DNA of 64,000 nt. It comes from Antricoccus suffuscus. GTDB lineage: Bacteria > Actinomycetota > Actinomycetes > Mycobacteriales > Antricoccaceae. The first letter of the stretch is position 1. Each line of letters begins with the position of its first letter. The notes under the pieces are model-generated. The model did no database searches and had not been told where the DNA came from. It saw only the letters and a list, made by a program, of their open reading frames with translations. The position numbers and the translations under genes were made by a program. Shown here piece after piece: positions 1 through 64,000 of this stretch. Where the stretch lies: the NCBI RefSeq assembly GCF_003003235.1, contig NZ_PVUE01000021.1:1-64000 (forward strand), read 5' to 3'.

Positions 1-1314
1 ACCGATGAAGGTCAGCCAGAAGTGCAGCTTGCCGAGCTTCTCGTTCATGAACCGGCCGGTGAACTTCGGGAACCAGAAATACACGCCGGCGAACGCCGAG
101 AACGCGATCGTGCCGTAGAGGACGTAATGGAAGTGCGCGACCACGAAGTAGGTGTCCGAGACGTGGAAGTCGATCGGCGGGGACGCCAGCATGACGCCGG
201 TCAGCCCACCGAACAGGAAGGTCACCAGGAACCCGACGGCAAACATCATCGGGACCTCGAAGGTGAGCGACCCGCGCCACATTGTGCCGATCCAGTTGAA
301 GAACTTCAGTCCGGTCGGAATCGCGATCAGGAAGCTCATGAAGGAGAAGAACGGCAGCAGCACCGCGCCGGTGGCGAACATGTGGTGCGCCCACACCGTC
401 GCCGACAGCACCGCGATGGAGCAGGTCGCCATGATCATGCCCTTGTAGCCGAACATCGGTTTCCGACTGAAGACAGGGATGATCTCGGCGATGATGCCGA
501 AGAAGGGCAAGGCGACGATATAGACCTCCGGATGCCCGAAGAACCAGAACAGGTGCTGCCACAGGATCGACCCGCCATTTTGTGGTTCGAACACGACTGA
601 ACCGAGTTGCCGGTCGGCCAGCAGCACCAACAGCGCGGCGGTGAGGATCGGGAACGCCAGCAGGACCAGGATCGAGGTAACCAGCGCGTTCCAGCAGAAG
701 ATCGGCATCCGGAACATCGTCATGCCGGGTGCGCGCATGCAAATGAGGGTGGTGATGAAGTTGACCGCGCCGAGGATCGTGCCGAGACCCGAAATGCCCA
801 GGCCGATGATCCACAGGTCCGCGCCGACGCCCGGCGAGTTCGTCGCATCGCTGAGCGGTGAGTAGGCGAACCACCCGAAGTCGGCGGCGCCACCGGGGGT
901 CACGAAACCCGAGATGTTGGTGATCGCACCGAGCAGGAACAGCCAGTAGGAGAATGCGTTGAGACGCGGGAAGGCGACGTCTGGTGCGCCGATCTGTAAG
1001 GGCAGCACGAGGTTGCCGAATGCGAAGAACAGCGGTGTCGCGAAAAACAGCAGCATGATCGTGCCGTGCATGGTGAACAGCTGGTTGTACTGCTCCGGCG
1101 ACAGGAACTGGTAGCCGGGGCGGGCTAGCTCGGCGCGCATCATCATCGCCATCAGGCCACCGAGCAGGAAGAACGAGAACGCCGTAATGAGATACATCAG
1201 ACCGATCACCTTGTGATCGGTCGTACGCAATACGGCGCCGAAGCGGGAGCCCTTCTTGGTGACGCGGTGCGGTGTTTCGGTAACTACGGATCGAATCGGC
1301 GTACCAATCGCCAC
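1..1314 (-). CDS. ctaD: Cytochrome c oxidase subunit I (aa3 type), C-terminus outside window
   Basis: Catalytic haem-copper subunit of the terminal oxidase, a polytopic membrane protein that reduces O2 and pumps protons. 438 codons are present; the 3' end runs off the window. The GTG start at 1314 has GGGGAGG just upstream. Visible ligands: low-spin haem His in TMHGT (about residue 83), the HPEVY Cu-B His/Tyr pair (about 261), the HH pair (about 310) and AHFHYV (about 392) carrying the haem a3 and haem a histidines. The order of transmembrane segments matches family A oxidases. It is divergent from cysS. A candidate promoter (TTGACT, 18-bp spacer, TACGTA) lies 150-180 bp upstream, implying a leader of about 140 nt. 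Assignment is secure. Confidence 0.96.
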
Positions 1315-1462
1315 GGTGAACCTCCCCAGAACGCCCTGGAGACGGGCCCGTACCGTCTGCTTCGACTGCCGTGCGAATCGACGTGGCCCGCCGAGTCGGA
1401 TCGTTGCGCGGGGCGCGCTTGTCAGGCGCGGAGACTCGTTCCCAATCGCTGGCTCTGTCCTC

Positions 1463-1492
1463 TACGTAACGTCGATCTTGCCCAATAGTCAA
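1463..1492 (-). promoter_or_regulatory. Candidate sigma-70 type promoter for ctaD
   Basis: Reading the minus strand, TTGACT (1492-1487) is followed after 18 bp by TACGTA (1468-1463). This gives a start of transcription near 1455 and a leader of about 140 nt before the ctaD GTG. It is inferred from hexamer match and spacing only. Confidence 0.45.
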
Positions 1493-1578
1493 GGGACAAT
1501 TGCCTAACCTGGGGGTACGCCGGACTTCCATTACCTATAGGTGCGGGGTCACTCGGATCGTTTCCGTACGATTGATCC

Positions 1579-2985
1579 GTGGCCATCCGACTCTTTGACA
1601 GCAAATCCCGCACCGTCAGGGATTTCGTCCCGCTCGAAGCCGGCAAGGTCTCGATGTATGTCTGCGGCATCACCGTGCAGGGACCGCCACACATCGGGCA
1701 TATGCGATTTGCCGTTGCATTCGATATTCTGCGCCGTTGGATGACTCGCGAGGGTTACGACGTGACACTCGTGCGCAATGTGACCGACATCGACGACAAG
1801 ATTCTGACGAAGTCTGCCGAAGCCGGCGTCGACTGGTGGAAGTTCGCGTACGCCAACGAGCGGATCTGCACCTCGGCGTACGACGTATTGGGCAACTTGC
1901 CGCCGTCCTACGAACCACGAGCGACTGGTCACGTGACCGAAATGGTCGAACTCATGCAGAAGCTCATCGACGGTGGTCACGCGTACGCCGTCGGCGGCGA
2001 TGTGTACTTCGACGTACGTTCCTGGCCGGCGTACGGCGAGCTCACCGGGCAGAAGCTCGACGAGTTGCAGCCCGCGTCCGACACCGAGACCGACGAACAC
2101 AAAAAGGACCCGCGCGACTTCGCGCTGTGGAAGTCCTACAAAGACGGCGAACCGCAGACCGCGTCCTGGCCCACGCCGTGGGGCCGAGGGCGGCCAGGCT
2201 GGCACCTGGAGTGCTCCGCGATGGCCCGTCGCTACCTCGGTTCCGCGTTCGACATCCACGGCGGCGGGATAGACCTGCGCTTTCCGCACCACGAAAACGA
2301 GCTGGCACAGTCTTCTGCTGCCGGTGACGATTTCGCGTCGTACTGGATGCACAACGGCTGGGTGACCATGGGTGGCCAGAAGATGAGCAAGTCACTCGGT
2401 AACACGCTCAACGTTGATGAGCTGGTCAAGACCGTGCGGCCGGTGGACATTCGGTACTTTCTCGCCGCGGCGCATTACCGCAGCACGCTGGAGTTCAATG
2501 ACGACTCGTTTGCGCAGGCACATGCGTCGTACTCGCGGCTGGAAAACTTCGTGCGCCGGGCCAACGAACTGCACCCCGAACCGGTCGACCTCGCGCAGGT
2601 CGAGGTTCCGACGGAGTTCGCCGAGGCGCTCAACGACGACCTCAGCGTCAGTGGCGCGCTGGCGGTCATCTTCGATGCCGTTCGCGTCGGCAACAACGAG
2701 ATCGGCCCCGGCGAAGCAACTCGGGCTCGGCTACATCAAGTACGCGCGATGCTCGACATCTTCGGGCTCGACCCTCTCGATCCGCACTGGTCCGGCGGCG
2801 AAGAGGCCGACCTCACCGGTGTCGTCGACGCCTTGGTCGCGCTGACCGTGACGCAGCGGCAGGACGCCCGAGCGCGCAAGGACTATGCGGCCGCAGACGC
2901 AATCCGTGACGAGCTCAAGGCGGCCGGCATCAATATCGAAGACAGCGCATCCGGCACGCGCTGGACAATAGAGAGCGGTAAGTAG
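1579..2985 (+). CDS. cysS: Cysteinyl-tRNA synthetase
   Basis: Class I aminoacyl-tRNA synthetase charging tRNA-Cys in the cytosol; 468 aa, normal for the family. YVCGITVQ supplies the first zinc Cys, PHIGH (about residue 37-41) is the HIGH motif, LECSAM and FPHHENE give further zinc ligands, and KMSKSLGN (about 268) is the KMSKS loop. The length and the GITVQGPPHIGH context favour CysS over the shorter MshC paralogue. The GTG start has no Shine-Dalgarno; TACGAT at 1567-1572 stands 6 nt before it, suggesting a leaderless mRNA. The stop codon abuts the rlmB ATG, and cysS-rlmB is a conserved actinobacterial pair. The usual upstream ispD-ispF genes are not here. Confidence 0.96.
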   Translation: MAIRLFDSKSRTVRDFVPLEAGKVSMYVCGITVQGPPHIGHMRFAVAFDILRRWMTREGYDVTLVRNVTDIDDKILTKSAEAGVDWWKFAYANERICTSAYDVLGNLPPSYEPRATGHVTEMVELMQKLIDGGHAYAVGGDVYFDVRSWPAYGELTGQKLDELQPASDTETDEHKKDPRDFALWKSYKDGEPQTASWPTPWGRGRPGWHLECSAMARRYLGSAFDIHGGGIDLRFPHHENELAQSSAAGDDFASYWMHNGWVTMGGQKMSKSLGNTLNVDELVKTVRPVDIRYFLAAAHYRSTLEFNDDSFAQAHASYSRLENFVRRANELHPEPVDLAQVEVPTEFAEALNDDLSVSGALAVIFDAVRVGNNEIGPGEATRARLHQVRAMLDIFGLDPLDPHWSGGEEADLTGVVDALVALTVTQRQDARARKDYAAADAIRDELKAAGINIEDSASGTRWTIESGK

Positions 2986-3939
2986 ATGGCGGGCAACTCC
3001 CAACGCAAGGGTGCAATGCGCAAGGCCGGCACCAAGAAGGGCGCCCAGACAGGTTCGGGCGGGCAGCGTCGCAAGGGGCTCGAAGGCCGCAAGCCGACCC
3101 CGGCCGCGAAGGACCGCTACAAGCACCCGGCCCAGAAGCGCGCTCAGGTCGCGGCACGCAAGGCCGTCGGCCGCCAGACGCGGCGTAAACCGGCCAACGC
3201 GCCAGAGATGCTCGTAGGACGCAACCCTGTCGTCGAAGCATTGCGCACGCGCGTGCCGGCGACCGCCCTCTACATCGCCGAACAGACCGAGCTCGATGAC
3301 CGCGTCAGCGAGTCGATCCGGATCGCCGGGGACATCGGACTGCCGATCCTCGAGGTCTCTCGGCACGAGCTGGACCGGCTGACCGGTGGGATCTTGCATC
3401 AAGGGATCGGAATCGCCGTACCGCCCTACAAGTACGCCGACCCGTCGGACTTGATAGCGGCTGCGCGCGCGGCCGGTGAAGCACCGCTTCTGGTCGCGCT
3501 GGACGGCGTACAGGACCCCCGCAACCTCGGCGCCGTGGTGCGATCCGCGGCGGCGTTTGGTGCGCACGGAGTGATTGTGCCGGAGCGTCGCGCCGCAGGC
3601 ATGACCGCGACCGCATGGCGTACGTCGGCCGGCGCGGCGGCCCGCCTGCCGGTCGCGCAGGTCACCAACATGTCGCGCACGATCCTGGAACTGCAGAAGG
3701 CCGGCGTATTCGTCGTCGGGCTGGCCGCTGACGGCGATATCTCGTTGGAGTCTTTCGACGGGGCAACCGATCCCGTTTGCATCGTGGTCGGTTCCGAAGG
3801 CAAGGGCTTGTCTAGGCTGGTTGCGGAGAAGTGCGATCAGGTGCTGTCGATCCCGATGTCGGGCAAGGCCGAATCACTCAACGCATCGGTCGCGGCGTCG
3901 GTCACCCTGTGGCAGTTCGCTAACTCGCGTCGTTCCTGA
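2986..3939 (+). CDS. rlmB: 23S rRNA (guanosine-2'-O-)-methyltransferase, RlmB/TrmH family
   Basis: SpoU/TrmH-type SAM-dependent methyltransferase predicted to 2'-O-methylate G2251 of 23S rRNA; 317 aa. Residues 1-75 are a highly basic, low-complexity extension typical of actinobacterial RlmB. A substrate-binding domain follows ([12 protein letters not shown], about residue 78), then the trefoil-knot catalytic domain with motif 1 [12 protein letters not shown] (catalytic N and R), motif 2 [10 protein letters not shown] and motif 3 [15 protein letters not shown]. The start immediately follows the cysS stop, so the two are probably co-translated. The exact target guanosine is inferred from the family. 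Confidence 0.93.
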
Positions 3940-3950
3940 GCCAACGGCTC

Positions 3951-3977
3951 GCGTCGTACAGAGTGCGTCGTACAGAG
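3951..3977 (+). repeat. Short tandem duplication containing CGTCGTAC
   Basis: Two near-adjacent copies of GCGTCGTACAGAG lie between the rlmB stop and the Shine-Dalgarno of the next gene. The CGTCGTAC word is abundant across the window. No function can be assigned. Confidence 0.6.
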
Positions 3978-3985
3978 AGGGAGTT

Positions 3986-6901
3986 ATGTCGGTAGATCTT
4001 GGCATGCCGGGGCGTCGCCTCGACCGGTCGGGCGTTGATGAGGACGCATCGAAAAGCCTCGAGCTGAAGTTGCGTCGTACCGTCGGCGGCGAGGTTGCTT
4101 TCGATTCCGGCACCCGGGCCGTGTACGCCAGCGACTCGTCCAACTACCGCCAGATCCCCATCGGCGTAGTCTTTCCGCGCGACGAGGGTGATGTCGAGGC
4201 CACGATCGCTGCGGCCCGTGAGGTCGGTGCGCCCATCCTAGGTCGCGGGGGTGGCACCGGGCTTGCCGGCCAGACGTGCAACGTCGCAGTGGTCATCGAC
4301 TTCTCGCGGCACATGAACAAGGTCCTTGAATTCGACCCGGAAACCCGACTTGCGCGAGTGCAGCCGGGCATAGTGCTCGACGATCTGCGCGCCGTTACAG
4401 AAGCGCACGATCTGACCTTTGCTCCTGATCCCGCGACACACGCGTACTGCACTATCGGCGGCATGATCGGCAACAACTCCTGCGGCACGCACTCGGTATA
4501 TGCCGGCAAGACTGTCGACAACATCGAGTCGATGCGCGTCCAGACCTACGACGGACTCCGTCTCGATGTCGGCAAGCTGACCGAGGCGCGGTTCACGGAG
4601 CTCGGTCAGAGCGCCGGCCGGGTTGGCGAGATCTACCGCGGGCTAGGCGATCTGCGGATCAAGTACGGCGATCACGTGCGCCGCGAATTCCCGGACATCC
4701 CGCGGCGAGTGAGTGGCTACAACCTCGATTCGCTGCTCGAAGAGGGCGGCCCGAACGTCGCTCGAGCGCTGGTCGGAAGTGAGTCCACCCTCGTCACGGT
4801 GACCGAGGCAACGCTTCAACTGGTGCAGTGGCCGCCGTACCGCCGGCTGCTCGTGCTTGGTTACGAGGACATCTTCACGGCCGCCGACTTCGCGGCGGAG
4901 TTCCGGAAGTTTCCCGGTGTCATTGGCATCGAGGGCGTCGACGACGTACTCGCCGGCTACATGCGCAAGCGCAACATGCACATGGAGTCCCTCGCCGGGC
5001 TGCCCGACGGTCGCGGCTGGGTGCTTGCAGAGTTCGGCGCATTCAGCGAAGACGAGGTCGAGTCGTTCGTGGAAAACGCCGTCCGTACGGCGCCAGGCAA
5101 CCCGAGCACCAAGATCTGCCGCACAGCTGCGGAGCAAAAAGCGATGTGGGCCGTGCGCGAGTCCGGGCTCGGCGCGACCGCCCGGCCGCCGGGACAGGCA
5201 CCCAACATCGAAGGCTGGGAGGACGCCGCCGTACCACCGGAACGCCTCGGAGAGTACATCCGCCGGGTCAGCGAACTGTGGAAAGAGTTCGGCTACACCG
5301 GCGCGTGGTATGGCCACCTCGGTGACGGGTGCATGCACACCCGCAGCAGCTTCGACCTCGGTTCCTACGAAGGGATCAAGACCTACCGCTCCTACATCGA
5401 CAAGGCCTCGGACATCTGCGTCGAACTGGGCGGCTCGCTGTCCGGTGAGCACGGTGACGGACAGGGCCGCGCGGAGCTATGGGGCAAGATGTTTGGTCCT
5501 GAGCTGATGGGTGCTTTCAAGGAGTACAAGACTCTATGGGACCCGCAGGAGCGGATGAATCCCGGAAAGTTGATCGATCCTTTCCCGCTGGACACGAACC
5601 TCAAGCACGGTCCGGATCGACCGCACAACCCGATCGACAAGACGTCGTTCTATTTCGGTGACGAGGGTTTCTCGCTGCAGGACGCAGCCGATAGGTGCGT
5701 AGGGGTGGGGCGGTGCCGGCGTACCGATAGCGGCACGATGTGCCCGTCGTTCCGGGTCACTGGCGATGAGAAGCACTCGACTCGCGGTCGCGCGAAGATG
5801 TTTCAGGAGATGTTCCGAGGCGAGGTCACGCCGTCGACCTGGCGCAACAAGGATGTCGCCGAGGCGCTCGATCTTTGCCTGGCGTGCAAGGGGTGCAAGA
5901 CCGATTGTCCGACCAACGTAGACATGGCGACGTTCAAATCGGAGTTCTTGTCCCATCACTACAAGGGTCGGATCCGTCCGCGGCAGGCCTACTCGCTGGG
6001 CATGATCCGCTACAGCGCCAGGCTCGCGTCCAAGATGCCGAAGCTTGCCAACAGGGTGCTGAAGTCGCGGCTTGGTAAGCCGTTACGCACGATGGCTGGG
6101 GTCACGGCCTCGCGTCCGGCGCCAGTGTTCGCGGAGCAGACTCTGCGCTCGTGGTTGGCGAAACAGTCACTGTCGACCAGCGGTGAGGACGTCGTGCTCT
6201 GGCTCGATACGTTCACTAACTACCTCGGTCCTGAGGCCGGGATTGCCGCCACCAAGGTGATGGAGGCTGCCGGCGGGCGCGTGCAGGTGCCGTCGGAGGA
6301 TGTGTGCTGTGGGCGGCCGCTTTATGACTACGGCATGCTGGATCTGGCGAAGAAGAGCCTTGTTAAGACGATGAAGGCGTTGCGTCCGCACATTGCTGCC
6401 GGTACGCCGATCGTCGTACTGGAGCCGAGTTGTCTGGCGACGTTCCGGGACGAGCTGGTCGGCCTCTTCCACGACGATCCGACGGCGCTGGCGTTGTCAA
6501 GGCTGGCGATTTCGTTGCCAGAATGGCTTGCTATCAAGGCGAAGTCGATGCCGAAGTCCGAGGAGCCGCGCCGGAAGGTGCTTCTTCAGGTGCACTGCCA
6601 CCAGGAGGCGAACGGCGGTCACAAGGCTGACGTGGAGATCCTCGAGGCGATCGGTTATGAGGTTGAGGTACTGGACGCGGGCTGCTGCGGTCTCGCGGGT
6701 TCGTTCGGTTTCAGCGCGAAGCACGCCGACGTCTCGGTGAAGGTAGCCGAAGACCGGCTGCTACCGATGCTGGCGGCGCAGCCGGACGCGATTGTCGTGG
6801 CGGACGGGTTCTCGTGCCAGACGCAGATTCGGCAGCTCGGCAACCGCGAGGTCAAGACCACGGCCGAACTCGTCGCTGAAGCCTTCGCCGTCCACGTCTA
6901 G
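3986..6901 (+). CDS. FAD-linked oxidase / Fe-S / CCG-domain fusion (D-lactate or glycolate dehydrogenase type)
   Basis: 971-aa membrane-associated flavoprotein dehydrogenase resembling Dld-II/YdiJ fusions that oxidise 2-hydroxy acids and pass electrons to quinones. Order: PCMH-type FAD domain (about 35-250, with GRGGGTGLAGQ), FAD-oxidase C-terminal domain ending near 540 (HGDGQGRAE), two 4Fe-4S clusters (Cys from about 571; CLACKGCKTDCP at about 631), then two CCG (heterodisulfide reductase-like) modules (VCCGRP at about 773, AGCCGLAGSFG at about 895). The ATG at 3986 is chosen because GAGAGGGAG precedes it; the frame is open back to 3821, but that would overlap rlmB. Substrate (lactate, glycolate or hydroxyglutarate) is not resolvable. 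Confidence 0.9.
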   Translation: MSVDLGMPGRRLDRSGVDEDASKSLELKLRRTVGGEVAFDSGTRAVYASDSSNYRQIPIGVVFPRDEGDVEATIAAAREVGAPILGRGGGTGLAGQTCNVAVVIDFSRHMNKVLEFDPETRLARVQPGIVLDDLRAVTEAHDLTFAPDPATHAYCTIGGMIGNNSCGTHSVYAGKTVDNIESMRVQTYDGLRLDVGKLTEARFTELGQSAGRVGEIYRGLGDLRIKYGDHVRREFPDIPRRVSGYNLDSLLEEGGPNVARALVGSESTLVTVTEATLQLVQWPPYRRLLVLGYEDIFTAADFAAEFRKFPGVIGIEGVDDVLAGYMRKRNMHMESLAGLPDGRGWVLAEFGAFSEDEVESFVENAVRTAPGNPSTKICRTAAEQKAMWAVRESGLGATARPPGQAPNIEGWEDAAVPPERLGEYIRRVSELWKEFGYTGAWYGHLGDGCMHTRSSFDLGSYEGIKTYRSYIDKASDICVELGGSLSGEHGDGQGRAELWGKMFGPELMGAFKEYKTLWDPQERMNPGKLIDPFPLDTNLKHGPDRPHNPIDKTSFYFGDEGFSLQDAADRCVGVGRCRRTDSGTMCPSFRVTGDEKHSTRGRAKMFQEMFRGEVTPSTWRNKDVAEALDLCLACKGCKTDCPTNVDMATFKSEFLSHHYKGRIRPRQAYSLGMIRYSARLASKMPKLANRVLKSRLGKPLRTMAGVTASRPAPVFAEQTLRSWLAKQSLSTSGEDVVLWLDTFTNYLGPEAGIAATKVMEAAGGRVQVPSEDVCCGRPLYDYGMLDLAKKSLVKTMKALRPHIAAGTPIVVLEPSCLATFRDELVGLFHDDPTALALSRLAISLPEWLAIKAKSMPKSEEPRRKVLLQVHCHQEANGGHKADVEILEAIGYEVEVLDAGCCGLAGSFGFSAKHADVSVKVAEDRLLPMLAAQPDAIVVADGFSCQTQIRQLGNREVKTTAELVAEAFAVHV

Positions 6902-6978
6902 CCCGGAGTCGCTGGGATGGACGACCATCTGGTCGCGCGGACTGTGAAGTAAGTCAGTAGATAGGCGCAGGCTGTGGC

Positions 6979-8802
6979 CTAGTCGCGTTGTGGTGGTGGG
7001 TCGGTGTCGGCGGGATACGTGAGGTATCTGCGGCTGGCGGGGCTGGTCCATTCACACGACGCGTCGTCGTGGAGTTTTACTCGCCAGTTGGTTTGGTGTT
7101 TCAGTCGGTGGTGGCGACGGCACAGGGCGATGAGGTTGCAGTCGCCGGTGGTGCCGCCGGTCCCGTCGGGGCGGTGCGGGTCGATGTGGTCGACGTCGCA
7201 GCGTTCGGCGGGGCGGGTGCAGCCGGGGAACCGGCAGGTGTGGTCTCGTTGGATGATCCGGCGGCGCATCTGTGCCGGTGGGCGGTACGTTTTTGTGCCG
7301 ACGTCGAGGACGGCGCCGGTGTAGGGATCGGTGATGACGCGTTGCCATCGTGCGTCCTTGGCGAGGTAACGGGCGAGGTCGGCATCGATGGGCCCAAGGC
7401 CCTCGATCGCGGCGACCGCCCGGCGGTGCGGGTCGTCCGGGCGCGTTTCAGCACCGAGCGTGTCGGTGGCTTCAGAATCGTTCGTGCCCGCATCATTCGG
7501 GTTGCCGCTGTCGGTGTCGCCGCTGTTGGTGTTGCCGCCGGGTCGACTCTGCGTGTGATCATGACCCACGGGATCGCTTGAGGCTTCGGCATCGTTCGCG
7601 GCGTCGGGCTCGTTCGTGCCGTTGTCGCTGTCGGTCGCGGCAGCAGCATCGCTGCTTCGGTTCGTGCCGGCGGCACCGCTGCTCGCGCCTGTACTGCTGT
7701 TGGTGCCTGCGAGGTCGGACCCGGCCAACAGGTGCACGGGGATCGTGACTTTGATCGTGACCTCGGGTATGCGCGGGACGGTGAAGTTGATGGTCGCTGC
7801 CAGTCCCCGGATCTTCTCCATCACCGCGGCCGCTTCGGTGGACTGGCCCGGGTCGGTGATCAGGTACTGCCCGTCGGCGTCCCACGCCGCGGCGCCGGGT
7901 ATCGCCCCGCCGTAGGCGGGGTGCCCGGCGGGGCGGATCATCGCCGCCGGCCCGAGCACACACGCCGCGAGGGCGTCGAGACGCCGCTGCTCATGCGTGC
8001 GGTCGTCACCCGGTAGCGCGCCGCTGCGCGCGAGGTCATCCAACGCTGTGTCGAGGGCGCGGGCGCACGCGATCGGTAGCCGCCCGAAGATCCGTGCGGT
8101 GATCGAGTCACTATCGAACGCGACGTACCGGTCCCTGTTGGCGCGGGCGCGGCGTTGTTTCTGCTTACTCGTGCCCGTCACAGCGATGACCGCTTTCTCG
8201 ATACGCCGCGCGAACTGGCCGGGCGTGTCGGTGTGCGCGTGCGGCAGCACCCGCGCCGTGACTTTCTCCAGTTCGGTGTCGGTGAGGTCGGTGGTGTGCT
8301 CGGTGAACAGGTCCAGCTTGTGCGCGGTCATTCCGCGGTAGGGGTCACCGTCGGGGTCGAGACTGGCGACCGCTGCGGCGTAGTGGCGGGTGTAGTAGCT
8401 GGCGGTGGCGAGCTGGTTTTTCGCCGTACCGGTGCTCACGCACGTCGCGGCGGCGAGTTCGGCGGCGGCGAGGTCAATGTTCTGCAGCCATGTGTCGGAC
8501 CCGATGTCGGGGCAGTCGGCCCCCGCATGCCGGCGGGGACCACCGGGTACGGCGGAGGGGTCGAGGAGTTGGTAGTCGGCGGTACTGAGCAGGATGCTGC
8601 GCAGGGTGAGCTTCTCGCGGTGCAGGAGTGCTTCGGCGTGTTCGATGTCGACCAGTTGGGTGAGGGTCGCCGTGAACGTCTCGGCCTTCGTGACCGGACC
8701 TTGCATCGTGGGCGGGGCCGTCTCGCCGGTATCGGCGGGTGACGAGGGCAGGTCGAGGCGTGGTTGTGTCCGTTCCGCCTGATCCTTGTGCCTCGTACGC
8801 AT
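6979..8802 (-). CDS. DUF222 / 13E12-repeat family protein with HNH nuclease domain
   Basis: 607-aa member of the actinobacterial 13E12 (REP) family: an alpha-helical DUF222 region (about 60-360), an N/S/D/T/A-rich low-complexity linker (about 365-450), and a C-terminal HNH module with CRFPGC, DVDHIDPH and CNLIALCRRHHRLKH, i.e. zinc Cys pairs plus the HNH metal-binding histidines. A DNA-cutting role is inferred only; the family is multicopy and its biology is unsettled. No Shine-Dalgarno is visible; TACGAT ends 7 nt before the ATG, with TTGCGG 18 bp further upstream, so the mRNA is probably leaderless. It is a lone gene. Confidence 0.9.
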   Translation of the reverse strand: MRTRHKDQAERTQPRLDLPSSPADTGETAPPTMQGPVTKAETFTATLTQLVDIEHAEALLHREKLTLRSILLSTADYQLLDPSAVPGGPRRHAGADCPDIGSDTWLQNIDLAAAELAAATCVSTGTAKNQLATASYYTRHYAAAVASLDPDGDPYRGMTAHKLDLFTEHTTDLTDTELEKVTARVLPHAHTDTPGQFARRIEKAVIAVTGTSKQKQRRARANRDRYVAFDSDSITARIFGRLPIACARALDTALDDLARSGALPGDDRTHEQRRLDALAACVLGPAAMIRPAGHPAYGGAIPGAAAWDADGQYLITDPGQSTEAAAVMEKIRGLAATINFTVPRIPEVTIKVTIPVHLLAGSDLAGTNSSTGASSGAAGTNRSSDAAAATDSDNGTNEPDAANDAEASSDPVGHDHTQSRPGGNTNSGDTDSGNPNDAGTNDSEATDTLGAETRPDDPHRRAVAAIEGLGPIDADLARYLAKDARWQRVITDPYTGAVLDVGTKTYRPPAQMRRRIIQRDHTCRFPGCTRPAERCDVDHIDPHRPDGTGGTTGDCNLIALCRRHHRLKHQTNWRVKLHDDASCEWTSPASRRYLTYPADTDPPPQRD

Positions 8803-8809
8803 GTGCTAT

Positions 8810-8839
8810 ATCGTATCGCGCCGGGGTGCGTTACCGCAA
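8810..8839 (-). promoter_or_regulatory. Leaderless promoter of the HNH gene
   Basis: On the minus strand, TTGCGG (8839-8834), an 18-bp spacer and TACGAT (8815-8810) are followed 7 nt later by the HNH ATG, placing the transcription start at or next to the start codon. Predicted from motif and spacing. Confidence 0.55.
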
Positions 8840-8855
8840 GACCTGAGCAGGTCTT
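8838..8855. promoter_or_regulatory. Perfect 18-bp inverted repeat at the HNH promoter, candidate operator
   Basis: AAGACCT-GAGC-AGGTCTT is a perfect palindrome with 7-bp arms; it overlaps the outer end of the -35 box. It lies upstream of the predicted start site, so a transcription terminator for the HNH mRNA is excluded. A repressor or activator site is the simplest reading; the binding protein is unknown. Confidence 0.45.
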
Positions 8856-9012
8856 CTTTCCTTGTATATCAGAGTATTTTGCCGCAGATCGCCGGGTTAT
8901 TTGCCGCGGATGACGGGGTGCAGAGTCACGGACCGTGGGGTACAAAGCCACGGATGGTGGGCGACCGGGCAGACTGGCACCAGCCCGTCTTACTCGCATT
9001 CTTGGAGGCACA

Positions 9013-9786
9013 GTGTCCGTATTGAGCGACTTCACCAAAGCGCTGCAGGCCGGCGCGATCTCGGTCATCGACCTGACGGCGCCGTTATCGTCCAGTACGC
9101 CGGTCATACAGCTACCGCCGGAGTTCGGCCAGACGGCGACGTTCGAGCTGGAGGAAATCAGCAAGTACGACGACCGCGGCCCTGCCTGGTACTGGAACAA
9201 CTTCCGCTCCGGCGAACACACCGGCACCCATTTCGACGCGCCCAACCACTGGGCCACCGGCAAAGACCTAGGCGATATCGCATCGGTGCCGGTCGAACGG
9301 CTGATCGCGCCGGCCGTCGTACTCGACTTCAGCGCGCGGGTCGCGGACAACCCGGACTTCCTCGTCGAGATCGACCACATCAAAGAGTGGCAGTCCCAGC
9401 ACGCGCCGCTGCCCGACGGCGGCTGGATGTTCGTGCGGACCGGCTGGGATGCGCGGTCGAGTTCCCAGGCCGAGTTCGTGAACGCCGACGAGAACGGACC
9501 GCACACGCCGGGCCTGTCCGGAGACTGCGTCCGGTGGCTGGCCGAGGAGACGCCGGTGATCGGCCTCGGGGTCGAGACCGTCGGCACCGATGCCGGCGCG
9601 GCGCACTCATTCGACCCGCCCTTTCCGTGCCACGCTAACTTGATGGGCAACGGCAAATATGGCCTGACCCAGCTGCAAAACCTCGCGCAGCTACCTCCGA
9701 CTGGTGCCGTGATCATCGCGGGACCGCTGCCGATTGTCACCGGCTCCGGCGCTCCCGCCCGAGTGCTGGCGCTCGTGGAACGCTGA
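9013..9786 (+). CDS. Cyclase family protein (kynurenine formamidase-like metal hydrolase)
   Basis: 257-aa protein of the cyclase/KynB superfamily, metal-dependent hydrolases acting on amides, lactones or cyclic substrates. The metal-binding signature GEHTGTHFDAPNHW lies at about residues 69-82 and a second motif, GLGVETVGTD, near 188. The GTG start is preceded by GGAGG at 9004-9008. Its TGA overlaps the ATG of the next gene (TGATG), so it is translationally coupled to a ThDP enzyme, suggesting consecutive steps on one substrate. True kynurenine formamidase is unlikely without kynurenine-pathway neighbours. Confidence 0.85.
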   Translation: MSVLSDFTKALQAGAISVIDLTAPLSSSTPVIQLPPEFGQTATFELEEISKYDDRGPAWYWNNFRSGEHTGTHFDAPNHWATGKDLGDIASVPVERLIAPAVVLDFSARVADNPDFLVEIDHIKEWQSQHAPLPDGGWMFVRTGWDARSSSQAEFVNADENGPHTPGLSGDCVRWLAEETPVIGLGVETVGTDAGAAHSFDPPFPCHANLMGNGKYGLTQLQNLAQLPPTGAVIIAGPLPIVTGSGAPARVLALVER

Positions 9787-11411
9787 TGAACGTCGCGCAG
9801 GCCGTCGGCCGGGCACTTGTCGAGGCGGGCATCGATCACGTCTTCGGTGTCGTCGGCTCGGGCAACCTCGAATACACCAATGCCATGGTGGATGCGGGCG
9901 CCCGATTTGTCGCCGCGCGGCACGAAAGTGCCGGTACGACGATGGCCGACGCGTTTGCCCGTACGACGGGGCGTCCGGCCGCGGTGACCCTGCACCAGGG
10001 ATGCGGGCTGACCAACGCGATGACGGGCATCACCGAGGCGGCCAAAAGCAGGACCGCTCTGGTGGTCGTGGTCGCCGAGACCGATCAGCCAGATTCCAAC
10101 TTCTATGTCGACCAGCCGGCCCTTGCCGAGGCGGTCGGCGCCGTACCGATGCGGATCACTCATGCAGCGGCCGCGGCCGCGACGGCGCGTTCGGCGGTGG
10201 AGTTTGCGGTGCGCGAACGTCGTACCGTCGTACTCAACGTGCCGCTGCACCTGCAGGCGATGGAGGCCGGCACCGAAATCGTGGATCCGGCGATGACCAC
10301 GACCGGAGCCAAGCTCGAGGGTGACCTGGACCGGTTCGTGATGGCTATCAAGTCCGCTCGGCGTCCGGTGTTCATTGCCGGTCGGGGAGCGCGCGGAGCA
10401 GGCGCCGAACTCGCCGCGCTCGCGGATCGGTGCGGTGCGCTGCTGGCTACTTCAGCTGTTGCAAAAGGGATGTTTACCGGCAACGACTGGTCACTCGGTG
10501 TGTCCGGCGGGTTCTCCTCTCCGCTGGTCGCGGAGCTCATCCAAGGCGCCGACCTGATCGTGGGCTGGGGCTGTTCGCTGAATATGTGGACGATGCGGCA
10601 GGGGACGTTGATAGGCCCCGACGCGGTCGTCGTGCAAGTCGAGATCGACTCGGACCGCGTCGGGAAGTACCGCACGGTCGACCATTTCGTTGCCGACGAC
10701 GCCCGGCAGGCGGCCGTCCGGACGACCGAGGCCCTGGGTGACTGGACATCCGAGGGCTATCGCACGTCCCGGGTGCGTGCCCACCTCGCTGATCGCGGCC
10801 GGTGGCGGGACACGGCGTACGACGACCTCAGCACCGACGAGTTCATCGACCCGCGGATCCTCACCACGCGCCTGGACGATCTGTTGCCGGCCGAGCGGAT
10901 CGTGTCCGTGGACTCGGGCAACTTCATGGGCTACCCCAGCGCGTTTCTCGACGTACCGGACGAGCAAGGATTCTGTTTCACGCAGGCGTTCCAGTCGATC
11001 GGGCTCGGTCTGGCCACCGCGATCGGCGCGGCGCTGGCGCGCCCGGACCGGCTACCGATCGCGACGCTCGGCGATGGTGGTGCGCTGATGGCGGCCAGCG
11101 AGTTCGAGACCGTCGTACGGCTCAGTCTGCCGATGGTGGTGGTTATCTACAACGACAGTGCGTACGGCGCGGAGGTGCATCATTTCGGCCCGCACGGTCA
11201 CGACCTGAGCACCGTGCAGTTTCCGGAGACGGATTTCGCGCAGATTGCCATCGGATATGGCTTTGACGGAATCACCGTACGGCGAAGCGCGGACCTTGAT
11301 GCGGTAGGTGACTGGCTCGCCGGCGACCGTGCGCGGCCACTGCTCATCGACGCCAAGGTCGTGCGCGACCAGCCGTCGTGGTGGCTCGAGGAAGCCTTCA
11401 AGGGCCACTAA
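9786..11411 (+). CDS. Thiamine diphosphate-dependent enzyme (acetolactate synthase-like)
   Basis: 541-aa ThDP enzyme with the three-domain pyruvate oxidase/decarboxylase fold. The N-terminal PYR domain carries the catalytic Glu in ARHESAG (about 48); a central domain holds IAGRGARGAG (about 198); the C-terminal PP domain has the GDGGALMAAS...IYNDSAYG signature (about 430-460), which binds Mg-ThDP. Anabolic AHAS is unlikely: no regulatory subunit, and it is coupled to a cyclase-family hydrolase by a 4-bp overlap. A decarboxylase or C-C lyase acting on an alpha-keto acid or cyclic dione is inferred. Confidence 0.85.
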   Translation: MNVAQAVGRALVEAGIDHVFGVVGSGNLEYTNAMVDAGARFVAARHESAGTTMADAFARTTGRPAAVTLHQGCGLTNAMTGITEAAKSRTALVVVVAETDQPDSNFYVDQPALAEAVGAVPMRITHAAAAAATARSAVEFAVRERRTVVLNVPLHLQAMEAGTEIVDPAMTTTGAKLEGDLDRFVMAIKSARRPVFIAGRGARGAGAELAALADRCGALLATSAVAKGMFTGNDWSLGVSGGFSSPLVAELIQGADLIVGWGCSLNMWTMRQGTLIGPDAVVVQVEIDSDRVGKYRTVDHFVADDARQAAVRTTEALGDWTSEGYRTSRVRAHLADRGRWRDTAYDDLSTDEFIDPRILTTRLDDLLPAERIVSVDSGNFMGYPSAFLDVPDEQGFCFTQAFQSIGLGLATAIGAALARPDRLPIATLGDGGALMAASEFETVVRLSLPMVVVIYNDSAYGAEVHHFGPHGHDLSTVQFPETDFAQIAIGYGFDGITVRRSADLDAVGDWLAGDRARPLLIDAKVVRDQPSWWLEEAFKGH

Positions 11412-11444
11412 CCCGCCCGTCCGCGACGAAACCGTGCGGTACCG

Positions 11445-12779
11445 CTAGCCGATGAGCTGGGCGATCGTGTAGATGACGAGCCCGGCGAGGGCGCCGACCA
11501 CAGTGCCGTTGATCCGGATGAACTGGAGGTCGCGGCCGACCTGCAGCTCGATGCGCTTAGACGTCTCGACCGTGTCCCAACGCGCGACCGTGCCAGAGAT
11601 GAGGTCCGCGATGTCGCCTTTGTACTGGTCAACGACGTACAGCAGCGCACGTTCGACCCAGCCGTCGATCTTGCCGCGCAGTGTGTCGTCGGTGGTGAGC
11701 ATCGTGCCGAACCGCATGATGGTCATCTCGATCTGTTGGCGCAGCGGCGATTCGGGGTCTTTGGAGAGGTCGACAAGGTTGCGTTTGATCGCCGACCACA
11801 ATGACGAGGACCATTCCTTGACTGCCGGGTGGCTGAGCACGTCCTCCTTGATCGCGTCGACCTTGGCCGCCGTGGCCGGATTCGTGCGCAGGTCCTCGGC
11901 GTACTCCTTGATTCGCGCGTCGAACTGGTGCCGTAGCTCGTGGTCTTCATCGATCGAGACGTCGTGGATGAAGCTCTGTACGCCGGTGAACATCTTCGTG
12001 AAGATGCGATCGTCGACCCAGTTGGGCACCCAGTCGGGCGACTCCTCGGAGACCTTCTGCCGGAAGACGGCCTTGTTTTCCTCCAAGAACTTCGCCATGC
12101 CTTTGAGAGCGGCGGTCAGCATGTGCTGATGGTTCCCGCCGTCGACGGCGATGTCGATGACCTTCGCGAGCAGCGGTGCGGCGGGCGTGGCGCGTACCCG
12201 TGACACGATGAGCGAGTCCAACGCGGCCTGTACGTCGTCGTCGTTCATGATCTCGGTGGCGCCTTCGATCGCGGCGCCGATCGTGTCGCCGAGTCGGCGG
12301 GCATTGGCCGGCTCGGCGATGAACTGGCCGATCCGCTGCGATACGCCGATCTGGCGCAGCTTGTCTGCGAGCACCGGGCCGGTGAGGAAGTTGGACTGGA
12401 CGAACTCGCCGAGGCTTTCGCCGATCTGGTCCTTCTTGTTGGGAATGATCGCGGTATGCGGGATCTTCAGCCCGAGCGGATGCCGAAACAGCGCCGTGAC
12501 CGCGAACCAGTCCGCGAGCGCACCCACCATGGACGCCTCGGCCGTCGCGCGCACGTAGCCGACCCAGGTGGGTGCGGCGTTCTTCTGCCAGATCACGCAC
12601 GCGATAAAGATGATCGCCGCCAGGATCAGCAGGCCGGCCGCGGTTGCCTTCATCTTGCGCAACGCGCGGCGTCGTTCGTTGTCGCCGGACATGGCCGGGA
12701 CGCTGAGGCCTACCGGGGTCTCCGGCGGGGTCGGTGCTTCGGTCAGTTCGGCGACCGGGTCTGCGAAATGTTTTGCCAC
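11445..12779 (-). CDS. DUF445 family membrane protein (YjiN-like)
   Basis: 444 aa. An N-terminal transmembrane helix (about 46-64) is followed by the family hallmark GALADWFAVTALFRHPLGLKIPHTAIIP region (about 85-112), a long alpha-helical soluble part and a C-terminal hydrophobic segment (about 424-443). Function is unknown. The GTG start has no Shine-Dalgarno; TAGGCT lies 7 nt upstream, again the leaderless pattern. It converges on the ThDP gene with only about 30 bp between stops. Confidence 0.88.
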   Translation of the reverse strand: MAKHFADPVAELTEAPTPPETPVGLSVPAMSGDNERRRALRKMKATAAGLLILAAIIFIACVIWQKNAAPTWVGYVRATAEASMVGALADWFAVTALFRHPLGLKIPHTAIIPNKKDQIGESLGEFVQSNFLTGPVLADKLRQIGVSQRIGQFIAEPANARRLGDTIGAAIEGATEIMNDDDVQAALDSLIVSRVRATPAAPLLAKVIDIAVDGGNHQHMLTAALKGMAKFLEENKAVFRQKVSEESPDWVPNWVDDRIFTKMFTGVQSFIHDVSIDEDHELRHQFDARIKEYAEDLRTNPATAAKVDAIKEDVLSHPAVKEWSSSLWSAIKRNLVDLSKDPESPLRQQIEMTIMRFGTMLTTDDTLRGKIDGWVERALLYVVDQYKGDIADLISGTVARWDTVETSKRIELQVGRDLQFIRINGTVVGALAGLVIYTIAQLIG

Positions 12780-13052
12780 GCCGGTAAGCCTATGGCCGGA
12801 ACGCTGACCGCCGCGGCCGGCTGCTGCCCACCGGTGGCCAACCTCTACCTGAAAGCGGATTCGCTAGGCCCTGGAACGATCGGCGCCGCCCTCCGTACGC
12901 CGGCTCGGGTGGTCGTTGTGCACGCCCGCGACCCTACAAATGTCCGCGAAGTTTGGAACTGCGCGCCGAAATGCCCATGTCTGGCGCCCGGAAAATCCTC
13001 AACCGTGAACGACGAAAACCACCAGACGAGGCCGGGTCCGAAGACCGGGGGA
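12780..13052. other. Intergenic region without recognised features
   Basis: 273 bp between the DUF445 gene start and the lipoprotein stop. Apart from the TAGGCT box next to the DUF445 start, I see no gene, convincing hairpin or repeat. Confidence 0.5.
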
Positions 13053-13547
13053 TCAGCTCTCCCATTTCGTGCAGGCCATCGTGCCATCGAGCGTTGCCGA
13101 TCCGAGCGAAACATTGACAAAAGTTACGCTGTCCGCCCCGTAACTGATCCCATCAGGCTGCTGTGTCTTGTGCGGGGCGCCCTGTCCGATCTTGACCATC
13201 GCGAAGTTTGATTTCTCGGCCTCGACCAACGGTAATTGGTTGTTCGTTTTCCCGATGATGTGCTGGATATCGCCCGGTGTGCCCGAGCAGTACACGTCGG
13301 TCGGCATGAGCTCGGTCTGTTGGCCGTTGACCGTCAGCGTAAGCGCGGACGCGGCAGGCGTCTCTGCGGCCGTCGGGGGCGGGGTCGACGCCTCCGCTGA
13401 GGTCGTGGGCGCCTTGTCAGGCGATGTGCTCGAGGCCGAAACAGGGTCGTTGCCAGCGGAACATCCGGACAGGACGACGGCGGCGAAAGCCGTGAGGAGG
13501 AAGGTGCGACGAGGTATCCGGGCCAGCGTCGGGAGGCATGCGCGCAT
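13053..13547 (-). CDS. LpqH (19-kDa antigen)-like lipoprotein
   Basis: 164-aa exported lipoprotein. The signal peptide RRTFLLTAFAAVVLSGC ends in lipobox LSGC (Cys29 lipidated); a Ser/Thr/Pro/Ala-rich tether (about 30-65) follows, then a compact domain with two cysteines (YCSG and ACTKW), as in mycobacterial LpqH, where they form a disulfide. Likely anchored to the outer leaflet of the membrane; function unknown. TACGCT stands 6 nt before the ATG with no Shine-Dalgarno, fitting a leaderless transcript. Confidence 0.8.
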   Translation of the reverse strand: MRACLPTLARIPRRTFLLTAFAAVVLSGCSAGNDPVSASSTSPDKAPTTSAEASTPPPTAAETPAASALTLTVNGQQTELMPTDVYCSGTPGDIQHIIGKTNNQLPLVEAEKSNFAMVKIGQGAPHKTQQPDGISYGADSVTFVNVSLGSATLDGTMACTKWES

Positions 13548-13697
13548 CAGGACAGCGTAAAGGATACGGGCGCGTCCATAGATTCCAGGCTAGAGATGAT
13601 CCGCGGGTTGGCGCGACGCGCCGTTCATCGGCCGTTGGCCGCGCGGCGTCTTGCAAACCGGTGTTGGCCCCGCAGCCGTGGACGATAGCGTTGAGGC

Positions 13698-14462
13698 ATG
13701 TTCAGCAGTTACGCCGCGATCGGCGATAGTTTCACCGAGGGGTACGGCGATGATCTGCCCGACGGGCGGGTGCGGGGTTGGGCCGATCTGGTCGCGCTCG
13801 GCATGGCCGCGGCGAGTCCGCAGCCGGTGACCTACGCAAACCTCGCGATTCGCGGCCGGAAGCTCGGTCCTTTGCTCGACGAGCAGCTACAACCGGCGAT
13901 CGACCTGCGTCCGCAACTGCTCAGCCTCAACGGCGGCGGCAACGACATCATGCGCCCGCGCGTGGCGATCCAGCCGGTCGCCGACCAGCTCTCGGCGGCG
14001 GCCCGACGAGTCGTCGGTGCGGGGATCCACCTGTTACTGCTTAGCGGCGCAAATCCGTCGCGCCATCTGCCCGCAGGTCGGCTGATCCAACGGCGCGGTC
14101 AGCAGTTGGACGACGCCGTACTCGCGACCTTCCCGCGCGACGGTGTCACCTTCGTCGACAACTGGGCGGACACGGCGCTGACTGACATCCGCTTCTGGTC
14201 AGCCGACCGCATGCATCTCAACGCGCTCGGGCATGTGCACGTGGCGAGCAATGTGCTCACGGCGCTCGACGTACCGGTGCCGGATGAGTGGTCCGCGATC
14301 GAAGCGGCCGCCACGAGCGAAGTGCGCACGATCGGCTACTACCGCGAACACGTGCTGCCGTGGGTCGGCCGACGGCTGGCCCGGAAGTCGTCCGGTGACG
14401 GGCGACTGCCGAAAATTCCGGTGCTCACGCCGGTCGAGCCGGGTCCGTCGATCTCCACGTAA
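13698..14462 (+). CDS. SGNH/GDSL-family hydrolase
   Basis: 254-aa esterase/lipase-fold protein: block I GDSF (nucleophile Ser11), conserved Gly in the ANLAIRGRK region (block II), block III NGGGNDI (about 78-84), and block V with Asp and His in ADRMHLNALGH (about 169-180). No signal peptide, so probably cytosolic. Substrate unknown. TAGCGT is placed 6 nt before the ATG, another leaderless-type start. It converges on the polymerase gene, with a large hairpin between. Confidence 0.88.
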   Translation: MFSSYAAIGDSFTEGYGDDLPDGRVRGWADLVALGMAAASPQPVTYANLAIRGRKLGPLLDEQLQPAIDLRPQLLSLNGGGNDIMRPRVAIQPVADQLSAAARRVVGAGIHLLLLSGANPSRHLPAGRLIQRRGQQLDDAVLATFPRDGVTFVDNWADTALTDIRFWSADRMHLNALGHVHVASNVLTALDVPVPDEWSAIEAAATSEVRTIGYYREHVLPWVGRRLARKSSGDGRLPKIPVLTPVEPGPSIST

Positions 14463-14484
14463 CCGTCCCGCCTCCTCCGGAGGT

Positions 14485-14529
14485 TAGCTGGAGAGTTTGA
14501 TGCGCTGAGCGCGTCAAACCTTCCAGCTA
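14485..14529. terminator. 21-bp-stem hairpin between convergent genes, probable bidirectional terminator
   Basis: Arms 14485-14505 and 14509-14529 pair over 21 positions, with two adjacent mismatches and one G-T wobble around a TGA loop. It lies between the stops of the SGNH hydrolase and the polymerase. No U-tract follows on either strand, so factor-independent termination is uncertain; it could also be a stray repeat element. Confidence 0.55.
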
Positions 14530-14554
14530 GGGATGAGATTTCGCGGGCGACGAT

Positions 14555-16207
14555 TCATTTGGCCTCGGCGTACGACTTGACCGACTTCGCCTCCATCAGA
14601 AAGATCACCGGCGTGTCGCCGAACAACAGCCTGGAGGCGGCGTCGGCAGAATCCTTGATCGCCGCGCCCACCGCCTCGGCGAGTTCCGCGTCGCAGTGCA
14701 CGATCACCTCGTCGTGCTGGTAAAAAACGATCCGAGCGCTGTCGCTGTCGCCGTACGCCGCAAACAGCTTCTGGCGCAGGATTCCCAGCAGCGACTCGGC
14801 CCACTCGGCGGCCGTTGCCTGTACGACGAAGTTGCGGGTGAACCTGCCACGCGCCCGCTCCTGAGCCGGTGACGGGTCGCGCTCTGAGCGCGGAGGGCTC
14901 GTGCGACCGAGGTGCGAATGGACGAGACCGCCGCGCTCGCCGGCGTGCGCGGCGTCTTCCAATAGCCGCAGGGCGCGGGGGTAGCGAGCCCTGAGCACCT
15001 GGAGGGGAGCGGCAGCGCCACCTCCGACCTGGCCATACATCGCGCCGAGCAGGCCGATCTTCGCCTTAGCCCGGTCACCTCCGAACGCCTGCGCGGCAAG
15101 GGTTTCGTACATGTCAGTTGATCCTGCCGCGCGCATCATGCCCGGATCGCCGGACATCGCGGCGAGGACACGCGGTTCGAGCTGGGCTGCATCCGCGACT
15201 ACGAGCGTCTTGCCGGGGTCGGCGACGACGGCGCCGCGCAGGCGCCGCGGGATCTGCAGCGCCCCGCCCCCACGTGTCGCCCACCGCCCGGAGACAACCC
15301 CGGCCGGGACGTACTCCGGTCGAAATCTTCCATTGCGTACCCAGGTGTGCAGCCACGCCCAGCCGTTGGCCGTGTGCACTCGCGAAAGTTCCTTGTAGGT
15401 CAGCAAAGGAGCGATCGCTGGATGGTCGATCTTTCTGATCACCCAAGAGCGGGTCGATTCCAGCTCGACACCCTGCCGGCCGAACGCCGCGATGAGGTCG
15501 GCGGGGGAGTCGGGGTTGACCTGCGCGCCGTTAAACGCCGCGCGCACCTGGTCGGCGAGCGCGGCCATCTTCGGCGGCCGGCCACCGGAGCGTGGGCGTT
15601 CGCCCAGTAGGTCGGTGAGCAACGCGTCGTGTACGCCGGCGTCCCAAGGGATTCCGGCCTCGGTCATCTCCACCGCGAGCAGCGCACCGAGCGAATCGGC
15701 GGCGCACAGAATTCCAAAGGCGTTGGGGTGCGCTCGTTCTGCGATACGACGTACCTGATCCTGGTAAATCTCAAACGCGGCACTCGCCGGGTCGGCGTCG
15801 GACATCAGCGCGGCACGGTTGAACAGCGCGAGTGGCTCTGGGTCCGCAGAATGCGACGGACTCGTGAGGCGGGCCTCCGGCGCCTCGATTCCGTGCAGCC
15901 GCGCCAAGGATGCGGCCGGATGGGACGGGGCGCCGTACCGGCCCTCGGCCGCCAGCAGGAGCGCCTCGACCAGTACGACGTCGTGGCATCGGTCCAGGCG
16001 CACGCCGAGCTCGCGCAGCGTGGGATAGATCGAGGCGGCTCCGGGCAGGATCCAGCGAGGCCTTTCGGCGGTTTCGATCCGGGTGAGGGTTGGCGCGACA
16101 TCTGCGGGAGCGAGTCGGACGGCGGATGATTCGTCGGTGCGGCGTACCCAGAAATCACCTGCGATATCGATTCCGAGGGCAACACTCACCAGATCATTGT
16201 TGCCCAT
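14555..16207 (-). CDS. Family-A DNA polymerase (actinobacterial PolA2-like)
   Basis: 550-aa PolI-type enzyme, much shorter than PolA and lacking the 5' nuclease. Polymerase motif A reads VVADAAQLEPR (about 339; canonical DYSQIELR keeps D, Q, E and R), motif B KIGLLGAMYG (Lys about 378; the usual NFG is LLG) and motif C QHDEVIVH (about 497). The N-terminal 220 aa occupy the 3'-5' exonuclease position but show no clear DxE exo motif, so proofreading is doubtful. Known as bifunctional exonuclease/polymerase in actinobacterial annotation. Probable role: repair or lesion processing. Confidence 0.88.
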   Translation of the reverse strand: MGNNDLVSVALGIDIAGDFWVRRTDESSAVRLAPADVAPTLTRIETAERPRWILPGAASIYPTLRELGVRLDRCHDVVLVEALLLAAEGRYGAPSHPAASLARLHGIEAPEARLTSPSHSADPEPLALFNRAALMSDADPASAAFEIYQDQVRRIAERAHPNAFGILCAADSLGALLAVEMTEAGIPWDAGVHDALLTDLLGERPRSGGRPPKMAALADQVRAAFNGAQVNPDSPADLIAAFGRQGVELESTRSWVIRKIDHPAIAPLLTYKELSRVHTANGWAWLHTWVRNGRFRPEYVPAGVVSGRWATRGGGALQIPRRLRGAVVADPGKTLVVADAAQLEPRVLAAMSGDPGMMRAAGSTDMYETLAAQAFGGDRAKAKIGLLGAMYGQVGGGAAAPLQVLRARYPRALRLLEDAAHAGERGGLVHSHLGRTSPPRSERDPSPAQERARGRFTRNFVVQATAAEWAESLLGILRQKLFAAYGDSDSARIVFYQHDEVIVHCDAELAEAVGAAIKDSADAASRLLFGDTPVIFLMEAKSVKSYAEAK

Positions 16208-16252
16208 GGGTCAGACTTGATTGATCGGACTCAACCTGCTGTGGAGGTTTGC

Positions 16253-16774
16253 GTGGTCGAGAAGGCCCTCGGAGACAGTTACCCGCCCATCGTCACGATG
16301 GGGGTGTCCGGGTCGGGCAAGACCACCGCCGGTCGCGCGCTCGCCGAGCGCCTGGGCGTGCCGTATGCCGACGCCGATGACTTCCACTCCGAATCCAACA
16401 TCGCCAAAATGGCCAGTGGAACGCCGCTCACGGATGCTGATCGCTGGCCGTGGCTGGAGGCGGTCGGAGCATGGCTCGGTCGCCACCAGTCCGGTGGCGG
16501 CGTGATGGGATGCTCGGCGCTACGAGTCGCCTATCGGGACGTGCTGCGCAAACATGCACCGGGCGTGCTCTTTGTGCATCTGGAAGGTGAGCGGTCGGTC
16601 GTCGTACGACGCGTCGCCGAGCGTTCCGGTCACTTCATGCCCGCGGCACTGGTCGACTCCCAGTACGCGACGCTTGAGGAACTCGAACCGCGCGAACGCG
16701 GATTGGTGGTCGACTTCGATCTGCCGATCGAGCAGATCGTGGACAAGGCCGTCGCGTACGTCGCCGCGAACTGA
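16253..16774 (+). CDS. gntK: Gluconokinase
   Basis: 173-aa P-loop kinase phosphorylating D-gluconate to 6-phosphogluconate. Walker A GVSGSGKTT follows IVTM; ADDFHSESNIAKMASGTPLTDADRWPWL is the diagnostic gluconokinase region (about 40-67), and HFMPAALVDSQYATLEELEP the C-terminal signature. GTG at 16253 is preferred because GGAGG stands 5 nt before it; an upstream in-frame TTG at 16217 lacks this. No gnd or gntP neighbour is present. It is divergent from the polymerase gene. Confidence 0.93.
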   Translation: MVEKALGDSYPPIVTMGVSGSGKTTAGRALAERLGVPYADADDFHSESNIAKMASGTPLTDADRWPWLEAVGAWLGRHQSGGGVMGCSALRVAYRDVLRKHAPGVLFVHLEGERSVVVRRVAERSGHFMPAALVDSQYATLEELEPRERGLVVDFDLPIEQIVDKAVAYVAAN

Positions 16775-16850
16775 GAACTAGTGCAGGGGACTTAGTAAGG
16801 GGCTGGTCTCTAGCAACGCGCCCGACCGGGCGTGCGCGGTGGCCGCCGTC

Positions 16851-16856
16851 TACGAT
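16851..16856 (+). promoter_or_regulatory. Putative -10 box of tRNA-Thr
   Basis: TACGAT lies 14 nt before the mature tRNA 5' end, an appropriate distance for a short precursor. No clear -35 hexamer is seen. Confidence 0.35.
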
Positions 16857-16870
16857 GGATGCCGCACATC

Positions 16871-16943
16871 GCCGACCTGGCGCAATTGGCAGCGCATCTG
16901 TCTTGTAAACAGAGGGTTGCGGGTTCGAGTCCCGCGGTCGGCT
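16871..16943 (+). tRNA. tRNA-Thr (anticodon UGU)
   Basis: Complete cloverleaf: acceptor GCCGACC/GGTCGGC, D-arm with GCGC/GCGC, anticodon stem TCTGT/ACAGA enclosing loop CTTGTAA with anticodon TGT (16904-16906), a 5-nt variable loop, T-arm GCGGG-TTCGAGT-CCCGC and discriminator T. CCA is not encoded. Its 3' half doubles as the left attachment site of an integrated element. Confidence 0.95.
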
Positions 16944-16944
16944 C
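16899..16944. repeat. attL: 46-bp direct repeat inside tRNA-Thr
   Basis: The segment from the anticodon stem to one base past the discriminator is repeated base-for-base at 18812-18857. tRNA 3' halves are classic targets of tyrosine integrases; restoring the tRNA on integration leaves such a repeat. Confidence 0.9.
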
Positions 16945-16982
16945 CGCTGATCGGGCCGTAAAGCCACCTGGTCAGAGCATAG

Positions 16983-17021
16983 AAATGGTCCCTCCCTAAT
17001 TCGTGTAGGGAGGGACCATTT
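16983..17021. terminator. Rho-independent terminator, perfect 16-bp stem
   Basis: AAATGGTCCCTCCCTA (16983-16998) pairs perfectly with 17006-17021 around a 7-nt loop. The arms end in TTTT on the plus strand and begin with AAA, so it can stop both tRNA-Thr transcription (plus) and the integrase remnant (minus). Confidence 0.85.
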
Positions 17022-17028
17022 TGTCTCT

Positions 17029-17050
17029 GGTCACAAATCTTGGTCACAAA
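17029..17050. repeat. Left pair of GGTCACAAA repeats (candidate integrase arm sites)
   Basis: GGTCACAAA begins at 17029 and again at 17042, 85 bp inside attL and beyond the integrase stop codon. The same word occurs as a pair near attR in the same orientation, the layout expected of P/P' arm-type integrase sites. Confidence 0.65.
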
Positions 17051-17063
17051 TGACCGAAAACGG

Positions 17064-17189
17064 TCAAACCGCGAATATCCGCCCGGCTACCTCGGCCGCT
17101 GCTGTTGCGCCGTCGTCGTCTGTGACCAGATAGAACCGCGAGTACGTCGCGACGTCGTGCCCGAGCAGTGACACTAGCCAGGCAAGGCG
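17064..17189 (-). pseudogene. C-terminal remnant of a tyrosine recombinase (integrase)
   Basis: On the minus strand, about 41 codons read RLAWLVSLLGHDVATYSRFY...VAGRIFAV and end at TGA (17064-17066). LLGHDVATYSRFY resembles the C-terminal LGH...TxxxY box, where His and the nucleophilic Tyr sit. An in-frame TGA just upstream (17190-17192) ends any homology, so catalytic Arg residues and the rest are gone. Position beside the tRNA att site and orientation toward it fit an integrase. Homology is judged by eye. Confidence 0.6.
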
Positions 17190-17572
17190 TCAAAACGGAT
17201 GAGTACGTGTTTAGTTCGGCTGGCGCCAACCGTCTGGCGCGGTCGCTGTGGGGAGCCCTGCGAGACCGCGCACTCGACCTGCCCGACGACGCCGAGTTGC
17301 GCGATGAGTTCATCGCAACGCGCCTGGTGGAGACGGCGCCCGGAGTGGTCAAGATTCAAAACCCGGCCGGATCTCACGACGACATCGTGACCGCCGTCGC
17401 GATGGTCGTCGCGGACCTCGCGAACATGCCGGACGTCGGCCGGGGGTCGATCGCGGTGCCGCACGGACGGGTCCGGAGGCAGTACGGCTCACTATCTACG
17501 CGAGACCGACTTAGACAGGGCGCCGTCGGGCCGCTCGCGGATCGTGCCTGGCCCAGGCGAGGCTTTGCTTAA
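17168..17572 (+). pseudogene. C-terminal fragment of a phage terminase large subunit
   Basis: The 134-codon frame contains SLWGALRDRALDLPDDAELRDEFIATRLVET and GSHDDIVTAVAMVVADLA, typical of the C-terminal RNase H-like nuclease part of terminase large subunits, with the acidic HDD of the active site. The ATPase half is missing. The first dozen codons overlap the integrase tail antisense, marking the deletion junction. The last about 40 residues look unlike the family. Translation as a protein is doubtful. Confidence 0.6.
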
Positions 17573-17622
17573 AGAGCCGGTACTCGTACGGTGAGGGCCT
17601 CGACCAATTGCGGGGGCAGCCA

Positions 17623-17850
17623 ATGGTCATGCAGAAGATTAGCGATTTTTTCGCGTACAACCCCGACCCGGGGGGCGAATCGGGTGGAGGCGGATCGACG
17701 ATCGTTTTGATTCTGATTTTCGCTGTGCTTGTTTTGTCGCTCACTGTGGCTGGCCGCAGGATACAAGACAAGGAGCGGAGAGAAGTCGAGAAAGAAATCG
17801 ATAGACTCAATGGACGCAACACACCGCGAGCGAGTCCGGAGGAGGACTAG
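17623..17850 (+). CDS. Small single-span membrane protein, unknown
   Basis: 75 aa from ATG 17623, with a GGGGGC stretch shortly upstream; ATG 17629 or TTG 17608 are alternatives. Layout: polar N-terminus (MQKISDFFAYNPDPG), Gly-rich GGESGGGGS, one transmembrane helix (about 28-48, IVLILIFAVLVLSLTV), then a charged tail rich in K, R and E (RRIQDKERREVEKEIDR) that may form a coiled coil. It lies inside the tRNA-Thr element as cargo. Holin-like or defence/toxin roles are possible; nothing diagnostic is seen. Confidence 0.55.
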   Translation: MVMQKISDFFAYNPDPGGESGGGGSTIVLILIFAVLVLSLTVAGRRIQDKERREVEKEIDRLNGRNTPRASPEED

Positions 17851-18023
17851 CGGAGGGAAGGTCGCGAGGAGTTCCGTACGGGCTGCCCGACGGAAGTGAT
17901 CCACCACGGTCTTGGTGCCTATCACTATTCGCGTCGACCGGGGCTGGCGGACGGAGCGATGAGAAGGCAAGTACGTCTGCTAGCGATTGCGAGCGAACAG
18001 TCAGGCGCGCTACGTTGAACAAC

Positions 18024-18632
18024 GTGTCTGGTCCAAGTTTGGTGTTTACCGAGAATGCCCTTGACCGCGCCGATCGGGTGCTGGCCGACCAACGAGGCCG
18101 AGTCGGAGCGGGGCCCAGTTTCAATGATTACGTGCCGTACGTGTTCGACTGTGCATGCGCTGTGGCCCGCACTCTTAACGCTGAAGCAGCGCCTGCCCTC
18201 AAGGTGAACCAAGCGATGGCGGACTGGTGGAGAGGCTTACACGACGATGAGGAACTCAAACACGTCCGAATAATCGGACGGAATGGCGAATTGAAGGGGG
18301 GAATCCGGGCTCTATATGAGCAAATGACGATGACAGGGCCGGAGGCGAACTTGGTCGTCGGGCCGATCTATTTCGAATCAGTTGCCGCTGATGGCGGGAG
18401 GCACAGAGGCGGAGTCAAACATGTCCTGTCAGCGGCGGAAGGAACCTTGATCGAATGGATGTTCCGCTCAGGCCCTTGGGAAGACCTGGAGTTCTTTGCT
18501 TGCATGGAGAAGTTTCTGCAGCGCTGGCGCTCTGAGATTCTGCCAGCGGCAAATGCGTACGTTGCCGCGACGCCTGGAACGCCCACCTCAAATGAATGGA
18601 CGGAGTACTTTCCACCGGAAAGTGACTCTTAG
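18024..18632 (+). CDS. Hypothetical cargo protein of the tRNA-Thr element
   Basis: 202 aa, soluble, mixed alpha/beta composition and rich in W and aromatics (MADWWRG, EWMFRSGPWEDLEFF, TSNEWTEYF). I recognise no domain. TACGTT stands 7 nt before GTG 18024 without a Shine-Dalgarno, so I start there rather than at TTG 18015. Codon use is less GC-biased than in flanking genes, consistent with transfer. It is the largest intact gene of the element, which makes it the likeliest reason the remnant persists. Confidence 0.6.
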   Translation: MSGPSLVFTENALDRADRVLADQRGRVGAGPSFNDYVPYVFDCACAVARTLNAEAAPALKVNQAMADWWRGLHDDEELKHVRIIGRNGELKGGIRALYEQMTMTGPEANLVVGPIYFESVAADGGRHRGGVKHVLSAAEGTLIEWMFRSGPWEDLEFFACMEKFLQRWRSEILPAANAYVAATPGTPTSNEWTEYFPPESDS

Positions 18633-18690
18633 CGGACCGATCCTGGGGTACACGGCAGTTGGATCTGAAGCGAGGGGACGTTAACCGCGT

Positions 18691-18711
18691 GGTCACAAAC
18701 CTGGTCACAAA
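18691..18711. repeat. Right pair of GGTCACAAA repeats
   Basis: GGTCACAAA begins at 18691 and 18703, about 100 bp inside attR, in the same orientation as the left pair. In a circularised element the two pairs would flank the att core. Confidence 0.65.
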
Positions 18712-18715
18712 CGGC

Positions 18716-18746
18716 GAGATACGAGACGATACGAGACGATACGAGA
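18716..18746. repeat. Three 10-bp tandem repeats (candidate excisionase sites)
   Basis: Units of the type ACGAGACGAT repeat with a 10-bp period (two exact copies, flanked by partial ones) between the arm-type pair and attR. Helically phased short repeats beside one arm are typical of Xis binding regions; no xis gene remains. Confidence 0.5.
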
Positions 18747-18811
18747 AAGTACGGAATTTCTTAGTTGCCAGATATAAAAGCGAAGTAGGCGCGACTAGGG
18801 ACACCAGGCCG

Positions 18812-18857
18812 TGTCTTGTAAACAGAGGGTTGCGGGTTCGAGTCCCGCGGTCGGCTC
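18812..18857. repeat. attR: right 46-bp copy of the tRNA-Thr 3' half
   Basis: Identical to 16899-16944; preceded by element DNA unlike the tRNA 5' half, so it is not a second tRNA gene. Chromosomal DNA resumes after it. Confidence 0.9.
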
Positions 18858-18970
18858 TACCTAATCATGGCGACAACCTGCGCGTTTGCGGTTGCCTACC
18901 ATTTAACCCTGATCGACTTCGCTCGCTCCAAGAGTAAGCATGACGACGTCGGTGATGACAGGAGACCTGC

Positions 18971-19135
18971 ATGGCGACGGACGACAATGAACCGGGTGCC
19001 GTAGATGCTGCTCCGCTGTTAGACATGGCAGAGGTCGCTCCTCAGCCCGATGAGTTCGAGGCCGACCCTGATTCCGCTTACCGGAAGAAGTGGGGCGCGA
19101 CTTCCGACGAGTCGCCAAGCGAACGACGACGCTAG
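18971..19135 (+). CDS. Small acidic protein, unknown (54 aa)
   Basis: ATG at 18971 with AGGAGA 6-7 nt upstream opens a 54-codon frame ending in TAG. The product is strongly acidic in its first two thirds (MATDDNEPGAVDAAPLLDM, QPDEFEADPDS) with a basic end (YRKKWG, SERRR). The clear Shine-Dalgarno supports translation. It lies outside the att site, upstream of the sigma factor gene on the same strand but 127 bp away. No family recognised. Confidence 0.5.
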   Translation: MATDDNEPGAVDAAPLLDMAEVAPQPDEFEADPDSAYRKKWGATSDESPSERRR

Positions 19136-19262
19136 CCGAGGCAGCCCTACGGATGTGGCGGCAAATCCGCGAATCACTGGCAAGTCTCTGCGTGCCCGTT
19201 ACGTTGGCACGAGCGGGCACGTCGTGGTTATGACGAGACTCGCCTGTAGGAGGTAACGACAT

Positions 19263-20144
19263 ATGGCTGGATCGATGTCGGAGCAAGCGGTAGTCGAGGC
19301 ATTCGAGGAACACCGCGGGCGGCTGGTGGCGGTGGCCTACCGGATGCTCGGGTCGCGGGCGGATGCCGAAGATGCGGTCCAAGAGGCATGGCTGCGACTG
19401 GCGCGACAAGGCCCGGCAGCGATCGACAACCTCGCTGGCTGGCTGACTACCGTCGTGGGCCGCGTGTGCATTGACATGCTCCGATCGCGCAAGGCCAAAC
19501 CCGAGGCGTCGTACGACGACCAGCGGCTGCCCGAGTTGGTCGTGACCGACGACGAGGACGCGCCGGAGGACACGGCGCTGCTCGCCGAGTCGGTCGGACT
19601 CGCGCTGCTGGTGGTGCTCGATACCCTGCGCCCCGCGGAGCGGCTGGCGCTCGTACTGCACGACATGTTCGCGGTGCCGTTCGAGGAGGTCGGTCAGATC
19701 ATCGGTAAGTCCGCCGATGCCAGCAAGATGCTCACCAGCCGGGCCCGCCGAAAGGTACAGGGCTCACGGGCCCCTAACCAGGACCGGCGCCGGCAGCGGG
19801 CCGTGGTTGATGCGTTTATCGCGGCGGCGCGCGAAGGCGACTTCGAGGGGCTGCTGCGAGTGCTCGATCCGGACGTGCGGTGGAGCGTGCACACGCCGCA
19901 AGGCGTGACAGTCAAACTGGGCGCGACCGAGCTCGCGGCGCAGGCTCAGCGAGGCAAGGACGCGAAGGTGACCGCGCGCCGAGTGCTCGTCAATGGTGAG
20001 CCGGGGATCGTGGCGTGGGGTCCGACGGGCAAGCCGCTGGCCGTGATGGCGTGCACCGTCGTCGACGACCGGATCGTTGAGGTGATCTCGGTGGTCGACC
20101 GTGAGCGTCTCGCGGCGATGGACCTCCCTGGGCGCCCTAGCTAG
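19263..20144 (+). CDS. ECF41-group RNA polymerase sigma factor (SigJ-like)
   Basis: 293 aa: sigma2 (about 8-75, RMLGSRADAEDAVQEAWLR), sigma4 (about 110-165, LRPAERLALVLHDMFAVPFEEVGQIIG), then a C-terminal SnoaL/NTF2-like extension (about 175-290) that in ECF41 factors modulates activity in place of an anti-sigma factor. The interdomain WLPEP motif of the group is RLPEL here, and the C-terminal NPxKL-type motif reads VDRERL. AGGAGG precedes the ATG. The AhpD-like gene downstream is the standard ECF41 partner. Trigger unknown, often linked to redox stress. Confidence 0.92.
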   Translation: MAGSMSEQAVVEAFEEHRGRLVAVAYRMLGSRADAEDAVQEAWLRLARQGPAAIDNLAGWLTTVVGRVCIDMLRSRKAKPEASYDDQRLPELVVTDDEDAPEDTALLAESVGLALLVVLDTLRPAERLALVLHDMFAVPFEEVGQIIGKSADASKMLTSRARRKVQGSRAPNQDRRRQRAVVDAFIAAAREGDFEGLLRVLDPDVRWSVHTPQGVTVKLGATELAAQAQRGKDAKVTARRVLVNGEPGIVAWGPTGKPLAVMACTVVDDRIVEVISVVDRERLAAMDLPGRPS

Positions 20145-20212
20145 ATCGCGTTTTCTTCTGACCGTCGGCGCGAGATGAGCGGTTCGCGCGGGCACCTATG
20201 GTCGACGCGCGG

Positions 20213-20239
20213 TGTTACGTTCCCGGCGTCAGCCTCGTC
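20213..20239 (+). promoter_or_regulatory. ECF41-type promoter for the AhpD-like gene
   Basis: TGTTACG (20213-20219), a 16-bp spacer and CGTC (20236-20239) match the known ECF41 consensus (TGTCACA / CGTC) at 5 of 7 and 4 of 4 positions. It lies about 40 bp before the ATG of the partner gene, where the cognate sigma factor is expected to act. Confidence 0.65.
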
Positions 20240-20277
20240 CAAGTAGGTGAAACCCACAGAAGACGAAGGAGATCATC

Positions 20278-20745
20278 ATGCAAGCTCGACTCAACCCGTT
20301 CGGCACCGATATCGCACCGAAGCTCGTCAAGCACATCGTTGCGGCAGGCAAAGTCGTGACCACGTCGTCCGTACCTGCGGCGACCCTCGAACTGGTAAAC
20401 ATCCGGGCGAGCCAGATCAACGGCTGCGGGGGCTGCCTGGACATGCACACTAAGGACGCAGCGCGCGCGGGCGAAACGCCACTACGGCTCAATCTCGTGG
20501 CGGGCTGGCGGGAGACAACGGTCTTCACCGACGCCGAACGTGCAGCGCTTGAACTCACCGAACAAGGCACCCGGCTCGCTGACGGTTCCGGCGTCACCGA
20601 CCAGGTATGGGCGAGCGCGACAGAGCACTACGACGAGGAACAGCTGATGGCCCTGGTGGCGCAGATCGCCCTGATCAACCTGTTCAACCGGATGAACGTC
20701 ATTACCCGGCAGCCAGGAGGTGAGTACGTGCCTGGGCAGTTCTGA
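20278..20745 (+). CDS. AhpD-like / carboxymuconolactone decarboxylase family protein (ECF41 partner)
   Basis: 155-aa all-alpha protein with the redox CxxC motif plus His in QINGCGGCLDMHTKDA (about 43-58), as in AhpD alkylhydroperoxidases; FTDAERAALELTE is the second family motif. Likely a peroxidase or thiol-redox enzyme. The Shine-Dalgarno AAGGAGA is strong. It follows the sigma factor in the same orientation with its own predicted ECF41 promoter, so it is the probable regulon target. Confidence 0.9.
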   Translation: MQARLNPFGTDIAPKLVKHIVAAGKVVTTSSVPAATLELVNIRASQINGCGGCLDMHTKDAARAGETPLRLNLVAGWRETTVFTDAERAALELTEQGTRLADGSGVTDQVWASATEHYDEEQLMALVAQIALINLFNRMNVITRQPGGEYVPGQF

Positions 20746-20929
20746 CGCTAGCGCGGATCGTCGCACCGGTCCTCGCGGAACGTCTGGGGCCGACACGCTG
20801 ATGACCTCCCCGGCAGGCCGATGGTCCGGCATTGCCAGTTCGCGGTGTTAGGGTGCCCGCACTGGTCGTAGAGGTAGTGGAGGAGCGCGATGAGGGCACG
20901 TCAAACAGCGCGTTTCAGAGGTCCCGGCC

Positions 20930-21736
20930 ATGACTGACGTGGGCGACGCGGGCGCGATCCCGACCCGCGAGGACCCGCTCGAGCGACTGACGCTGGTGCG
21001 CGAGGGCGCGGTCCTGCACGTGTGGCTCAACCGCCCGAAGATCCTCAACGCGCTCGATGACAAGACCTTGAACGAGATTGCCGCGGTATTCGATGCGGTC
21101 GCCGACCATGATGACGTCCGCGTCGTCGTGCTGGGCGGCGCTGGGCGCGCCTTCAGCGCAGGGGCCGATCTGCGCAACCCGCCCTCGCGTCCTGTCGCGG
21201 GCACCTCGGTCCGGCAGCGGCGGTACGTCGCCGAGACCGGACACCGCGCGTGCCAGGCGATCGCCGCGTGCGGGGCGATAACGATTGCGCGGACGCACGG
21301 GCATGTGGTCGGTGGCGGCGTATTGCTGGCTGTCTCCTGCGACTTTCGGGTCGGTGCAGACGACACGGTGTTTTCGCTGCCCGAGGTGGAACTCGGGATG
21401 CCGCTCTCGTGGGGCGGCACCCCCTTACTAATCAAAGAGATCGGCGCGGCGCGGGCGCGGGAGATGATCATGACCTGTCGGCCCGTCGATGCCGCACAAG
21501 CCGAGCGATTCGGTCTGCTGCATGCTGTCGTGGCACCAACGGACCTCGACGTCGAAGTCGCGTCCTTGTCCGCTCGACTGGTGGGGATGCCCGAGGCCAG
21601 CCTGACGGCAACGAAACAACAGTTCAACCGATACGCGGCGTCCGCCCGCCTCGCTGACCTGACCGAGACGGACAGCGACATCTTTACCGGGGTCTCAGGG
21701 CGGGGCGCAGCGCCGCCCCGACCAGACGCTAACTAA
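20930..21736 (+). CDS. Enoyl-CoA hydratase/isomerase family protein
   Basis: 268-aa crotonase-fold enzyme. The oxyanion-hole motifs GAGRAFSAGADLR (about 65-77) and HGHVVGGGVLLAVSCDFRV (about 123-141) are present. The catalytic-Glu region reads FSLPEVELGMPLSWGG, with a Glu in each usual region. The C-terminal SGRGAAPPRPDAN tail is low complexity. AGAGG precedes the ATG. Acyl-CoA substrate unknown; it could serve the downstream catabolic cluster, though the repeat array at 21751-21818 separates them. Confidence 0.88.
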   Translation: MTDVGDAGAIPTREDPLERLTLVREGAVLHVWLNRPKILNALDDKTLNEIAAVFDAVADHDDVRVVVLGGAGRAFSAGADLRNPPSRPVAGTSVRQRRYVAETGHRACQAIAACGAITIARTHGHVVGGGVLLAVSCDFRVGADDTVFSLPEVELGMPLSWGGTPLLIKEIGAARAREMIMTCRPVDAAQAERFGLLHAVVAPTDLDVEVASLSARLVGMPEASLTATKQQFNRYAASARLADLTETDSDIFTGVSGRGAAPPRPDAN

Positions 21737-21750
21737 CTGACTACCTGGCT

Positions 21751-21818
21751 CTTGTGTCATCAATGGTGCGCTTGTGTCACCGAGGTCCGTGACACAGGTG
21801 CACAGTCCGTGACACAAG
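21751..21818. promoter_or_regulatory. 68-bp symmetric array of four CTTGTGTCAC-type sites
   Basis: CTTGTGTCAT (21751) and CTTGTGTCAC (21771) in direct orientation, then GTGACACAGG (21789) and GTGACACAAG (21809) inverted. Spacing within each pair is exactly 20 bp, and all are symmetric about 21784.5. It lies 100-170 bp before the AtuA ATG. Best reading: a multi-dimer operator controlling the catabolic cluster. The RNA could also fold into a long hairpin ending the upstream gene. Confidence 0.7.
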
Positions 21819-21920
21819 CGGATTGCAAGAGTGTGCGGGGATGGCCTGCGCGGCGGCCGCACGGTAACGTCGAGCGGCGAGACATCTTAAGCATCGCTAA
21901 ATATCGAGAGGCCTTGATCG

Positions 21921-23702
21921 ATGGCTAAGCAACCTGTGCGCATCGCCAATTTTTCCGGCTACTACGGTGACCGCTACACCGCGATCGACGAGGCCATGAC
22001 CGGCGACCCGATCGACGTACTCATGGGTGACTTCCTTGCGGAGGTCACCCTCGCCTCCCTCTCCACGCGTTACAAGGAAGACACCACGCGCGGGTACGTC
22101 GAATACTTCCTCGAGCAGATCAAGCCGCACCTGTCGGCGATCGCCGAGCGCGGCATCAAGGTGGTCACCAACGCAGGTGGATTCAACCCCGCTGCCATGG
22201 CAGTGGTGCTGCGCGAGTTGGTCGCGCAATCCGGCGCGGACCTGAAGGTCGCGCACGTCGAGGGCGACAACGTATTCGAGCAGCTCGGGGACTTGCAAAA
22301 GGACGGCAATCTGCTGCAGAACCTCGACACCGGCGAGCCGCTGAGCTCATGGGGGTACGAGCCGATCGCGGCAAACGCGTATCTCGGTGGTTGGGGGATC
22401 GCCGCCGCGCTTGAGGCCGGTGCAGACATCGTCGTGTGTGGCCGGGTCACCGACGCCTCGTTGACGCTCGGGCCGGCGGCGTGGTGGCACGGCTGGGCGC
22501 GCGACGACTGGAACGCTCTCGCGCACGCTGTCACCGCGGGGCACATCATTGAATGCGGATCGCACGCAGTCGGCGGCAACTTCTCCGGTTTCGCCGACGT
22601 ACCCAACATGCTGGTCCCGGGCTTTCCGATCGCCGAGGTGGCCGCCGACGGATCGACGGTGATCACCAAGCACTCCGGTGACGGCGGCGCCGTCACCGTC
22701 GACACCGTCACTGCGCAGATCCTCTATGAGATCCAGGGCCCGCGTTACCTCAATCCCGACGTCACGCTGCACATCGAGAGCATTCAACTCGAGCAAATCG
22801 GCCCGGACCGAGTCCTTGTATCAGGGGTCGTCGGTTCGCCGCCGCCCCCGACGACCAAGGTCGCAACCTTCGCGCCGATCGGCTACCAAGTGATGGAGAC
22901 GGCGTACGTCACGGCACCGGACGTGGAGAAGAAGGTCGACCTGCTGCGCTCCCAGGTCGGCCGCAACATGACCGTCGGTGTCGACGACTATGTCGTGACC
23001 CCACTGGGTACGGCGGCGGCAGATCCACAGAGTCAGTGGGATGCGACGGTGCCGGTGCGTTTCATGGCCACCGCGCGGGATCGCCAAACGCTCAAAGAGT
23101 TCAACCTCGCCGGCCGGCTCAACAGCCTCTACCTCAGCAGTATCCCCGGCTATTATCGCGACGGTGCGGCGTCCCGCGCTGCCGAGCCTCAGCCACGGAT
23201 CGAGTATTGGCCGGCCCTTCTGGACATGGCGCTGATCAACCATCGGGCCGTGTTGTGGGACGGCACTGCGCTTGACATCGCGCCGCCGGACGAAACGGAG
23301 CTAAGCACTCAGCCGGAGCACGACGAGCCCCGACCCGAGAGCTATCGGGCCGCGGACCTGCGCACGGTCGAACTCGGCGCGCTCGCCTACGCGCGCAGTG
23401 GGGACAAGGGCGGCAACAGCAACGTCGGCATCTGGGTCCGCGACAAAGCGGCCTACTCCTGGCTGCGGCAGGCGCTCACCACGGACGAGTTCTACATGCT
23501 CGTCCCCGAGGCCAAGGACATCGATATCGTTCGACACGAGTTCCCCAACCTGGGCGCGGTGCATTTCCTGCTCAAGGGCCTGTTGGGCACCGGCGGATCG
23601 TCCAATTTGCGTGTCGACCAGATCGGAAAGGCCGTGGGCGAATACATCCGCGCCAAGCACGTGCAGGTCCCGCGGCAACTTCTCGGCGCCGCCGACTCTT
23701 AG
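21921..23702 (+). CDS. AtuA-family protein (acyclic terpene utilisation, DUF1446)
   Basis: 593 aa. The N-terminal DUF1446/AtuA domain (about 5-450) has the RIANFSGYYGDR opening and GRVTDASLTLGPAAWWHGW (about 173-191). A C-terminal AtuA-like ferredoxin-fold domain (about 478-580, ARSGDKGGNSNVGIWV) is fused, as in many actinobacterial members. Pseudomonas AtuA is needed for growth on citronellol/geraniol, but its reaction is not established. GAGAGG precedes the ATG. First gene of a run with alcohol dehydrogenase and CoA transferase. Confidence 0.9.
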   Translation: MAKQPVRIANFSGYYGDRYTAIDEAMTGDPIDVLMGDFLAEVTLASLSTRYKEDTTRGYVEYFLEQIKPHLSAIAERGIKVVTNAGGFNPAAMAVVLRELVAQSGADLKVAHVEGDNVFEQLGDLQKDGNLLQNLDTGEPLSSWGYEPIAANAYLGGWGIAAALEAGADIVVCGRVTDASLTLGPAAWWHGWARDDWNALAHAVTAGHIIECGSHAVGGNFSGFADVPNMLVPGFPIAEVAADGSTVITKHSGDGGAVTVDTVTAQILYEIQGPRYLNPDVTLHIESIQLEQIGPDRVLVSGVVGSPPPPTTKVATFAPIGYQVMETAYVTAPDVEKKVDLLRSQVGRNMTVGVDDYVVTPLGTAAADPQSQWDATVPVRFMATARDRQTLKEFNLAGRLNSLYLSSIPGYYRDGAASRAAEPQPRIEYWPALLDMALINHRAVLWDGTALDIAPPDETELSTQPEHDEPRPESYRAADLRTVELGALAYARSGDKGGNSNVGIWVRDKAAYSWLRQALTTDEFYMLVPEAKDIDIVRHEFPNLGAVHFLLKGLLGTGGSSNLRVDQIGKAVGEYIRAKHVQVPRQLLGAADS

Positions 23703-23736
23703 CCTTCTCCCGACAAGACAAAGGACTAGCCAACGT

Positions 23737-24705
23737 ATGTGGTCGCAACGGCTCATCGCTCCCCACCAATTCCGCAATACCGAGGTGCCGACGCCCGGCA
23801 TGGACGACATCGGTGAGGGGGAACTGCTTGTGCGATTGCGTGCCGGAGGGATCTGCGGCAGCGACCTACCGCCGGTGCGGATGCATTTCGACCCGCAGGA
23901 GAAAGCGCCAGGCGTATGGCCGCTGCACGAGATCGTCGGTGACGTCGTCGCTTCCAAAAGTACGTCGATCGCCGTTGGCCAACGGGTCATCGGCTGGGCA
24001 AAGGACCTACAGGGGCTCGTCGAGGTCTTCACCGCGTACGCCGACCAGGTCGTGCCGGTCGAACCGGACATTTCTGATGTTGCGGCCGTGGTCGCCCAGC
24101 CGCTGGCGTGCGTGATGTGCGCCGTTGATCGGTTCGACAGCGTGGCCGGACGCCGGGCGGCGGTCATCGGCCAAGGCCCGATCGGACTGCTGTTCAGCCA
24201 CGTGCTCAAGTCTCGCGGTGCGAGTGAGGTCATCGGTGTCGATGTGGTCGATCGCAGCGATCTGGGCGCCGACTTCGGCGTCGACAAGATCATCTACGGA
24301 TCGAGCCGAAACTGGGCGCCGACGTTGACCAAGGATGAGCGGCCAATGTTGGTCGTCGAGGCCGTTGGCCACCAAATCGGTACCCTTAATGACGCGATCA
24401 CCGCGGCCGCTGTCGGCGGGCAGATCATGGCGTTCGGCGTCAATGACGACCCGTACTACCCGATCGACTTCCACTGGTTATTTCGCAAGAACCTGACGCT
24501 TCATGCAGGGATCACCACCGAGCACGCGAGATATCTGAGGGCGGCGCAGGAATACCTGCGCGCGCACCCGGGCCTCGCGCAGCGATACGTAACCAACGTG
24601 ATGCCAATCGCTGACGTGCAGCAGGCCTTCGAAATCGCTGCCCGGCCGTCCGTCGGCCGCCTCAAGGTCGTTCTTACCGTCGACGGCGAGGACGCTGCCA
24701 AGTGA
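23737..24705 (+). CDS. Medium-chain zinc-type alcohol dehydrogenase
   Basis: 322-aa MDR-superfamily oxidoreductase. The catalytic zinc region has ICGSD (about 41) and LHEIVGDV in place of GHE (about 67). The structural-zinc Cys cluster loop is missing, making it shorter than typical ADH (about 345 aa). The Rossmann motif is IGQGPIGLLF (about 146). A weak AAGGA is 11 nt before the ATG; the frame is open much further back, but that would overlap the AtuA gene. Its TGA overlaps the next GTG (GTGA). Likely oxidises a terpenoid or alicyclic alcohol. Confidence 0.86.
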   Translation: MWSQRLIAPHQFRNTEVPTPGMDDIGEGELLVRLRAGGICGSDLPPVRMHFDPQEKAPGVWPLHEIVGDVVASKSTSIAVGQRVIGWAKDLQGLVEVFTAYADQVVPVEPDISDVAAVVAQPLACVMCAVDRFDSVAGRRAAVIGQGPIGLLFSHVLKSRGASEVIGVDVVDRSDLGADFGVDKIIYGSSRNWAPTLTKDERPMLVVEAVGHQIGTLNDAITAAAVGGQIMAFGVNDDPYYPIDFHWLFRKNLTLHAGITTEHARYLRAAQEYLRAHPGLAQRYVTNVMPIADVQQAFEIAARPSVGRLKVVLTVDGEDAAK

Positions 24706-25904
24706 CGAGCATGTTTGACGGGCTCAAGGTCATCGATTGCGCGAGCTACATCGCCGCGCCGGCAGCCGCGACAATCTTGTCGGACTTCGGCGCCGACGTC
24801 ATCAAGGTCGAATCGCCCGGAGAGGGCGACCCGGACCGGACCATGGGCTACCTGCCGGGAATGCCCAAGAGCGAGCACAACTTCGCCTGGATGCTCGACA
24901 ACCGCAACAAGCGCAGCCTGGCCCTCGACCTGTCCACGGCTGACGGCCAGGCGGTGCTCGCCGACCTTGTCGGTCAGGCGGATGTCTTTATCACCAACCT
25001 GCCGCTCGCCGTCCGCTCTCGGCTGGGGATCGGATACGAGACGCTCTCGGCGCATAACGACCAGTTGATCTACGCCTCGTTCACCGGGTACGGCGAGCGC
25101 GGCGACGAGGTCGCCAAGCCGGGCTTTGACATGACGGCGTACTGGGCCCGGTCCGGGATCATGGATGCCACGCGCGCGCATGCAGGCGCGACACCTGGCC
25201 GTGCGCCATCCGGGATGGGCGACCATCCGTCGGCGATGACGCTGTTCGCGAGCATCGTCATGGCTCTCTACCAGCGCGAGCGGACGAAGAAGGGCACCTT
25301 GGTCCAATCGTCGTTGCTCGCGAACGGGGCCTGGGCGAACGCGGTGATGGCGCAGGCAGCGCTGACGGGGGCGCAGTTCATCCCGCGCCCGCCGCGTGAG
25401 CACGGCGCCAACGCGCTGAGCAACCACTACCGCTGCCAAGACGGCAAGTGGCTGATCTTGACCGCTCTCAACGAACCGCGCCAGTGGCCGCTGCTCGTCG
25501 AATGCCTCGGCCTTAGTGACCTGCTCAGTGACCCACGGTTTGAGACCAGGGCCGACCGCCACGAGCGCTCGGCCGAGCTGATCAAGATCTTCGACGACGC
25601 ATTCGCGACGAAGGATCAGGCGCAGTGGCGCACGATACTTACCGAGAAGGGGATCGTGTTCGAGGTCGTGGCCGAGTCGGCTGACATCCCGAACGACCAG
25701 CAGATGCTCGCCAACGGGGTCATCGTCCCGTTCGAGTCCGGGGAGATGATGACCGTCGCCAACCCGATCAATGTTGGCGGAGTCGACAAGATCACTCCCC
25801 GTTATCCACCCGAACTCGGCGAGCACAGTGACGAAGTGCTGCGCGAGATCGGGTACGACGCCGATCGCCTAGCCAAACTGCGCGCAAGCGGCACCATCGT
25901 CTGA
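24702..25904 (+). CDS. CaiB/BaiF-family (class III) CoA transferase
   Basis: 400-aa class III CoA transferase moving CoA between acyl groups. N-terminal KVIDCASYIAAPAAATILSD and FGADVIKVESPGEGDP are the nucleotide-binding Rossmann signature; LDNRNKRSLALDL follows. The Asp of PGFDMTAYWARSGIM (about 143) occupies the catalytic position that forms the aspartyl-CoA thioester. The GTG start overlaps the dehydrogenase stop, so the two are coupled. Fits CoA activation of a carboxylic acid made by the pathway. Confidence 0.92.
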   Translation: MTSMFDGLKVIDCASYIAAPAAATILSDFGADVIKVESPGEGDPDRTMGYLPGMPKSEHNFAWMLDNRNKRSLALDLSTADGQAVLADLVGQADVFITNLPLAVRSRLGIGYETLSAHNDQLIYASFTGYGERGDEVAKPGFDMTAYWARSGIMDATRAHAGATPGRAPSGMGDHPSAMTLFASIVMALYQRERTKKGTLVQSSLLANGAWANAVMAQAALTGAQFIPRPPREHGANALSNHYRCQDGKWLILTALNEPRQWPLLVECLGLSDLLSDPRFETRADRHERSAELIKIFDDAFATKDQAQWRTILTEKGIVFEVVAESADIPNDQQMLANGVIVPFESGEMMTVANPINVGGVDKITPRYPPELGEHSDEVLREIGYDADRLAKLRASGTIV

Positions 25905-25910
25905 ACAAAT

Positions 25911-25950
25911 GTTCATCGAAGCGGTGTGCTCGGTTGACGGGCCGATGAAC
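25911..25950. promoter_or_regulatory. Spaced inverted repeat GTTCATCG / CGATGAAC
   Basis: GTTCATCG at 25911-25918 and CGATGAAC at 25943-25950 form a perfect 8-bp inverted repeat with a 24-bp gap. The right arm falls in the -35/-10 spacer of the promoter below, so a bound repressor could loop or block it. Confidence 0.45.
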
Positions 25951-25963
25951 TCGCGCTTACAGT
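25934..25963 (+). promoter_or_regulatory. Sigma-70 type promoter for the esterase-BVMO operon
   Basis: TTGACG (25934-25939), 18-bp spacer, TACAGT (25958-25963). It would give a leader of roughly 190 nt before the esterase ATG. Confidence 0.55.
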
Positions 25964-26160
25964 CAGTGCATCACAGACATATAGAAGATTTTTAACCGTC
26001 ATCGCCACAAGCGAGTCGACGGGTTTGATGCCGCTGGACGCGTCGTCACCATGCGCATTCGCATTCGCGTTTCAGGGGACACGTTGGGTCGTGTCATGTG
26101 CGCGACCGCGATTTTCGGTCGATCTGCCGGATGGCAGGTCAGAAAGCAGTCGGTGAATTT

Positions 26161-27117
26161 ATGACACTGGATCAGGCTTCGCAAGGATTTATTGCCGCGA
26201 TGGCGGAGGCCGGCGCGCCACCGATGCATGAAGTTACGCCGTCGATCGCGCGGATCAATGGACCGGTGCTCGCGGGCATGAGCGGACGCGGTCCCGAGGT
26301 CGGCGAGGTCCACAACACTCGCCTCACGGGCAAGGACGGCGGCACGTTCCGGGTGCGTGTCCTCAAGCCGGAAGGCGCAGCGACCTCGGTCATCGTCTAT
26401 ATCCATGGTGGCGGTTGGGTTATTGGCGACATCGACTTGCAGTACGACAATCTCGGCCGGGAACTGGTTAACGCCACTCAGTCGGTCGTCGTGCTCGTCA
26501 ACTACCGCAAAGCGCCGGAGCACCCGTTCCCGACGGCGATCGACGATAGCTACATCGGGCTCCAGTGGGCCGCCGAGCACGCGGCCGAGTTCGCGGGATC
26601 TGATGTGCCGTTCATCGTTGCGGGGGACAGCGCCGGTGGCAATATCGCCGCGGTCATGACCCAGTGGGCGCGTGACAAGGGCGGCCCGAAGATCGACTAC
26701 CAAGTGCTCGTCTACCCGGTTACCGATTGCGATCTGGAGACCGCGTCGTATCTGGATCCGGACAATCAACTGCTGCTCAGTCGCGAGACGATGATCTGGT
26801 TCTGGGACCACTATCTGCCGGATAAGGAAGCACGCAAGAGCCCCGATGCATCGCCGTTGCGGAATCCCAACCTCGCGGGCCTGCCACCGGCGTTGGTATA
26901 TCTCGCCGAGTGCGATCCCCTTCATGATGAGGGCGCGGCGTACGCCGAAGCACTCAAAAGCGCGGGCGTGCCCGTCGAGGTGTCGACCGCAGAAGGCCAG
27001 ATGCACGCGTTCTTCCAGATGGTCAACATCCTGCCGGGCAACCGGGTCGGGATCGACTATGTAGCGGACCGAATCAACAGCCGGATCGCCGATCTCAAAG
27101 GAGCTGCCGTCAAATGA
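26161..27117 (+). CDS. HSL-family alpha/beta-hydrolase (esterase)
   Basis: 318 aa from ATG 26161 (ATG 26131 is possible). Hormone-sensitive-lipase family marks: oxyanion-hole HGGGW (about 82), nucleophile GDSAGG (about 155), Asp in CDPLHDEG (about 252) and His in GQMHAFF (about 282). Cytosolic. Its TGA overlaps the ATG of the Baeyer-Villiger monooxygenase (ATGA); esterase plus BVMO is a classic pair in which the esterase opens the ester or lactone produced by the BVMO. Confidence 0.9.
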   Translation: MTLDQASQGFIAAMAEAGAPPMHEVTPSIARINGPVLAGMSGRGPEVGEVHNTRLTGKDGGTFRVRVLKPEGAATSVIVYIHGGGWVIGDIDLQYDNLGRELVNATQSVVVLVNYRKAPEHPFPTAIDDSYIGLQWAAEHAAEFAGSDVPFIVAGDSAGGNIAAVMTQWARDKGGPKIDYQVLVYPVTDCDLETASYLDPDNQLLLSRETMIWFWDHYLPDKEARKSPDASPLRNPNLAGLPPALVYLAECDPLHDEGAAYAEALKSAGVPVEVSTAEGQMHAFFQMVNILPGNRVGIDYVADRINSRIADLKGAAVK

Positions 27118-28700
27118 CCGACGTCGACGTAGTCATTATCGGAGCCGGGTACGCCGGCATGTACCAGCTGCACAAGCTGCGCAAGATCGGCGTCAGCGCG
27201 CGTGTAATTGAGGCCGGCGACGATGTCGGGGGCACGTGGTACTGGAACAGATACCCGGGCGCGCGTTGTGACATAGAGTCGATCCACTACTCGTACTCAT
27301 TCGACGAGGATCTCGAACAAGAATGGAACTGGTCCGAGCGGTACGCCGCGCAACCCGAGTTGCTCAAGTACGCCAAACACGTTGCCGACCGATTTGATCT
27401 GCGCAAGGACATCTCGTTCAATACCAGGGTCGAGAAGCTGGAGTTCGACGAGGACGCGGACACGTGGACGACGACCACCGACGACGGTGCGCAGCTCACG
27501 TCTCGCTACGTGATCGCAGCGACCGGCTGCCTGTCGGCGCCGTCTCGGCCGAAGTTCGAAGGCATGGAGGATTTCGCCGGGGAGCAGTATTACACCTCTA
27601 GTTGGCCCCATGAGGGTGTCGACCTGACCGGCAAGCGGGTCGCCGTGATCGGCACCGGGTCTTCTGGTTTGCAGACGATCACCGCGATCGCTCCCGACGT
27701 ACTGGAGCTAACGGTGTTCCAGCGGACGCCAAGCTTCGCTGTACCGGCACACAATCACCCTTGGACTGAGGAGCAGCTCGCGGAGATCAAGGCGGACTAC
27801 CCGGCGTTTCGCGAGCGGGATCGCAACACCCGCATCGGGTTCTTCACCAACGCCGGGACCGGACTCATGTCCGAGGCGCCGCCTGAGGAAATCCAGCGGG
27901 ACTTCGATGAGCGTTGGCAAAAAGGTGGGCTCGGATTCAACTCGGGGTTCGCCGACGCCCTGATCGACGCGCGCTCGAACGACCAGGTCGCCGAATACGT
28001 CCGTTCGAAGATCCGCGAGAAGGTCAAGGACCCCGAGACAGCCGAGAAGCTGTCGCCGCGGACGTATCCAATCGCCAGCAAGCGGATGTGCGTGGACACC
28101 GGTTACTTCGAGGTCTACAACCAGGACAACGTCACGCTGATCGACATCAACGAGCAGCCGATCAGACAAATCACCAAGGACGGGATCCTCGCCGGCGACA
28201 CCGAGCACAAGGTCGACGTCATCATCTTTGCGACCGGGTTCGATGCCATGACCGGTGCGTTGGACCGGATCGAGATTCGTGCGGGGGACCAGCTCCTGCG
28301 CGAAAAGTGGGCACACGGGCCGCGCACCTATCTCGGCCTGATGAGCGTCGGTTTCCCGAACCTGTACATGATCACCGGTCCCGGCAGCCCGTCGGTGCTG
28401 TCCAACATGCTCGTGTCGATCGAATACCACGTCAACTGGGTCACCGACGCGATCGGCTACCTCAACGCGCAAGGCAAGACGCGGATGGAACCGACTCAGG
28501 AGGCAGAGGACAACTGGGTGAGCACGGTCAACGACTTCGGCAACATGACGCTGATGCCGCAGGCTAATTCCTGGTATATGGGTGCCAACATCCCGGGCAA
28601 AGAAAGGGTCTTCATGCCTTTCGTCGGCGGCGTCGATACCTATGCCCAGGTGGCCAACGGCGTCGCGACGGTCGGATACCACGGTTTTGATCTAACCTAG
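27114..28700 (+). CDS. Baeyer-Villiger monooxygenase (class B flavoprotein)
   Basis: 528-aa NADPH/FAD enzyme inserting oxygen next to a ketone. FAD Rossmann GAGYAG (residues 10-15), BVMO motif GGTWYWNRYPGARCD (about 39-53), NADPH Rossmann GTGSSG (about 182) and the KRMCVDTGYFEVYN segment all fit. The fingerprint FxGxxxHxxxW reads FAGEQYYTSSW (about 154), Tyr replacing the usual His. Coupled to the upstream esterase. Substrate is likely an alicyclic or terpenoid ketone, judging from the dehydrogenase, CoA transferase and AtuA nearby. Confidence 0.9.
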   Translation: MTDVDVVIIGAGYAGMYQLHKLRKIGVSARVIEAGDDVGGTWYWNRYPGARCDIESIHYSYSFDEDLEQEWNWSERYAAQPELLKYAKHVADRFDLRKDISFNTRVEKLEFDEDADTWTTTTDDGAQLTSRYVIAATGCLSAPSRPKFEGMEDFAGEQYYTSSWPHEGVDLTGKRVAVIGTGSSGLQTITAIAPDVLELTVFQRTPSFAVPAHNHPWTEEQLAEIKADYPAFRERDRNTRIGFFTNAGTGLMSEAPPEEIQRDFDERWQKGGLGFNSGFADALIDARSNDQVAEYVRSKIREKVKDPETAEKLSPRTYPIASKRMCVDTGYFEVYNQDNVTLIDINEQPIRQITKDGILAGDTEHKVDVIIFATGFDAMTGALDRIEIRAGDQLLREKWAHGPRTYLGLMSVGFPNLYMITGPGSPSVLSNMLVSIEYHVNWVTDAIGYLNAQGKTRMEPTQEAEDNWVSTVNDFGNMTLMPQANSWYMGANIPGKERVFMPFVGGVDTYAQVANGVATVGYHGFDLT

Positions 28701-28802
28701 TACCGCGTTCCGGGGACGAGTTACTGCGCGAGTGTCATTCTCGCGTTTCGATCGATCGAGCGCGCGCCAAAGCCACTCTCGACCGATGGAGACACGAAGA
28801 CC

Positions 28803-31190
<2,388 letters not shown>

Positions 31191-31293
31191 TCGATGCTCA
31201 TGAGGCCTGTATTGCCGCGTGCTGTTCGCGGCGCCGTTGCCGGAGTAGGTATCTAATGGAAAACGCCGTGTTTCACATCCTGTCGGAGGCTTC

Positions 31294-32166
31294 ATGAAAA
31301 TCGGACTGCACATCAGTGACCACACCTTCCCGAGTGGTCCGGCCGGACTGCGCGACGACCTCATCCGGATCGTTTCGGCGGCCGAAGAGGCCGATTTTCA
31401 GCGGGTCAGCGTGATGGACCACGTCTGGCAGATCAGCATGCTTGGACCGCCGGAGCGCGAGATGCTCGAGGCATATACGACTCTCGGGTTCCTCGCCGCT
31501 CGGACCTCGAAGATCGAGCTCGTGCCTTGGGTTACGGCCGCAATCTACCGCGAGCCAGGAATGTTGGCGAAGATCGTCAGCACCCTTGACGTGTTGTCCG
31601 GTGGGCGAGCCTGGCTCGGTATCGGTGCGGGCTGGAACGAAGACGAAGCGCGCGGTCTCGGACTGCCGTTCCCTCCTCTGGCAGAACGGTTCGAGCGTCT
31701 CGAGGAGACAATTCAGATCTGCCTGCAGATGTGGAGCGATGACGATGGGCCGTACAACGGCAAGCATTACCAGTTGGCCAGAACCCTCAACTCGCCCCAG
31801 CCGCTCACCAAGCCGCATCCACCGATCCTGATCGGCGGCGGCGGCGAGAAGAAGACCCTTCGTATGGTGGCCAAGTACGCGAACGCGTGCAACCTGTTCG
31901 CGAACGACGACCTGACCCATAAACTCGACGTACTGCGAGAACACTGCGACCGCGAGGGCCGCGACTACGACGACATCGAGAAGACCGTCATGCGGTCGCT
32001 GGATCCCGGCGAGGGCGGCGCAGGCGTGGACAAGTTGATCGAGGAACTGCAGGCGCTCGCGAAGCTCGGCGTCTCGGAGGTGCATGGCGGCGTACCGCAC
32101 GTCTCGCAGATCACCGCATTGGAAATCCTCGGCCGCGAGGTTGTACCCGCAATTGCGGAGTTCTGA
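31294..32166 (+). CDS. LLM-class F420-dependent oxidoreductase
   Basis: 290-aa luciferase-like TIM-barrel enzyme. MDHVWQI (about 41), LVPWVTAAIYREPGMLAKIVSTLDVLSGGRAWLGIGAGW (about 77-115) and PHPPILIGGGGEKKTL (about 176-191) are typical of the actinobacterial F420 group. Hydride transfer to or from F420 on an unknown substrate. The ATG follows CGGAGG closely. Next gene, an aldehyde dehydrogenase, is 38 bp away but looks independently transcribed. Confidence 0.88.
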   Translation: MKIGLHISDHTFPSGPAGLRDDLIRIVSAAEEADFQRVSVMDHVWQISMLGPPEREMLEAYTTLGFLAARTSKIELVPWVTAAIYREPGMLAKIVSTLDVLSGGRAWLGIGAGWNEDEARGLGLPFPPLAERFERLEETIQICLQMWSDDDGPYNGKHYQLARTLNSPQPLTKPHPPILIGGGGEKKTLRMVAKYANACNLFANDDLTHKLDVLREHCDREGRDYDDIEKTVMRSLDPGEGGAGVDKLIEELQALAKLGVSEVHGGVPHVSQITALEILGREVVPAIAEF

Positions 32167-32204
32167 GCCTTCCAGTTCCGCAGCTGCGCGGTTAGGGTGG
32201 GCTC

Positions 32205-33578
32205 ATGACTTCTTATAAGGTAGTAAATCCAGCAACCGGGGAGACCGTCAAGGAATACCCCGAGGCCACCGACGCCGAAATCCAGGATGCGTTGAAGCGT
32301 TCGGACGAGGCGTTCAAGACCTGGCAGAACGCCCCGGTCGGCGAGCGGTCGAAGGTCCTCGCTCGCGTTGCCGAACTCTACGACGAGCGCAAAGAAGAAC
32401 TCGCGAGGATCATCGGGCGTGAGATGGGCAAGCCGGTCGCCCAGGGAATCGGCGAGGTCGGCATCGTCGGAAGCATCTACAACTACTACTCCACCGAAGG
32501 CCCCGGCCTGATGCAGGACGAGGTCCTTTCGGTCAGTGGCGGCGGCGAGGCCGTCGTACGTTCGGCGCCGCTCGGTTCGCTCCTGGGGATCATGCCGTGG
32601 AACTTCCCGTACTACCAGGTGGCCCGCTTTGCCGCGCCCAATCTGATGCTCGGCAACACGATCATTCTCAAGCATGCGCCATGCTGCCCGGAGTCTGCGC
32701 TCGCGATCGAGCAGATCTTCAAAGATGCGGGGCTGCCAGAAGACGCCTACATCAACGTCTTCGCCACCAACGATCAGGCGGCCGACATCATCGCCGATCC
32801 GCGTAACCACGGAGTCTCACTCACCGGTAGTGAGCGTGCCGGCGCGGCCGTTGCCGAGGTCGCCGGGCGCAACCTCAAGAAGGTTGTGCTGGAACTAGGT
32901 GGATCTGACGCGTTCATCGTGCTTGACTCGCCCGATGTAAAGAAGACGGCAAAGATCGGTGCCGGCTGGCGCGCGATGAACGCCGGTCAGGCCTGTAACG
33001 CCCCGAAGCGCTTCATCGTCAAGGATGATCTGTACGACGAGTTCGTCGAGACGCTGACCGACCAGTTCAGCCAGATCAAGCCCGGAGATCCGCTCGACCC
33101 GAAGACCGCCTTCGGCCCGCTGTCGTCGCAGGCCGCCGCCGATGGTCTGATGTCGCAGATCCAGGACGCGATCGACAAGGGAGCGACGGTGCACACCGGT
33201 GGCAAGCCAGTCGACCGTCCGGGCGCCTATATCGAACCGACGGTCCTGACCGATGTCACCCCGCAGATGCGTGCCTACTCCGAGGAGCTCTTCGGGCCGG
33301 CCGCCGTCGTCTACAAGGTGGCCAACGAGGACGAGGCGGTCGAACTCGCCAACAGCTCGTCGTACGGCCTGGGCGGCACGGTGTGGAGTGCCGACCTCGA
33401 CAAGGCACGCGCCGTGGCCGACCGGCTCGACACCGGGATGGTGTTCATCAACGCAGTTGGCGGCACGCAGGCGGATCTACCATTTGGCGGCGTGAAGCGT
33501 TCTGGCATTGGCCGCGAGCTCGGGAAGTTCGGGATGGACGAGTTCGTCAACAAGAAGCTCGTGCGCATCCCGAAGTAA
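32205..33578 (+). CDS. NAD(P)-dependent aldehyde dehydrogenase (succinate-semialdehyde type)
   Basis: 457 aa; GabD1-like. MPWNFPYYQVARF (about 129), the LELGGSDAF general-base Glu (about 231), catalytic Cys in NAGQACNAPKRF (about 264) and ELFGPAAVVYKV (about 364). Oxidises an aldehyde, possibly succinate semialdehyde, to the acid. No Shine-Dalgarno; TAGGGT stands 6 nt before the ATG, the leaderless pattern. Confidence 0.92.
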   Translation: MTSYKVVNPATGETVKEYPEATDAEIQDALKRSDEAFKTWQNAPVGERSKVLARVAELYDERKEELARIIGREMGKPVAQGIGEVGIVGSIYNYYSTEGPGLMQDEVLSVSGGGEAVVRSAPLGSLLGIMPWNFPYYQVARFAAPNLMLGNTIILKHAPCCPESALAIEQIFKDAGLPEDAYINVFATNDQAADIIADPRNHGVSLTGSERAGAAVAEVAGRNLKKVVLELGGSDAFIVLDSPDVKKTAKIGAGWRAMNAGQACNAPKRFIVKDDLYDEFVETLTDQFSQIKPGDPLDPKTAFGPLSSQAAADGLMSQIQDAIDKGATVHTGGKPVDRPGAYIEPTVLTDVTPQMRAYSEELFGPAAVVYKVANEDEAVELANSSSYGLGGTVWSADLDKARAVADRLDTGMVFINAVGGTQADLPFGGVKRSGIGRELGKFGMDEFVNKKLVRIPK

Positions 33579-33595
33579 CGACGCGCAGGCGTCGT
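33578..33595. terminator. Small hairpin between convergent genes
   Basis: ACGACGC-GCAG-GCGTCGT: 7-bp perfect stem right after the aldehyde dehydrogenase stop. No U-tract; weak terminator candidate. Confidence 0.35.
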
Positions 33596-33622
33596 ACCTC
33601 CGACGCTCGGCCGCAGCTTTTG

Positions 33623-34132
33623 TTAAAGCCGCTCGATGAGCCCGCGGATGTACGACGCCTGCCCCGCATGCTGCAGGTCGTCGCCGATGACGCTGACCAG
33701 CCGTACCCCGAGAGTTACCGGCGGGTCCCACCGTGTGTCGACCACCCGATCGAGGTCCTTGTCGGTGAGTGTCGCGACGTACTTCTTGGTCTGGGCGGTC
33801 ACCGCGTCGAGGTAGCCGGTCAACAGGTCCCCGGACTCGACCTTTACCTTCGCGACATCCTCCGAGCTCTGCCCGTAGCCATGCGCCGCATCGTCGAACG
33901 GAAGATCGAAGCGTCGCGCCCATCCCTCAGAAGTCCAGACCTGATCGATTCCAGCGACGTCCGCGACATGGTCGTCCTGCACTCGCGTCAGATGCCAGAC
34001 CAGCCACGCAATCGAGTTGGCGTCGGCGTCGGGACGATACGACAGCTGCTCCGGGGTCAGGCCCTCGACGGCGTCGTTGACGATCTCGGTAATCCGGTCG
34101 AAGTGGTCGCGCAGTAGATCGGCAGAGTTCAC
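33623..34132 (-). CDS. DinB-superfamily protein (DUF664, mycothiol-transferase-like)
   Basis: 169-aa four-helix-bundle protein. Metal-binding histidines appear in LVWHLTRVQDDHV (about 44-56) and DDLQHAGQASYIRGL (about 151-165), as in bacillithiol/mycothiol S-transferases of the DinB family. GTG at 34132 is favoured by AAAGGA 6 nt upstream; ATG 34159 or 34147 also stay in frame. Probable thiol-dependent detoxification; substrate unknown. Confidence 0.85.
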   Translation of the reverse strand: MNSADLLRDHFDRITEIVNDAVEGLTPEQLSYRPDADANSIAWLVWHLTRVQDDHVADVAGIDQVWTSEGWARRFDLPFDDAAHGYGQSSEDVAKVKVESGDLLTGYLDAVTAQTKKYVATLTDKDLDRVVDTRWDPPVTLGVRLVSVIGDDLQHAGQASYIRGLIERL

Positions 34133-34211
34133 GGCGGTTCCTTTCATGGAGGGTTGCACAGGGTCGTACCACGTCTCACCGTAATCCGGCGAGCGACATT
34201 TTAGTCTGCGA

Positions 34212-35114
34212 CTAGGCGTGGGGTCCGGTCGCGCGAGCAGCGGTAGTGCGGATCGCGCGCGCGAAGGTCGGCCAAAGCTCGCGTGGGACGAAATGTCCGA
34301 GTCCGGGGATCATCAACTGCCGGGCCCCGGAAACGGCCGTCGCGATCGCTCGCCCCGCGGACGGTCGCAGCACCGGGTCTTCAAGCCCATGCACGACGAG
34401 GGTCGGTTGCCTGATTTCCGCGAGAGAACCTCCGCTCCACTTCGCGCCGGTTTGCCGACTCATCGCTTTTGTATCGCGAAACGGGCTGCTCGAGTCCCGT
34501 TCGGCGATGATCCGGGCCGCCCTCTCGTCAAAAGGGTAATCCGAAGTCGATAGAGCCCGAAGAACTGCAACCCCGAGTGCGATGTCGCCGTCGCGTCCTT
34601 CAGGAAATTTCATGCGGCTCATCTGCACTATGAACCGGGGTCGCACGAACCGAAGTGCGGATAATCCGGATGCATCACTTGGCACCGCGCCCGACGTTAT
34701 TAGGCTACGGACTCGGCTCGGATGCCGAATTGCGATCCGCTGAGCGACCAGCCCGCCCATCGAATGGCCAAAGAGGTGCGCCGACTCCCAGCCCATGCTG
34801 TCGAGTACGGCAACCGCATCGTCGGTCAGGTCCTCGGCGGTGTACGCGGCCGGACGCGGTCGGAAGAGTGCGACTAGCGGATGCACTTTTTCGGTATCGG
34901 GGAAGCGAGTGGACTCTCCGGCGTCTCGATGGTCGTAAGCAACGACGTGAAATCCCTCGCCGACGAGGGAGTCGACGAGCCCCTGCGGCCACCAGAACCG
35001 GGTGGTGCCTAGGCCGATCACGAGCAGAAGCGGGTCGCCGCCGGCGCCTCCGAGATCTTCATAGGCGATCTCGACGTCCCCGTTCCGGGCATACCTCGTT
35101 GTGTTGGTATTCAT
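34212..35114 (-). CDS. Alpha/beta-fold hydrolase under TetR control
   Basis: 300-aa hydrolase: oxyanion region VIGLGTTRFWWPQ, DHRDAGES, nucleophile elbow GHSMGG (about 118), Asp in HGLEDPVL (about 246) and His in PGLGHFVPRELW (about 275). Likely soluble ester, epoxide or C-C bond hydrolase. AAGGGAG precedes the ATG. It is divergent from a TetR regulator; the intergenic palindrome strongly suggests that regulator controls it. Confidence 0.88.
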   Translation of the reverse strand: MNTNTTRYARNGDVEIAYEDLGGAGGDPLLLVIGLGTTRFWWPQGLVDSLVGEGFHVVAYDHRDAGESTRFPDTEKVHPLVALFRPRPAAYTAEDLTDDAVAVLDSMGWESAHLFGHSMGGLVAQRIAIRHPSRVRSLITSGAVPSDASGLSALRFVRPRFIVQMSRMKFPEGRDGDIALGVAVLRALSTSDYPFDERAARIIAERDSSSPFRDTKAMSRQTGAKWSGGSLAEIRQPTLVVHGLEDPVLRPSAGRAIATAVSGARQLMIPGLGHFVPRELWPTFARAIRTTAARATGPHA

Positions 35115-35130
35115 TCCGACTCCCTTCCGT

Positions 35131-35155
35131 CATTTGCAAACATCGTTCGCAAATG
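35131..35155. promoter_or_regulatory. TetR operator palindrome, with a second half-site
   Basis: CATTTGCAAAC-ATC-GTTCGCAAATG: 11-bp arms with one mismatch, midway in the 92-bp divergent intergenic region. The half-site TGTTCGCAAAT recurs at 35180-35190 near the tetR start, giving a route to autoregulation. Confidence 0.75.
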
Positions 35156-35206
35156 ATGATACCTCTTTTTCGGGTACAGTGTTCGCAAATAGTGTTGGAG
35201 GTGCGA

Positions 35207-35893
35207 ATGACCGCAGATCGCGATGACGAGATCATCTGGCTGCGACGCGAGCATGCGAACCTCGGCCGGCCGGCCGAGCGCAGCCGAGCGCAGCTCACTG
35301 CGGCCGCTGTTCGGATTGCTGATGTGGATGGCTTGGACGCGGTCTCGATGCGACGCGTCGCTGCGGATCTGGGTACCGGCGCCGGCTCGCTCTATCGCTA
35401 TGTCGCTGCTCGGGATGATCTGCTCGACCTCATGATCGATGCGGTCGCCGAAGAATACGAATTCACGCCATCTACCGGCGACGCGATCGCTGACCTGCTT
35501 GATATCGGCCGTCAGATGCGCCAGATTATGCATGCTCATCCGTGGCTGCCCGCGATGGTCGCGACCACGCCGACACTGGGCCCCAACGGCATCGACCTGC
35601 TCGAGCACGTACTTGGCCTGCTGGCCGATCATCCCGCCGACGTTTCGACCAAACTCGAGACCTTCGCGATGCTGAATGCGTTGGTCTCGTCTTTCGTGCA
35701 GAGCGAGGTCAACGGTAACTCTGGGGCGCAACGTCGCCAGGCGGCCTACCTTGCTCATGTGGCCGCTGCCGGTGACCATCCGAGAATCGCTGCTGCCGTC
35801 GCCGATGCACCCCTGGAGATGACCGGCGCAGATCGCTTCGACGCACTCGTTGGTCGAGCGCTTATCGGCCTCCTCGGTGATGCTGGGAAATAG
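35207..35893 (+). CDS. TetR-family transcriptional regulator
   Basis: 228 aa. The N-terminal HTH spans about 25-72 (AAAVRIADVDGLDAVSMRRVAADLGTGAGSLYRYVAARDDLLDLM) and is followed by an all-alpha TetR_C ligand/dimer domain. GGAGG stands 6 nt before ATG 35207; the frame stays open far upstream, but that would run antisense through the hydrolase. Divergent from the hydrolase, with a shared operator; acts as repressor by family precedent. Ligand unknown. Confidence 0.92.
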   Translation: MTADRDDEIIWLRREHANLGRPAERSRAQLTAAAVRIADVDGLDAVSMRRVAADLGTGAGSLYRYVAARDDLLDLMIDAVAEEYEFTPSTGDAIADLLDIGRQMRQIMHAHPWLPAMVATTPTLGPNGIDLLEHVLGLLADHPADVSTKLETFAMLNALVSSFVQSEVNGNSGAQRRQAAYLAHVAAAGDHPRIAAAVADAPLEMTGADRFDALVGRALIGLLGDAGK

Positions 35894-36026
35894 GTGGTCG
35901 CCCGCGCATCGCGCTTTGTGACCGGCCTATGTCAGAGAATCGCGAGCCCTCCCGATCGCGGACAGCGCGGAAATGCGATACACATGAACTGTCCCGATTG
36001 ACCACAGTTGTGAAGGCGTGAGGGCA

Positions 36027-37277
36027 ATGGCGCATTATCAGTCCGCAGGATTCATCCCACCGAAGCGGCACACGCAGCACCGCCTGGACAACGGCCGGCT
36101 GGCGTACGAAGAACTGATGGGGGAGGAGGGGTTCTCCTCGGACTCGTCGCTGCTTTATCACCGCAACATTCCGTCCACGATCGCCGATTCGCGGATCTGG
36201 GACCTCGCCGACCAGTCGACCGAGCCCAACCATCCCATCATCCCCATGCACCTGAAACTGCACGACCTTTTTGCCGTCGACGACACCGCGCCGGGCGGCG
36301 CGACGCCGTACCAGGGAGTGGACGTGGTGACCGGGCGGCGGCTCGTGCTCGGTAACGGCGACGTCCGGATCTCCTACGTAGTAGCCGATACGCCATCGCC
36401 GTACTACCGCAACGCGATCGGCGACGAGTGCCTGTACGTCGAAAGAGGTTCGGCGCGGGTGGAGACGACGTTCGGGCTTATCGAAGCCGCCGAGGGTGAC
36501 TACGTGATCATTCCGCGGGCGACCAACCATCGATGGGTCCCTGACACAGATGGTGAGCCGCTGCGGGTCTACTGCATCGAGGCCAACTCGCATATCGCCC
36601 CGCCGAAGCGCTATCTGTCGCGGTTCGGCCAGTTGCTGGAGCATTCGCCGTACTGCGAACGCGACCTCCGTCCGGCCGGCGGTCCGCTGCTGGCCGAGGA
36701 CGTCGGCGCAGACGCTGCCGACGCCACCGACGTCTACATCAAGCACCGCGGCAACGGGCCCGGCGGCATTGTCGGGACGGTGCATACGTTGCCGACTCAT
36801 CCGCTGGACGTGATCGGCTGGGACGGCTGCCTCTACCCGTATGCGTTCAACGTGCGCGACTTCGAGCCGATCACCGGCCGCGTGCATCAGCCGCCACCGG
36901 TCCATCAGGTCTTCGAGGGCGACAACTTCGTGATCTGCAACTTCGTGCCGCGCAAAGTCGACTACCACCCACTCTCGATCCCGGTGCCCTACTACCACTC
37001 CAACGTCGACAGTGACGAGATCATGTTCTACGTCGACGGCGACTACGAGGCGCGGAAGGGTTCGGGGATCGGCAAGGGGTCGATCTCGGTTCACCCGGGC
37101 GGCTACTCGCACGGACCGCAGCCCGGAGCGTACGAAAACTCCGTTGGTATCGACTACTTCGACGAGCTCGCGGTCATGATCGACACGTTCCGGCCGCTGG
37201 AGATCGGCGAGGCAGGGCGGGCCAGCGACGATGGCCTGTACGCGTCGTCCTGGTCGCGCAACCTCCCGTCGAACTAG
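36027..37277 (+). CDS. hmgA: Homogentisate 1,2-dioxygenase
   Basis: 416-aa cupin dioxygenase opening homogentisate to maleylacetoacetate in tyrosine catabolism. The Fe-ligand region PYYHSNVDSDEIMFYVDG (about 321-338) and HPGGYSHGPQPG (about 353-364) carry the His/Glu/His set; the N-terminal cupin has GDECLYVERG and the IPRATNHRW segment. A GTG at 36018 is an in-frame alternative start. No fahA/maiA neighbour is seen, so the remaining pathway genes lie elsewhere. Confidence 0.93.
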   Translation: MAHYQSAGFIPPKRHTQHRLDNGRLAYEELMGEEGFSSDSSLLYHRNIPSTIADSRIWDLADQSTEPNHPIIPMHLKLHDLFAVDDTAPGGATPYQGVDVVTGRRLVLGNGDVRISYVVADTPSPYYRNAIGDECLYVERGSARVETTFGLIEAAEGDYVIIPRATNHRWVPDTDGEPLRVYCIEANSHIAPPKRYLSRFGQLLEHSPYCERDLRPAGGPLLAEDVGADAADATDVYIKHRGNGPGGIVGTVHTLPTHPLDVIGWDGCLYPYAFNVRDFEPITGRVHQPPPVHQVFEGDNFVICNFVPRKVDYHPLSIPVPYYHSNVDSDEIMFYVDGDYEARKGSGIGKGSISVHPGGYSHGPQPGAYENSVGIDYFDELAVMIDTFRPLEIGEAGRASDDGLYASSWSRNLPSN

Positions 37278-37307
37278 TGCGTACCGATCCCAGAGCGTCT
37301 CCAAGGA

Positions 37308-37339
37308 CGGATTAGGTCGGGTGTATGCGACCTAATCCG
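37308..37339. terminator. 12-bp perfect hairpin between hmgA and the methyltransferase
   Basis: CGGATTAGGTCG (37308-37319) and its exact complement (37328-37339) enclose an 8-nt loop; an outer CGTCTC/GAGACG pair (37296, 37345) could extend it. Located between convergent stops, so a bidirectional terminator is likely despite lacking a U-tract. Confidence 0.6.
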
Positions 37340-37341
37340 AC

Positions 37342-37962
37342 CTAGAGACGACGAGCGGAACCGGTGCAGACCGCCAGAAACAGGGGATAGGAACGGTCAC
37401 CCTTGGCTACCTGAAAGATGCCACCCCGGTACTGCACCGCGAAGCCGGCTTCCTCGAGCTGGCCGGTCAAGGTCTTCTGATTGAAGCCGTTGTGGCCGTC
37501 GAAGTCCGTGTTGTGAAATGACCCGTCCTCTTCCTCAAGATCCACAATGCACGCCCGGCCACCGTCAGCAAGCAGCGTTGCAAAGCTGGCAAGGACCGTG
37601 GGCAAGTCGGCGATGTGGTGCAAGGCCATTACCGTGACGATGAGATCGAACCGTTCGTCCGGGGTATCGCCCGTCGAGAGGTCCAGGTCCCACACGCGGG
37701 TGTTGGCCGGGAGCGTCCCCGCCGTGATCTTGTCCTCGGCGACAGCGCGCATCCCCGCGGACGGGTCGGCGAGCGTGATCGGTCCTACCGCCCCTACGAG
37801 CTGCTGTGAGACGAGCCCGGTGCCGGCGCCGTATTCGAGTAGGCGCATCGAGGGCTGCAGAGGTACGGCATCGCTGATCGCGCTCGCAACCGCGCGTGCC
37901 CGCTCCACTTTGGCCGGCTCATCCCAGGTGGCCGCCCGGTCGTCAAACGAACTCGTGGTCAT
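37342..37962 (-). CDS. Class I SAM-dependent methyltransferase
   Basis: 206 aa with SAM motif I LLEYGAGTGLVS (about 41-52), acidic LADPSAGM (motif II), and FDLIVTVMALHHIADL (motif IV). UbiE/Methyltransf_11 type. ATG 37962 is chosen because GAGGAG lies 6 nt before it; an upstream in-frame ATG at 38019 has none. Substrate unknown. Confidence 0.88.
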   Translation of the reverse strand: MTTSSFDDRAATWDEPAKVERARAVASAISDAVPLQPSMRLLEYGAGTGLVSQQLVGAVGPITLADPSAGMRAVAEDKITAGTLPANTRVWDLDLSTGDTPDERFDLIVTVMALHHIADLPTVLASFATLLADGGRACIVDLEEEDGSFHNTDFDGHNGFNQKTLTGQLEEAGFAVQYRGGIFQVAKGDRSYPLFLAVCTGSARRL

Positions 37963-38165
37963 CTGCTGCTCCTCGCCGAGTGTGGTCTGCGTCCACCTTA
38001 ACGTCCCCAATAGCGGCACCCTCTTCCTTCTCGTGCCTCATTTGGCGTGACAAGGAAGAGTTTCGCGAGACAGGGGAGGCGGCCGGTTGCCGATGGTGAG
38101 GTACGAAGTCGCGGATGGTGGCGGCGGGTCGCCAGCGCTCCGGCGGGCTGTTGTTGAATGGAGCC

Positions 38166-39095
38166 ATGAAGCTACGGATCTTCACCGAACCCCAGCAAGG
38201 CGCGAGCTACGGGACGCTGCTCTCGGTCGCGCAGGCGACCGAGAAGCTCGGCTTTGACGCGTTCTTCCGCTCCGACCATTACCTGGTCATGGGTGGCGGT
38301 GATGGGTTGCCGGGCCCGACCGATGCATTCCTGACTCTTGCGGGTCTGGCCCGCGAGACCAGCACGATCAGGCTCGGCACGCTTGTGTCGTCGGCGACCT
38401 TCCGGCTGCCCGGGGTCACGGCAATCTCCGTCGCGCAGCTTGACGAAATGAGCGGCGGGCGCATCGAGCTCGGTCTCGGCACTGGGTGGTACGACGCAGA
38501 GCACACGGCTTACGGCATCCCGTTCCCAGCTTTAGGTGAGCGATTTGACCGGCTCGAGGAGCAACTCGAGGTCATCGACGGGCTGTGGCGTACGCCGGTC
38601 GGTGAGACGTACAGCTTCGACGGCAAGCACTACACGCTCAAGAATTCGCCCGCGCTCCCCAAGACCGTGCAGCAGCCAGGGGTCCCGATCGTTGTCGGCG
38701 GTGGTGGCAAGAAACGTACGCCGTACCTTGCCGCCAAGTACGCCGCCGAGTTCAATCGTGTATTCACTTCGGTTGACGACACGAAGGCGCAGTTCGAGCG
38801 AGTCCTCGCGGCGTGCGACGAACAAGGTCGCGAGCGATCCTCACTTGTGCTGTCGGCCGGCCAAGTTGTCTGCGTCGGACGCACCGAGGCCGAGATCAAG
38901 AAGCGCGCTGAGGCAATCGGCCGCGACGTCGACGAACTGCGTGCCAACGGACTCGCCGGTACGCCGGACGAAGTCGTCGACAAGATAGGGAAGTTTGGTG
39001 ACGCAGGCGCCGTTCGCATGTATATGCAGATTCTTGACCTCAGCGACCTCGATCACCTCGAGGTGCTCGCTTCCGACGTGATGGCTCAGCTGTGA
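38166..39095 (+). CDS. LLM-class F420-dependent oxidoreductase
   Basis: 309-aa luciferase-like enzyme: FRSDHYLVMGGG (about 38), GTLVSSATFRLPGVTAISVAQLDEMSGGRIELGLGTGWY (about 75-113), VPIVVGGGGKKRTPYLA (about 175). ATG 38166 has GGAG close upstream. Its TGA overlaps the GTG of an aldo/keto reductase, so these redox enzymes are co-translated, probably serving one pathway with the acyl-CoA synthetase downstream. Confidence 0.88.
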   Translation: MKLRIFTEPQQGASYGTLLSVAQATEKLGFDAFFRSDHYLVMGGGDGLPGPTDAFLTLAGLARETSTIRLGTLVSSATFRLPGVTAISVAQLDEMSGGRIELGLGTGWYDAEHTAYGIPFPALGERFDRLEEQLEVIDGLWRTPVGETYSFDGKHYTLKNSPALPKTVQQPGVPIVVGGGGKKRTPYLAAKYAAEFNRVFTSVDDTKAQFERVLAACDEQGRERSSLVLSAGQVVCVGRTEAEIKKRAEAIGRDVDELRANGLAGTPDEVVDKIGKFGDAGAVRMYMQILDLSDLDHLEVLASDVMAQL

Positions 39096-40069
39096 CCCTC
39101 GAGCGACGGTCGATCGGCAGCGCCGGGCTGCGCTCCAGCCTGCTCGGGTACGGCGCGATGGGGCTGTCTGGCGTATACGGCGCGGCCGACGACCACGAGT
39201 CGGTTTCTCTGCTGCACCAGGCGATCGATCTTGGCATCACAATGTTCGACACGGCCGATGCGTACGGCGCCGGTCACAACGAGTCGCTGTTGGGCAGGGC
39301 ATTTCACGATCGCCGGCACCAGGTCACTATCGCTACTAAGACCGGTGCCCTTCGCGACACGGGCTTGGGCCGCGCCGAACATATCCACGCCGCGATCGAC
39401 GAGAGCCTGCGCCGGCTGCAGACCGATCACATTGATCTCTACTACCTGCACCGGGTCGACCCCACGACTCCGATTGAAGAAACGATCGGCGCGATGAGCG
39501 AGCTGGTGCATGCGGGCAAAGTCAAATACCTCGGCGTTTCCGAGGTAAGTGCGGACACCCTTCGCCGCGCGCACGCGACTGCACCGATAAGCGCCGTACA
39601 GCAGGAGTACTCGCTATTCGTGCGAGATCCGGAAGAGGACCTGCTCCCGACTATGCGTGAGCTCGGCATCGGGCTGGTCGCCTACTCACCACTGGGCCGC
39701 GGCATCCTCTCCGGCGCGATGCGCAACATCGCCGAGGTCGAAAACCTCGAAGACCGCCAAAACCGCTATCCGCGGTTCGAGGAAGATGCATTCGAAAAGA
39801 ATGTCCGGCTCGTCGAGCAGATGAGTCAGATCGCCCACGCGCTCGACCTCACTCCCAGCACCCTCGCTCTGGCCTGGGTGCTGGCTAAAGGCGACGACGT
39901 GGTTCCGATCTTCGGCACGCGCAAGATTCACAACCTGCAAGCAAACCTCGCCGCCACGGAGGTCTCGCTCGATGCGGAGACCATCGACCGGCTCGACCAC
40001 CTTTTCCCGATCGGCGCTCTTCACGGTGCTCGTTATAACGAGGCATTGCAGAAACGCATCAAGCGCTAG
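39092..40069 (+). CDS. Aldo/keto reductase
   Basis: 325-aa NADPH-dependent TIM-barrel reductase. The tetrad is visible: Asp in FDTADAYG (about 52) with Tyr57, Lys in IATKTG (about 83), His in YYLHRVDP (about 116). SPLGRGILSG (about 199) and the GTRKIHNLQANL region are the cofactor signature (AKR12/13-like). GTG start coupled (GTGA) to the LLM gene. Confidence 0.92.
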   Translation: MTLERRSIGSAGLRSSLLGYGAMGLSGVYGAADDHESVSLLHQAIDLGITMFDTADAYGAGHNESLLGRAFHDRRHQVTIATKTGALRDTGLGRAEHIHAAIDESLRRLQTDHIDLYYLHRVDPTTPIEETIGAMSELVHAGKVKYLGVSEVSADTLRRAHATAPISAVQQEYSLFVRDPEEDLLPTMRELGIGLVAYSPLGRGILSGAMRNIAEVENLEDRQNRYPRFEEDAFEKNVRLVEQMSQIAHALDLTPSTLALAWVLAKGDDVVPIFGTRKIHNLQANLAATEVSLDAETIDRLDHLFPIGALHGARYNEALQKRIKR

Positions 40070-40123
40070 ACGTCGTACTCACTACACACGGTTACCCCCT
40101 GTCAAGGGGGATGAAGGAGCAAC

Positions 40124-41653
40124 ATGTATCCCGGTAAATGGGCGAAGACGCAGCCCGATCACCCGGCCGTCATCATGTCGGACACGGGCCAGACACTGAC
40201 GTTCCGCGAGCTCAACGAACGCTCGATCCGGCTCTCACACTGGTTCCACGAGCAGGGCCTTCGCCACGGCGACGTGGTGGCGCTGCTGTCGACGAACTCG
40301 GTCGAATACTTCGAGGTCTACTGGGCTGCCGTCCGTTCCGGTCTTTACCTGACGGCGATTAACTTCCACTTGCTGCCTGGCGAGGTCGGCTACATCTTGA
40401 ACGACTGCCAAGCAACCGCTCTGGTCGCGTCCGCGGACTTGGCTGAGTTGGCGACCAGTGCACTCGCGCAGGCGCCCACTGTCTGCGCCAAGCTCGCCTA
40501 CAAGGGCTCGATCGAAGGCTTCGAGGACTACGAACAGACCCTCCAGGCGCAACCGACCGAGGAGCTCGCCGAGCACCGTTCCGGACGGACCATGCTCTAC
40601 TCCTCGGGCACGACGGGGCGCCCCAAGGGCGTGCGGCTGGCGTTTTCCGGTCTCAATGTCGAGGACGACACCGACGGCGGCCTCGCGGTGATGGCCGAGA
40701 TCTTCGGCTTCGACACGGACACCCGCTATCTGTCGCCCGCGCCGCTCTACCACGCCGCGCCGCTGCGCTACTCCGCACGGATCCAGGCGTACGGCGGCAC
40801 GGTCATCTCGATGCCGAAGTTCGATGCCGAAGAGGCGCTGCGGCTGATCGAAAAATACAAGATCACCCATAGCCAATGGGTCCCGACGATGTTCGTGCGG
40901 ATGCTCAAGTTGCCCGAGGAGGTACGCGCGAAGTACGACGTTTCCAGTCTCAAGATTGCGATCCACGCGGCCGCGCCGTGTCCACGTGACGTCAAGGCCG
41001 CGATGATCGACTGGTGGGGTCCGGTCTTGTGGGAGTACTACGCCGGATCAGAGTCCAACGGCAGCACGCTCATCAACTCCGAACAATGGCTGCAAAAACC
41101 CGGCTCTGTAGGCAAAGCAGCCGCTGGAGAGCTCCACGTCTGCGACCAGGACGGCAATGAGCTACCGACCGGTGAGGTGGGCAAGGTCTACTTCGAACAA
41201 GAAGTCGTCGAGTTCGAATACTTCAACGACCCCGAAAAGACGGCCGCATCCCGCCACCCCGCCCACGACAACTGGTCGGCGATCGGCGACCTCGGCTATG
41301 TCGACGAAGACGGTTTCCTTTTCCTTGCAGAGCGGCAAAGTTTCGTCATCATCTCTGGCGGGGTCAACATCTACCCGCAGGAGATCGAGGACGCGCTCGT
41401 GCTGCATCCGAGCGTGTACGACGCCGCCATCATCGGCGTACCCAACCCGGACTTCGGCGAAGAGGTTAAGGCCGTCATCCAGCTCGAGGCCGGCGTACCG
41501 CCCACGGACGAGACGCGGGAAGCGCTGATGGAACACCTGCGTGCGCATGTCGCGTCGTTCAAGCTGCCCCGCTCGATCGATTTCATCGATGACCTTCCCC
41601 GCACGCCCACTGGCAAGCTGCGCAAGCACGAAATCCGCAAGAGCTTCGTCTAA
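40124..41653 (+). CDS. AMP-dependent acyl-CoA synthetase
   Basis: 509-aa ANL-superfamily ligase activating a carboxylate as adenylate then CoA thioester. P-loop LYSSGTTGRPKG (about 159-170), A5 YYAGSESNGS (about 305), GDLGYVDEDGFLFLAERQSFVIISGGVNIYPQEIE (A7-A8, about 385-420), and C-terminal catalytic Lys in PTGKLRK (about 498). Strong GAAGGAG Shine-Dalgarno 5-6 nt before the ATG. Fatty or aromatic/alicyclic acid substrate not resolvable. Confidence 0.92.
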   Translation: MYPGKWAKTQPDHPAVIMSDTGQTLTFRELNERSIRLSHWFHEQGLRHGDVVALLSTNSVEYFEVYWAAVRSGLYLTAINFHLLPGEVGYILNDCQATALVASADLAELATSALAQAPTVCAKLAYKGSIEGFEDYEQTLQAQPTEELAEHRSGRTMLYSSGTTGRPKGVRLAFSGLNVEDDTDGGLAVMAEIFGFDTDTRYLSPAPLYHAAPLRYSARIQAYGGTVISMPKFDAEEALRLIEKYKITHSQWVPTMFVRMLKLPEEVRAKYDVSSLKIAIHAAAPCPRDVKAAMIDWWGPVLWEYYAGSESNGSTLINSEQWLQKPGSVGKAAAGELHVCDQDGNELPTGEVGKVYFEQEVVEFEYFNDPEKTAASRHPAHDNWSAIGDLGYVDEDGFLFLAERQSFVIISGGVNIYPQEIEDALVLHPSVYDAAIIGVPNPDFGEEVKAVIQLEAGVPPTDETREALMEHLRAHVASFKLPRSIDFIDDLPRTPTGKLRKHEIRKSFV

Positions 41654-41673
41654 ATACCTTGGAGGACCACGAT

Positions 41674-42105
41674 ATGGCCGATGACAACCACCGTTCCCTG
41701 AGCCTGAACCGCACCGACCTGGGGAAGTTCGAGGTGACGAACCCACGTGGCGGATCACTCGTTACCGGCAAGGGCGACGACGCAGACTTCACTCCCGGGG
41801 AACTGCTGATGGTCGCAATCGCATCCTGCACGGGGGTCGATGTGGACATGCTCACCGCGCGGCGCGCGGAACCAGACCGCTTCAAGGTTCGTGTCGAGGC
41901 CGACAAGATGAAAGATGAGCAGGGTAACCACCTAGGCAACATCACGCTCACCTTTGACATCGCGTTTCCGGAAGGCGAGAAGGGCGATCAGGCAAGAGAG
42001 GTTGTACCGGCGATGGTGCAGCGCTCACGTGAGCGGCTCTGCACCGTCGGCCGGACGGTGCAGATCGGTACGCCGATCACTGACCAGTTCGGCCCGGTCG
42101 AGTAG
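41674..42105 (+). CDS. OsmC-family peroxiredoxin-like protein
   Basis: 143 aa. Two family cysteines: ASCTGVDVDML (about 50) and RLCTVGRT (about 124); organic hydroperoxide reduction or thiol chemistry is likely. ATG 41674 follows TTGGAGG by 8 nt. It trails the acyl-CoA synthetase by 20 bp and is probably co-transcribed. Confidence 0.88.
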   Translation: MADDNHRSLSLNRTDLGKFEVTNPRGGSLVTGKGDDADFTPGELLMVAIASCTGVDVDMLTARRAEPDRFKVRVEADKMKDEQGNHLGNITLTFDIAFPEGEKGDQAREVVPAMVQRSRERLCTVGRTVQIGTPITDQFGPVE

Positions 42106-42115
42106 CGGAGTACAT

Positions 42116-42634
42116 CTACTGTACGGCGAGGTTGCTAAACGTACTTCTAAAGAACACCAGCGGTTTTTTGTCAGTTTCGGCATCCAGGTGCAGCACGCGG
42201 CCAACGACGATGTCATGGTCGCCTCCATCGTGCACGGCATCGATCATGCAGTCGATGTGCGCGAGCACTCCCTCGACCAGCGGCGCCCCGCTGGGGCCCG
42301 GCTCCCAGGAGACCCCGGCGAATTTGTCGCCGCCGGAGCGCGCGAACTGACTGCTCAAGTGCTGTTGTCCCTCAGACAGGATATTGGCCGCGAAATGTTT
42401 CGCGCGGCGGATCTTGGGCCAGCTTTTCGATGACTTCGCGGGGCAGAACATCACCAACGGTGGGTCGAGGGACAGCGACATAAATGACTGGGCCGTGAGG
42501 CCGACCGGCTCGCCGTCGAGCATCGCGGTCACCAGGACGACGCCCGATGCGAAGTTGCCGAGCACGGACCTGAACGTGTCGCCGTCGACGCTCGCCTTGT
42601 CCAGCTGCGCGGCCTCGTCAGATGATTCCTTCAT
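42116..42634 (-). CDS. Flavin reductase-like FMN-binding split-barrel protein (HsaB-like)
   Basis: 172 aa. FRSVLGNFASGVVLVTA and TAQSFMSLSLDPPLVMFCPAKSSKSWPKIRRAKHFAANIL closely follow the HsaB/HpaC pattern, the NADH:flavin reductase component of two-component monooxygenases. Supplies reduced FMN/FAD to a partner oxygenase; no oxygenase gene of that type is adjacent. Overlaps the ankyrin gene upstream by 4 bp (ATGA), an odd pairing. Confidence 0.9.
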   Translation of the reverse strand: MKESSDEAAQLDKASVDGDTFRSVLGNFASGVVLVTAMLDGEPVGLTAQSFMSLSLDPPLVMFCPAKSSKSWPKIRRAKHFAANILSEGQQHLSSQFARSGGDKFAGVSWEPGPSGAPLVEGVLAHIDCMIDAVHDGGDHDIVVGRVLHLDAETDKKPLVFFRSTFSNLAVQ

Positions 42635-43041
42635 GATCCCTCCTGGCCATTCAGCAACGGGAGCGCCGCCGACTCGAACAACTGCGCCGTGTCCCGGGCG
42701 GTCGGCGTACCGGCGTCGGGATCGGCGCCCGCGGCCAGGAGAACCTCGGTGACGTCGACATAGCTTTTGAACACCGCACCGGCAAGCGGAGTCTGTCCGC
42801 GGTCGTTCACCCTCTCGACGTCGCCGCCGGCCTTGACAAGCCCGTCGACCAGGGCCGCATGACCGTGATACGCCGCCAGCATCAGCAGCGTGTTGCCCTG
42901 GGGATCGGTCAGATTCGGTGACAGCCCGGCGGCCACGTAGTCGAGCAGTTGGGCATCGCCGTCGCGAGCCAGGTCGAACATCCGATGCGCGAACTCGACG
43001 AGTTCTTTCGAGGGCTCCATGCCCGCAACACTAGTCGCCAT
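42631..43041 (-). CDS. Ankyrin-repeat protein
   Basis: 136 aa with about three ankyrin repeats (DPQGNTLLMLAAYHGHAALVD, NDRGQTPLAGAVFKSYVDVTEV and flanks), no signal peptide. A small actinobacterial cytosolic ankyrin protein, presumably a protein-binding scaffold. ATG 43041 or 43020 (MEPSKELVEF) may be the start. Coupled to the flavin reductase. Confidence 0.88.
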   Translation of the reverse strand: MATSVAGMEPSKELVEFAHRMFDLARDGDAQLLDYVAAGLSPNLTDPQGNTLLMLAAYHGHAALVDGLVKAGGDVERVNDRGQTPLAGAVFKSYVDVTEVLLAAGADPDAGTPTARDTAQLFESAALPLLNGQEGS

Positions 43042-43121
43042 GCCCGGCCAGATGCAGCGAGTAGAGGAGACCGCGGATGCTTCGACGTTGGCCCGTACGA
43101 CGCGTGGAATGATTCGTCACC

Positions 43122-43799
43122 ATGAGCGCAAAACCACTCGAGGAGATCGTCGACGCGTCCTGGGTGCCGGTACTTCGCCCGGTTGAGGACCGGATCGCTG
43201 CTATGGGCGAGTTCTTGCGCGCTGAAGTGGCCGCGGGCCGTAGCTATCTACCTGCTGGTGACAACATCCTGCGCGCGTTCCGCCAGCCGATCGGCAACGT
43301 GCGGGTGCTGCTCGTCGGCCAGGACCCCTATCCCACGCCCGGACACGCTGTCGGCCTGTCCTTCTCGGTCGAGCCGCACGTGCGACCGATCCCAAGATCG
43401 CTGCAGAACATCTACAAGGAGTACGCCGCCGACCTGGGCTTCCCTGCGCCGGGCAACGGCGATCTGAGTCCGTGGGAACAACACGGCGTGTGTCTGCTCA
43501 ACAGGTGCCTCACCGTCGCGCCGGGCGCGCCGGCCAGTCACCGGGGCAAGGGCTGGGAGGCGGTGACCGATGCGGCGATCGATGGTCTGGTCGGCCGTGG
43601 CGGTCCGCTCGTCGCCCTCCTGTGGGGACGCGACGCGCAAAACCTGACGCCGCGGCTCGGCGATACACCGATTGTCGCCTCGGCGCACCCGAGCCCGATG
43701 TCAGCCGACCGCGGGTTCTTCGGCTCCAGGCCGTTCACCCGTATTAACGAACTGCTCACCGCGGCCGGCGCCGAACCGGTCGACTGGCGACTGGCATGA
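43122..43799 (+). CDS. ung: Uracil-DNA glycosylase, family 1
   Basis: 225 aa. Catalytic water-activating loop [17 protein letters not shown] (about 67-83; actinobacterial variant of GQDPYH), LLNRCLTV (uracil-binding), and [17 protein letters not shown] (about 187-203), the DNA-intercalation loop with catalytic His. Removes uracil from DNA in the cytosol, starting base-excision repair. Stop overlaps the next ATG by 4 bp. Confidence 0.95.
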
Positions 43800-44932
43800 G
43801 CAACGACGAGGGGTACGCCGGCTGGTCATTTGACACCCGTGCGGTGGCTGTCGGCAGGCCCACCGGAGCCGGCGCGCCGCTTAACACGCCGCCGGTGTTT
43901 GCCTCCAGCTTCCGGGAAGGCGGCAATGACTACGCACGGTTTGGCACCCCGACCTGTGACGCGTTCGAGGCGGCGCTCGGCGCTCTCGAGGGTGGCGTGG
44001 CGGTCGGCTTTGCAACCGGGATGGCCGCCTGCGCCGCCGTGCTCGAAGACCTGCCATCGGGCGCGCGGGTCGTCGCCGCGGCAAACATCTACCACGGCGC
44101 GCGGACGCTGATGCGCGACATGGAGGAGCGCGGCCGGTTGGTCCTGGACACCGTCGACGCGACCGATCTGACCGCTGCCCGCGCTTCACTCGCCGGCGCC
44201 GCGATGCTATGGCTGGAGTCGCCGAGCAACCCGCTGCTGCAGGTGCTCGATCTAGAGGCGCTGTGCCGGCTAGGCAAAGAAGCGGGCGTACCGGTGGTCG
44301 TGGATAGCACCTTCGCCACCCCCGTGCTGCAAAATCCACTCGCGCACGGCGCAGCGGCGGTCGTGCACTCGGCGACGAAGTACATCGGTGGGCATTCGGA
44401 CCTCATGATGGGTGCGGTCGTCGTGCCGGATGAGGAGGCCGCCGAACCGGTACGCCGCCGACGTACGTTTCATGGCGCCATGCCCGGTGCGATGGAGGCG
44501 TTTCTGGCGCTGCGCGGGCTGCGCACCCTGCCGCTGCGAATCAAGGCCGCTCAGCAGAACGCGATGGTCATCGCCGGACGGTTGGCCGAGCACCCGGCCG
44601 TCACGAGCGTGTTCTACCCAGGGCTGCCAGGCGATCCCGGACATGAACTAGCGTCCCGACAGATGCGCGGGTTCGGCGCCATGTTGTCCTTCTGCGTCGA
44701 GTCCGAAGACCGCGCGGACGAGGTACTCGCGCGTACCCGGCTGATCGTGATGGCGACCAGCCTCGGTGGCGTCGAGTCGACCGCGGAACGCCGTAACCGC
44801 TGGAACGAGGGGGCGCCGACCGGTTTGATCAGGCTGAGCGTCGGCATTGAAGCGGTCGAGGACATCTGGCGGGACCTCGGGACGGCGCTCGGCCAACCGC
44901 GGGGCCTGGGCGATCGCAGCGCACCGGAGTAA
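43796..44932 (+). CDS. Trans-sulfuration family PLP-dependent enzyme
   Basis: 378-aa Cys/Met-metabolism PLP enzyme. PLP Lys in [11 protein letters not shown] (about 201), [18 protein letters not shown] (Asp of PLP ring), and [15 protein letters not shown] (about 321). Could act as cystathionine gamma-synthase, beta/gamma-lyase or methionine gamma-lyase. Separate from the metX-metY locus at 57-59.6 kb, so a lyase role is possible. Coupled to ung by ATGA overlap. Confidence 0.9.
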
Positions 44933-44950
44933 CGCCGCTAGTGTGACCAC

Positions 44951-45898
44951 GTGTCCAACGCGCGTAAGGGTCTACTGGCGGGAATCGCCGCCTACTCAGT
45001 TTGGGGACTCTTCGCTCTCTATTGGCGCTGGCTAGGCGATATCGGCGCATTCGAGTTGATCGCCCATCGCATCGTGTGGTCGTTCGTGACGATTGGCATC
45101 ATCATCCTCGCGCTGCGTCGGTGGGCAGAGGTCAAGGCGGCGCTGCGAAAGCCTAAAACCGCGCTCATCCTGACCGCCGCATCCCTGGCCATCGGCATCA
45201 ACTGGACCATCTTCGTATGGGGCGTCAACGCCGGTCATACGATCGAGGTGTCGCTTGGCACGTTTACGACGCCACTGGTCAGCGTGGCTTTTGGTGTCAT
45301 CATCTTCAAGGAACGGCTCGGCGTACTGCAGTGGATCGCGCTCGGCCTGGCCACCATCGCCCTGGTCTATCTGGCATTTGACTACGGCCGGCCGCCGTGG
45401 CTGGCGCTCGGTATCGGTGTGACCTTCTCGTCGTACTCGTTGCTGAAGAAGATCACCCCCACCGCGCCGCTGCCTGGACTGCTGACCGAGACGATCGTGC
45501 TGTTGCCCGTGGCGCTCCTGGTCATCGCGTTTCTCGGCGTACGCGGGCAGACCGAGTTCGGCCACCACGGACTCGCCAATACGCTCCTGGTCCTGACCGT
45601 GGGTCTGGTTACCGTGCTGCCGCTCGTGCTGTTTGCGGTGTCGGCGCAGATTGTCCCGCTGAGCACGGTCGGGATCTTGCAGTACATCACCCCGACGCTG
45701 CAACTGATCACCGGAATCTTCATCTTTCGTGAGCCGATGCCGATGGCGCGGCTCATTGGGTTCGGCCTCGTCTGGGTTGCGCTGATCCTTTACACGTATG
45801 ACGCGCTCCGAAAGATGAGTCGCTCGCGCCGTACTCGTGTGACTAGTGAGGCCAGTGTTACGGATGAGATGAGTGTGGGTGTGACCGAGCCGATTTAG
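44951..45898 (+). CDS. rarD: RarD-type EamA/DMT transporter
   Basis: 315-aa inner-membrane protein with about ten transmembrane helices in two EamA halves; the opening KGLLAGIAAYSVWGLFALYWRWL and SLGTFTTPLVSVAFGVIIFKERL are RarD signatures. Substrate unknown. TAGTGT lies 6 nt before GTG 44951, with no Shine-Dalgarno (leaderless pattern). It ends in a Ser/Thr-rich cytosolic tail. Confidence 0.9.
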   Translation: MSNARKGLLAGIAAYSVWGLFALYWRWLGDIGAFELIAHRIVWSFVTIGIIILALRRWAEVKAALRKPKTALILTAASLAIGINWTIFVWGVNAGHTIEVSLGTFTTPLVSVAFGVIIFKERLGVLQWIALGLATIALVYLAFDYGRPPWLALGIGVTFSSYSLLKKITPTAPLPGLLTETIVLLPVALLVIAFLGVRGQTEFGHHGLANTLLVLTVGLVTVLPLVLFAVSAQIVPLSTVGILQYITPTLQLITGIFIFREPMPMARLIGFGLVWVALILYTYDALRKMSRSRRTRVTSEASVTDEMSVGVTEPI

Positions 45899-46062
45899 CC
45901 TGTGAATCTTGGATTATTGGGCGTTTTTGACCCCGGGTATCCGCAATCGACGCACAACCCCATGGCAGAATAACGGAGTCGAATGACAAAGATGTAGTTT
46001 GCCCGTTGGCGCGCATTAACGGCGCCCTGCGCGTCACCAACAGCACGAGGTTCAGGAGTCTC

Positions 46063-46368
46063 ATGGAAAGCTCGCACGCCGCCGATGCCCATCTCAGTGA
46101 TGACGCCGAGGTCGACGGACTGAGCCGCCGCGACCGGGACATCCTCGCCTTCGAGCGCCAGTGGTGGAAGTACGCCGGCGCCAAGGAGCAGGCAATTAAA
46201 GACCTGTTCGACATGTCGGGGACCCGTTACTACCAGGTGCTTAACGCCCTTATCGACAACCAGGCGGCACTCGCGGCCGACCCCATGCTGGTCAAACGGC
46301 TGCGTCGGCAGCGCTCCAGTAGGCAGCGCGCACGCTCGGCCCGTCGACTGGGGATCGAACCACAGTAG
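46063..46368 (+). CDS. DUF3263-family protein
   Basis: 101 aa. LSRRDRDILAFERQWWKYAGAKEQAIKDLFDMSGTRYYQVLNALID is the complete DUF3263 domain, probably a small helix-turn-helix-like protein; C-terminus Arg-rich. AGGAG precedes the ATG by 5 nt. Followed 9 bp later by LytR_C, the same order as Mycobacterium Rv0430-Rv0431. Confidence 0.93.
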   Translation: MESSHAADAHLSDDAEVDGLSRRDRDILAFERQWWKYAGAKEQAIKDLFDMSGTRYYQVLNALIDNQAALAADPMLVKRLRRQRSSRQRARSARRLGIEPQ

Positions 46369-46377
46369 GATTGCCGG

Positions 46378-46941
46378 ATGCTCTCGCCAGTACAAGTACG
46401 CCGTAGACGGATCATTGGTGCAGTTGCATCCCTAGTGGGCGTACTACTCGTCGTACTGGCGATCATGGGCATGACCGGTCAGCTCGGCGCAGGCGGGAAG
46501 ACGACCGCGGCCAACCCCAATCTTGGCACCACGAGCGGGTCGCAAACCTCCGGAGCGTCCAACTCCGCCAGCCAGTCCGCCAGCTCCGACAGTGCCTCGC
46601 CGAGTAGCGGCGCGGCAGGCGATTCATCGGCGAACAAACCCGACCTCAAGGCGCCGCTCACCGTGCTCAACGGCGGCGGCACGGCAGGCCTCGCCGGCCG
46701 CGCTCGCGACGCGTTCGCCGCGAAGGGCTGGGAAGTGTCCGAGGTCGGCAACTACACCGGCAAGAAACTGCCCGGTTCCACCATCTACTATCCGGCCGAC
46801 AACCCGGACGCGAAACAGGCGGCCACGAACCTACAGTCGCAGTTCCCTAAGCTGACTGGCCTCGAGCAGTCGCCGGCCGACCTCAAGTTCAGTGGCGTCG
46901 TGGTCATCCTGACCGGCGACTGGGATCCCAAGAACGGCTGA
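46378..46941 (+). CDS. LytR C-terminal domain protein, membrane-anchored
   Basis: 187 aa: N-terminal transmembrane helix (about 12-33), Ser/Ala/Gly-rich periplasmic linker (about 40-85), then a LytR_C domain (about 90-185, LTVLNGGGTAGLAGRARDAFAAKGWEV). Presumably cell-envelope associated. TAGGAT stands 6 nt before the ATG and overlaps the DUF3263 stop codon, so it may have its own leaderless transcript as well as operon readthrough. Confidence 0.9.
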   Translation: MLSPVQVRRRRIIGAVASLVGVLLVVLAIMGMTGQLGAGGKTTAANPNLGTTSGSQTSGASNSASQSASSDSASPSSGAAGDSSANKPDLKAPLTVLNGGGTAGLAGRARDAFAAKGWEVSEVGNYTGKKLPGSTIYYPADNPDAKQAATNLQSQFPKLTGLEQSPADLKFSGVVVILTGDWDPKNG

Positions 46942-47003
46942 CCCGCGTCCGGGACTTCGTACCCTCACCGGGCGTCAATTCACCGACGGAGGACGATCAC
47001 CTC

Positions 47004-47708
47004 GTGTGCGACGTACGACGCGCGACCAGCGCCGGCGGCGTACCGCTGACCGTGTGCGCACCGTCGCACGCTGTACGGCGGGGAGTCGTCGTACTGCATG
47101 AGATCTGGGGCGTCACGCCGAGCATCGGCGCCGTCACCAGACGCCTCGCCGGCGCCGGTTATGCCGTCGCCGCTCCACACCTCTATCACCGCCAGGACAG
47201 CCCGATCCCGGCGCGCGAAAGAGTCAACGATGCGTTGCGATTGCGCCGTACCCTCACCGCGTCCGGAATCGACAGTGACGTCCGCGGCGCGATCGACTAT
47301 CTCGCCGCAGCGGGCGCGACCAAGGTCGGCGTCCTCGGATTCTCGATGGGCGGGACAATCGCGCTATGGGCGGCCGCGCATGCGCCGATCGATGCGGCAG
47401 TGAGCATGTACGGCGGAGGCATCGCGCGGACACGGTGGCGCGGCATCGATTCTGGAACTGCGCTCGCCGCTGACCTCCGAGTGCCGTGGCTGGGACTGTA
47501 CGGCGATGGCGACTCGACGATTCCGGTCGCGCAAGTTGAGCGACTACGGACCGCGCTGAGTGAATCAAGCGTTGACGCTCAGGTCGTTCGCTATCCGGGC
47601 GTAGGGCATGGGTTCGTGCTCGATCCGCTCGCCACCGACTGTGTTCCTGCCGAAGCTGAGGACGCGTGGCGTCGTACCGTCGAATTCTTCGGCAGCCACT
47701 TGGGCTGA
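47004..47708 (+). CDS. Dienelactone hydrolase-family protein
   Basis: 234 aa alpha/beta hydrolase. HEIWGVTP (about 32), nucleophile GFSMGG (about 113; Ser instead of the Cys of true dienelactone hydrolase), Asp in YGDGDSTIP (about 172) and His in GVGHGFVL (about 204). Ester or thioester substrate unknown. GGAGG is about 10 nt before the GTG. Confidence 0.88.
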   Translation: MCDVRRATSAGGVPLTVCAPSHAVRRGVVVLHEIWGVTPSIGAVTRRLAGAGYAVAAPHLYHRQDSPIPARERVNDALRLRRTLTASGIDSDVRGAIDYLAAAGATKVGVLGFSMGGTIALWAAAHAPIDAAVSMYGGGIARTRWRGIDSGTALAADLRVPWLGLYGDGDSTIPVAQVERLRTALSESSVDAQVVRYPGVGHGFVLDPLATDCVPAEAEDAWRRTVEFFGSHLG

Positions 47709-47753
47709 CGCGAACTCGGCGTCGGTCCATACGAATTTCGCGGGCGGTGGGGG

Positions 47754-48206
47754 CTAGGAGCCGGTCGTGCTTCGCCGTTCGACGTTCGTCTTAATGTTGC
47801 CCAGGGAGATGGTCGCCTCCTCGTCGATGCGCTCGATCATCTGCTCCGTCGGAGGTTTGGGCCGTGACGGGTTTTGGATCGTGCGGGTGTACGCCGTCCG
47901 TCCGTCGGTCTCGGCGAACGTGTATTCGGCAACGATCGGGCCGATGAAGTCGGTGTTGGTGCGTGCGACCCAGCGTCGAGGCCGGTCGCAGACCTCGACG
48001 ACCCAGTCCAGCTGGACCTCGCCCTTACTCGTGTGCCACTTCTCGTGAAATGTCTCGTCCGCGACGAGCGGTCGATCCTCACTGTCGATGTGGTGCGAGG
48101 CGGCGATCCACTCCGGCCACGACTGCGGGTTGCTGACATAGTCGAAGACGGCGCCCGCGGGCGCATCGATCTCGATGCTGTGACTGCGTTCAAATGCCGA
48201 GGTCAC
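47754..48206 (-). CDS. SRPBCC-family (START-like) protein
   Basis: 150 aa with the polyketide cyclase/dehydrase-like layout: HSIEIDAPAGAVFDYVSNPQSWPEWI at the start, beta-strands in the middle, a long C-terminal helix. Binds a hydrophobic ligand by family precedent. Its ATG overlaps the AAA ATPase stop by 4 bp, so the two are co-translated. Confidence 0.86.
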   Translation of the reverse strand: MTSAFERSHSIEIDAPAGAVFDYVSNPQSWPEWIAASHHIDSEDRPLVADETFHEKWHTSKGEVQLDWVVEVCDRPRRWVARTNTDFIGPIVAEYTFAETDGRTAYTRTIQNPSRPKPPTEQMIERIDEEATISLGNIKTNVERRSTTGS

Positions 48207-50818
48207 GACTGCTCACGCTCCTTTGCGAAGTTTTCCAGCCACTCGACCTGTTCGGAGTTGAGTGATGGACGGATGTTGTTGCGGGCTCGATCGAAGTCCG
48301 CCTTGGTCACCCGCGGCGCGTCGAGGTCGCGGCGCATCGCGACCAGCGCCGCCTCGCGCACGAGCGCGGCGCAGTCGGCGCTCGAATAGTGCTCGAGCTC
48401 CTTTGCGATGGCCGTGAGGTTGACGCCGCGAGTGATCGGCGTGTTGCGGGCCGAGGCCTTGAGGATCGCTGCTCGCGCGTCGGCGTCCGGCGGCGGCACA
48501 TAGATCATCCGGTCGAGCCGGCCCGGACGCAACAGCGCGGGATCGATCAGGTCAGGCCGGTTGGTGGCACCGATGACGACGACGTTTTTCAGTGCCTCCA
48601 CACCGTCGAGCTCGGTGAGTAGGGAGGCGACGACGCGGTCCGTCGTACCGCCATCGGTGCCTTGACCGCGCGGCGGAGCGAGCGCGTCGACCTCGTCCAT
48701 GAAGATCAGCGTCGGTGACGCTTGGCGGGCTCGCCGGAACAGCTCACGTACGGCGCGTTCACTTTCGCCGACCCACTTGTTGAGTAGCTCCGCACCCTTG
48801 ACGCTCATCACGTTGGTCTGCCCGGATCCGGCGATCGCCTTGACGAGGAATGTCTTCCCGCAGCCGGGCGGTCCATAGAGCAGTACGCCGCGCGGAGGGC
48901 TGATCCCGAGCCGCTCGAAGGTCTCGGGATACTGCAGCGGCCACAGCACCGCTTCGGTGAGAGCTTCCTTCGTCTCGACCATGTCGCCGACGTCGTCGAG
49001 GGTCACGCGCGCGACTTCCAGTGACGACTCGGCCATCGCGGTCGGCCGCACGACCTCCAGCGCGCCGATCAGGTCGGTCTGGTCGATCGTCGGATTGTCC
49101 GACTCGCGCTGCCGAAGGGCGGCACGCACGGACGCCTCGCGCCGCAACGCGATCAGGTCCGCGATGACAAACCCCGGCGTACGGGCCGCTATCTCGTCAA
49201 GGTGTACGCCGCCGGCCAGTGGCACCGGGCGCATCACGGCCTCGAGGATGTCTTTGCGACCGTTCTTGTCCGGCAGCGGCACGGACAGCTGATGATCGAG
49301 TACGCCGGGGCGCAGTAGCTCGGTGGAGACCTCTTCGGGGCGGGCCGTCGTGCAGACGACGGCGACCTTGCTGGCGCCGATGGTGTGAGCGAGCAGGTCG
49401 ATGAAGATCCGTGAGAGTGGCTCCGGTTCGTCGCGTGGAGCGAGCGCCTCGACGTCCCGGATCAGCAGCATCGTGGGGGACTTGTCGGTGGCGTCCTTGA
49501 TCGCGCTGCGCAGGGCATCGGCGGCCGCGGCGGCCTCGACGGCGGCGACCGCGGGCGCGGACAGGTCGACCACGCCGGCGCCGACGGACGCGGCGACCGA
49601 TTGCGCCAGGGTGCTTTTGCCGACCCCGGGTGGCCCGCTGATTAGTACGCCGAGCTGCGCCGTGCTGCCGAGTCGATCGAGCACCTCGGTGTGATGGAAG
49701 CCGAGGTCCAGCCACTCGTAGAGCGAGTGGGACTGTTCCTTTACTCCGGGCAGGTCGGCAATAGTCGGTATGGCCGTCGCGACGGTCCCGGTGTCGGCGT
49801 CATCGGCGACTGTATCGCGCTTGTCCACGTCACTCTGTTCGGCGGTTTGGGCCGGTTTGGCTGCCGGCTTTGCCTTTGTCGCCGACCCGGTTGCGGCCGC
49901 ACCTGACTTCGTGTCAGAGGCCGCGGGCTTTTCCGCGACGACTGCCGGACCCGCGGACGGAGCAGGTGTCGTCGCAGGCAGTGGTACCGCTGCAGGCGGG
50001 GACGGGAGAGGTGAAGACGGTGGCGGCGATGGCGCTGCGGTCACGGTGTATAGCGGGTTGGGCTGCGGCGTCACTTGGCGCACGGACGAATGGTTCGTCG
50101 ATGCCCGGCTAGGCTTCTCTGGCGCCCAGCCCGGTGCGCTGCCACCCCCGCGCCACGACACCGTCGTACCGGCTGTGACCAGTGCGGGGCCCGCAGCATC
50201 GACGCTGGTGACCGTGAGCAGCGTGGTTGTCCACTGCATGCCCATCAGCGCCCGCAACTGCCGCCGCGTGCTGTCGAGGTCACTCTGATCGACCAGTCCA
50301 CCGAGCGAGTTTTCCTGCGGGAGGAGAGATATGTTGTCGCCCGTGGCCACCATCTTGCCTAGCAACGCGCGGCGCAGCATGTCGGGGCTGACGATCCGCG
50401 AAATGTTGGCATCGCCGGCCACCTCGACGGTGCGCGCCTCGGTGAGGTCGATCTTGGCGACCTGGACCGCCGTACCGTCTGCGATCCCGATGTTGCCGAG
50501 TGTGAGGTCGTCGGCCAGCAGAATCCCCGGTGGCACGTCGTTGCCGCCGTCGGCGACGATTGCGCCGGTCGTACGTCGGCCGCCCAGTAGCACCGGGTCC
50601 CACGGTGCCAGGTCGAGCGCCGCAAGCACGTCCTGGTGCATGCGTACGACGCCGCGCCGTGCATCAAGCACGGCGGCGGTCAGGCGAGCAGTGAGCGTAA
50701 GTCCGGTTTCCGACACGTGGTCGAGCGTAGTCGGAACGGGCGCGGCAGCGCCGCCGACCGCAGTCAACTGCTCAGCGGCACGCCTGAGACGTGGTGCCGT
50801 GGAACTTCTGCCGGCCAT
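48203..50818 (-). CDS. CDC48-like double AAA+ ATPase
   Basis: 871 aa, counterpart of mycobacterial Rv0435c. N-domain of double-psi-barrel type (about 30-225), Pro/Ala/Ser-rich linker (about 228-340), D1 (about 350-590), D2 (about 610-850). D2 is complete: GPPGCGKTF (about 650), IFMDEVDALAP (about 705), RPGRLDR (about 766). D1 has Walker A GPPGVGKST (about 393), but Walker B reads LLIRDVEALAP (DE replaced by RD) and the arginine-finger site RPGVLDH lacks the second Arg. D1 probably binds but does not hydrolyse ATP. Hexameric unfoldase role inferred. Confidence 0.92.
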   Translation of the reverse strand: MAGRSSTAPRLRRAAEQLTAVGGAAAPVPTTLDHVSETGLTLTARLTAAVLDARRGVVRMHQDVLAALDLAPWDPVLLGGRRTTGAIVADGGNDVPPGILLADDLTLGNIGIADGTAVQVAKIDLTEARTVEVAGDANISRIVSPDMLRRALLGKMVATGDNISLLPQENSLGGLVDQSDLDSTRRQLRALMGMQWTTTLLTVTSVDAAGPALVTAGTTVSWRGGGSAPGWAPEKPSRASTNHSSVRQVTPQPNPLYTVTAAPSPPPSSPLPSPPAAVPLPATTPAPSAGPAVVAEKPAASDTKSGAAATGSATKAKPAAKPAQTAEQSDVDKRDTVADDADTGTVATAIPTIADLPGVKEQSHSLYEWLDLGFHHTEVLDRLGSTAQLGVLISGPPGVGKSTLAQSVAASVGAGVVDLSAPAVAAVEAAAAADALRSAIKDATDKSPTMLLIRDVEALAPRDEPEPLSRIFIDLLAHTIGASKVAVVCTTARPEEVSTELLRPGVLDHQLSVPLPDKNGRKDILEAVMRPVPLAGGVHLDEIAARTPGFVIADLIALRREASVRAALRQRESDNPTIDQTDLIGALEVVRPTAMAESSLEVARVTLDDVGDMVETKEALTEAVLWPLQYPETFERLGISPPRGVLLYGPPGCGKTFLVKAIAGSGQTNVMSVKGAELLNKWVGESERAVRELFRRARQASPTLIFMDEVDALAPPRGQGTDGGTTDRVVASLLTELDGVEALKNVVVIGATNRPDLIDPALLRPGRLDRMIYVPPPDADARAAILKASARNTPITRGVNLTAIAKELEHYSSADCAALVREAALVAMRRDLDAPRVTKADFDRARNNIRPSLNSEQVEWLENFAKEREQS

Positions 50819-50874
50819 CTCGGGTTAACTAGGGGAGTTGGACGGCGGTCAATACGCCGTACCGAGAGACCGGG

Positions 50875-53742
50875 GTGCGCGTGAGAAGCCTGTCCAGGAC
50901 GAGTCGCATCGTCATTACGGTGCTTGCCGTGATTGTTGTGGCGGGTGGACTCGTGTCATGGCGGCTCATCAGCAACGCCAATCCCGGATACCGCACGGTC
51001 AACTCGATGTTCGGCAGCAACACCTCACCTTCCGTCTTACTCGACACGACGATGTACATCCCCGACAACGCGACGGCAGCGCACCCCGCACCCGCGGTGA
51101 TCGTCGCGCACGGCTTCGGCGGTGACAAGGAGTCCGTGGCCGCCGACGCCAAAGACCTTGCCGCCCGCGGGTACGTCGTGCTCGCATACAGCGCGCGCGG
51201 ATTCGGAAAGAGCGACGGGCAGATCTCGCTCAACGCGCCGGACGCCGAGGTCGCGGACGCGAAGAACCTCATCACGATGCTCGCGCAGCAACCGGAGGTG
51301 CAGAAGGACGGGCCCAACGACCCGAGGGTCGGGATCGTCGGCGCGTCGTACGGCGGCGCGCTCGCGTTGATGACCGCCGGACTGGATGATCGGGTCGACG
51401 CGATCGTCCCGGAGATCACCTGGAACCGGCTGTCACGAGTCTTCTTCCCGAATGGCTCGGGGGTGCTGCCGCATAACGCATTGGCTCCCGCCGCGGTTGG
51501 ACCGGGCGCGCAGGATGTCGCCCCTGGGGTGTTCAAGCGTGAGTGGGCCGGGATCTTCTTCGGGCTGGGAAAGGGCAACGGCATTCCCTCACTTTTGCCG
51601 TCGGCTACCAGCGGCGATTCCAGTGATTCGAGCGGGTCGGGTGGCTCCGGCGCGGCCAGCAAGCCGGGGGCCTCGGATGGCACATTTCCGCTCAACCCCG
51701 CGCTCGAACCGCAGTTGGTGTGCGGGAAGTTCAGCGCGCAGATCTGTCAGGTCTATACCGAGGCGGCGTCGACCGGCACGCTCAGCGCCGCGTCGGTGGC
51801 CGTGCTCGACAAGTCCTCGCCGTACAGCGTCGCGGACAAGATCAAGGCGCCGACCTTCCTGATCCAAGGCCAGAACGACTCGCTGTTCCCACTCAGCGAG
51901 GCGGACGAGACCGCCCGTCAGATCGCGCTGAACGGCACCGACGTCAAGGTCTACTGGACCGCCGGCGGCCACGATGCGGGCGGTGTGGGCGCGACCGACG
52001 ACGAGACCAAGCAGATCCGCGGCGAGGTCGCGGGCTGGTTCGATCACTACCTGAAGAAGACCGGCCCGAAGCCGTCCCTCGACTTCGCCTTCGACCAGGA
52101 GACCGGGTTGTCGGTGCGAGGCGGGCGGCCGGCGATTCGAGTCGAACGCGCCCCGTCGTACCCCGGCGTCCACGACCTCGATGTCGCCACCAAGAGCCTG
52201 ACGGTGTCGGGGACGCCGCAGCTGGCCGTGGCGCCCGCCGGCGGCGTACCGTCGTCGATCTCTACGCTGCCTGGGATCGGCAATTTCGGTCTCGCCTACG
52301 ACCCTCCGGGCCAGGCGGCCGTTTTCACGTCCAAGAAACTGACCACCGCGATGAGTATCGTCGGCAGCTCGTCGATCAAGATCCACGTGTCCGGCGTACC
52401 CGAGGGCGCCGTACTGTTCGCGAAGCTTTACGACGTGCCCGACGGCGGTACGCCGAGCCTGCCCGGGGGCAGCGTGGCGCCGGTCGTCGTACCGCCATCC
52501 GCGCCAGGCGCCGGGGTCGATGTCGACGTTGTGCTGCCGGCCGTTGCGCACCAGTTCGAAACTGGCCACCGACTGCTGGTCGCATTCGCCACCACGGATC
52601 GCTCATACCAAAGCGAACCGCAGCAGAAGGTCATCGGTATCAGCCTTGCCGGCGGGTCGGGTGGCCTCACCTACGCGACGGTCAGCGCGACTCCGGACGC
52701 GGCGCCCGTATCGGATTGGCTCATTCTCCTCGCCATCGTCGTCGGAGCCGGCGTACTCGCGGCGCTCGTGTCGCTGCTATGGCGGCGCCGGCGGCTGCGC
52801 AAGGAGTACGTCGCCTTCGACACGCAGCTGGCCGATGTGCCGCTCGTCGCCGACGGTCTGCGCAAGGCATACAAGGACGGCTTTGTCGCGGTACGCTCGG
52901 TGAATTTCCGCGTCGAGCGGGGCCAGGTGGTCGGGCTGCTCGGACCGAATGGCGCCGGCAAGACGACGGCGCTGCGCATGCTGATGGGCCTGATCCGGCC
53001 GACCGCGGGAGAGCTGCGCGTCTTCGGTCACCACATCAGCCCCGGCAGCCCCGTATTGAGCCGGTTGGGCTGCTTCGTCGAGGGCGTCGGGTTCCTGCAG
53101 CACCTCAACGGCCGGGACAATATCGAGCTGTTCTGGGCCGCAACCGGACGGCCGCTCGAAGACGCCCGCCTCGACGAGGTGCTGGAAATCGCTGGGCTCG
53201 GTGACGCGATCGACCGCAAGGTCAAGACCTACAGCCAAGGGATGCGGCAGCGGCTGGCGATCGCGCAGGCGATGCTCGGCCTGCCGGACCTGCTCGTGCT
53301 TGACGAGCCGACTAACGGGCTCGATCCGCCGCAGATTGCCGAGATGCGCGCCGTACTGCGCTCCTATGCCCGCGACGGCCGGTCGGTGCTCATCTCCAGT
53401 CACCAGCTAGCCGAGGTCGAGCAGACGTGCTCGCACATTGTCGTGATCAACAAGGGCGAGGTTATCGCGTCGGGTTCGGTGGCCGAGGTCGTCGGTGTCG
53501 GTGCCGAGCTCACTGTCGGCGTGGACGACCCCGCGATTGCCGCGCGCCTGATTGACCGGCTCGACGGCGTGATCGTCATCGACCAGTCGGCGACCGAGAT
53601 CGGCGTCGAGATCACCGACGAACACGTACACGCCGCCGACATAGTGGCGGCCCTCGTAACGGCCGGCGTACGGGTCGACAGCGCTGTTCCACGGAGGCAT
53701 CTCGAGGACGCCTTCCTGGCATTGGTGGGTGAGGTGAAATGA
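50875..53742 (+). CDS. Membrane-anchored hydrolase (S15/CocE type) fused to ABC transporter ATPase
   Basis: 955 aa. N-terminal anchor (about 12-32); extracytoplasmic alpha/beta hydrolase (about 60-410) with nucleophile GASYGG (about 156), Asp in GQNDSLFP (about 336) and His in GGHDAGG (about 363), plus an inserted G/S-rich loop (about 240-260); a beta-rich X-Pro peptidase C-terminal-like domain (about 430-600); second transmembrane helix (about 614-636); cytosolic ABC domain with GPNGAGKTT (about 692), YSQGMRQR (about 786) and LLVLDEP (about 806). Start could be GTG 50875 or 50881. Overlaps the permease by 4 bp. One polypeptide thus couples an exported hydrolase to the exporter motor. Confidence 0.92.
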   Translation: MRVRSLSRTSRIVITVLAVIVVAGGLVSWRLISNANPGYRTVNSMFGSNTSPSVLLDTTMYIPDNATAAHPAPAVIVAHGFGGDKESVAADAKDLAARGYVVLAYSARGFGKSDGQISLNAPDAEVADAKNLITMLAQQPEVQKDGPNDPRVGIVGASYGGALALMTAGLDDRVDAIVPEITWNRLSRVFFPNGSGVLPHNALAPAAVGPGAQDVAPGVFKREWAGIFFGLGKGNGIPSLLPSATSGDSSDSSGSGGSGAASKPGASDGTFPLNPALEPQLVCGKFSAQICQVYTEAASTGTLSAASVAVLDKSSPYSVADKIKAPTFLIQGQNDSLFPLSEADETARQIALNGTDVKVYWTAGGHDAGGVGATDDETKQIRGEVAGWFDHYLKKTGPKPSLDFAFDQETGLSVRGGRPAIRVERAPSYPGVHDLDVATKSLTVSGTPQLAVAPAGGVPSSISTLPGIGNFGLAYDPPGQAAVFTSKKLTTAMSIVGSSSIKIHVSGVPEGAVLFAKLYDVPDGGTPSLPGGSVAPVVVPPSAPGAGVDVDVVLPAVAHQFETGHRLLVAFATTDRSYQSEPQQKVIGISLAGGSGGLTYATVSATPDAAPVSDWLILLAIVVGAGVLAALVSLLWRRRRLRKEYVAFDTQLADVPLVADGLRKAYKDGFVAVRSVNFRVERGQVVGLLGPNGAGKTTALRMLMGLIRPTAGELRVFGHHISPGSPVLSRLGCFVEGVGFLQHLNGRDNIELFWAATGRPLEDARLDEVLEIAGLGDAIDRKVKTYSQGMRQRLAIAQAMLGLPDLLVLDEPTNGLDPPQIAEMRAVLRSYARDGRSVLISSHQLAEVEQTCSHIVVINKGEVIASGSVAEVVGVGAELTVGVDDPAIAARLIDRLDGVIVIDQSATEIGVEITDEHVHAADIVAALVTAGVRVDSAVPRRHLEDAFLALVGEVK

Positions 53743-54626
53743 CCGAGTCACAGGCCGCAGGACGCGACGTAGCGGACCGCAGAGGGGCGGCGCCGGGTTA
53801 CGCGCCCGGGCACACGCTCGGCTTCTGGATTGAGGTACGCCGCCAGCTGGGGCGCCGACGTACTCTCGGCGTCTTTGCCTTCATGGCGTTGCTTCCGCTG
53901 ATCTTGATCCTGGCCTTCGCGATCGGCAATCCGGCCGACCTCGGCAGGTCCAGCACGGTCAATCTGGTCGACGTCGCGACCACCGGCGCGCTCAACTTCA
54001 TGCTCTTTATTTTTTTCGTGACGACCGGGTTCTTCCTCGTCATCGTCTTCGCGCTGTTCTTCGGAGACACGGTTGCGAGCGAGGCAGGGTGGGGGAGTCT
54101 GCGCTATCTGCTGGCCATCCCGGTGCCCCGAGGCCGCCTGTTGATGCGCAAACTGCTCGTCGCGTTGTTCTTGTCGTTGGCGGCACTCGCGGTGTTGATG
54201 GCAGTCTCGCTGGTCGCCGGGTGGATCTTTTACGGCTGGCATCCGGTTGGTACGCCGGTCGGCATCGAACTCTCGCCCGGGGCAGCGTCGTGGCGGATCC
54301 TGCTGATCGCGGCGTACATCGCGGTCAACATGCTGATGGTCGGCGCGCTGGCGTTCTACCTGTCGGTGCGCACCGACGCTCCGCTCGCCGCGGTCGGCGG
54401 CACCGTGTTCATCGTGATTGTCTCGTCGATCCTCGGGCAGGTCGATGCGCTCGGCGACCTGCGCAACTGGCTGCCAACGCAGTACAACTTCGCCTGGGTG
54501 GGCATGCTCGGCGTACCCCCGGACACGAGTCAGATGATCCGCGGCGTGTCCTTTGCCCTGGCCTACGCCGCGATCTTGCTCGCGCTTGCCTTCCGGCATT
54601 TCCACAAGAAGGACGTCACGTCGTAA
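53739..54626 (+). CDS. ABC-2 type transporter permease
   Basis: 295 aa, six predicted transmembrane helices, with the EAGWGSLRYLLAIPVPRGRLLMRK segment after helix 2 typical of ABC-2 exporters. Cytosolic N-terminus of about 45 residues. ATGA overlap with the hydrolase-ABC fusion identifies it as that protein's membrane partner; two copies would complete a transporter. Substrate unknown, perhaps peptide or lipid related to the hydrolase. Confidence 0.9.
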   Translation: MTESQAAGRDVADRRGAAPGYAPGHTLGFWIEVRRQLGRRRTLGVFAFMALLPLILILAFAIGNPADLGRSSTVNLVDVATTGALNFMLFIFFVTTGFFLVIVFALFFGDTVASEAGWGSLRYLLAIPVPRGRLLMRKLLVALFLSLAALAVLMAVSLVAGWIFYGWHPVGTPVGIELSPGAASWRILLIAAYIAVNMLMVGALAFYLSVRTDAPLAAVGGTVFIVIVSSILGQVDALGDLRNWLPTQYNFAWVGMLGVPPDTSQMIRGVSFALAYAAILLALAFRHFHKKDVTS

Positions 54627-54676
54627 CTAGGGTCCGGACGGACGACCGCAAGCTCGCAGTTGCGAGATTTCCGACG

Positions 54677-56380
54677 TTAAGCGAGACCCTCGGCGCGCGC
54701 TTCCTTCATGCGATCGGCCATCGCGCTGGAGTTACGCATCGGCAGTTGCTTGACCAACAGCGCAAACAGGAAGCCGACAATCATGACCGGGATCGCGAAG
54801 TGGTACACCGCTTGCATCGCTTCGACGAACGCGTCGAGGATGCCGTCCTTCAGCCCCGGGGAAAGGTGACCGACGCTGTTGATCGCGTCCGTGCTCGCCA
54901 GCAGCTTCTGTAGCTCGTTTGCGGTCACGTCTGGCATCGCGAGAAGCTGTTTGGCGCCCTCGACTTGGGCCTGGCTCACGCCAGGCGGCAGTTGACCGGA
55001 GGCGGCAGCCTGAACCAGCTGGTGTGCCTGTGCGATCTTCTGCTCGATGCCGGGTTTGGCCGCTGCAAGCGGAGCGGCTACCGATGTCACGAACGTGCCG
55101 TTGAGGATGGACCCGAAGATTGCGACGCCCATCGTGCCGCCCAGCTGCCGCATAAACGTCCCGGTCGACGTGACGACGGCGAGGTCCCGCCCGGTGACCG
55201 CGTTCTGAGCGGCCAGCACCAGGTTCTGCATGCAGCAGCCGAGCCCGAGGCCGAGGACGAGCATGTAGAGACTGAACACCCACATCGACGTACCGCGCTC
55301 GACCGTGCTGAACAAGAACATTGCCAGGACCAAGATCGCGGTGCCGCCGACGATGAACATCTTGTACTTGCCGAGCTTGGTGATCAGGTTGCCCGAGCCG
55401 ATCGACGCCGACATGATTCCAACGACCATCGGGATGATCGCGAGGCCGGCTTCGGTCGCGCTGAGCCCCTTCTCGATCTGCAGGTACTGCGAGACGTAGA
55501 TGATCGCGCCGAACATGCCGAAACCGATCACGACGCCGACGATCGTCGTGGTCGTGACTACCTTGTTCTGGAAGATCCGCAGCGGCAAAATAGGATCGTC
55601 GACGCGGAACTCCCACCAGATAAAGATGGCCGTAAGGGCTGCGGCGACGACGAAGTAGGTGATGATCGAGGTCGAACCCCACCCGTCGCTGTTGCCGAAC
55701 TCGAGCGCAAGCAGCAAGCTCGATACCGCGCCCACGAGCAGGGCAGCGCCGAAGTAGTCGATCTTGACCTTCTGGTGGTGATGCGGCAAATGCAGGTGCT
55801 TGACGACGAGGTAGATCGCGACGAGCCCGACGGGGATGTTGACCCAGAAACACCAGCGCCACGACACCGAGTCGGTGAGAAACCCGCCAAGCAGCGGGCC
55901 CACCACAGACGAGAGGCCAAAGACCGCGCCGAAATAGCCCTGGTATTTGCCGCGCTGCCGTGGCGGCACGATGTCGGAGATGATGATGAATGCTAGCGGC
56001 ATGAGACCACCCGCGCCGAGGCCCTGAACGCCGCGGAAGATGATCAGCTGCGTCATGTTCTGGCTGAACGCCGCCAGCACCGAGCCGACCAAGAAGACGC
56101 CGATGCTGAACAAGAAGACCGGGCGCCGACCGAAGATGTCCGAGACCTTGCCGTACAGCGGAGTCGACGCGGTCGCGAGCAGCATGTACGCCGTCACGAC
56201 CCACGGGATCGCCTCAAACGCCTTGAAGTCGCCCGCGATGGTCTTCAGCGCGGTAGAGACAATGGTCTGGTCGAGCGCGGCGAGAAACATGCCGGCCAGC
56301 AGGCCGAACAGGATCGCCATGATCTGCTTGTGCGAGAACTCGCCGGATTCTTCGACGGTCGCGTCAGGTGCGGTGGTCAC
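54677..56380 (-). CDS. MFS drug transporter, DHA2 (EmrB/QacA) family
   Basis: 567 aa with 14 predicted transmembrane helices. Motif ALDQTIVSTALKTIAGDF (helix 1), GKVSDIFGRRPVF (motif A), RGVQGLGAGGLMPLAF (motif B), GPLLGGFLTD (motif C). Proton-driven multidrug efflux. GTG 56380 is chosen from TGGAG 6-7 nt upstream; an earlier in-frame start at 56434 has none. A loop near the C-terminus (about 430-525) is long. Follows marR on the same strand, the usual efflux/repressor arrangement. Confidence 0.92.
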   Translation of the reverse strand: MTTAPDATVEESGEFSHKQIMAILFGLLAGMFLAALDQTIVSTALKTIAGDFKAFEAIPWVVTAYMLLATASTPLYGKVSDIFGRRPVFLFSIGVFLVGSVLAAFSQNMTQLIIFRGVQGLGAGGLMPLAFIIISDIVPPRQRGKYQGYFGAVFGLSSVVGPLLGGFLTDSVSWRWCFWVNIPVGLVAIYLVVKHLHLPHHHQKVKIDYFGAALLVGAVSSLLLALEFGNSDGWGSTSIITYFVVAAALTAIFIWWEFRVDDPILPLRIFQNKVVTTTTIVGVVIGFGMFGAIIYVSQYLQIEKGLSATEAGLAIIPMVVGIMSASIGSGNLITKLGKYKMFIVGGTAILVLAMFLFSTVERGTSMWVFSLYMLVLGLGLGCCMQNLVLAAQNAVTGRDLAVVTSTGTFMRQLGGTMGVAIFGSILNGTFVTSVAAPLAAAKPGIEQKIAQAHQLVQAAASGQLPPGVSQAQVEGAKQLLAMPDVTANELQKLLASTDAINSVGHLSPGLKDGILDAFVEAMQAVYHFAIPVMIVGFLFALLVKQLPMRNSSAMADRMKEARAEGLA

Positions 56381-56469
56381 GAGTGCTCCATGTGAAATGT
56401 AAAGACAGTGGTCGGGTCGGGAGGTGCCTCTCACGCGACGCTCTGAGGACGTGCGTAAAGCGCCTTCGC

Positions 56470-56955
56470 TTAGGTCGTCTTATGCGGTACGGCGTGCATA
56501 TGCCGGGCAGCGGTGGTCTGTAGGTCCGCAGCGAGCCGGCCGAGGATGGCCCGCAACTCGCGGCGATCTTCCTCGTTCCAGCCGCTGATCGCCGATCCCA
56601 GCTCCTCGCGCCGGACGTGCTCTGCGTGTGCGAGCATGGCGCTCCCTTTGGCGCTGAGCCGCATGAGATGCGCTCGTCCGTCGGCGGGGTCTGGGCTGCG
56701 TTCGACGAGGTCGTCCTCTTCGAGTTTCTTGATGTGCCGGCTGATGGTCGAGATGTCGAGCCCGCAGAACTCGGCCACGGACGACGGTCGTGACTTGTCA
56801 AAGTGCCGAATGGAGGTGAGCACCATTAGCGCTCCCTTATCCAAGGCCATGCTCTCGAACCCCTTGTGCACCGCGCGTACGACGCTCAGAAGACTGCGCA
56901 CGATGTCGTCTAGAGCATCAGTGTCTTCGGGGTCGGGGTGGGTTGCTTGTGTCAC
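56470..56955 (-). CDS. MarR-family transcriptional regulator
   Basis: 161 aa winged-helix repressor: PSSVAEFCGLDISTISRHIKKLEEDDLVER (recognition helix) and DPADGRAHLMRLSAKG (wing). Likely represses itself and the MFS pump until a drug binds. The GTG start is 7 nt after CATACT and has no Shine-Dalgarno, so the message is probably leaderless. A palindrome overlaps its -35 box. Confidence 0.93.
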   Translation of the reverse strand: MTQATHPDPEDTDALDDIVRSLLSVVRAVHKGFESMALDKGALMVLTSIRHFDKSRPSSVAEFCGLDISTISRHIKKLEEDDLVERSPDPADGRAHLMRLSAKGSAMLAHAEHVRREELGSAISGWNEEDRRELRAILGRLAADLQTTAARHMHAVPHKTT

Positions 56956-56962
56956 GCAAGTA

Positions 56963-56992
56963 AGTATGCGGCCCGATAATTGCGTTTCGCAA
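56963..56992 (-). promoter_or_regulatory. marR promoter with overlapping MarR operator
   Basis: Minus strand: TTGCGA (56992-56987), 18-bp spacer, CATACT (56968-56963), then 7 nt to the GTG. The palindrome TTGCG-TTT-CGCAA (56980-56992) covers the -35 and part of the spacer, suiting autorepression. Confidence 0.6.
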
Positions 56993-57068
56993 CTTAATTC
57001 TCGGCATTGTGTGGCGCCTCACCGGGTCCGGCTAACATGCAATAAACGCCCGATGGCGCAACGAGGAT

Positions 57069-58241
57069 TCAGTCGGCGCCGAGGGCGTTTTTGATGATGG
57101 CGCCGATCATGTCCAACTCGATCAGGAAACCGTCGTGACCGTACGGCGAGTCGAGGATTGTCAGGTCGTTTTTGCCTTTTGGCGCGAACTTCGCGAGCTC
57201 TTCGGACAACCGAACGGGGTACAGCCGATCGGTGTTGACCGCGACGATGTGCAACTGCGCGGTGACCTTGGCAAGCGCGGCCGCCAAGCCTCCGCGGCCA
57301 CGACCGATATCGTGCGAGTTCATCGACTCGGTGAGTACGACGTAGGAGCCGGCGTCGAAACGACCGACCAGCTTGTCCCGGTGGTGGTCGAGGTAGGACT
57401 CGATCGCATATCGGCCGCCGCCGCCAAGGGGATCTTCGCCGGGTTGCGCCTCACGGCCGAAGCGGGTCGCAAGCTCGTATTCGGAGCGGTAGGTCACGTG
57501 CGCAATGGATCGTGCGATGCCCAGGCCGACCGTGGGCGCGTCGCCGGACTCGTAGTAGTCGCCGCCGCACCACAGCGGATCAGACTTGATCGCCGCGATT
57601 TGCGGTGCGCACCAGGCGATCTGGTCGCTCGTTGCGTAGGCGGTCGACGCGAGTATGACCGACGACTGGACGCGATCTGGATACATGATCGGCCATTCGA
57701 TGGCGCGCATGCCGCCCATCGATCCGCCGACGACTGCGGCGAACTTGGTGATGCGTAGCTGGTCGGCGAGCAGTGCCTCGACGCGCACCTGGTCGCGGAT
57801 GGTGATGAACGGGAATCGACTGCCCCAGGGAGTGCCGTCCGGGGCTGGAGACGATGGGCCCGTCGTACCTTGGCACCCGCCGAGCACGTTAGAGGCGACG
57901 ACGTACCACTTGTCGGTGTCGAGGTATCGCCCCGGACCGATCAAACCGTCCCACCAGCCCGGTGTCGGCTGACCTTCGGCCGCTGGCCCGTCGACGTGCG
58001 CGTCGCCGGTCAGTGCGTGTTCGATGAGTACGGCGTTGTCGCCGGCGGCGTTAAGGGTGCCCCACGACTCGTAGGCGACCCGGACCGACGGGAGTACGCC
58101 GCCACGTTCGAGCTCAACGGCGCCGATGTCGACGAACTTGCGGGCTGCAACCGGATCGCCCTCACGCCAACCGCCGACGTGCGTCCCCCGGCGCACGGCG
58201 TTCGGCGAGTTGTATGTGGGGCGATCCGCCACAGATGTCAT
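57069..58241 (-). CDS. metX: Homoserine O-acetyltransferase
   Basis: 390-aa alpha/beta-hydrolase-fold acyltransferase activating homoserine for methionine synthesis. Nucleophile GGSMGG (about 163), HALTGDAHVDGP (about 74), Asp in VNTDRLYPV (about 335) and His in SPYGHDGFL (about 365). GTG 58232 is an alternative start with better spacing from AGGAG. 19 bp after metY on the same strand; both sit behind the SAM-IV riboswitch. Confidence 0.93.
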   Translation of the reverse strand: MTSVADRPTYNSPNAVRRGTHVGGWREGDPVAARKFVDIGAVELERGGVLPSVRVAYESWGTLNAAGDNAVLIEHALTGDAHVDGPAAEGQPTPGWWDGLIGPGRYLDTDKWYVVASNVLGGCQGTTGPSSPAPDGTPWGSRFPFITIRDQVRVEALLADQLRITKFAAVVGGSMGGMRAIEWPIMYPDRVQSSVILASTAYATSDQIAWCAPQIAAIKSDPLWCGGDYYESGDAPTVGLGIARSIAHVTYRSEYELATRFGREAQPGEDPLGGGGRYAIESYLDHHRDKLVGRFDAGSYVVLTESMNSHDIGRGRGGLAAALAKVTAQLHIVAVNTDRLYPVRLSEELAKFAPKGKNDLTILDSPYGHDGFLIELDMIGAIIKNALGAD

Positions 58242-58260
58242 TCTCCTGAGTCGACTCTCG

Positions 58261-59583
58261 TTAGAGCGCGGCCGCGCTGAACCCGGTCTCGAGGTCAGCG
58301 AGGATGTCGTCGATGTTTTCGATTCCTACCGACAGGCGGACCAGCCCGGGAGTGACTCCCGAGGTCGCCTGCTCCTCTGGAGTGAGCTGGCTATGCGTCG
58401 TGGACGCGGGGTGGATTACTAGTGAGCGCACGTCTCCGATGTTAGCGACGTGACTGTGCAGCTCCAGCGCCTCGACGAACTTCTTACCCGCATCGACGCC
58501 GCCCTTGATCTCGAACGACACAATCGCGCCGGAGCCCTTGGGTACGTACTTCTTGGCCAGCTCGTAGGACGGGCTGGACTCCAGGCTGCCCCAGAACACC
58601 TTCTCGACCTCGCTGCGTGTCTCAAGCCAGTTGGCTACCTTGCGCGCATTCTCGACATGCCGCTCGACGCGCAGACTCAGCGTCTCGATGCCCTGCGCGA
58701 TAAGGAAAGCATTGAATGGCGACACGGCCGCGCCGGTGTCGCGCAGCAGTTGTACGCGCGCCTTGAGGATGTACGACAGGTTGGCGCCGAACGCGGAGCC
58801 GACCCCCAGATCCTTGGCGTAGGTCAGCCCGTTGTAGCTCGGGTCCGGCGTGTTGAAGTTAGGGAAGCGTTCGGGGTACTGCGCATAGTCGAAGTTGCCG
58901 GAGTCGACGATTGCGCCGGCGATTGAGGTGCCGTGGCCGCCGAGGTACTTGGTGGCCGAGTGGATGACGACGTCGGCGCCATGCTCGATCGGACGCAGGA
59001 GGTACGGCGTGGCGACGGTGTTGTCGACGATGAGCGGCGCACCGAAATCGTGCGCGATCTTCGCGATGCCCTCGATGTCGAGCACCTCGCTGCGCGGGTT
59101 GGCGATGGTCTCGAAGAAGAAGGCCTTCGTGTTGTCCTGAATTGCGCTCTTCCACGACTCAAGGTCGGTCGGGTTTTCCACGAACGTCGTCTCGATGCCG
59201 AACTTCTTGAACGTGTAGTGCAACAGGTTGTAGGTGCCGCCGTACAGGCTCGGCGAGGCCACGATATGGCCACCGTTTTCAACGACGTTGAGCAGGGCGA
59301 GCACTTCGGCGGCCTGGCCGGAGGCGACGAGGAGCGCACCGACACCACCTTCGAGTGCGGCGATGCGCTGCTCGACCGCGTCGGTCGTCGGATTCATGAT
59401 GCGGGTGTAGATGTTGCCGAACTCGGAAAGCCCAAACAGGTTCGCGGCGTGCTCGGTGTCTTTGAAGACGTACGACGTGGTCTGGTAGATCGGCAGCGCG
59501 CGCGACCCGGTCGTCGGATCCGCCTCCTGCCCGGCGTGGATCTGCTTGGTCTCAAAGGCCCAATTGGCTGCTTCGTTGCTCAT
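58261..59583 (-). CDS. metY: O-acetylhomoserine sulfhydrylase (aminocarboxypropyltransferase)
   Basis: 440-aa PLP enzyme making homocysteine from O-acetylhomoserine and sulfide. PLP Lys in HSATKYLGGHGTS (about 210), IVDNTVATPYLLRPIEHGAD (about 184), FGANLSYILKARV (about 264) and SVGIENIDDILADLE at the end are MetY signatures. AAGGAAG precedes the ATG. First gene of metY-metX, with a 300-nt leader containing the SAM-IV aptamer. Confidence 0.94.
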   Translation of the reverse strand: MSNEAANWAFETKQIHAGQEADPTTGSRALPIYQTTSYVFKDTEHAANLFGLSEFGNIYTRIMNPTTDAVEQRIAALEGGVGALLVASGQAAEVLALLNVVENGGHIVASPSLYGGTYNLLHYTFKKFGIETTFVENPTDLESWKSAIQDNTKAFFFETIANPRSEVLDIEGIAKIAHDFGAPLIVDNTVATPYLLRPIEHGADVVIHSATKYLGGHGTSIAGAIVDSGNFDYAQYPERFPNFNTPDPSYNGLTYAKDLGVGSAFGANLSYILKARVQLLRDTGAAVSPFNAFLIAQGIETLSLRVERHVENARKVANWLETRSEVEKVFWGSLESSPSYELAKKYVPKGSGAIVSFEIKGGVDAGKKFVEALELHSHVANIGDVRSLVIHPASTTHSQLTPEEQATSGVTPGLVRLSVGIENIDDILADLETGFSAAAL

Positions 59584-59662
59584 TGCGTGTTGTCTTCCTT
59601 CGTGTTTCTGGTGCGCCAGAACTGGCGTCGAGGTGTTACTCGTACGAAATGGATTGGGTGCT

Positions 59663-59705
59663 GCGCGGACGCCTCGGGCATGGAGATGCGAGGCGTCGTA
59701 CGCGC
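59663..59705 (-). terminator. Leader hairpin, possible SAM-IV expression platform
   Basis: GACGCCTCG and CGAGGCGTC (59668-59697) form a perfect 9-bp stem, extendable by flanking GCGC/GCGC. It lies between aptamer and metY start. No U-tract, so a factor-dependent stop or structural switch is inferred. Confidence 0.4.
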
Positions 59706-59769
59706 TATCTACAGAGGGTGCTCACTGTGACTCCCGAAGATCTGGGGCCACTGCGTATTGAGAGGCCCG

Positions 59770-59880
59770 CGCTTGCGTTTGTCGGTCGACATTCGCCTGG
59801 TCTTCACCCGGAGCACCCCACCGCGGTTGGAGGGTTGCCGTCCAGCAAGCCGGGGCTCTGCACTGGAACTCATAACCTGC
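59770..59880 (-). ncRNA. SAM-IV riboswitch
   Basis: On the minus strand the RNA reads GGTTATGAG ... AGAGCCCCGGCTTGCTGG ... CGGCAACCCTCCAACCGCGG ... TGGGGTGC ... GGGTGAAGACC, closely matching the SAM-IV aptamer (actinobacterial S-adenosylmethionine sensor). P1 pairs GGTT (59877-59874) with GACC (59802-59799). The downstream TGTCG/CGACA element may be P5. It controls metY-metX: high SAM should shut expression. Confidence 0.88.
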
Positions 59881-59885
59881 CGTCG

Positions 59886-59891
59886 ATGTTA
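59886..59891 (-). promoter_or_regulatory. -10 box for the metY riboswitch leader
   Basis: TAACAT on the minus strand ends about 9 nt before the aptamer P1, as expected for transcription starting at the aptamer. No good -35 seen. Confidence 0.4.
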
Positions 59892-60027
59892 GCCCATTGC
59901 GGTGTGCCCGTGCCACGGGTACCGACCGAATGTGGGCCGAATGACTGCGTGGCGTGAGCGCGCGAGAACGCCTTGTGCGCAGGTTGTCACCGAGAAAGGC
60001 GTTGCCCGTTTCGTTATCTTGTCGCGA

Positions 60028-60055
60028 TTGTTTACCTGGGCCAAACCTGTAACGT
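60028..60055 (+). promoter_or_regulatory. Candidate promoter for the cold-shock gene
   Basis: TTGTTT (60028-60033), 16-bp spacer, TAACGT (60050-60055). It implies a leader of about 175 nt, long as is usual for temperature-sensing csp mRNAs. The leader contains no other gene that I can see. Confidence 0.4.
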
Positions 60056-60238
60056 GAGGCTTGGTCGTAGTTCAGCAAGTCGTGTGCGTTACCGCGCTAG
60101 ACGTTGGGCAGGCGGTTGACGGGCACGGAAGTGACCAGCGATACCGGTCCAGGGTCATGCAAGTGTAGTGCGGGACGGATGAGCAAGGCCCCGGTTCTGC
60201 AAGGTGTGGAATCCGGATCGCACAACGTAGGAGTGCAC

Positions 60239-60442
60239 GTGGCACAGGGAACCGTGAAGTGGTTCAACGCGGAAAAAGGCTTCGGCTTTATCGCAGTTGA
60301 CGGTGGGCAAGATGTCTTCGTTCACCACTCGGCAATTCAGATGGATGGCTACCGCGCCCTCGAAGAGGGACAGCGCGTGGAGTTCGAAGTGACCCAGAGT
60401 GAGAAGGGTCCGCAGGCGGACCAAGTCCGGGTTGCTGGCTAA
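60239..60442 (+). CDS. Cold-shock protein, CspA family
   Basis: 67-aa OB-fold nucleic-acid chaperone. RNP1 KGFGFI and RNP2 VFVHHSAI are intact; the [16 protein letters not shown] opening is canonical. AGGAG precedes the GTG by about 6 nt. Monocistronic with a long leader and a strong terminator. Confidence 0.95.
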
Positions 60443-60463
60443 CGACCGGAAACTTCGTAAGTA

Positions 60464-60499
60464 TCAAAGGCCTACCCGGCCCGCCGGGTAGGCCTTTGA
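60464..60499. terminator. Strong bidirectional hairpin between csp and amidase
   Basis: TCAAAGGCCTACCCGG (60464-60479) pairs perfectly over 16 bp with 60484-60499 around a 4-nt loop; TTTGA/TCAAA ends give short U-runs both ways. It sits between convergent stops. Confidence 0.8.
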
Positions 60500-60505
60500 G
60501 TTCGC

Positions 60506-61927
60506 TCAACCAGCGAGATTTAGTCGGCTTCCGCGATCGGACAGTTCGTTGAAGCCGCCGGCGGCGTTTTCGTATGCCGCGGCCGCGCGCAGCACAAGTG
60601 CATCTTCGTGCCGTCGTCCGACGATCTGCAGACCCACGGGCAGCCCGTTGCTGAGTCCACACGGCACCGAGGCCGCTGGCTGTTGCGTGAAGTTGAAGGG
60701 ATAGCAGAACGGGCTCCACGTCATCCACCGCTTCTCCTTCCAATCGGGCGGGACTTCGTGTCCGACCTCGAACGCGGTACACGGCAACGTCGGTGTGATT
60801 AGTAGGTCGTAGTCCTGATGGAAGCGGCCCAACCGCTCGGAGAACGAGTCGCGGTAGTGCATCGCCAGCAGGTACTCGACGCCCGTGACCTCGCGGCCCT
60901 TGGCAGCCATAGCCTTGATCGGTTTGTCGAACAGGTCGCGCTTGTCGGCCGGCGTCTGCTCGACTACTTTCGCGATCCCGGTATTCCAGATGACGCCGAA
61001 GGCTTCCGGGCCGCCGGTGAGATCGGGGAAGGCCTCGGTAACCTCGGCGCCGAGGCCTTGGAATACGTCGGCGGTGGCGGCGACGAGTGCGCGGACTTCT
61101 GGATCGATGTGGTCGGTGCCGAAGTCGGCCGTAAAGGCGATCCGCAGGCCTTTCAGCGACGAGATGTCGAGAGAGTCGTCGTACGCCGCGGTCGCCGACG
61201 GGTAGGACGTGCCATCGCGCGGATCGGGCGCGGCGAGCACGTTGAGTAGCAGCCCGGCGTCGCGAACCGTGCGGGCCATCGGGCCTTTATGGGACATGCC
61301 GATGAATGGGCCACCCTGAAATGCCGCGACCCGGCCGTACGTCGGCTTGATGCCTGCCAGCCCGGTGAAACTGCAAGGGATACGAATGGATCCGCCGCCG
61401 TCCGAACCTACGGCCAGTGGTCCGACTCCGGCTGCGAGAGCCGCCGACGCGCCACCGCTGGAGCCGCCGGGGGTGACGTCGAGATTCCACGGGTTGCGGG
61501 TGATGCCGGTGAGCGGACTGTCGGTGACGCCTTTGTGCGCGTAGTCCGGCAGCGTGGTCTTGCCGAACAGTACGGCGCCGGCCTCCTTAAGCCGCGTGAC
61601 CGGGGGAGCGTCCTCGGTTACCGGTGTATCTGACGTGGTCAAGGAGCCGTTGCGGCAGGGAAAGCCGGCGACCGGGATGTTGTCCTTGATCGAGACCGGC
61701 ACGCCATCCAGGGGGCCGATCGGCGAGCCCGTCCGCCAACGTTTCTCGGACGCCTTCGCCGCGGCCAGCGCGGAATCGTCCATGACGACATTGAAGGCAT
61801 TGATCTTCGGGTTGACCTCGGCCAGCCGATCGAGGGTCGCCCTCGTCGCTTCCACCGGCGACAGCTCGCCGGATTGATAGAGCGCGGTCAGTTCGGTCGT
61901 CGTGAGATACGCGATCTGGGTCGTCAT
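60506..61927 (-). CDS. Amidase (amidase-signature family)
   Basis: 473 aa. Ser-cisSer-Lys triad: Lys in SIKDNIPVAG (about 81), cis-Ser in TPGGSSGGASAALAAGVG (about 155) and nucleophilic Ser in GSDGGGSIRIP (about 180). Hydrolyses an amide bond; a cytosolic catabolic amidase rather than GatA, since no gatC/gatB neighbours exist. ATG 61927 is favoured by TTGGAG 8 nt upstream; the frame is open further, into the groEL promoter region. Confidence 0.9.
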   Translation of the reverse strand: MTTQIAYLTTTELTALYQSGELSPVEATRATLDRLAEVNPKINAFNVVMDDSALAAAKASEKRWRTGSPIGPLDGVPVSIKDNIPVAGFPCRNGSLTTSDTPVTEDAPPVTRLKEAGAVLFGKTTLPDYAHKGVTDSPLTGITRNPWNLDVTPGGSSGGASAALAAGVGPLAVGSDGGGSIRIPCSFTGLAGIKPTYGRVAAFQGGPFIGMSHKGPMARTVRDAGLLLNVLAAPDPRDGTSYPSATAAYDDSLDISSLKGLRIAFTADFGTDHIDPEVRALVAATADVFQGLGAEVTEAFPDLTGGPEAFGVIWNTGIAKVVEQTPADKRDLFDKPIKAMAAKGREVTGVEYLLAMHYRDSFSERLGRFHQDYDLLITPTLPCTAFEVGHEVPPDWKEKRWMTWSPFCYPFNFTQQPAASVPCGLSNGLPVGLQIVGRRHEDALVLRAAAAYENAAGGFNELSDRGSRLNLAG

Positions 61928-62073
61928 AGAGATCTCCAAGCGCGGCAGCAGTTTTGATGGTCTGCTTAGACAACTGCAAATCGCAGGCGCAAGCAACCCA
62001 GCGCGAGCGCGACGAGTGCGATCCGGCAGCCACACGCGCTCGGCATTTACACCGTCGAGGCGCACTGAAAACG

Positions 62074-62100
62074 TTGGCACTCGGCTGCGACGAGTGCCAA
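62074..62100. promoter_or_regulatory. Second, variant CIRCE operator
   Basis: TTGGCACTC-N9-GAGTGCCAA: a perfect palindrome differing from canonical CIRCE by one symmetric base pair. It stands 34 bp (centre to centre) upstream of the perfect CIRCE. Probable second HrcA site. Confidence 0.75.
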
Positions 62101-62107
62101 ACCTCTC

Positions 62108-62134
62108 TTAGCACTCTCGATAGAGGAGTGCTAA
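62108..62134. promoter_or_regulatory. CIRCE operator of groEL
   Basis: TTAGCACTC-N9-GAGTGCTAA matches the CIRCE consensus exactly. It is bound by HrcA, which represses groEL until heat shock. It lies about 155 bp before the groEL ATG. A half-site GGGTGCCAA follows at 62141-62149. Confidence 0.93.
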
Positions 62135-62286
62135 CCTGGCGGGTGCCAAACTTTGGTGAGGCAGTACCGCGTCGTACTCATTTCGACCGAGCCGATCTCG
62201 AGTCGATTGAATGCGTTGCGTCTGTCGTCCGTCGCGGGCACCGAGGTTGGGCAATGAAACGTTCCCCTTAAATAAGGATGGATTAG

Positions 62287-63950
<1,664 letters not shown>

Positions 63951-64000
63951 GCCTCGTCCGCACAACGCTCTACCGCAAAGGCGGGTCCGACATGGTCGGG

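Follow-up and report, generated by a model that had tools for sequence, protein, structure and literature searches.

CIMEs, as defined in the part of PMC5704250 that deals with them, are elements without integration and transfer genes in which attL and attR have been kept. In Streptomyces, decayed AICEs have left behind incomplete integrases and cargo that lie between direct repeats, and a later mobilisation of such remains in cis has been suggested (PMC9513070). The 13-kb microcin H47 island has no recombinase of its own, and its excision and integration have been shown experimentally, according to PMC3191183. Furthermore, PMC11389934 presents the loss of the recombinase as one way in which elements come to hitch-hike on others, and whole recombination units are described in PMC6957869 as exchangeable between elements.

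The window analysed here is a stretch of 64 kb (G000:C21:1-64000) from a genome of 4.68 Mb in 43 contigs that is 97.8% complete and is the sole representative of its genus among the genomes compared. It contains a small insert that shares two features with CIMEs, the retention of the att sites and the loss of the integration genes. We consider it likely that this element is a recent deletion derivative of a tyrosine-integrase prophage, in which the recombination sites were kept and the recombinase was lost. The new observation is that a homologous left end, combined with an unrelated, SoFic-type defence cargo, occupies the same tRNA gene in a second genus.

Outline of the insert in tRNA-Thr(TGT)

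The insert is bounded by an exact repeat of the 3' half of tRNA-Thr(TGT) (Table 1), and the preliminary description was right in reporting identical 46-bp repeats around 1.9 kb: the two core copies agree at 46/46 nt, with a spacing of 1913. The tRNA gene is still complete after the insertion, so the target gene has been restored by one core. The GC content is 59.3% in the insert and 64.3% in the window. No PF00589 match was found on the window's contig, which leaves the insert without an integrase gene, and the recognisable phage gene inside the att-bounded insert is the C-terminus of TerL.

Table 1. Positions and basis of the features of the insert and its attachment gene.
Feature	Position	Strand	Basis or remark
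tRNA-Thr(TGT), attachment gene	16871..16945	+	ARAGORN; Rfam tRNA 68.7 bits
attL core, 46 bp, 3' part of tRNA	16899..16944	+	100% identical to 18812-18857
16-bp perfect hairpin just inside attL	16983..17021	+	Inverted repeat; fold z -6.1; homologous in G002
Left arm-like pair, GGTCACAAA-4-GGTCACAAA	17029..17050	+	Motif counts; 84 bp after core
3'-terminal 37 codons, with stop, of probable tyrosine integrase gene (LVSLLGHDVATYSRFYLV...), towards attL	17064..17177	-	Motif, spacing, position
TerL C-terminal tail, frame open from 17168 and unbroken to stop	17180..17572	+	Relatives in G154 and G060
73-aa ORF, one apparent membrane-spanning stretch; no function assigned	17629..17850	+	ORF list
ORF205, 205-aa orphan; no function assigned	18015..18632	+	No relative in the collections searched
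Right arm-like pair, GGTCACAAA-3-GGTCACAAA	18691..18711	+	Motif counts; 100 bp before core
10-bp phased direct repeats, GATACGAGAC x 2.9	18718-18746	+	Tandem Repeats Finder; direct-repeat search
attR core, 46 bp	18812..18857	+	Repeat search

The hairpin just inside attL probably serves tRNA-Thr as a terminator contributed by the element. Within the element, GGTCACAAA starts at 17029, 17042, 18691 and 18703, in all four cases on the plus strand, which bears out the earlier report of pairs in the same orientation; the two pairs flank the insert. The whole window holds five copies against 0.31 expected, a number reached by 0/100 shuffles, and pairs with a gap of 1-12 occur in the own genome twice, both times in this element, with none for the reversed control. 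We infer that these pairs are the arms bound by an integrase. A search of the literature with the string gave no integrase title among the matches listed, and the motif may already be published. The 10-bp phased repeats near attR, which had also been described correctly, lie between the right pair and the attR core and are a possible candidate for the binding site of a directionality factor.

If the locus were not a mobile element at all, it would have to combine a partial tRNA duplication with chance motif matches. Fragments of tRNA genes elsewhere do resemble the core through ordinary tRNA similarity, but the 46-bp copy is exact, the four arms observed compare with a mean of 0.01 copies in shuffled elements, the same layout is found in three further genomes (G002, G079 and G187) and three relatives have no second core. 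We regard this explanation as extremely improbable.

Gene tails and the putative deletions

Homology establishes the plus-strand tail as the C-terminal end of a large terminase subunit, since two full-length TerL relatives align with it. It matches the C-terminal portions of two ORFs, one in G154 (E 3.8e-12) and one in G060 (E 2.1e-10), both of which carry PF03354 (TerL_ATPase), and the similarity begins near 17180 and reaches the C-terminal end. Profile scans of the tail were weak (phrog_38 at E 0.28, no Pfam match), the best match in phage records searched up to E 10 had an E of 0.7, with features mostly named portal protein, and a search in viral contigs led nowhere.

The minus-strand tail, which translates from 17067-17177 as LVSLLGHDVATYSRFYLVTDDDGATAAAEVAGRIFAV and has its stop at 17064, probably derives from an integrase. 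It contains the motif LLGH-x8-Y, in which the His-Tyr spacing of nine residues is that of the XerC/XerD-type proteins of the same genome; the six frames of the window contain this motif once, and 500 shuffled elements do not contain it at all. An alignment with the catalytic tail of the L057 integrase, a protein whose gene adjoins a GGTCACAAA pair, gave 53% over 19 aa at an E of 1.1, which is not significant alone. Neither Pfam nor PHROG gave a match at E <= 1, phage records gave none, and among 200 genomes the best other matches were not integrase-like. The preliminary description had assigned the two tails to an integrase and a terminase: for the terminase this holds through the full-length relatives and not through profiles, and for the integrase the assignment is a probable one, at the level of the motif, the spacing and the position.

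The two tails join within about 2 bp, and each ends at its own stop. In G060 and G154, the closest TerL relatives belong to elements beside tRNA-Met in which the integrase reads into the tRNA and TerL away from it, a gene order that a single deletion would convert to the fusion in the window. The sequence of events most likely began with a tyrosine-integrase prophage that entered tRNA-Thr(TGT) with its integrase next to attL. A deletion would then have fused the integrase and terminase genes at their 3' ends, and a further loss would have removed almost all of the DNA from the terminase stop to the two small genes close to attR, the interior disappearing in two or more deletions. This would have left 1.9 kb with two att cores, two arm pairs, a replacement terminator hairpin and no recombinase. 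The deletions would presumably have followed in this order, and we infer that they are recent, as suggested by the identical cores, the perfect arms and the frames that are unbroken to both stops. The intact arms are no proof of continuing use, because recency alone accounts for them. Since portal, capsid and tail genes are absent from the element, the ancestor may have been a phage satellite that carried TerL.

Such a derivative could not move by itself. In principle, a related integrase that entered the cell, for instance with a phage or AICE newly inserted at this tRNA, could excise it in trans; alternatively, it could be carried in cis after the tandem integration of another element, and no tandem element was seen beside it. 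With a matching integrase and directionality factor, it could be released in circular form, returning the tRNA gene to its unoccupied state. Excision of the window element would be expected in trans only, if at all.

In the own genome, PF00589 is found in three places, two of which encode XerC/XerD-like proteins and the third, on C18, a XerC-like recombinase of 332 aa. The latter was rejected as a helper, its stretch having no GGTCACAAA and single TGTGACC 7-mers only. This genome yielded no helper integrase accompanied by such arms; one could be missing from the assembly. Furthermore, the attL-layout pattern matched, among genome contigs of 84,980 species, one Roseburia stretch without a tRNA, which was judged a chance match; the attR-layout pattern matched only the own genome among 394 genomes of the class (G002 is not among the genomes listed), and the left-end pattern had 0 matches in viral contigs. 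Thus, no intact ancestor at the tRNA-Thr(TGT) site was found in the genomes and contigs searched by att patterns.

As had been described, two genes without a useful family match remain between the tails and attR. For the 73-aa ORF and ORF205, the best Pfam match had an E of 0.086, below the curated cut-off, PHROG matches were at 0.1 or worse and none were found in NCBIfam or PADLOC. The smaller ORF would have 80 aa (ORF80) if started at the upstream TTG at 17608, and ORF80 has no relative in phage records. No relative of ORF205 was found in phages, viral contigs, genome contigs or plasmids, nor among 298 genomes of the order except the own one. Its single-sequence structure model, with a mean pLDDT of 43, was useless. 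The GC content at its three codon positions (0.62/0.47/0.63) suggests that it is coding.

Domestication, in which the host retains the insert for one useful small gene and the recombination sites are leftover, had also been put forward. It could draw on ORF205, which lies in an open run of 275 codons with codon-position bias; however, an open run of that length is equalled in 21/500 shuffles of the element, conservation cannot be shown since ORF205 has no relative in any collection searched, and four perfect arms are unexpected in a remnant kept for long. We see no positive evidence for domestication and consider it very improbable.

Elements with similar ends in other genomes

Five genomes of the family were compared, namely the own genome and G002, G018, G041 and G031. 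In G002, which belongs to another genus, tRNA-Thr(TGT) carries an insert with an exact 43-bp repeat that measures 2541 bp from core to core. Outside the tRNA, its left end aligns with that of the window over 94 columns with a score of 92, against a mean of 19 and a best of 32 in 300 shuffles. The similarity of the right ends is weaker (score 44 against a best shuffle of 42), the two cargo controls show no excess over shuffles (z 0.9 and 0.1), and the comparison beyond attR gave a z of 2.4, reached by 10/300 shuffles, which leaves the outer control less than fully clean. G002 was first detected with a longer query, and a blastn-type search with the left end alone missed it at E <= 0.01. The G002 insert encodes a Fic protein, assigned to SoFic (E 8.1e-55; Pfam Fic 6.3e-17), and an ORF of 242 aa, and no integrase match was found inside it. 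A relationship between the 242-aa ORF and ORF205 was rejected, as they have no homology.

In G018, G041 and G031, the tRNA gene is present and a second core is missing from the downstream sequence available (7.9, 11.7 and 7.8 kb), which indicates that the hairpin and the arms came with the elements, and there is no similarity to the left end of the window (z -0.6, 0.0 and 1.0). A duplication without an insert, which the preliminary description had named as evidence against its reading, was seen in none of these relatives, G002 having another insert and the other three no second core. Between the tRNA and the left arms, the hairpin is strong in 4/4 elements (z -6.1, -6.6, -7.2 and -6.4) and not clear at three unoccupied sites (z -2.1, -0.4 and 1.6). 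Beyond attR, a strong hairpin is found in G079 and G187 (z -5.8 and -5.1), but neither the window (z -0.8) nor G002 (z 0.8) shows one.

Within the order, GGTCACAAA pairs were found in 3/298 genomes, twice in the own genome, twice in G079 and once in G187 (reversed control 0/298). Both pairs of G079 lie inside a 7.2-kb insert at tRNA-Met, whose cores have diverged (39/41 identical in the compared part; 84% over 68 nt). This insert carries an IS481-type transposase and an HD protein, has no PF00589 match at E <= 1, and contains a HmaA/HmaB system that looks truncated, the match to HmaA (1144 bits) covering 2-848 of a profile of 1176 and that to HmaB 300-538 of 967. The insert of G187, also at tRNA-Met, is 11.8 kb long, with 3/48 mismatches in its second core and a changed right pair. 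Judged by its content, it is an AICE of the pSAM2 type, from whose presence in the order we presume that the window, too, comes from an actinomycete; it contains an integrase with Arm-DNA-bind_4, RepSA (E 3e-151), FtsK/SpoIIIE, GntR, SUKH, AAA and C5-methylase genes. The shared pairs were not accepted as a sign of kinship, since in viral contigs they adjoin quite different integrases, at 5/49 loci, many loci having no pair.

These elements raise an alternative, in which the window element would be one of a family of mini-islands that lack an integrase, have conserved recombination ends, exchange their defence-type cargo and are regularly moved in trans by the GGTCACAAA-arm integrases of phages or AICEs. 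The window and G002 have common ends and different cargo, all four arms of the window are perfect, and the integrase is missing from 3/4 two-ended elements (G000, G002 and G079, G187 having one), in a sample that is small and unevenly found. The cousins have defence-like cargo in the form of SoFic (G002), HmaA/HmaB (G079) and an AAA-ATPase with a C5 methylase (G187), and the microcin H47 island is a precedent for movement without an own recombinase (PMC3191183). However, the broken integrase-like and terminase tails mark a deletion in the window element, whose own cargo has no defence-family match and whose genome provided no helper. Furthermore, 1/4 of the arms of G002 is perfect, which points to decay, the cargo matches of G079 are truncated next to an insertion-sequence transposase, and there are four elements only, of which G002 was found through the window's own sequence. 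The decay of the arms in G002 and of the cores and HmaA/HmaB in G079, with its transposase, is of the same kind as that proposed for the window.

On balance, we find the mini-island reading doubtful. Its wider form appears more doubtful still. It posits, across the order, a class of recombinase-free mini-islands, each with a tRNA core, its own terminator hairpin, a GGTCACAAA pair at either end and a cargo of one or two genes that can be exchanged and often act against phages; any phage or AICE integrase able to read the arms would spread these islands in trans. If such a class existed, the ORF205 product would be a candidate for a new defence gene. The earlier suggestion of a satellite mobilised in trans holds as a possibility in principle, whereas the own genome has no helper integrase to offer and the G002 arms are decayed. 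The deletion derivative of a prophage remains the reading we prefer.

Comparison with known systems

If it functions at all, the window element would do so in the manner of the elements described at the outset. A phage satellite of the PICI or a similar type was rejected as a class for the element in its present form, which has no integrase gene and no regulatory or replication family. With CIMEs, as the definition in PMC5704250 describes them, the window element has in common that the integration genes are gone and that attL and attR are kept. By that same definition, however, a CIME is a decayed ICE or IME, whereas the remnant in the window is a phage terminase; no conjugation or RepSA-type gene was found in family scans of the window ORFs, and assignment to the CIMEs was rejected, the recognisable remnant being TerL and no sign of an origin from an ICE or IME having come up in these scans.

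The decayed AICEs of PMC9513070 resemble the window element in having a partial integrase (a probable one in the window) and cargo between repeats, with empty sites in other strains. There, an intact copy at the same site identifies the ancestor as an AICE, whereas for the window element a phage is indicated by the terminase tail, and the searches gave no intact copy. The microcin H47 island, as characterised in PMC3191183, is likewise small, flanked by direct repeats and without an own recombinase, but it has 13 kb, extensive imperfect flanking repeats and experimental evidence of excision and integration. The prophage-like elements and remnants of Mycobacterium, in the portion of PMC3986857 that lists them, are also reduced, with short att-like repeats and in some cases a location at tRNA genes; they retain at least 8 ORFs, several phage genes among them.

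The AICE of G187 shares with the window element the tRNA location, the hairpin and the paired arms, and its integrase is directed towards the tRNA, as is the probable integrase tail of the window; its decayed right pair lies about 118 bp before the second core, compared with 100 bp in the window. It differs in its 11.8 kb, in having integrase, RepSA, FtsK and GntR genes and in arms whose orientation relative to the tRNA is the opposite one.

Prophage remnants bounded by att sites are a kind of element already known, of which the window element is a clear example. In most descriptions, such remnants figure as junk or as cargo awaiting mobilisation in cis. In the present case, the full set of recombination sites, together with an insert that has homologous ends and different cargo, makes movement by foreign integrases testable by excision, and the common ends, with their hairpin and paired arms, offer a means of searching for elements overlooked by surveys that rely on integrases.

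Inserts compared with the tRNA-Thr remnant

A strong hairpin was found in all four elements (the window element, the inserts of G002, another genus of the family, and of G079, a genome of the order, and the AICE of G187, same order), with the tRNA core on one side and the left arms on the other, as if each element carried a replacement terminator for the tRNA. The left ends of the window element and the G002 insert are homologous, and the latter holds a 242-aa ORF together with a Fic gene of the SoFic type. In the G079 insert, TTTGTGACC pairs are intact at either end and enclose HmaA/HmaB-like genes, which look truncated, and an IS481-type transposase. The G187 AICE has RepSA, FtsK and GntR genes, with SUKH, AAA-ATPase and C5-methylase genes close to attR, and its second arm pair is present in an altered form, CTGTGACC.

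Coordinates of the elements, hairpin and recombinase gene
Feature	Location	Remarks
G002 insert	L025 2901-5515	tRNA-Thr(TGT), 2.5 kb, integrase-less
G079 insert	L083 4644-11918	tRNA-Met, 7.2 kb, without integrase
G187 AICE	L084 12885-19501 + L131 1-5240	tRNA-Met, 11.8 kb
Hairpin of window element	window 16983-17021	equivalent position in L025, L083, L084
XerC-like recombinase, G000	L092 5006-6004	contig C18, near contig end

Integrases and arm-like sites

The PF00589 proteins of the window's own genome comprise a XerC/XerD-like pair and only one other, a 332-aa XerC-like recombinase on C18. In genomes G154 (L123/L129) and G060 (L124/L128), prophage-like regions with an integrase lie at tRNA-Met, and these regions hold the nearest relatives of the TerL tail in the window.

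GGTCACAAA pairs were found in 49 viral stretches from IMG/VR (L031-L079). They take the form of facing pairs in L048 and L053, and adjoin quite different tyrosine integrases, recognised by motif, in L037, L042, L057, L062 and L079; GGTCACAAA is possibly an arm motif in wide common use.
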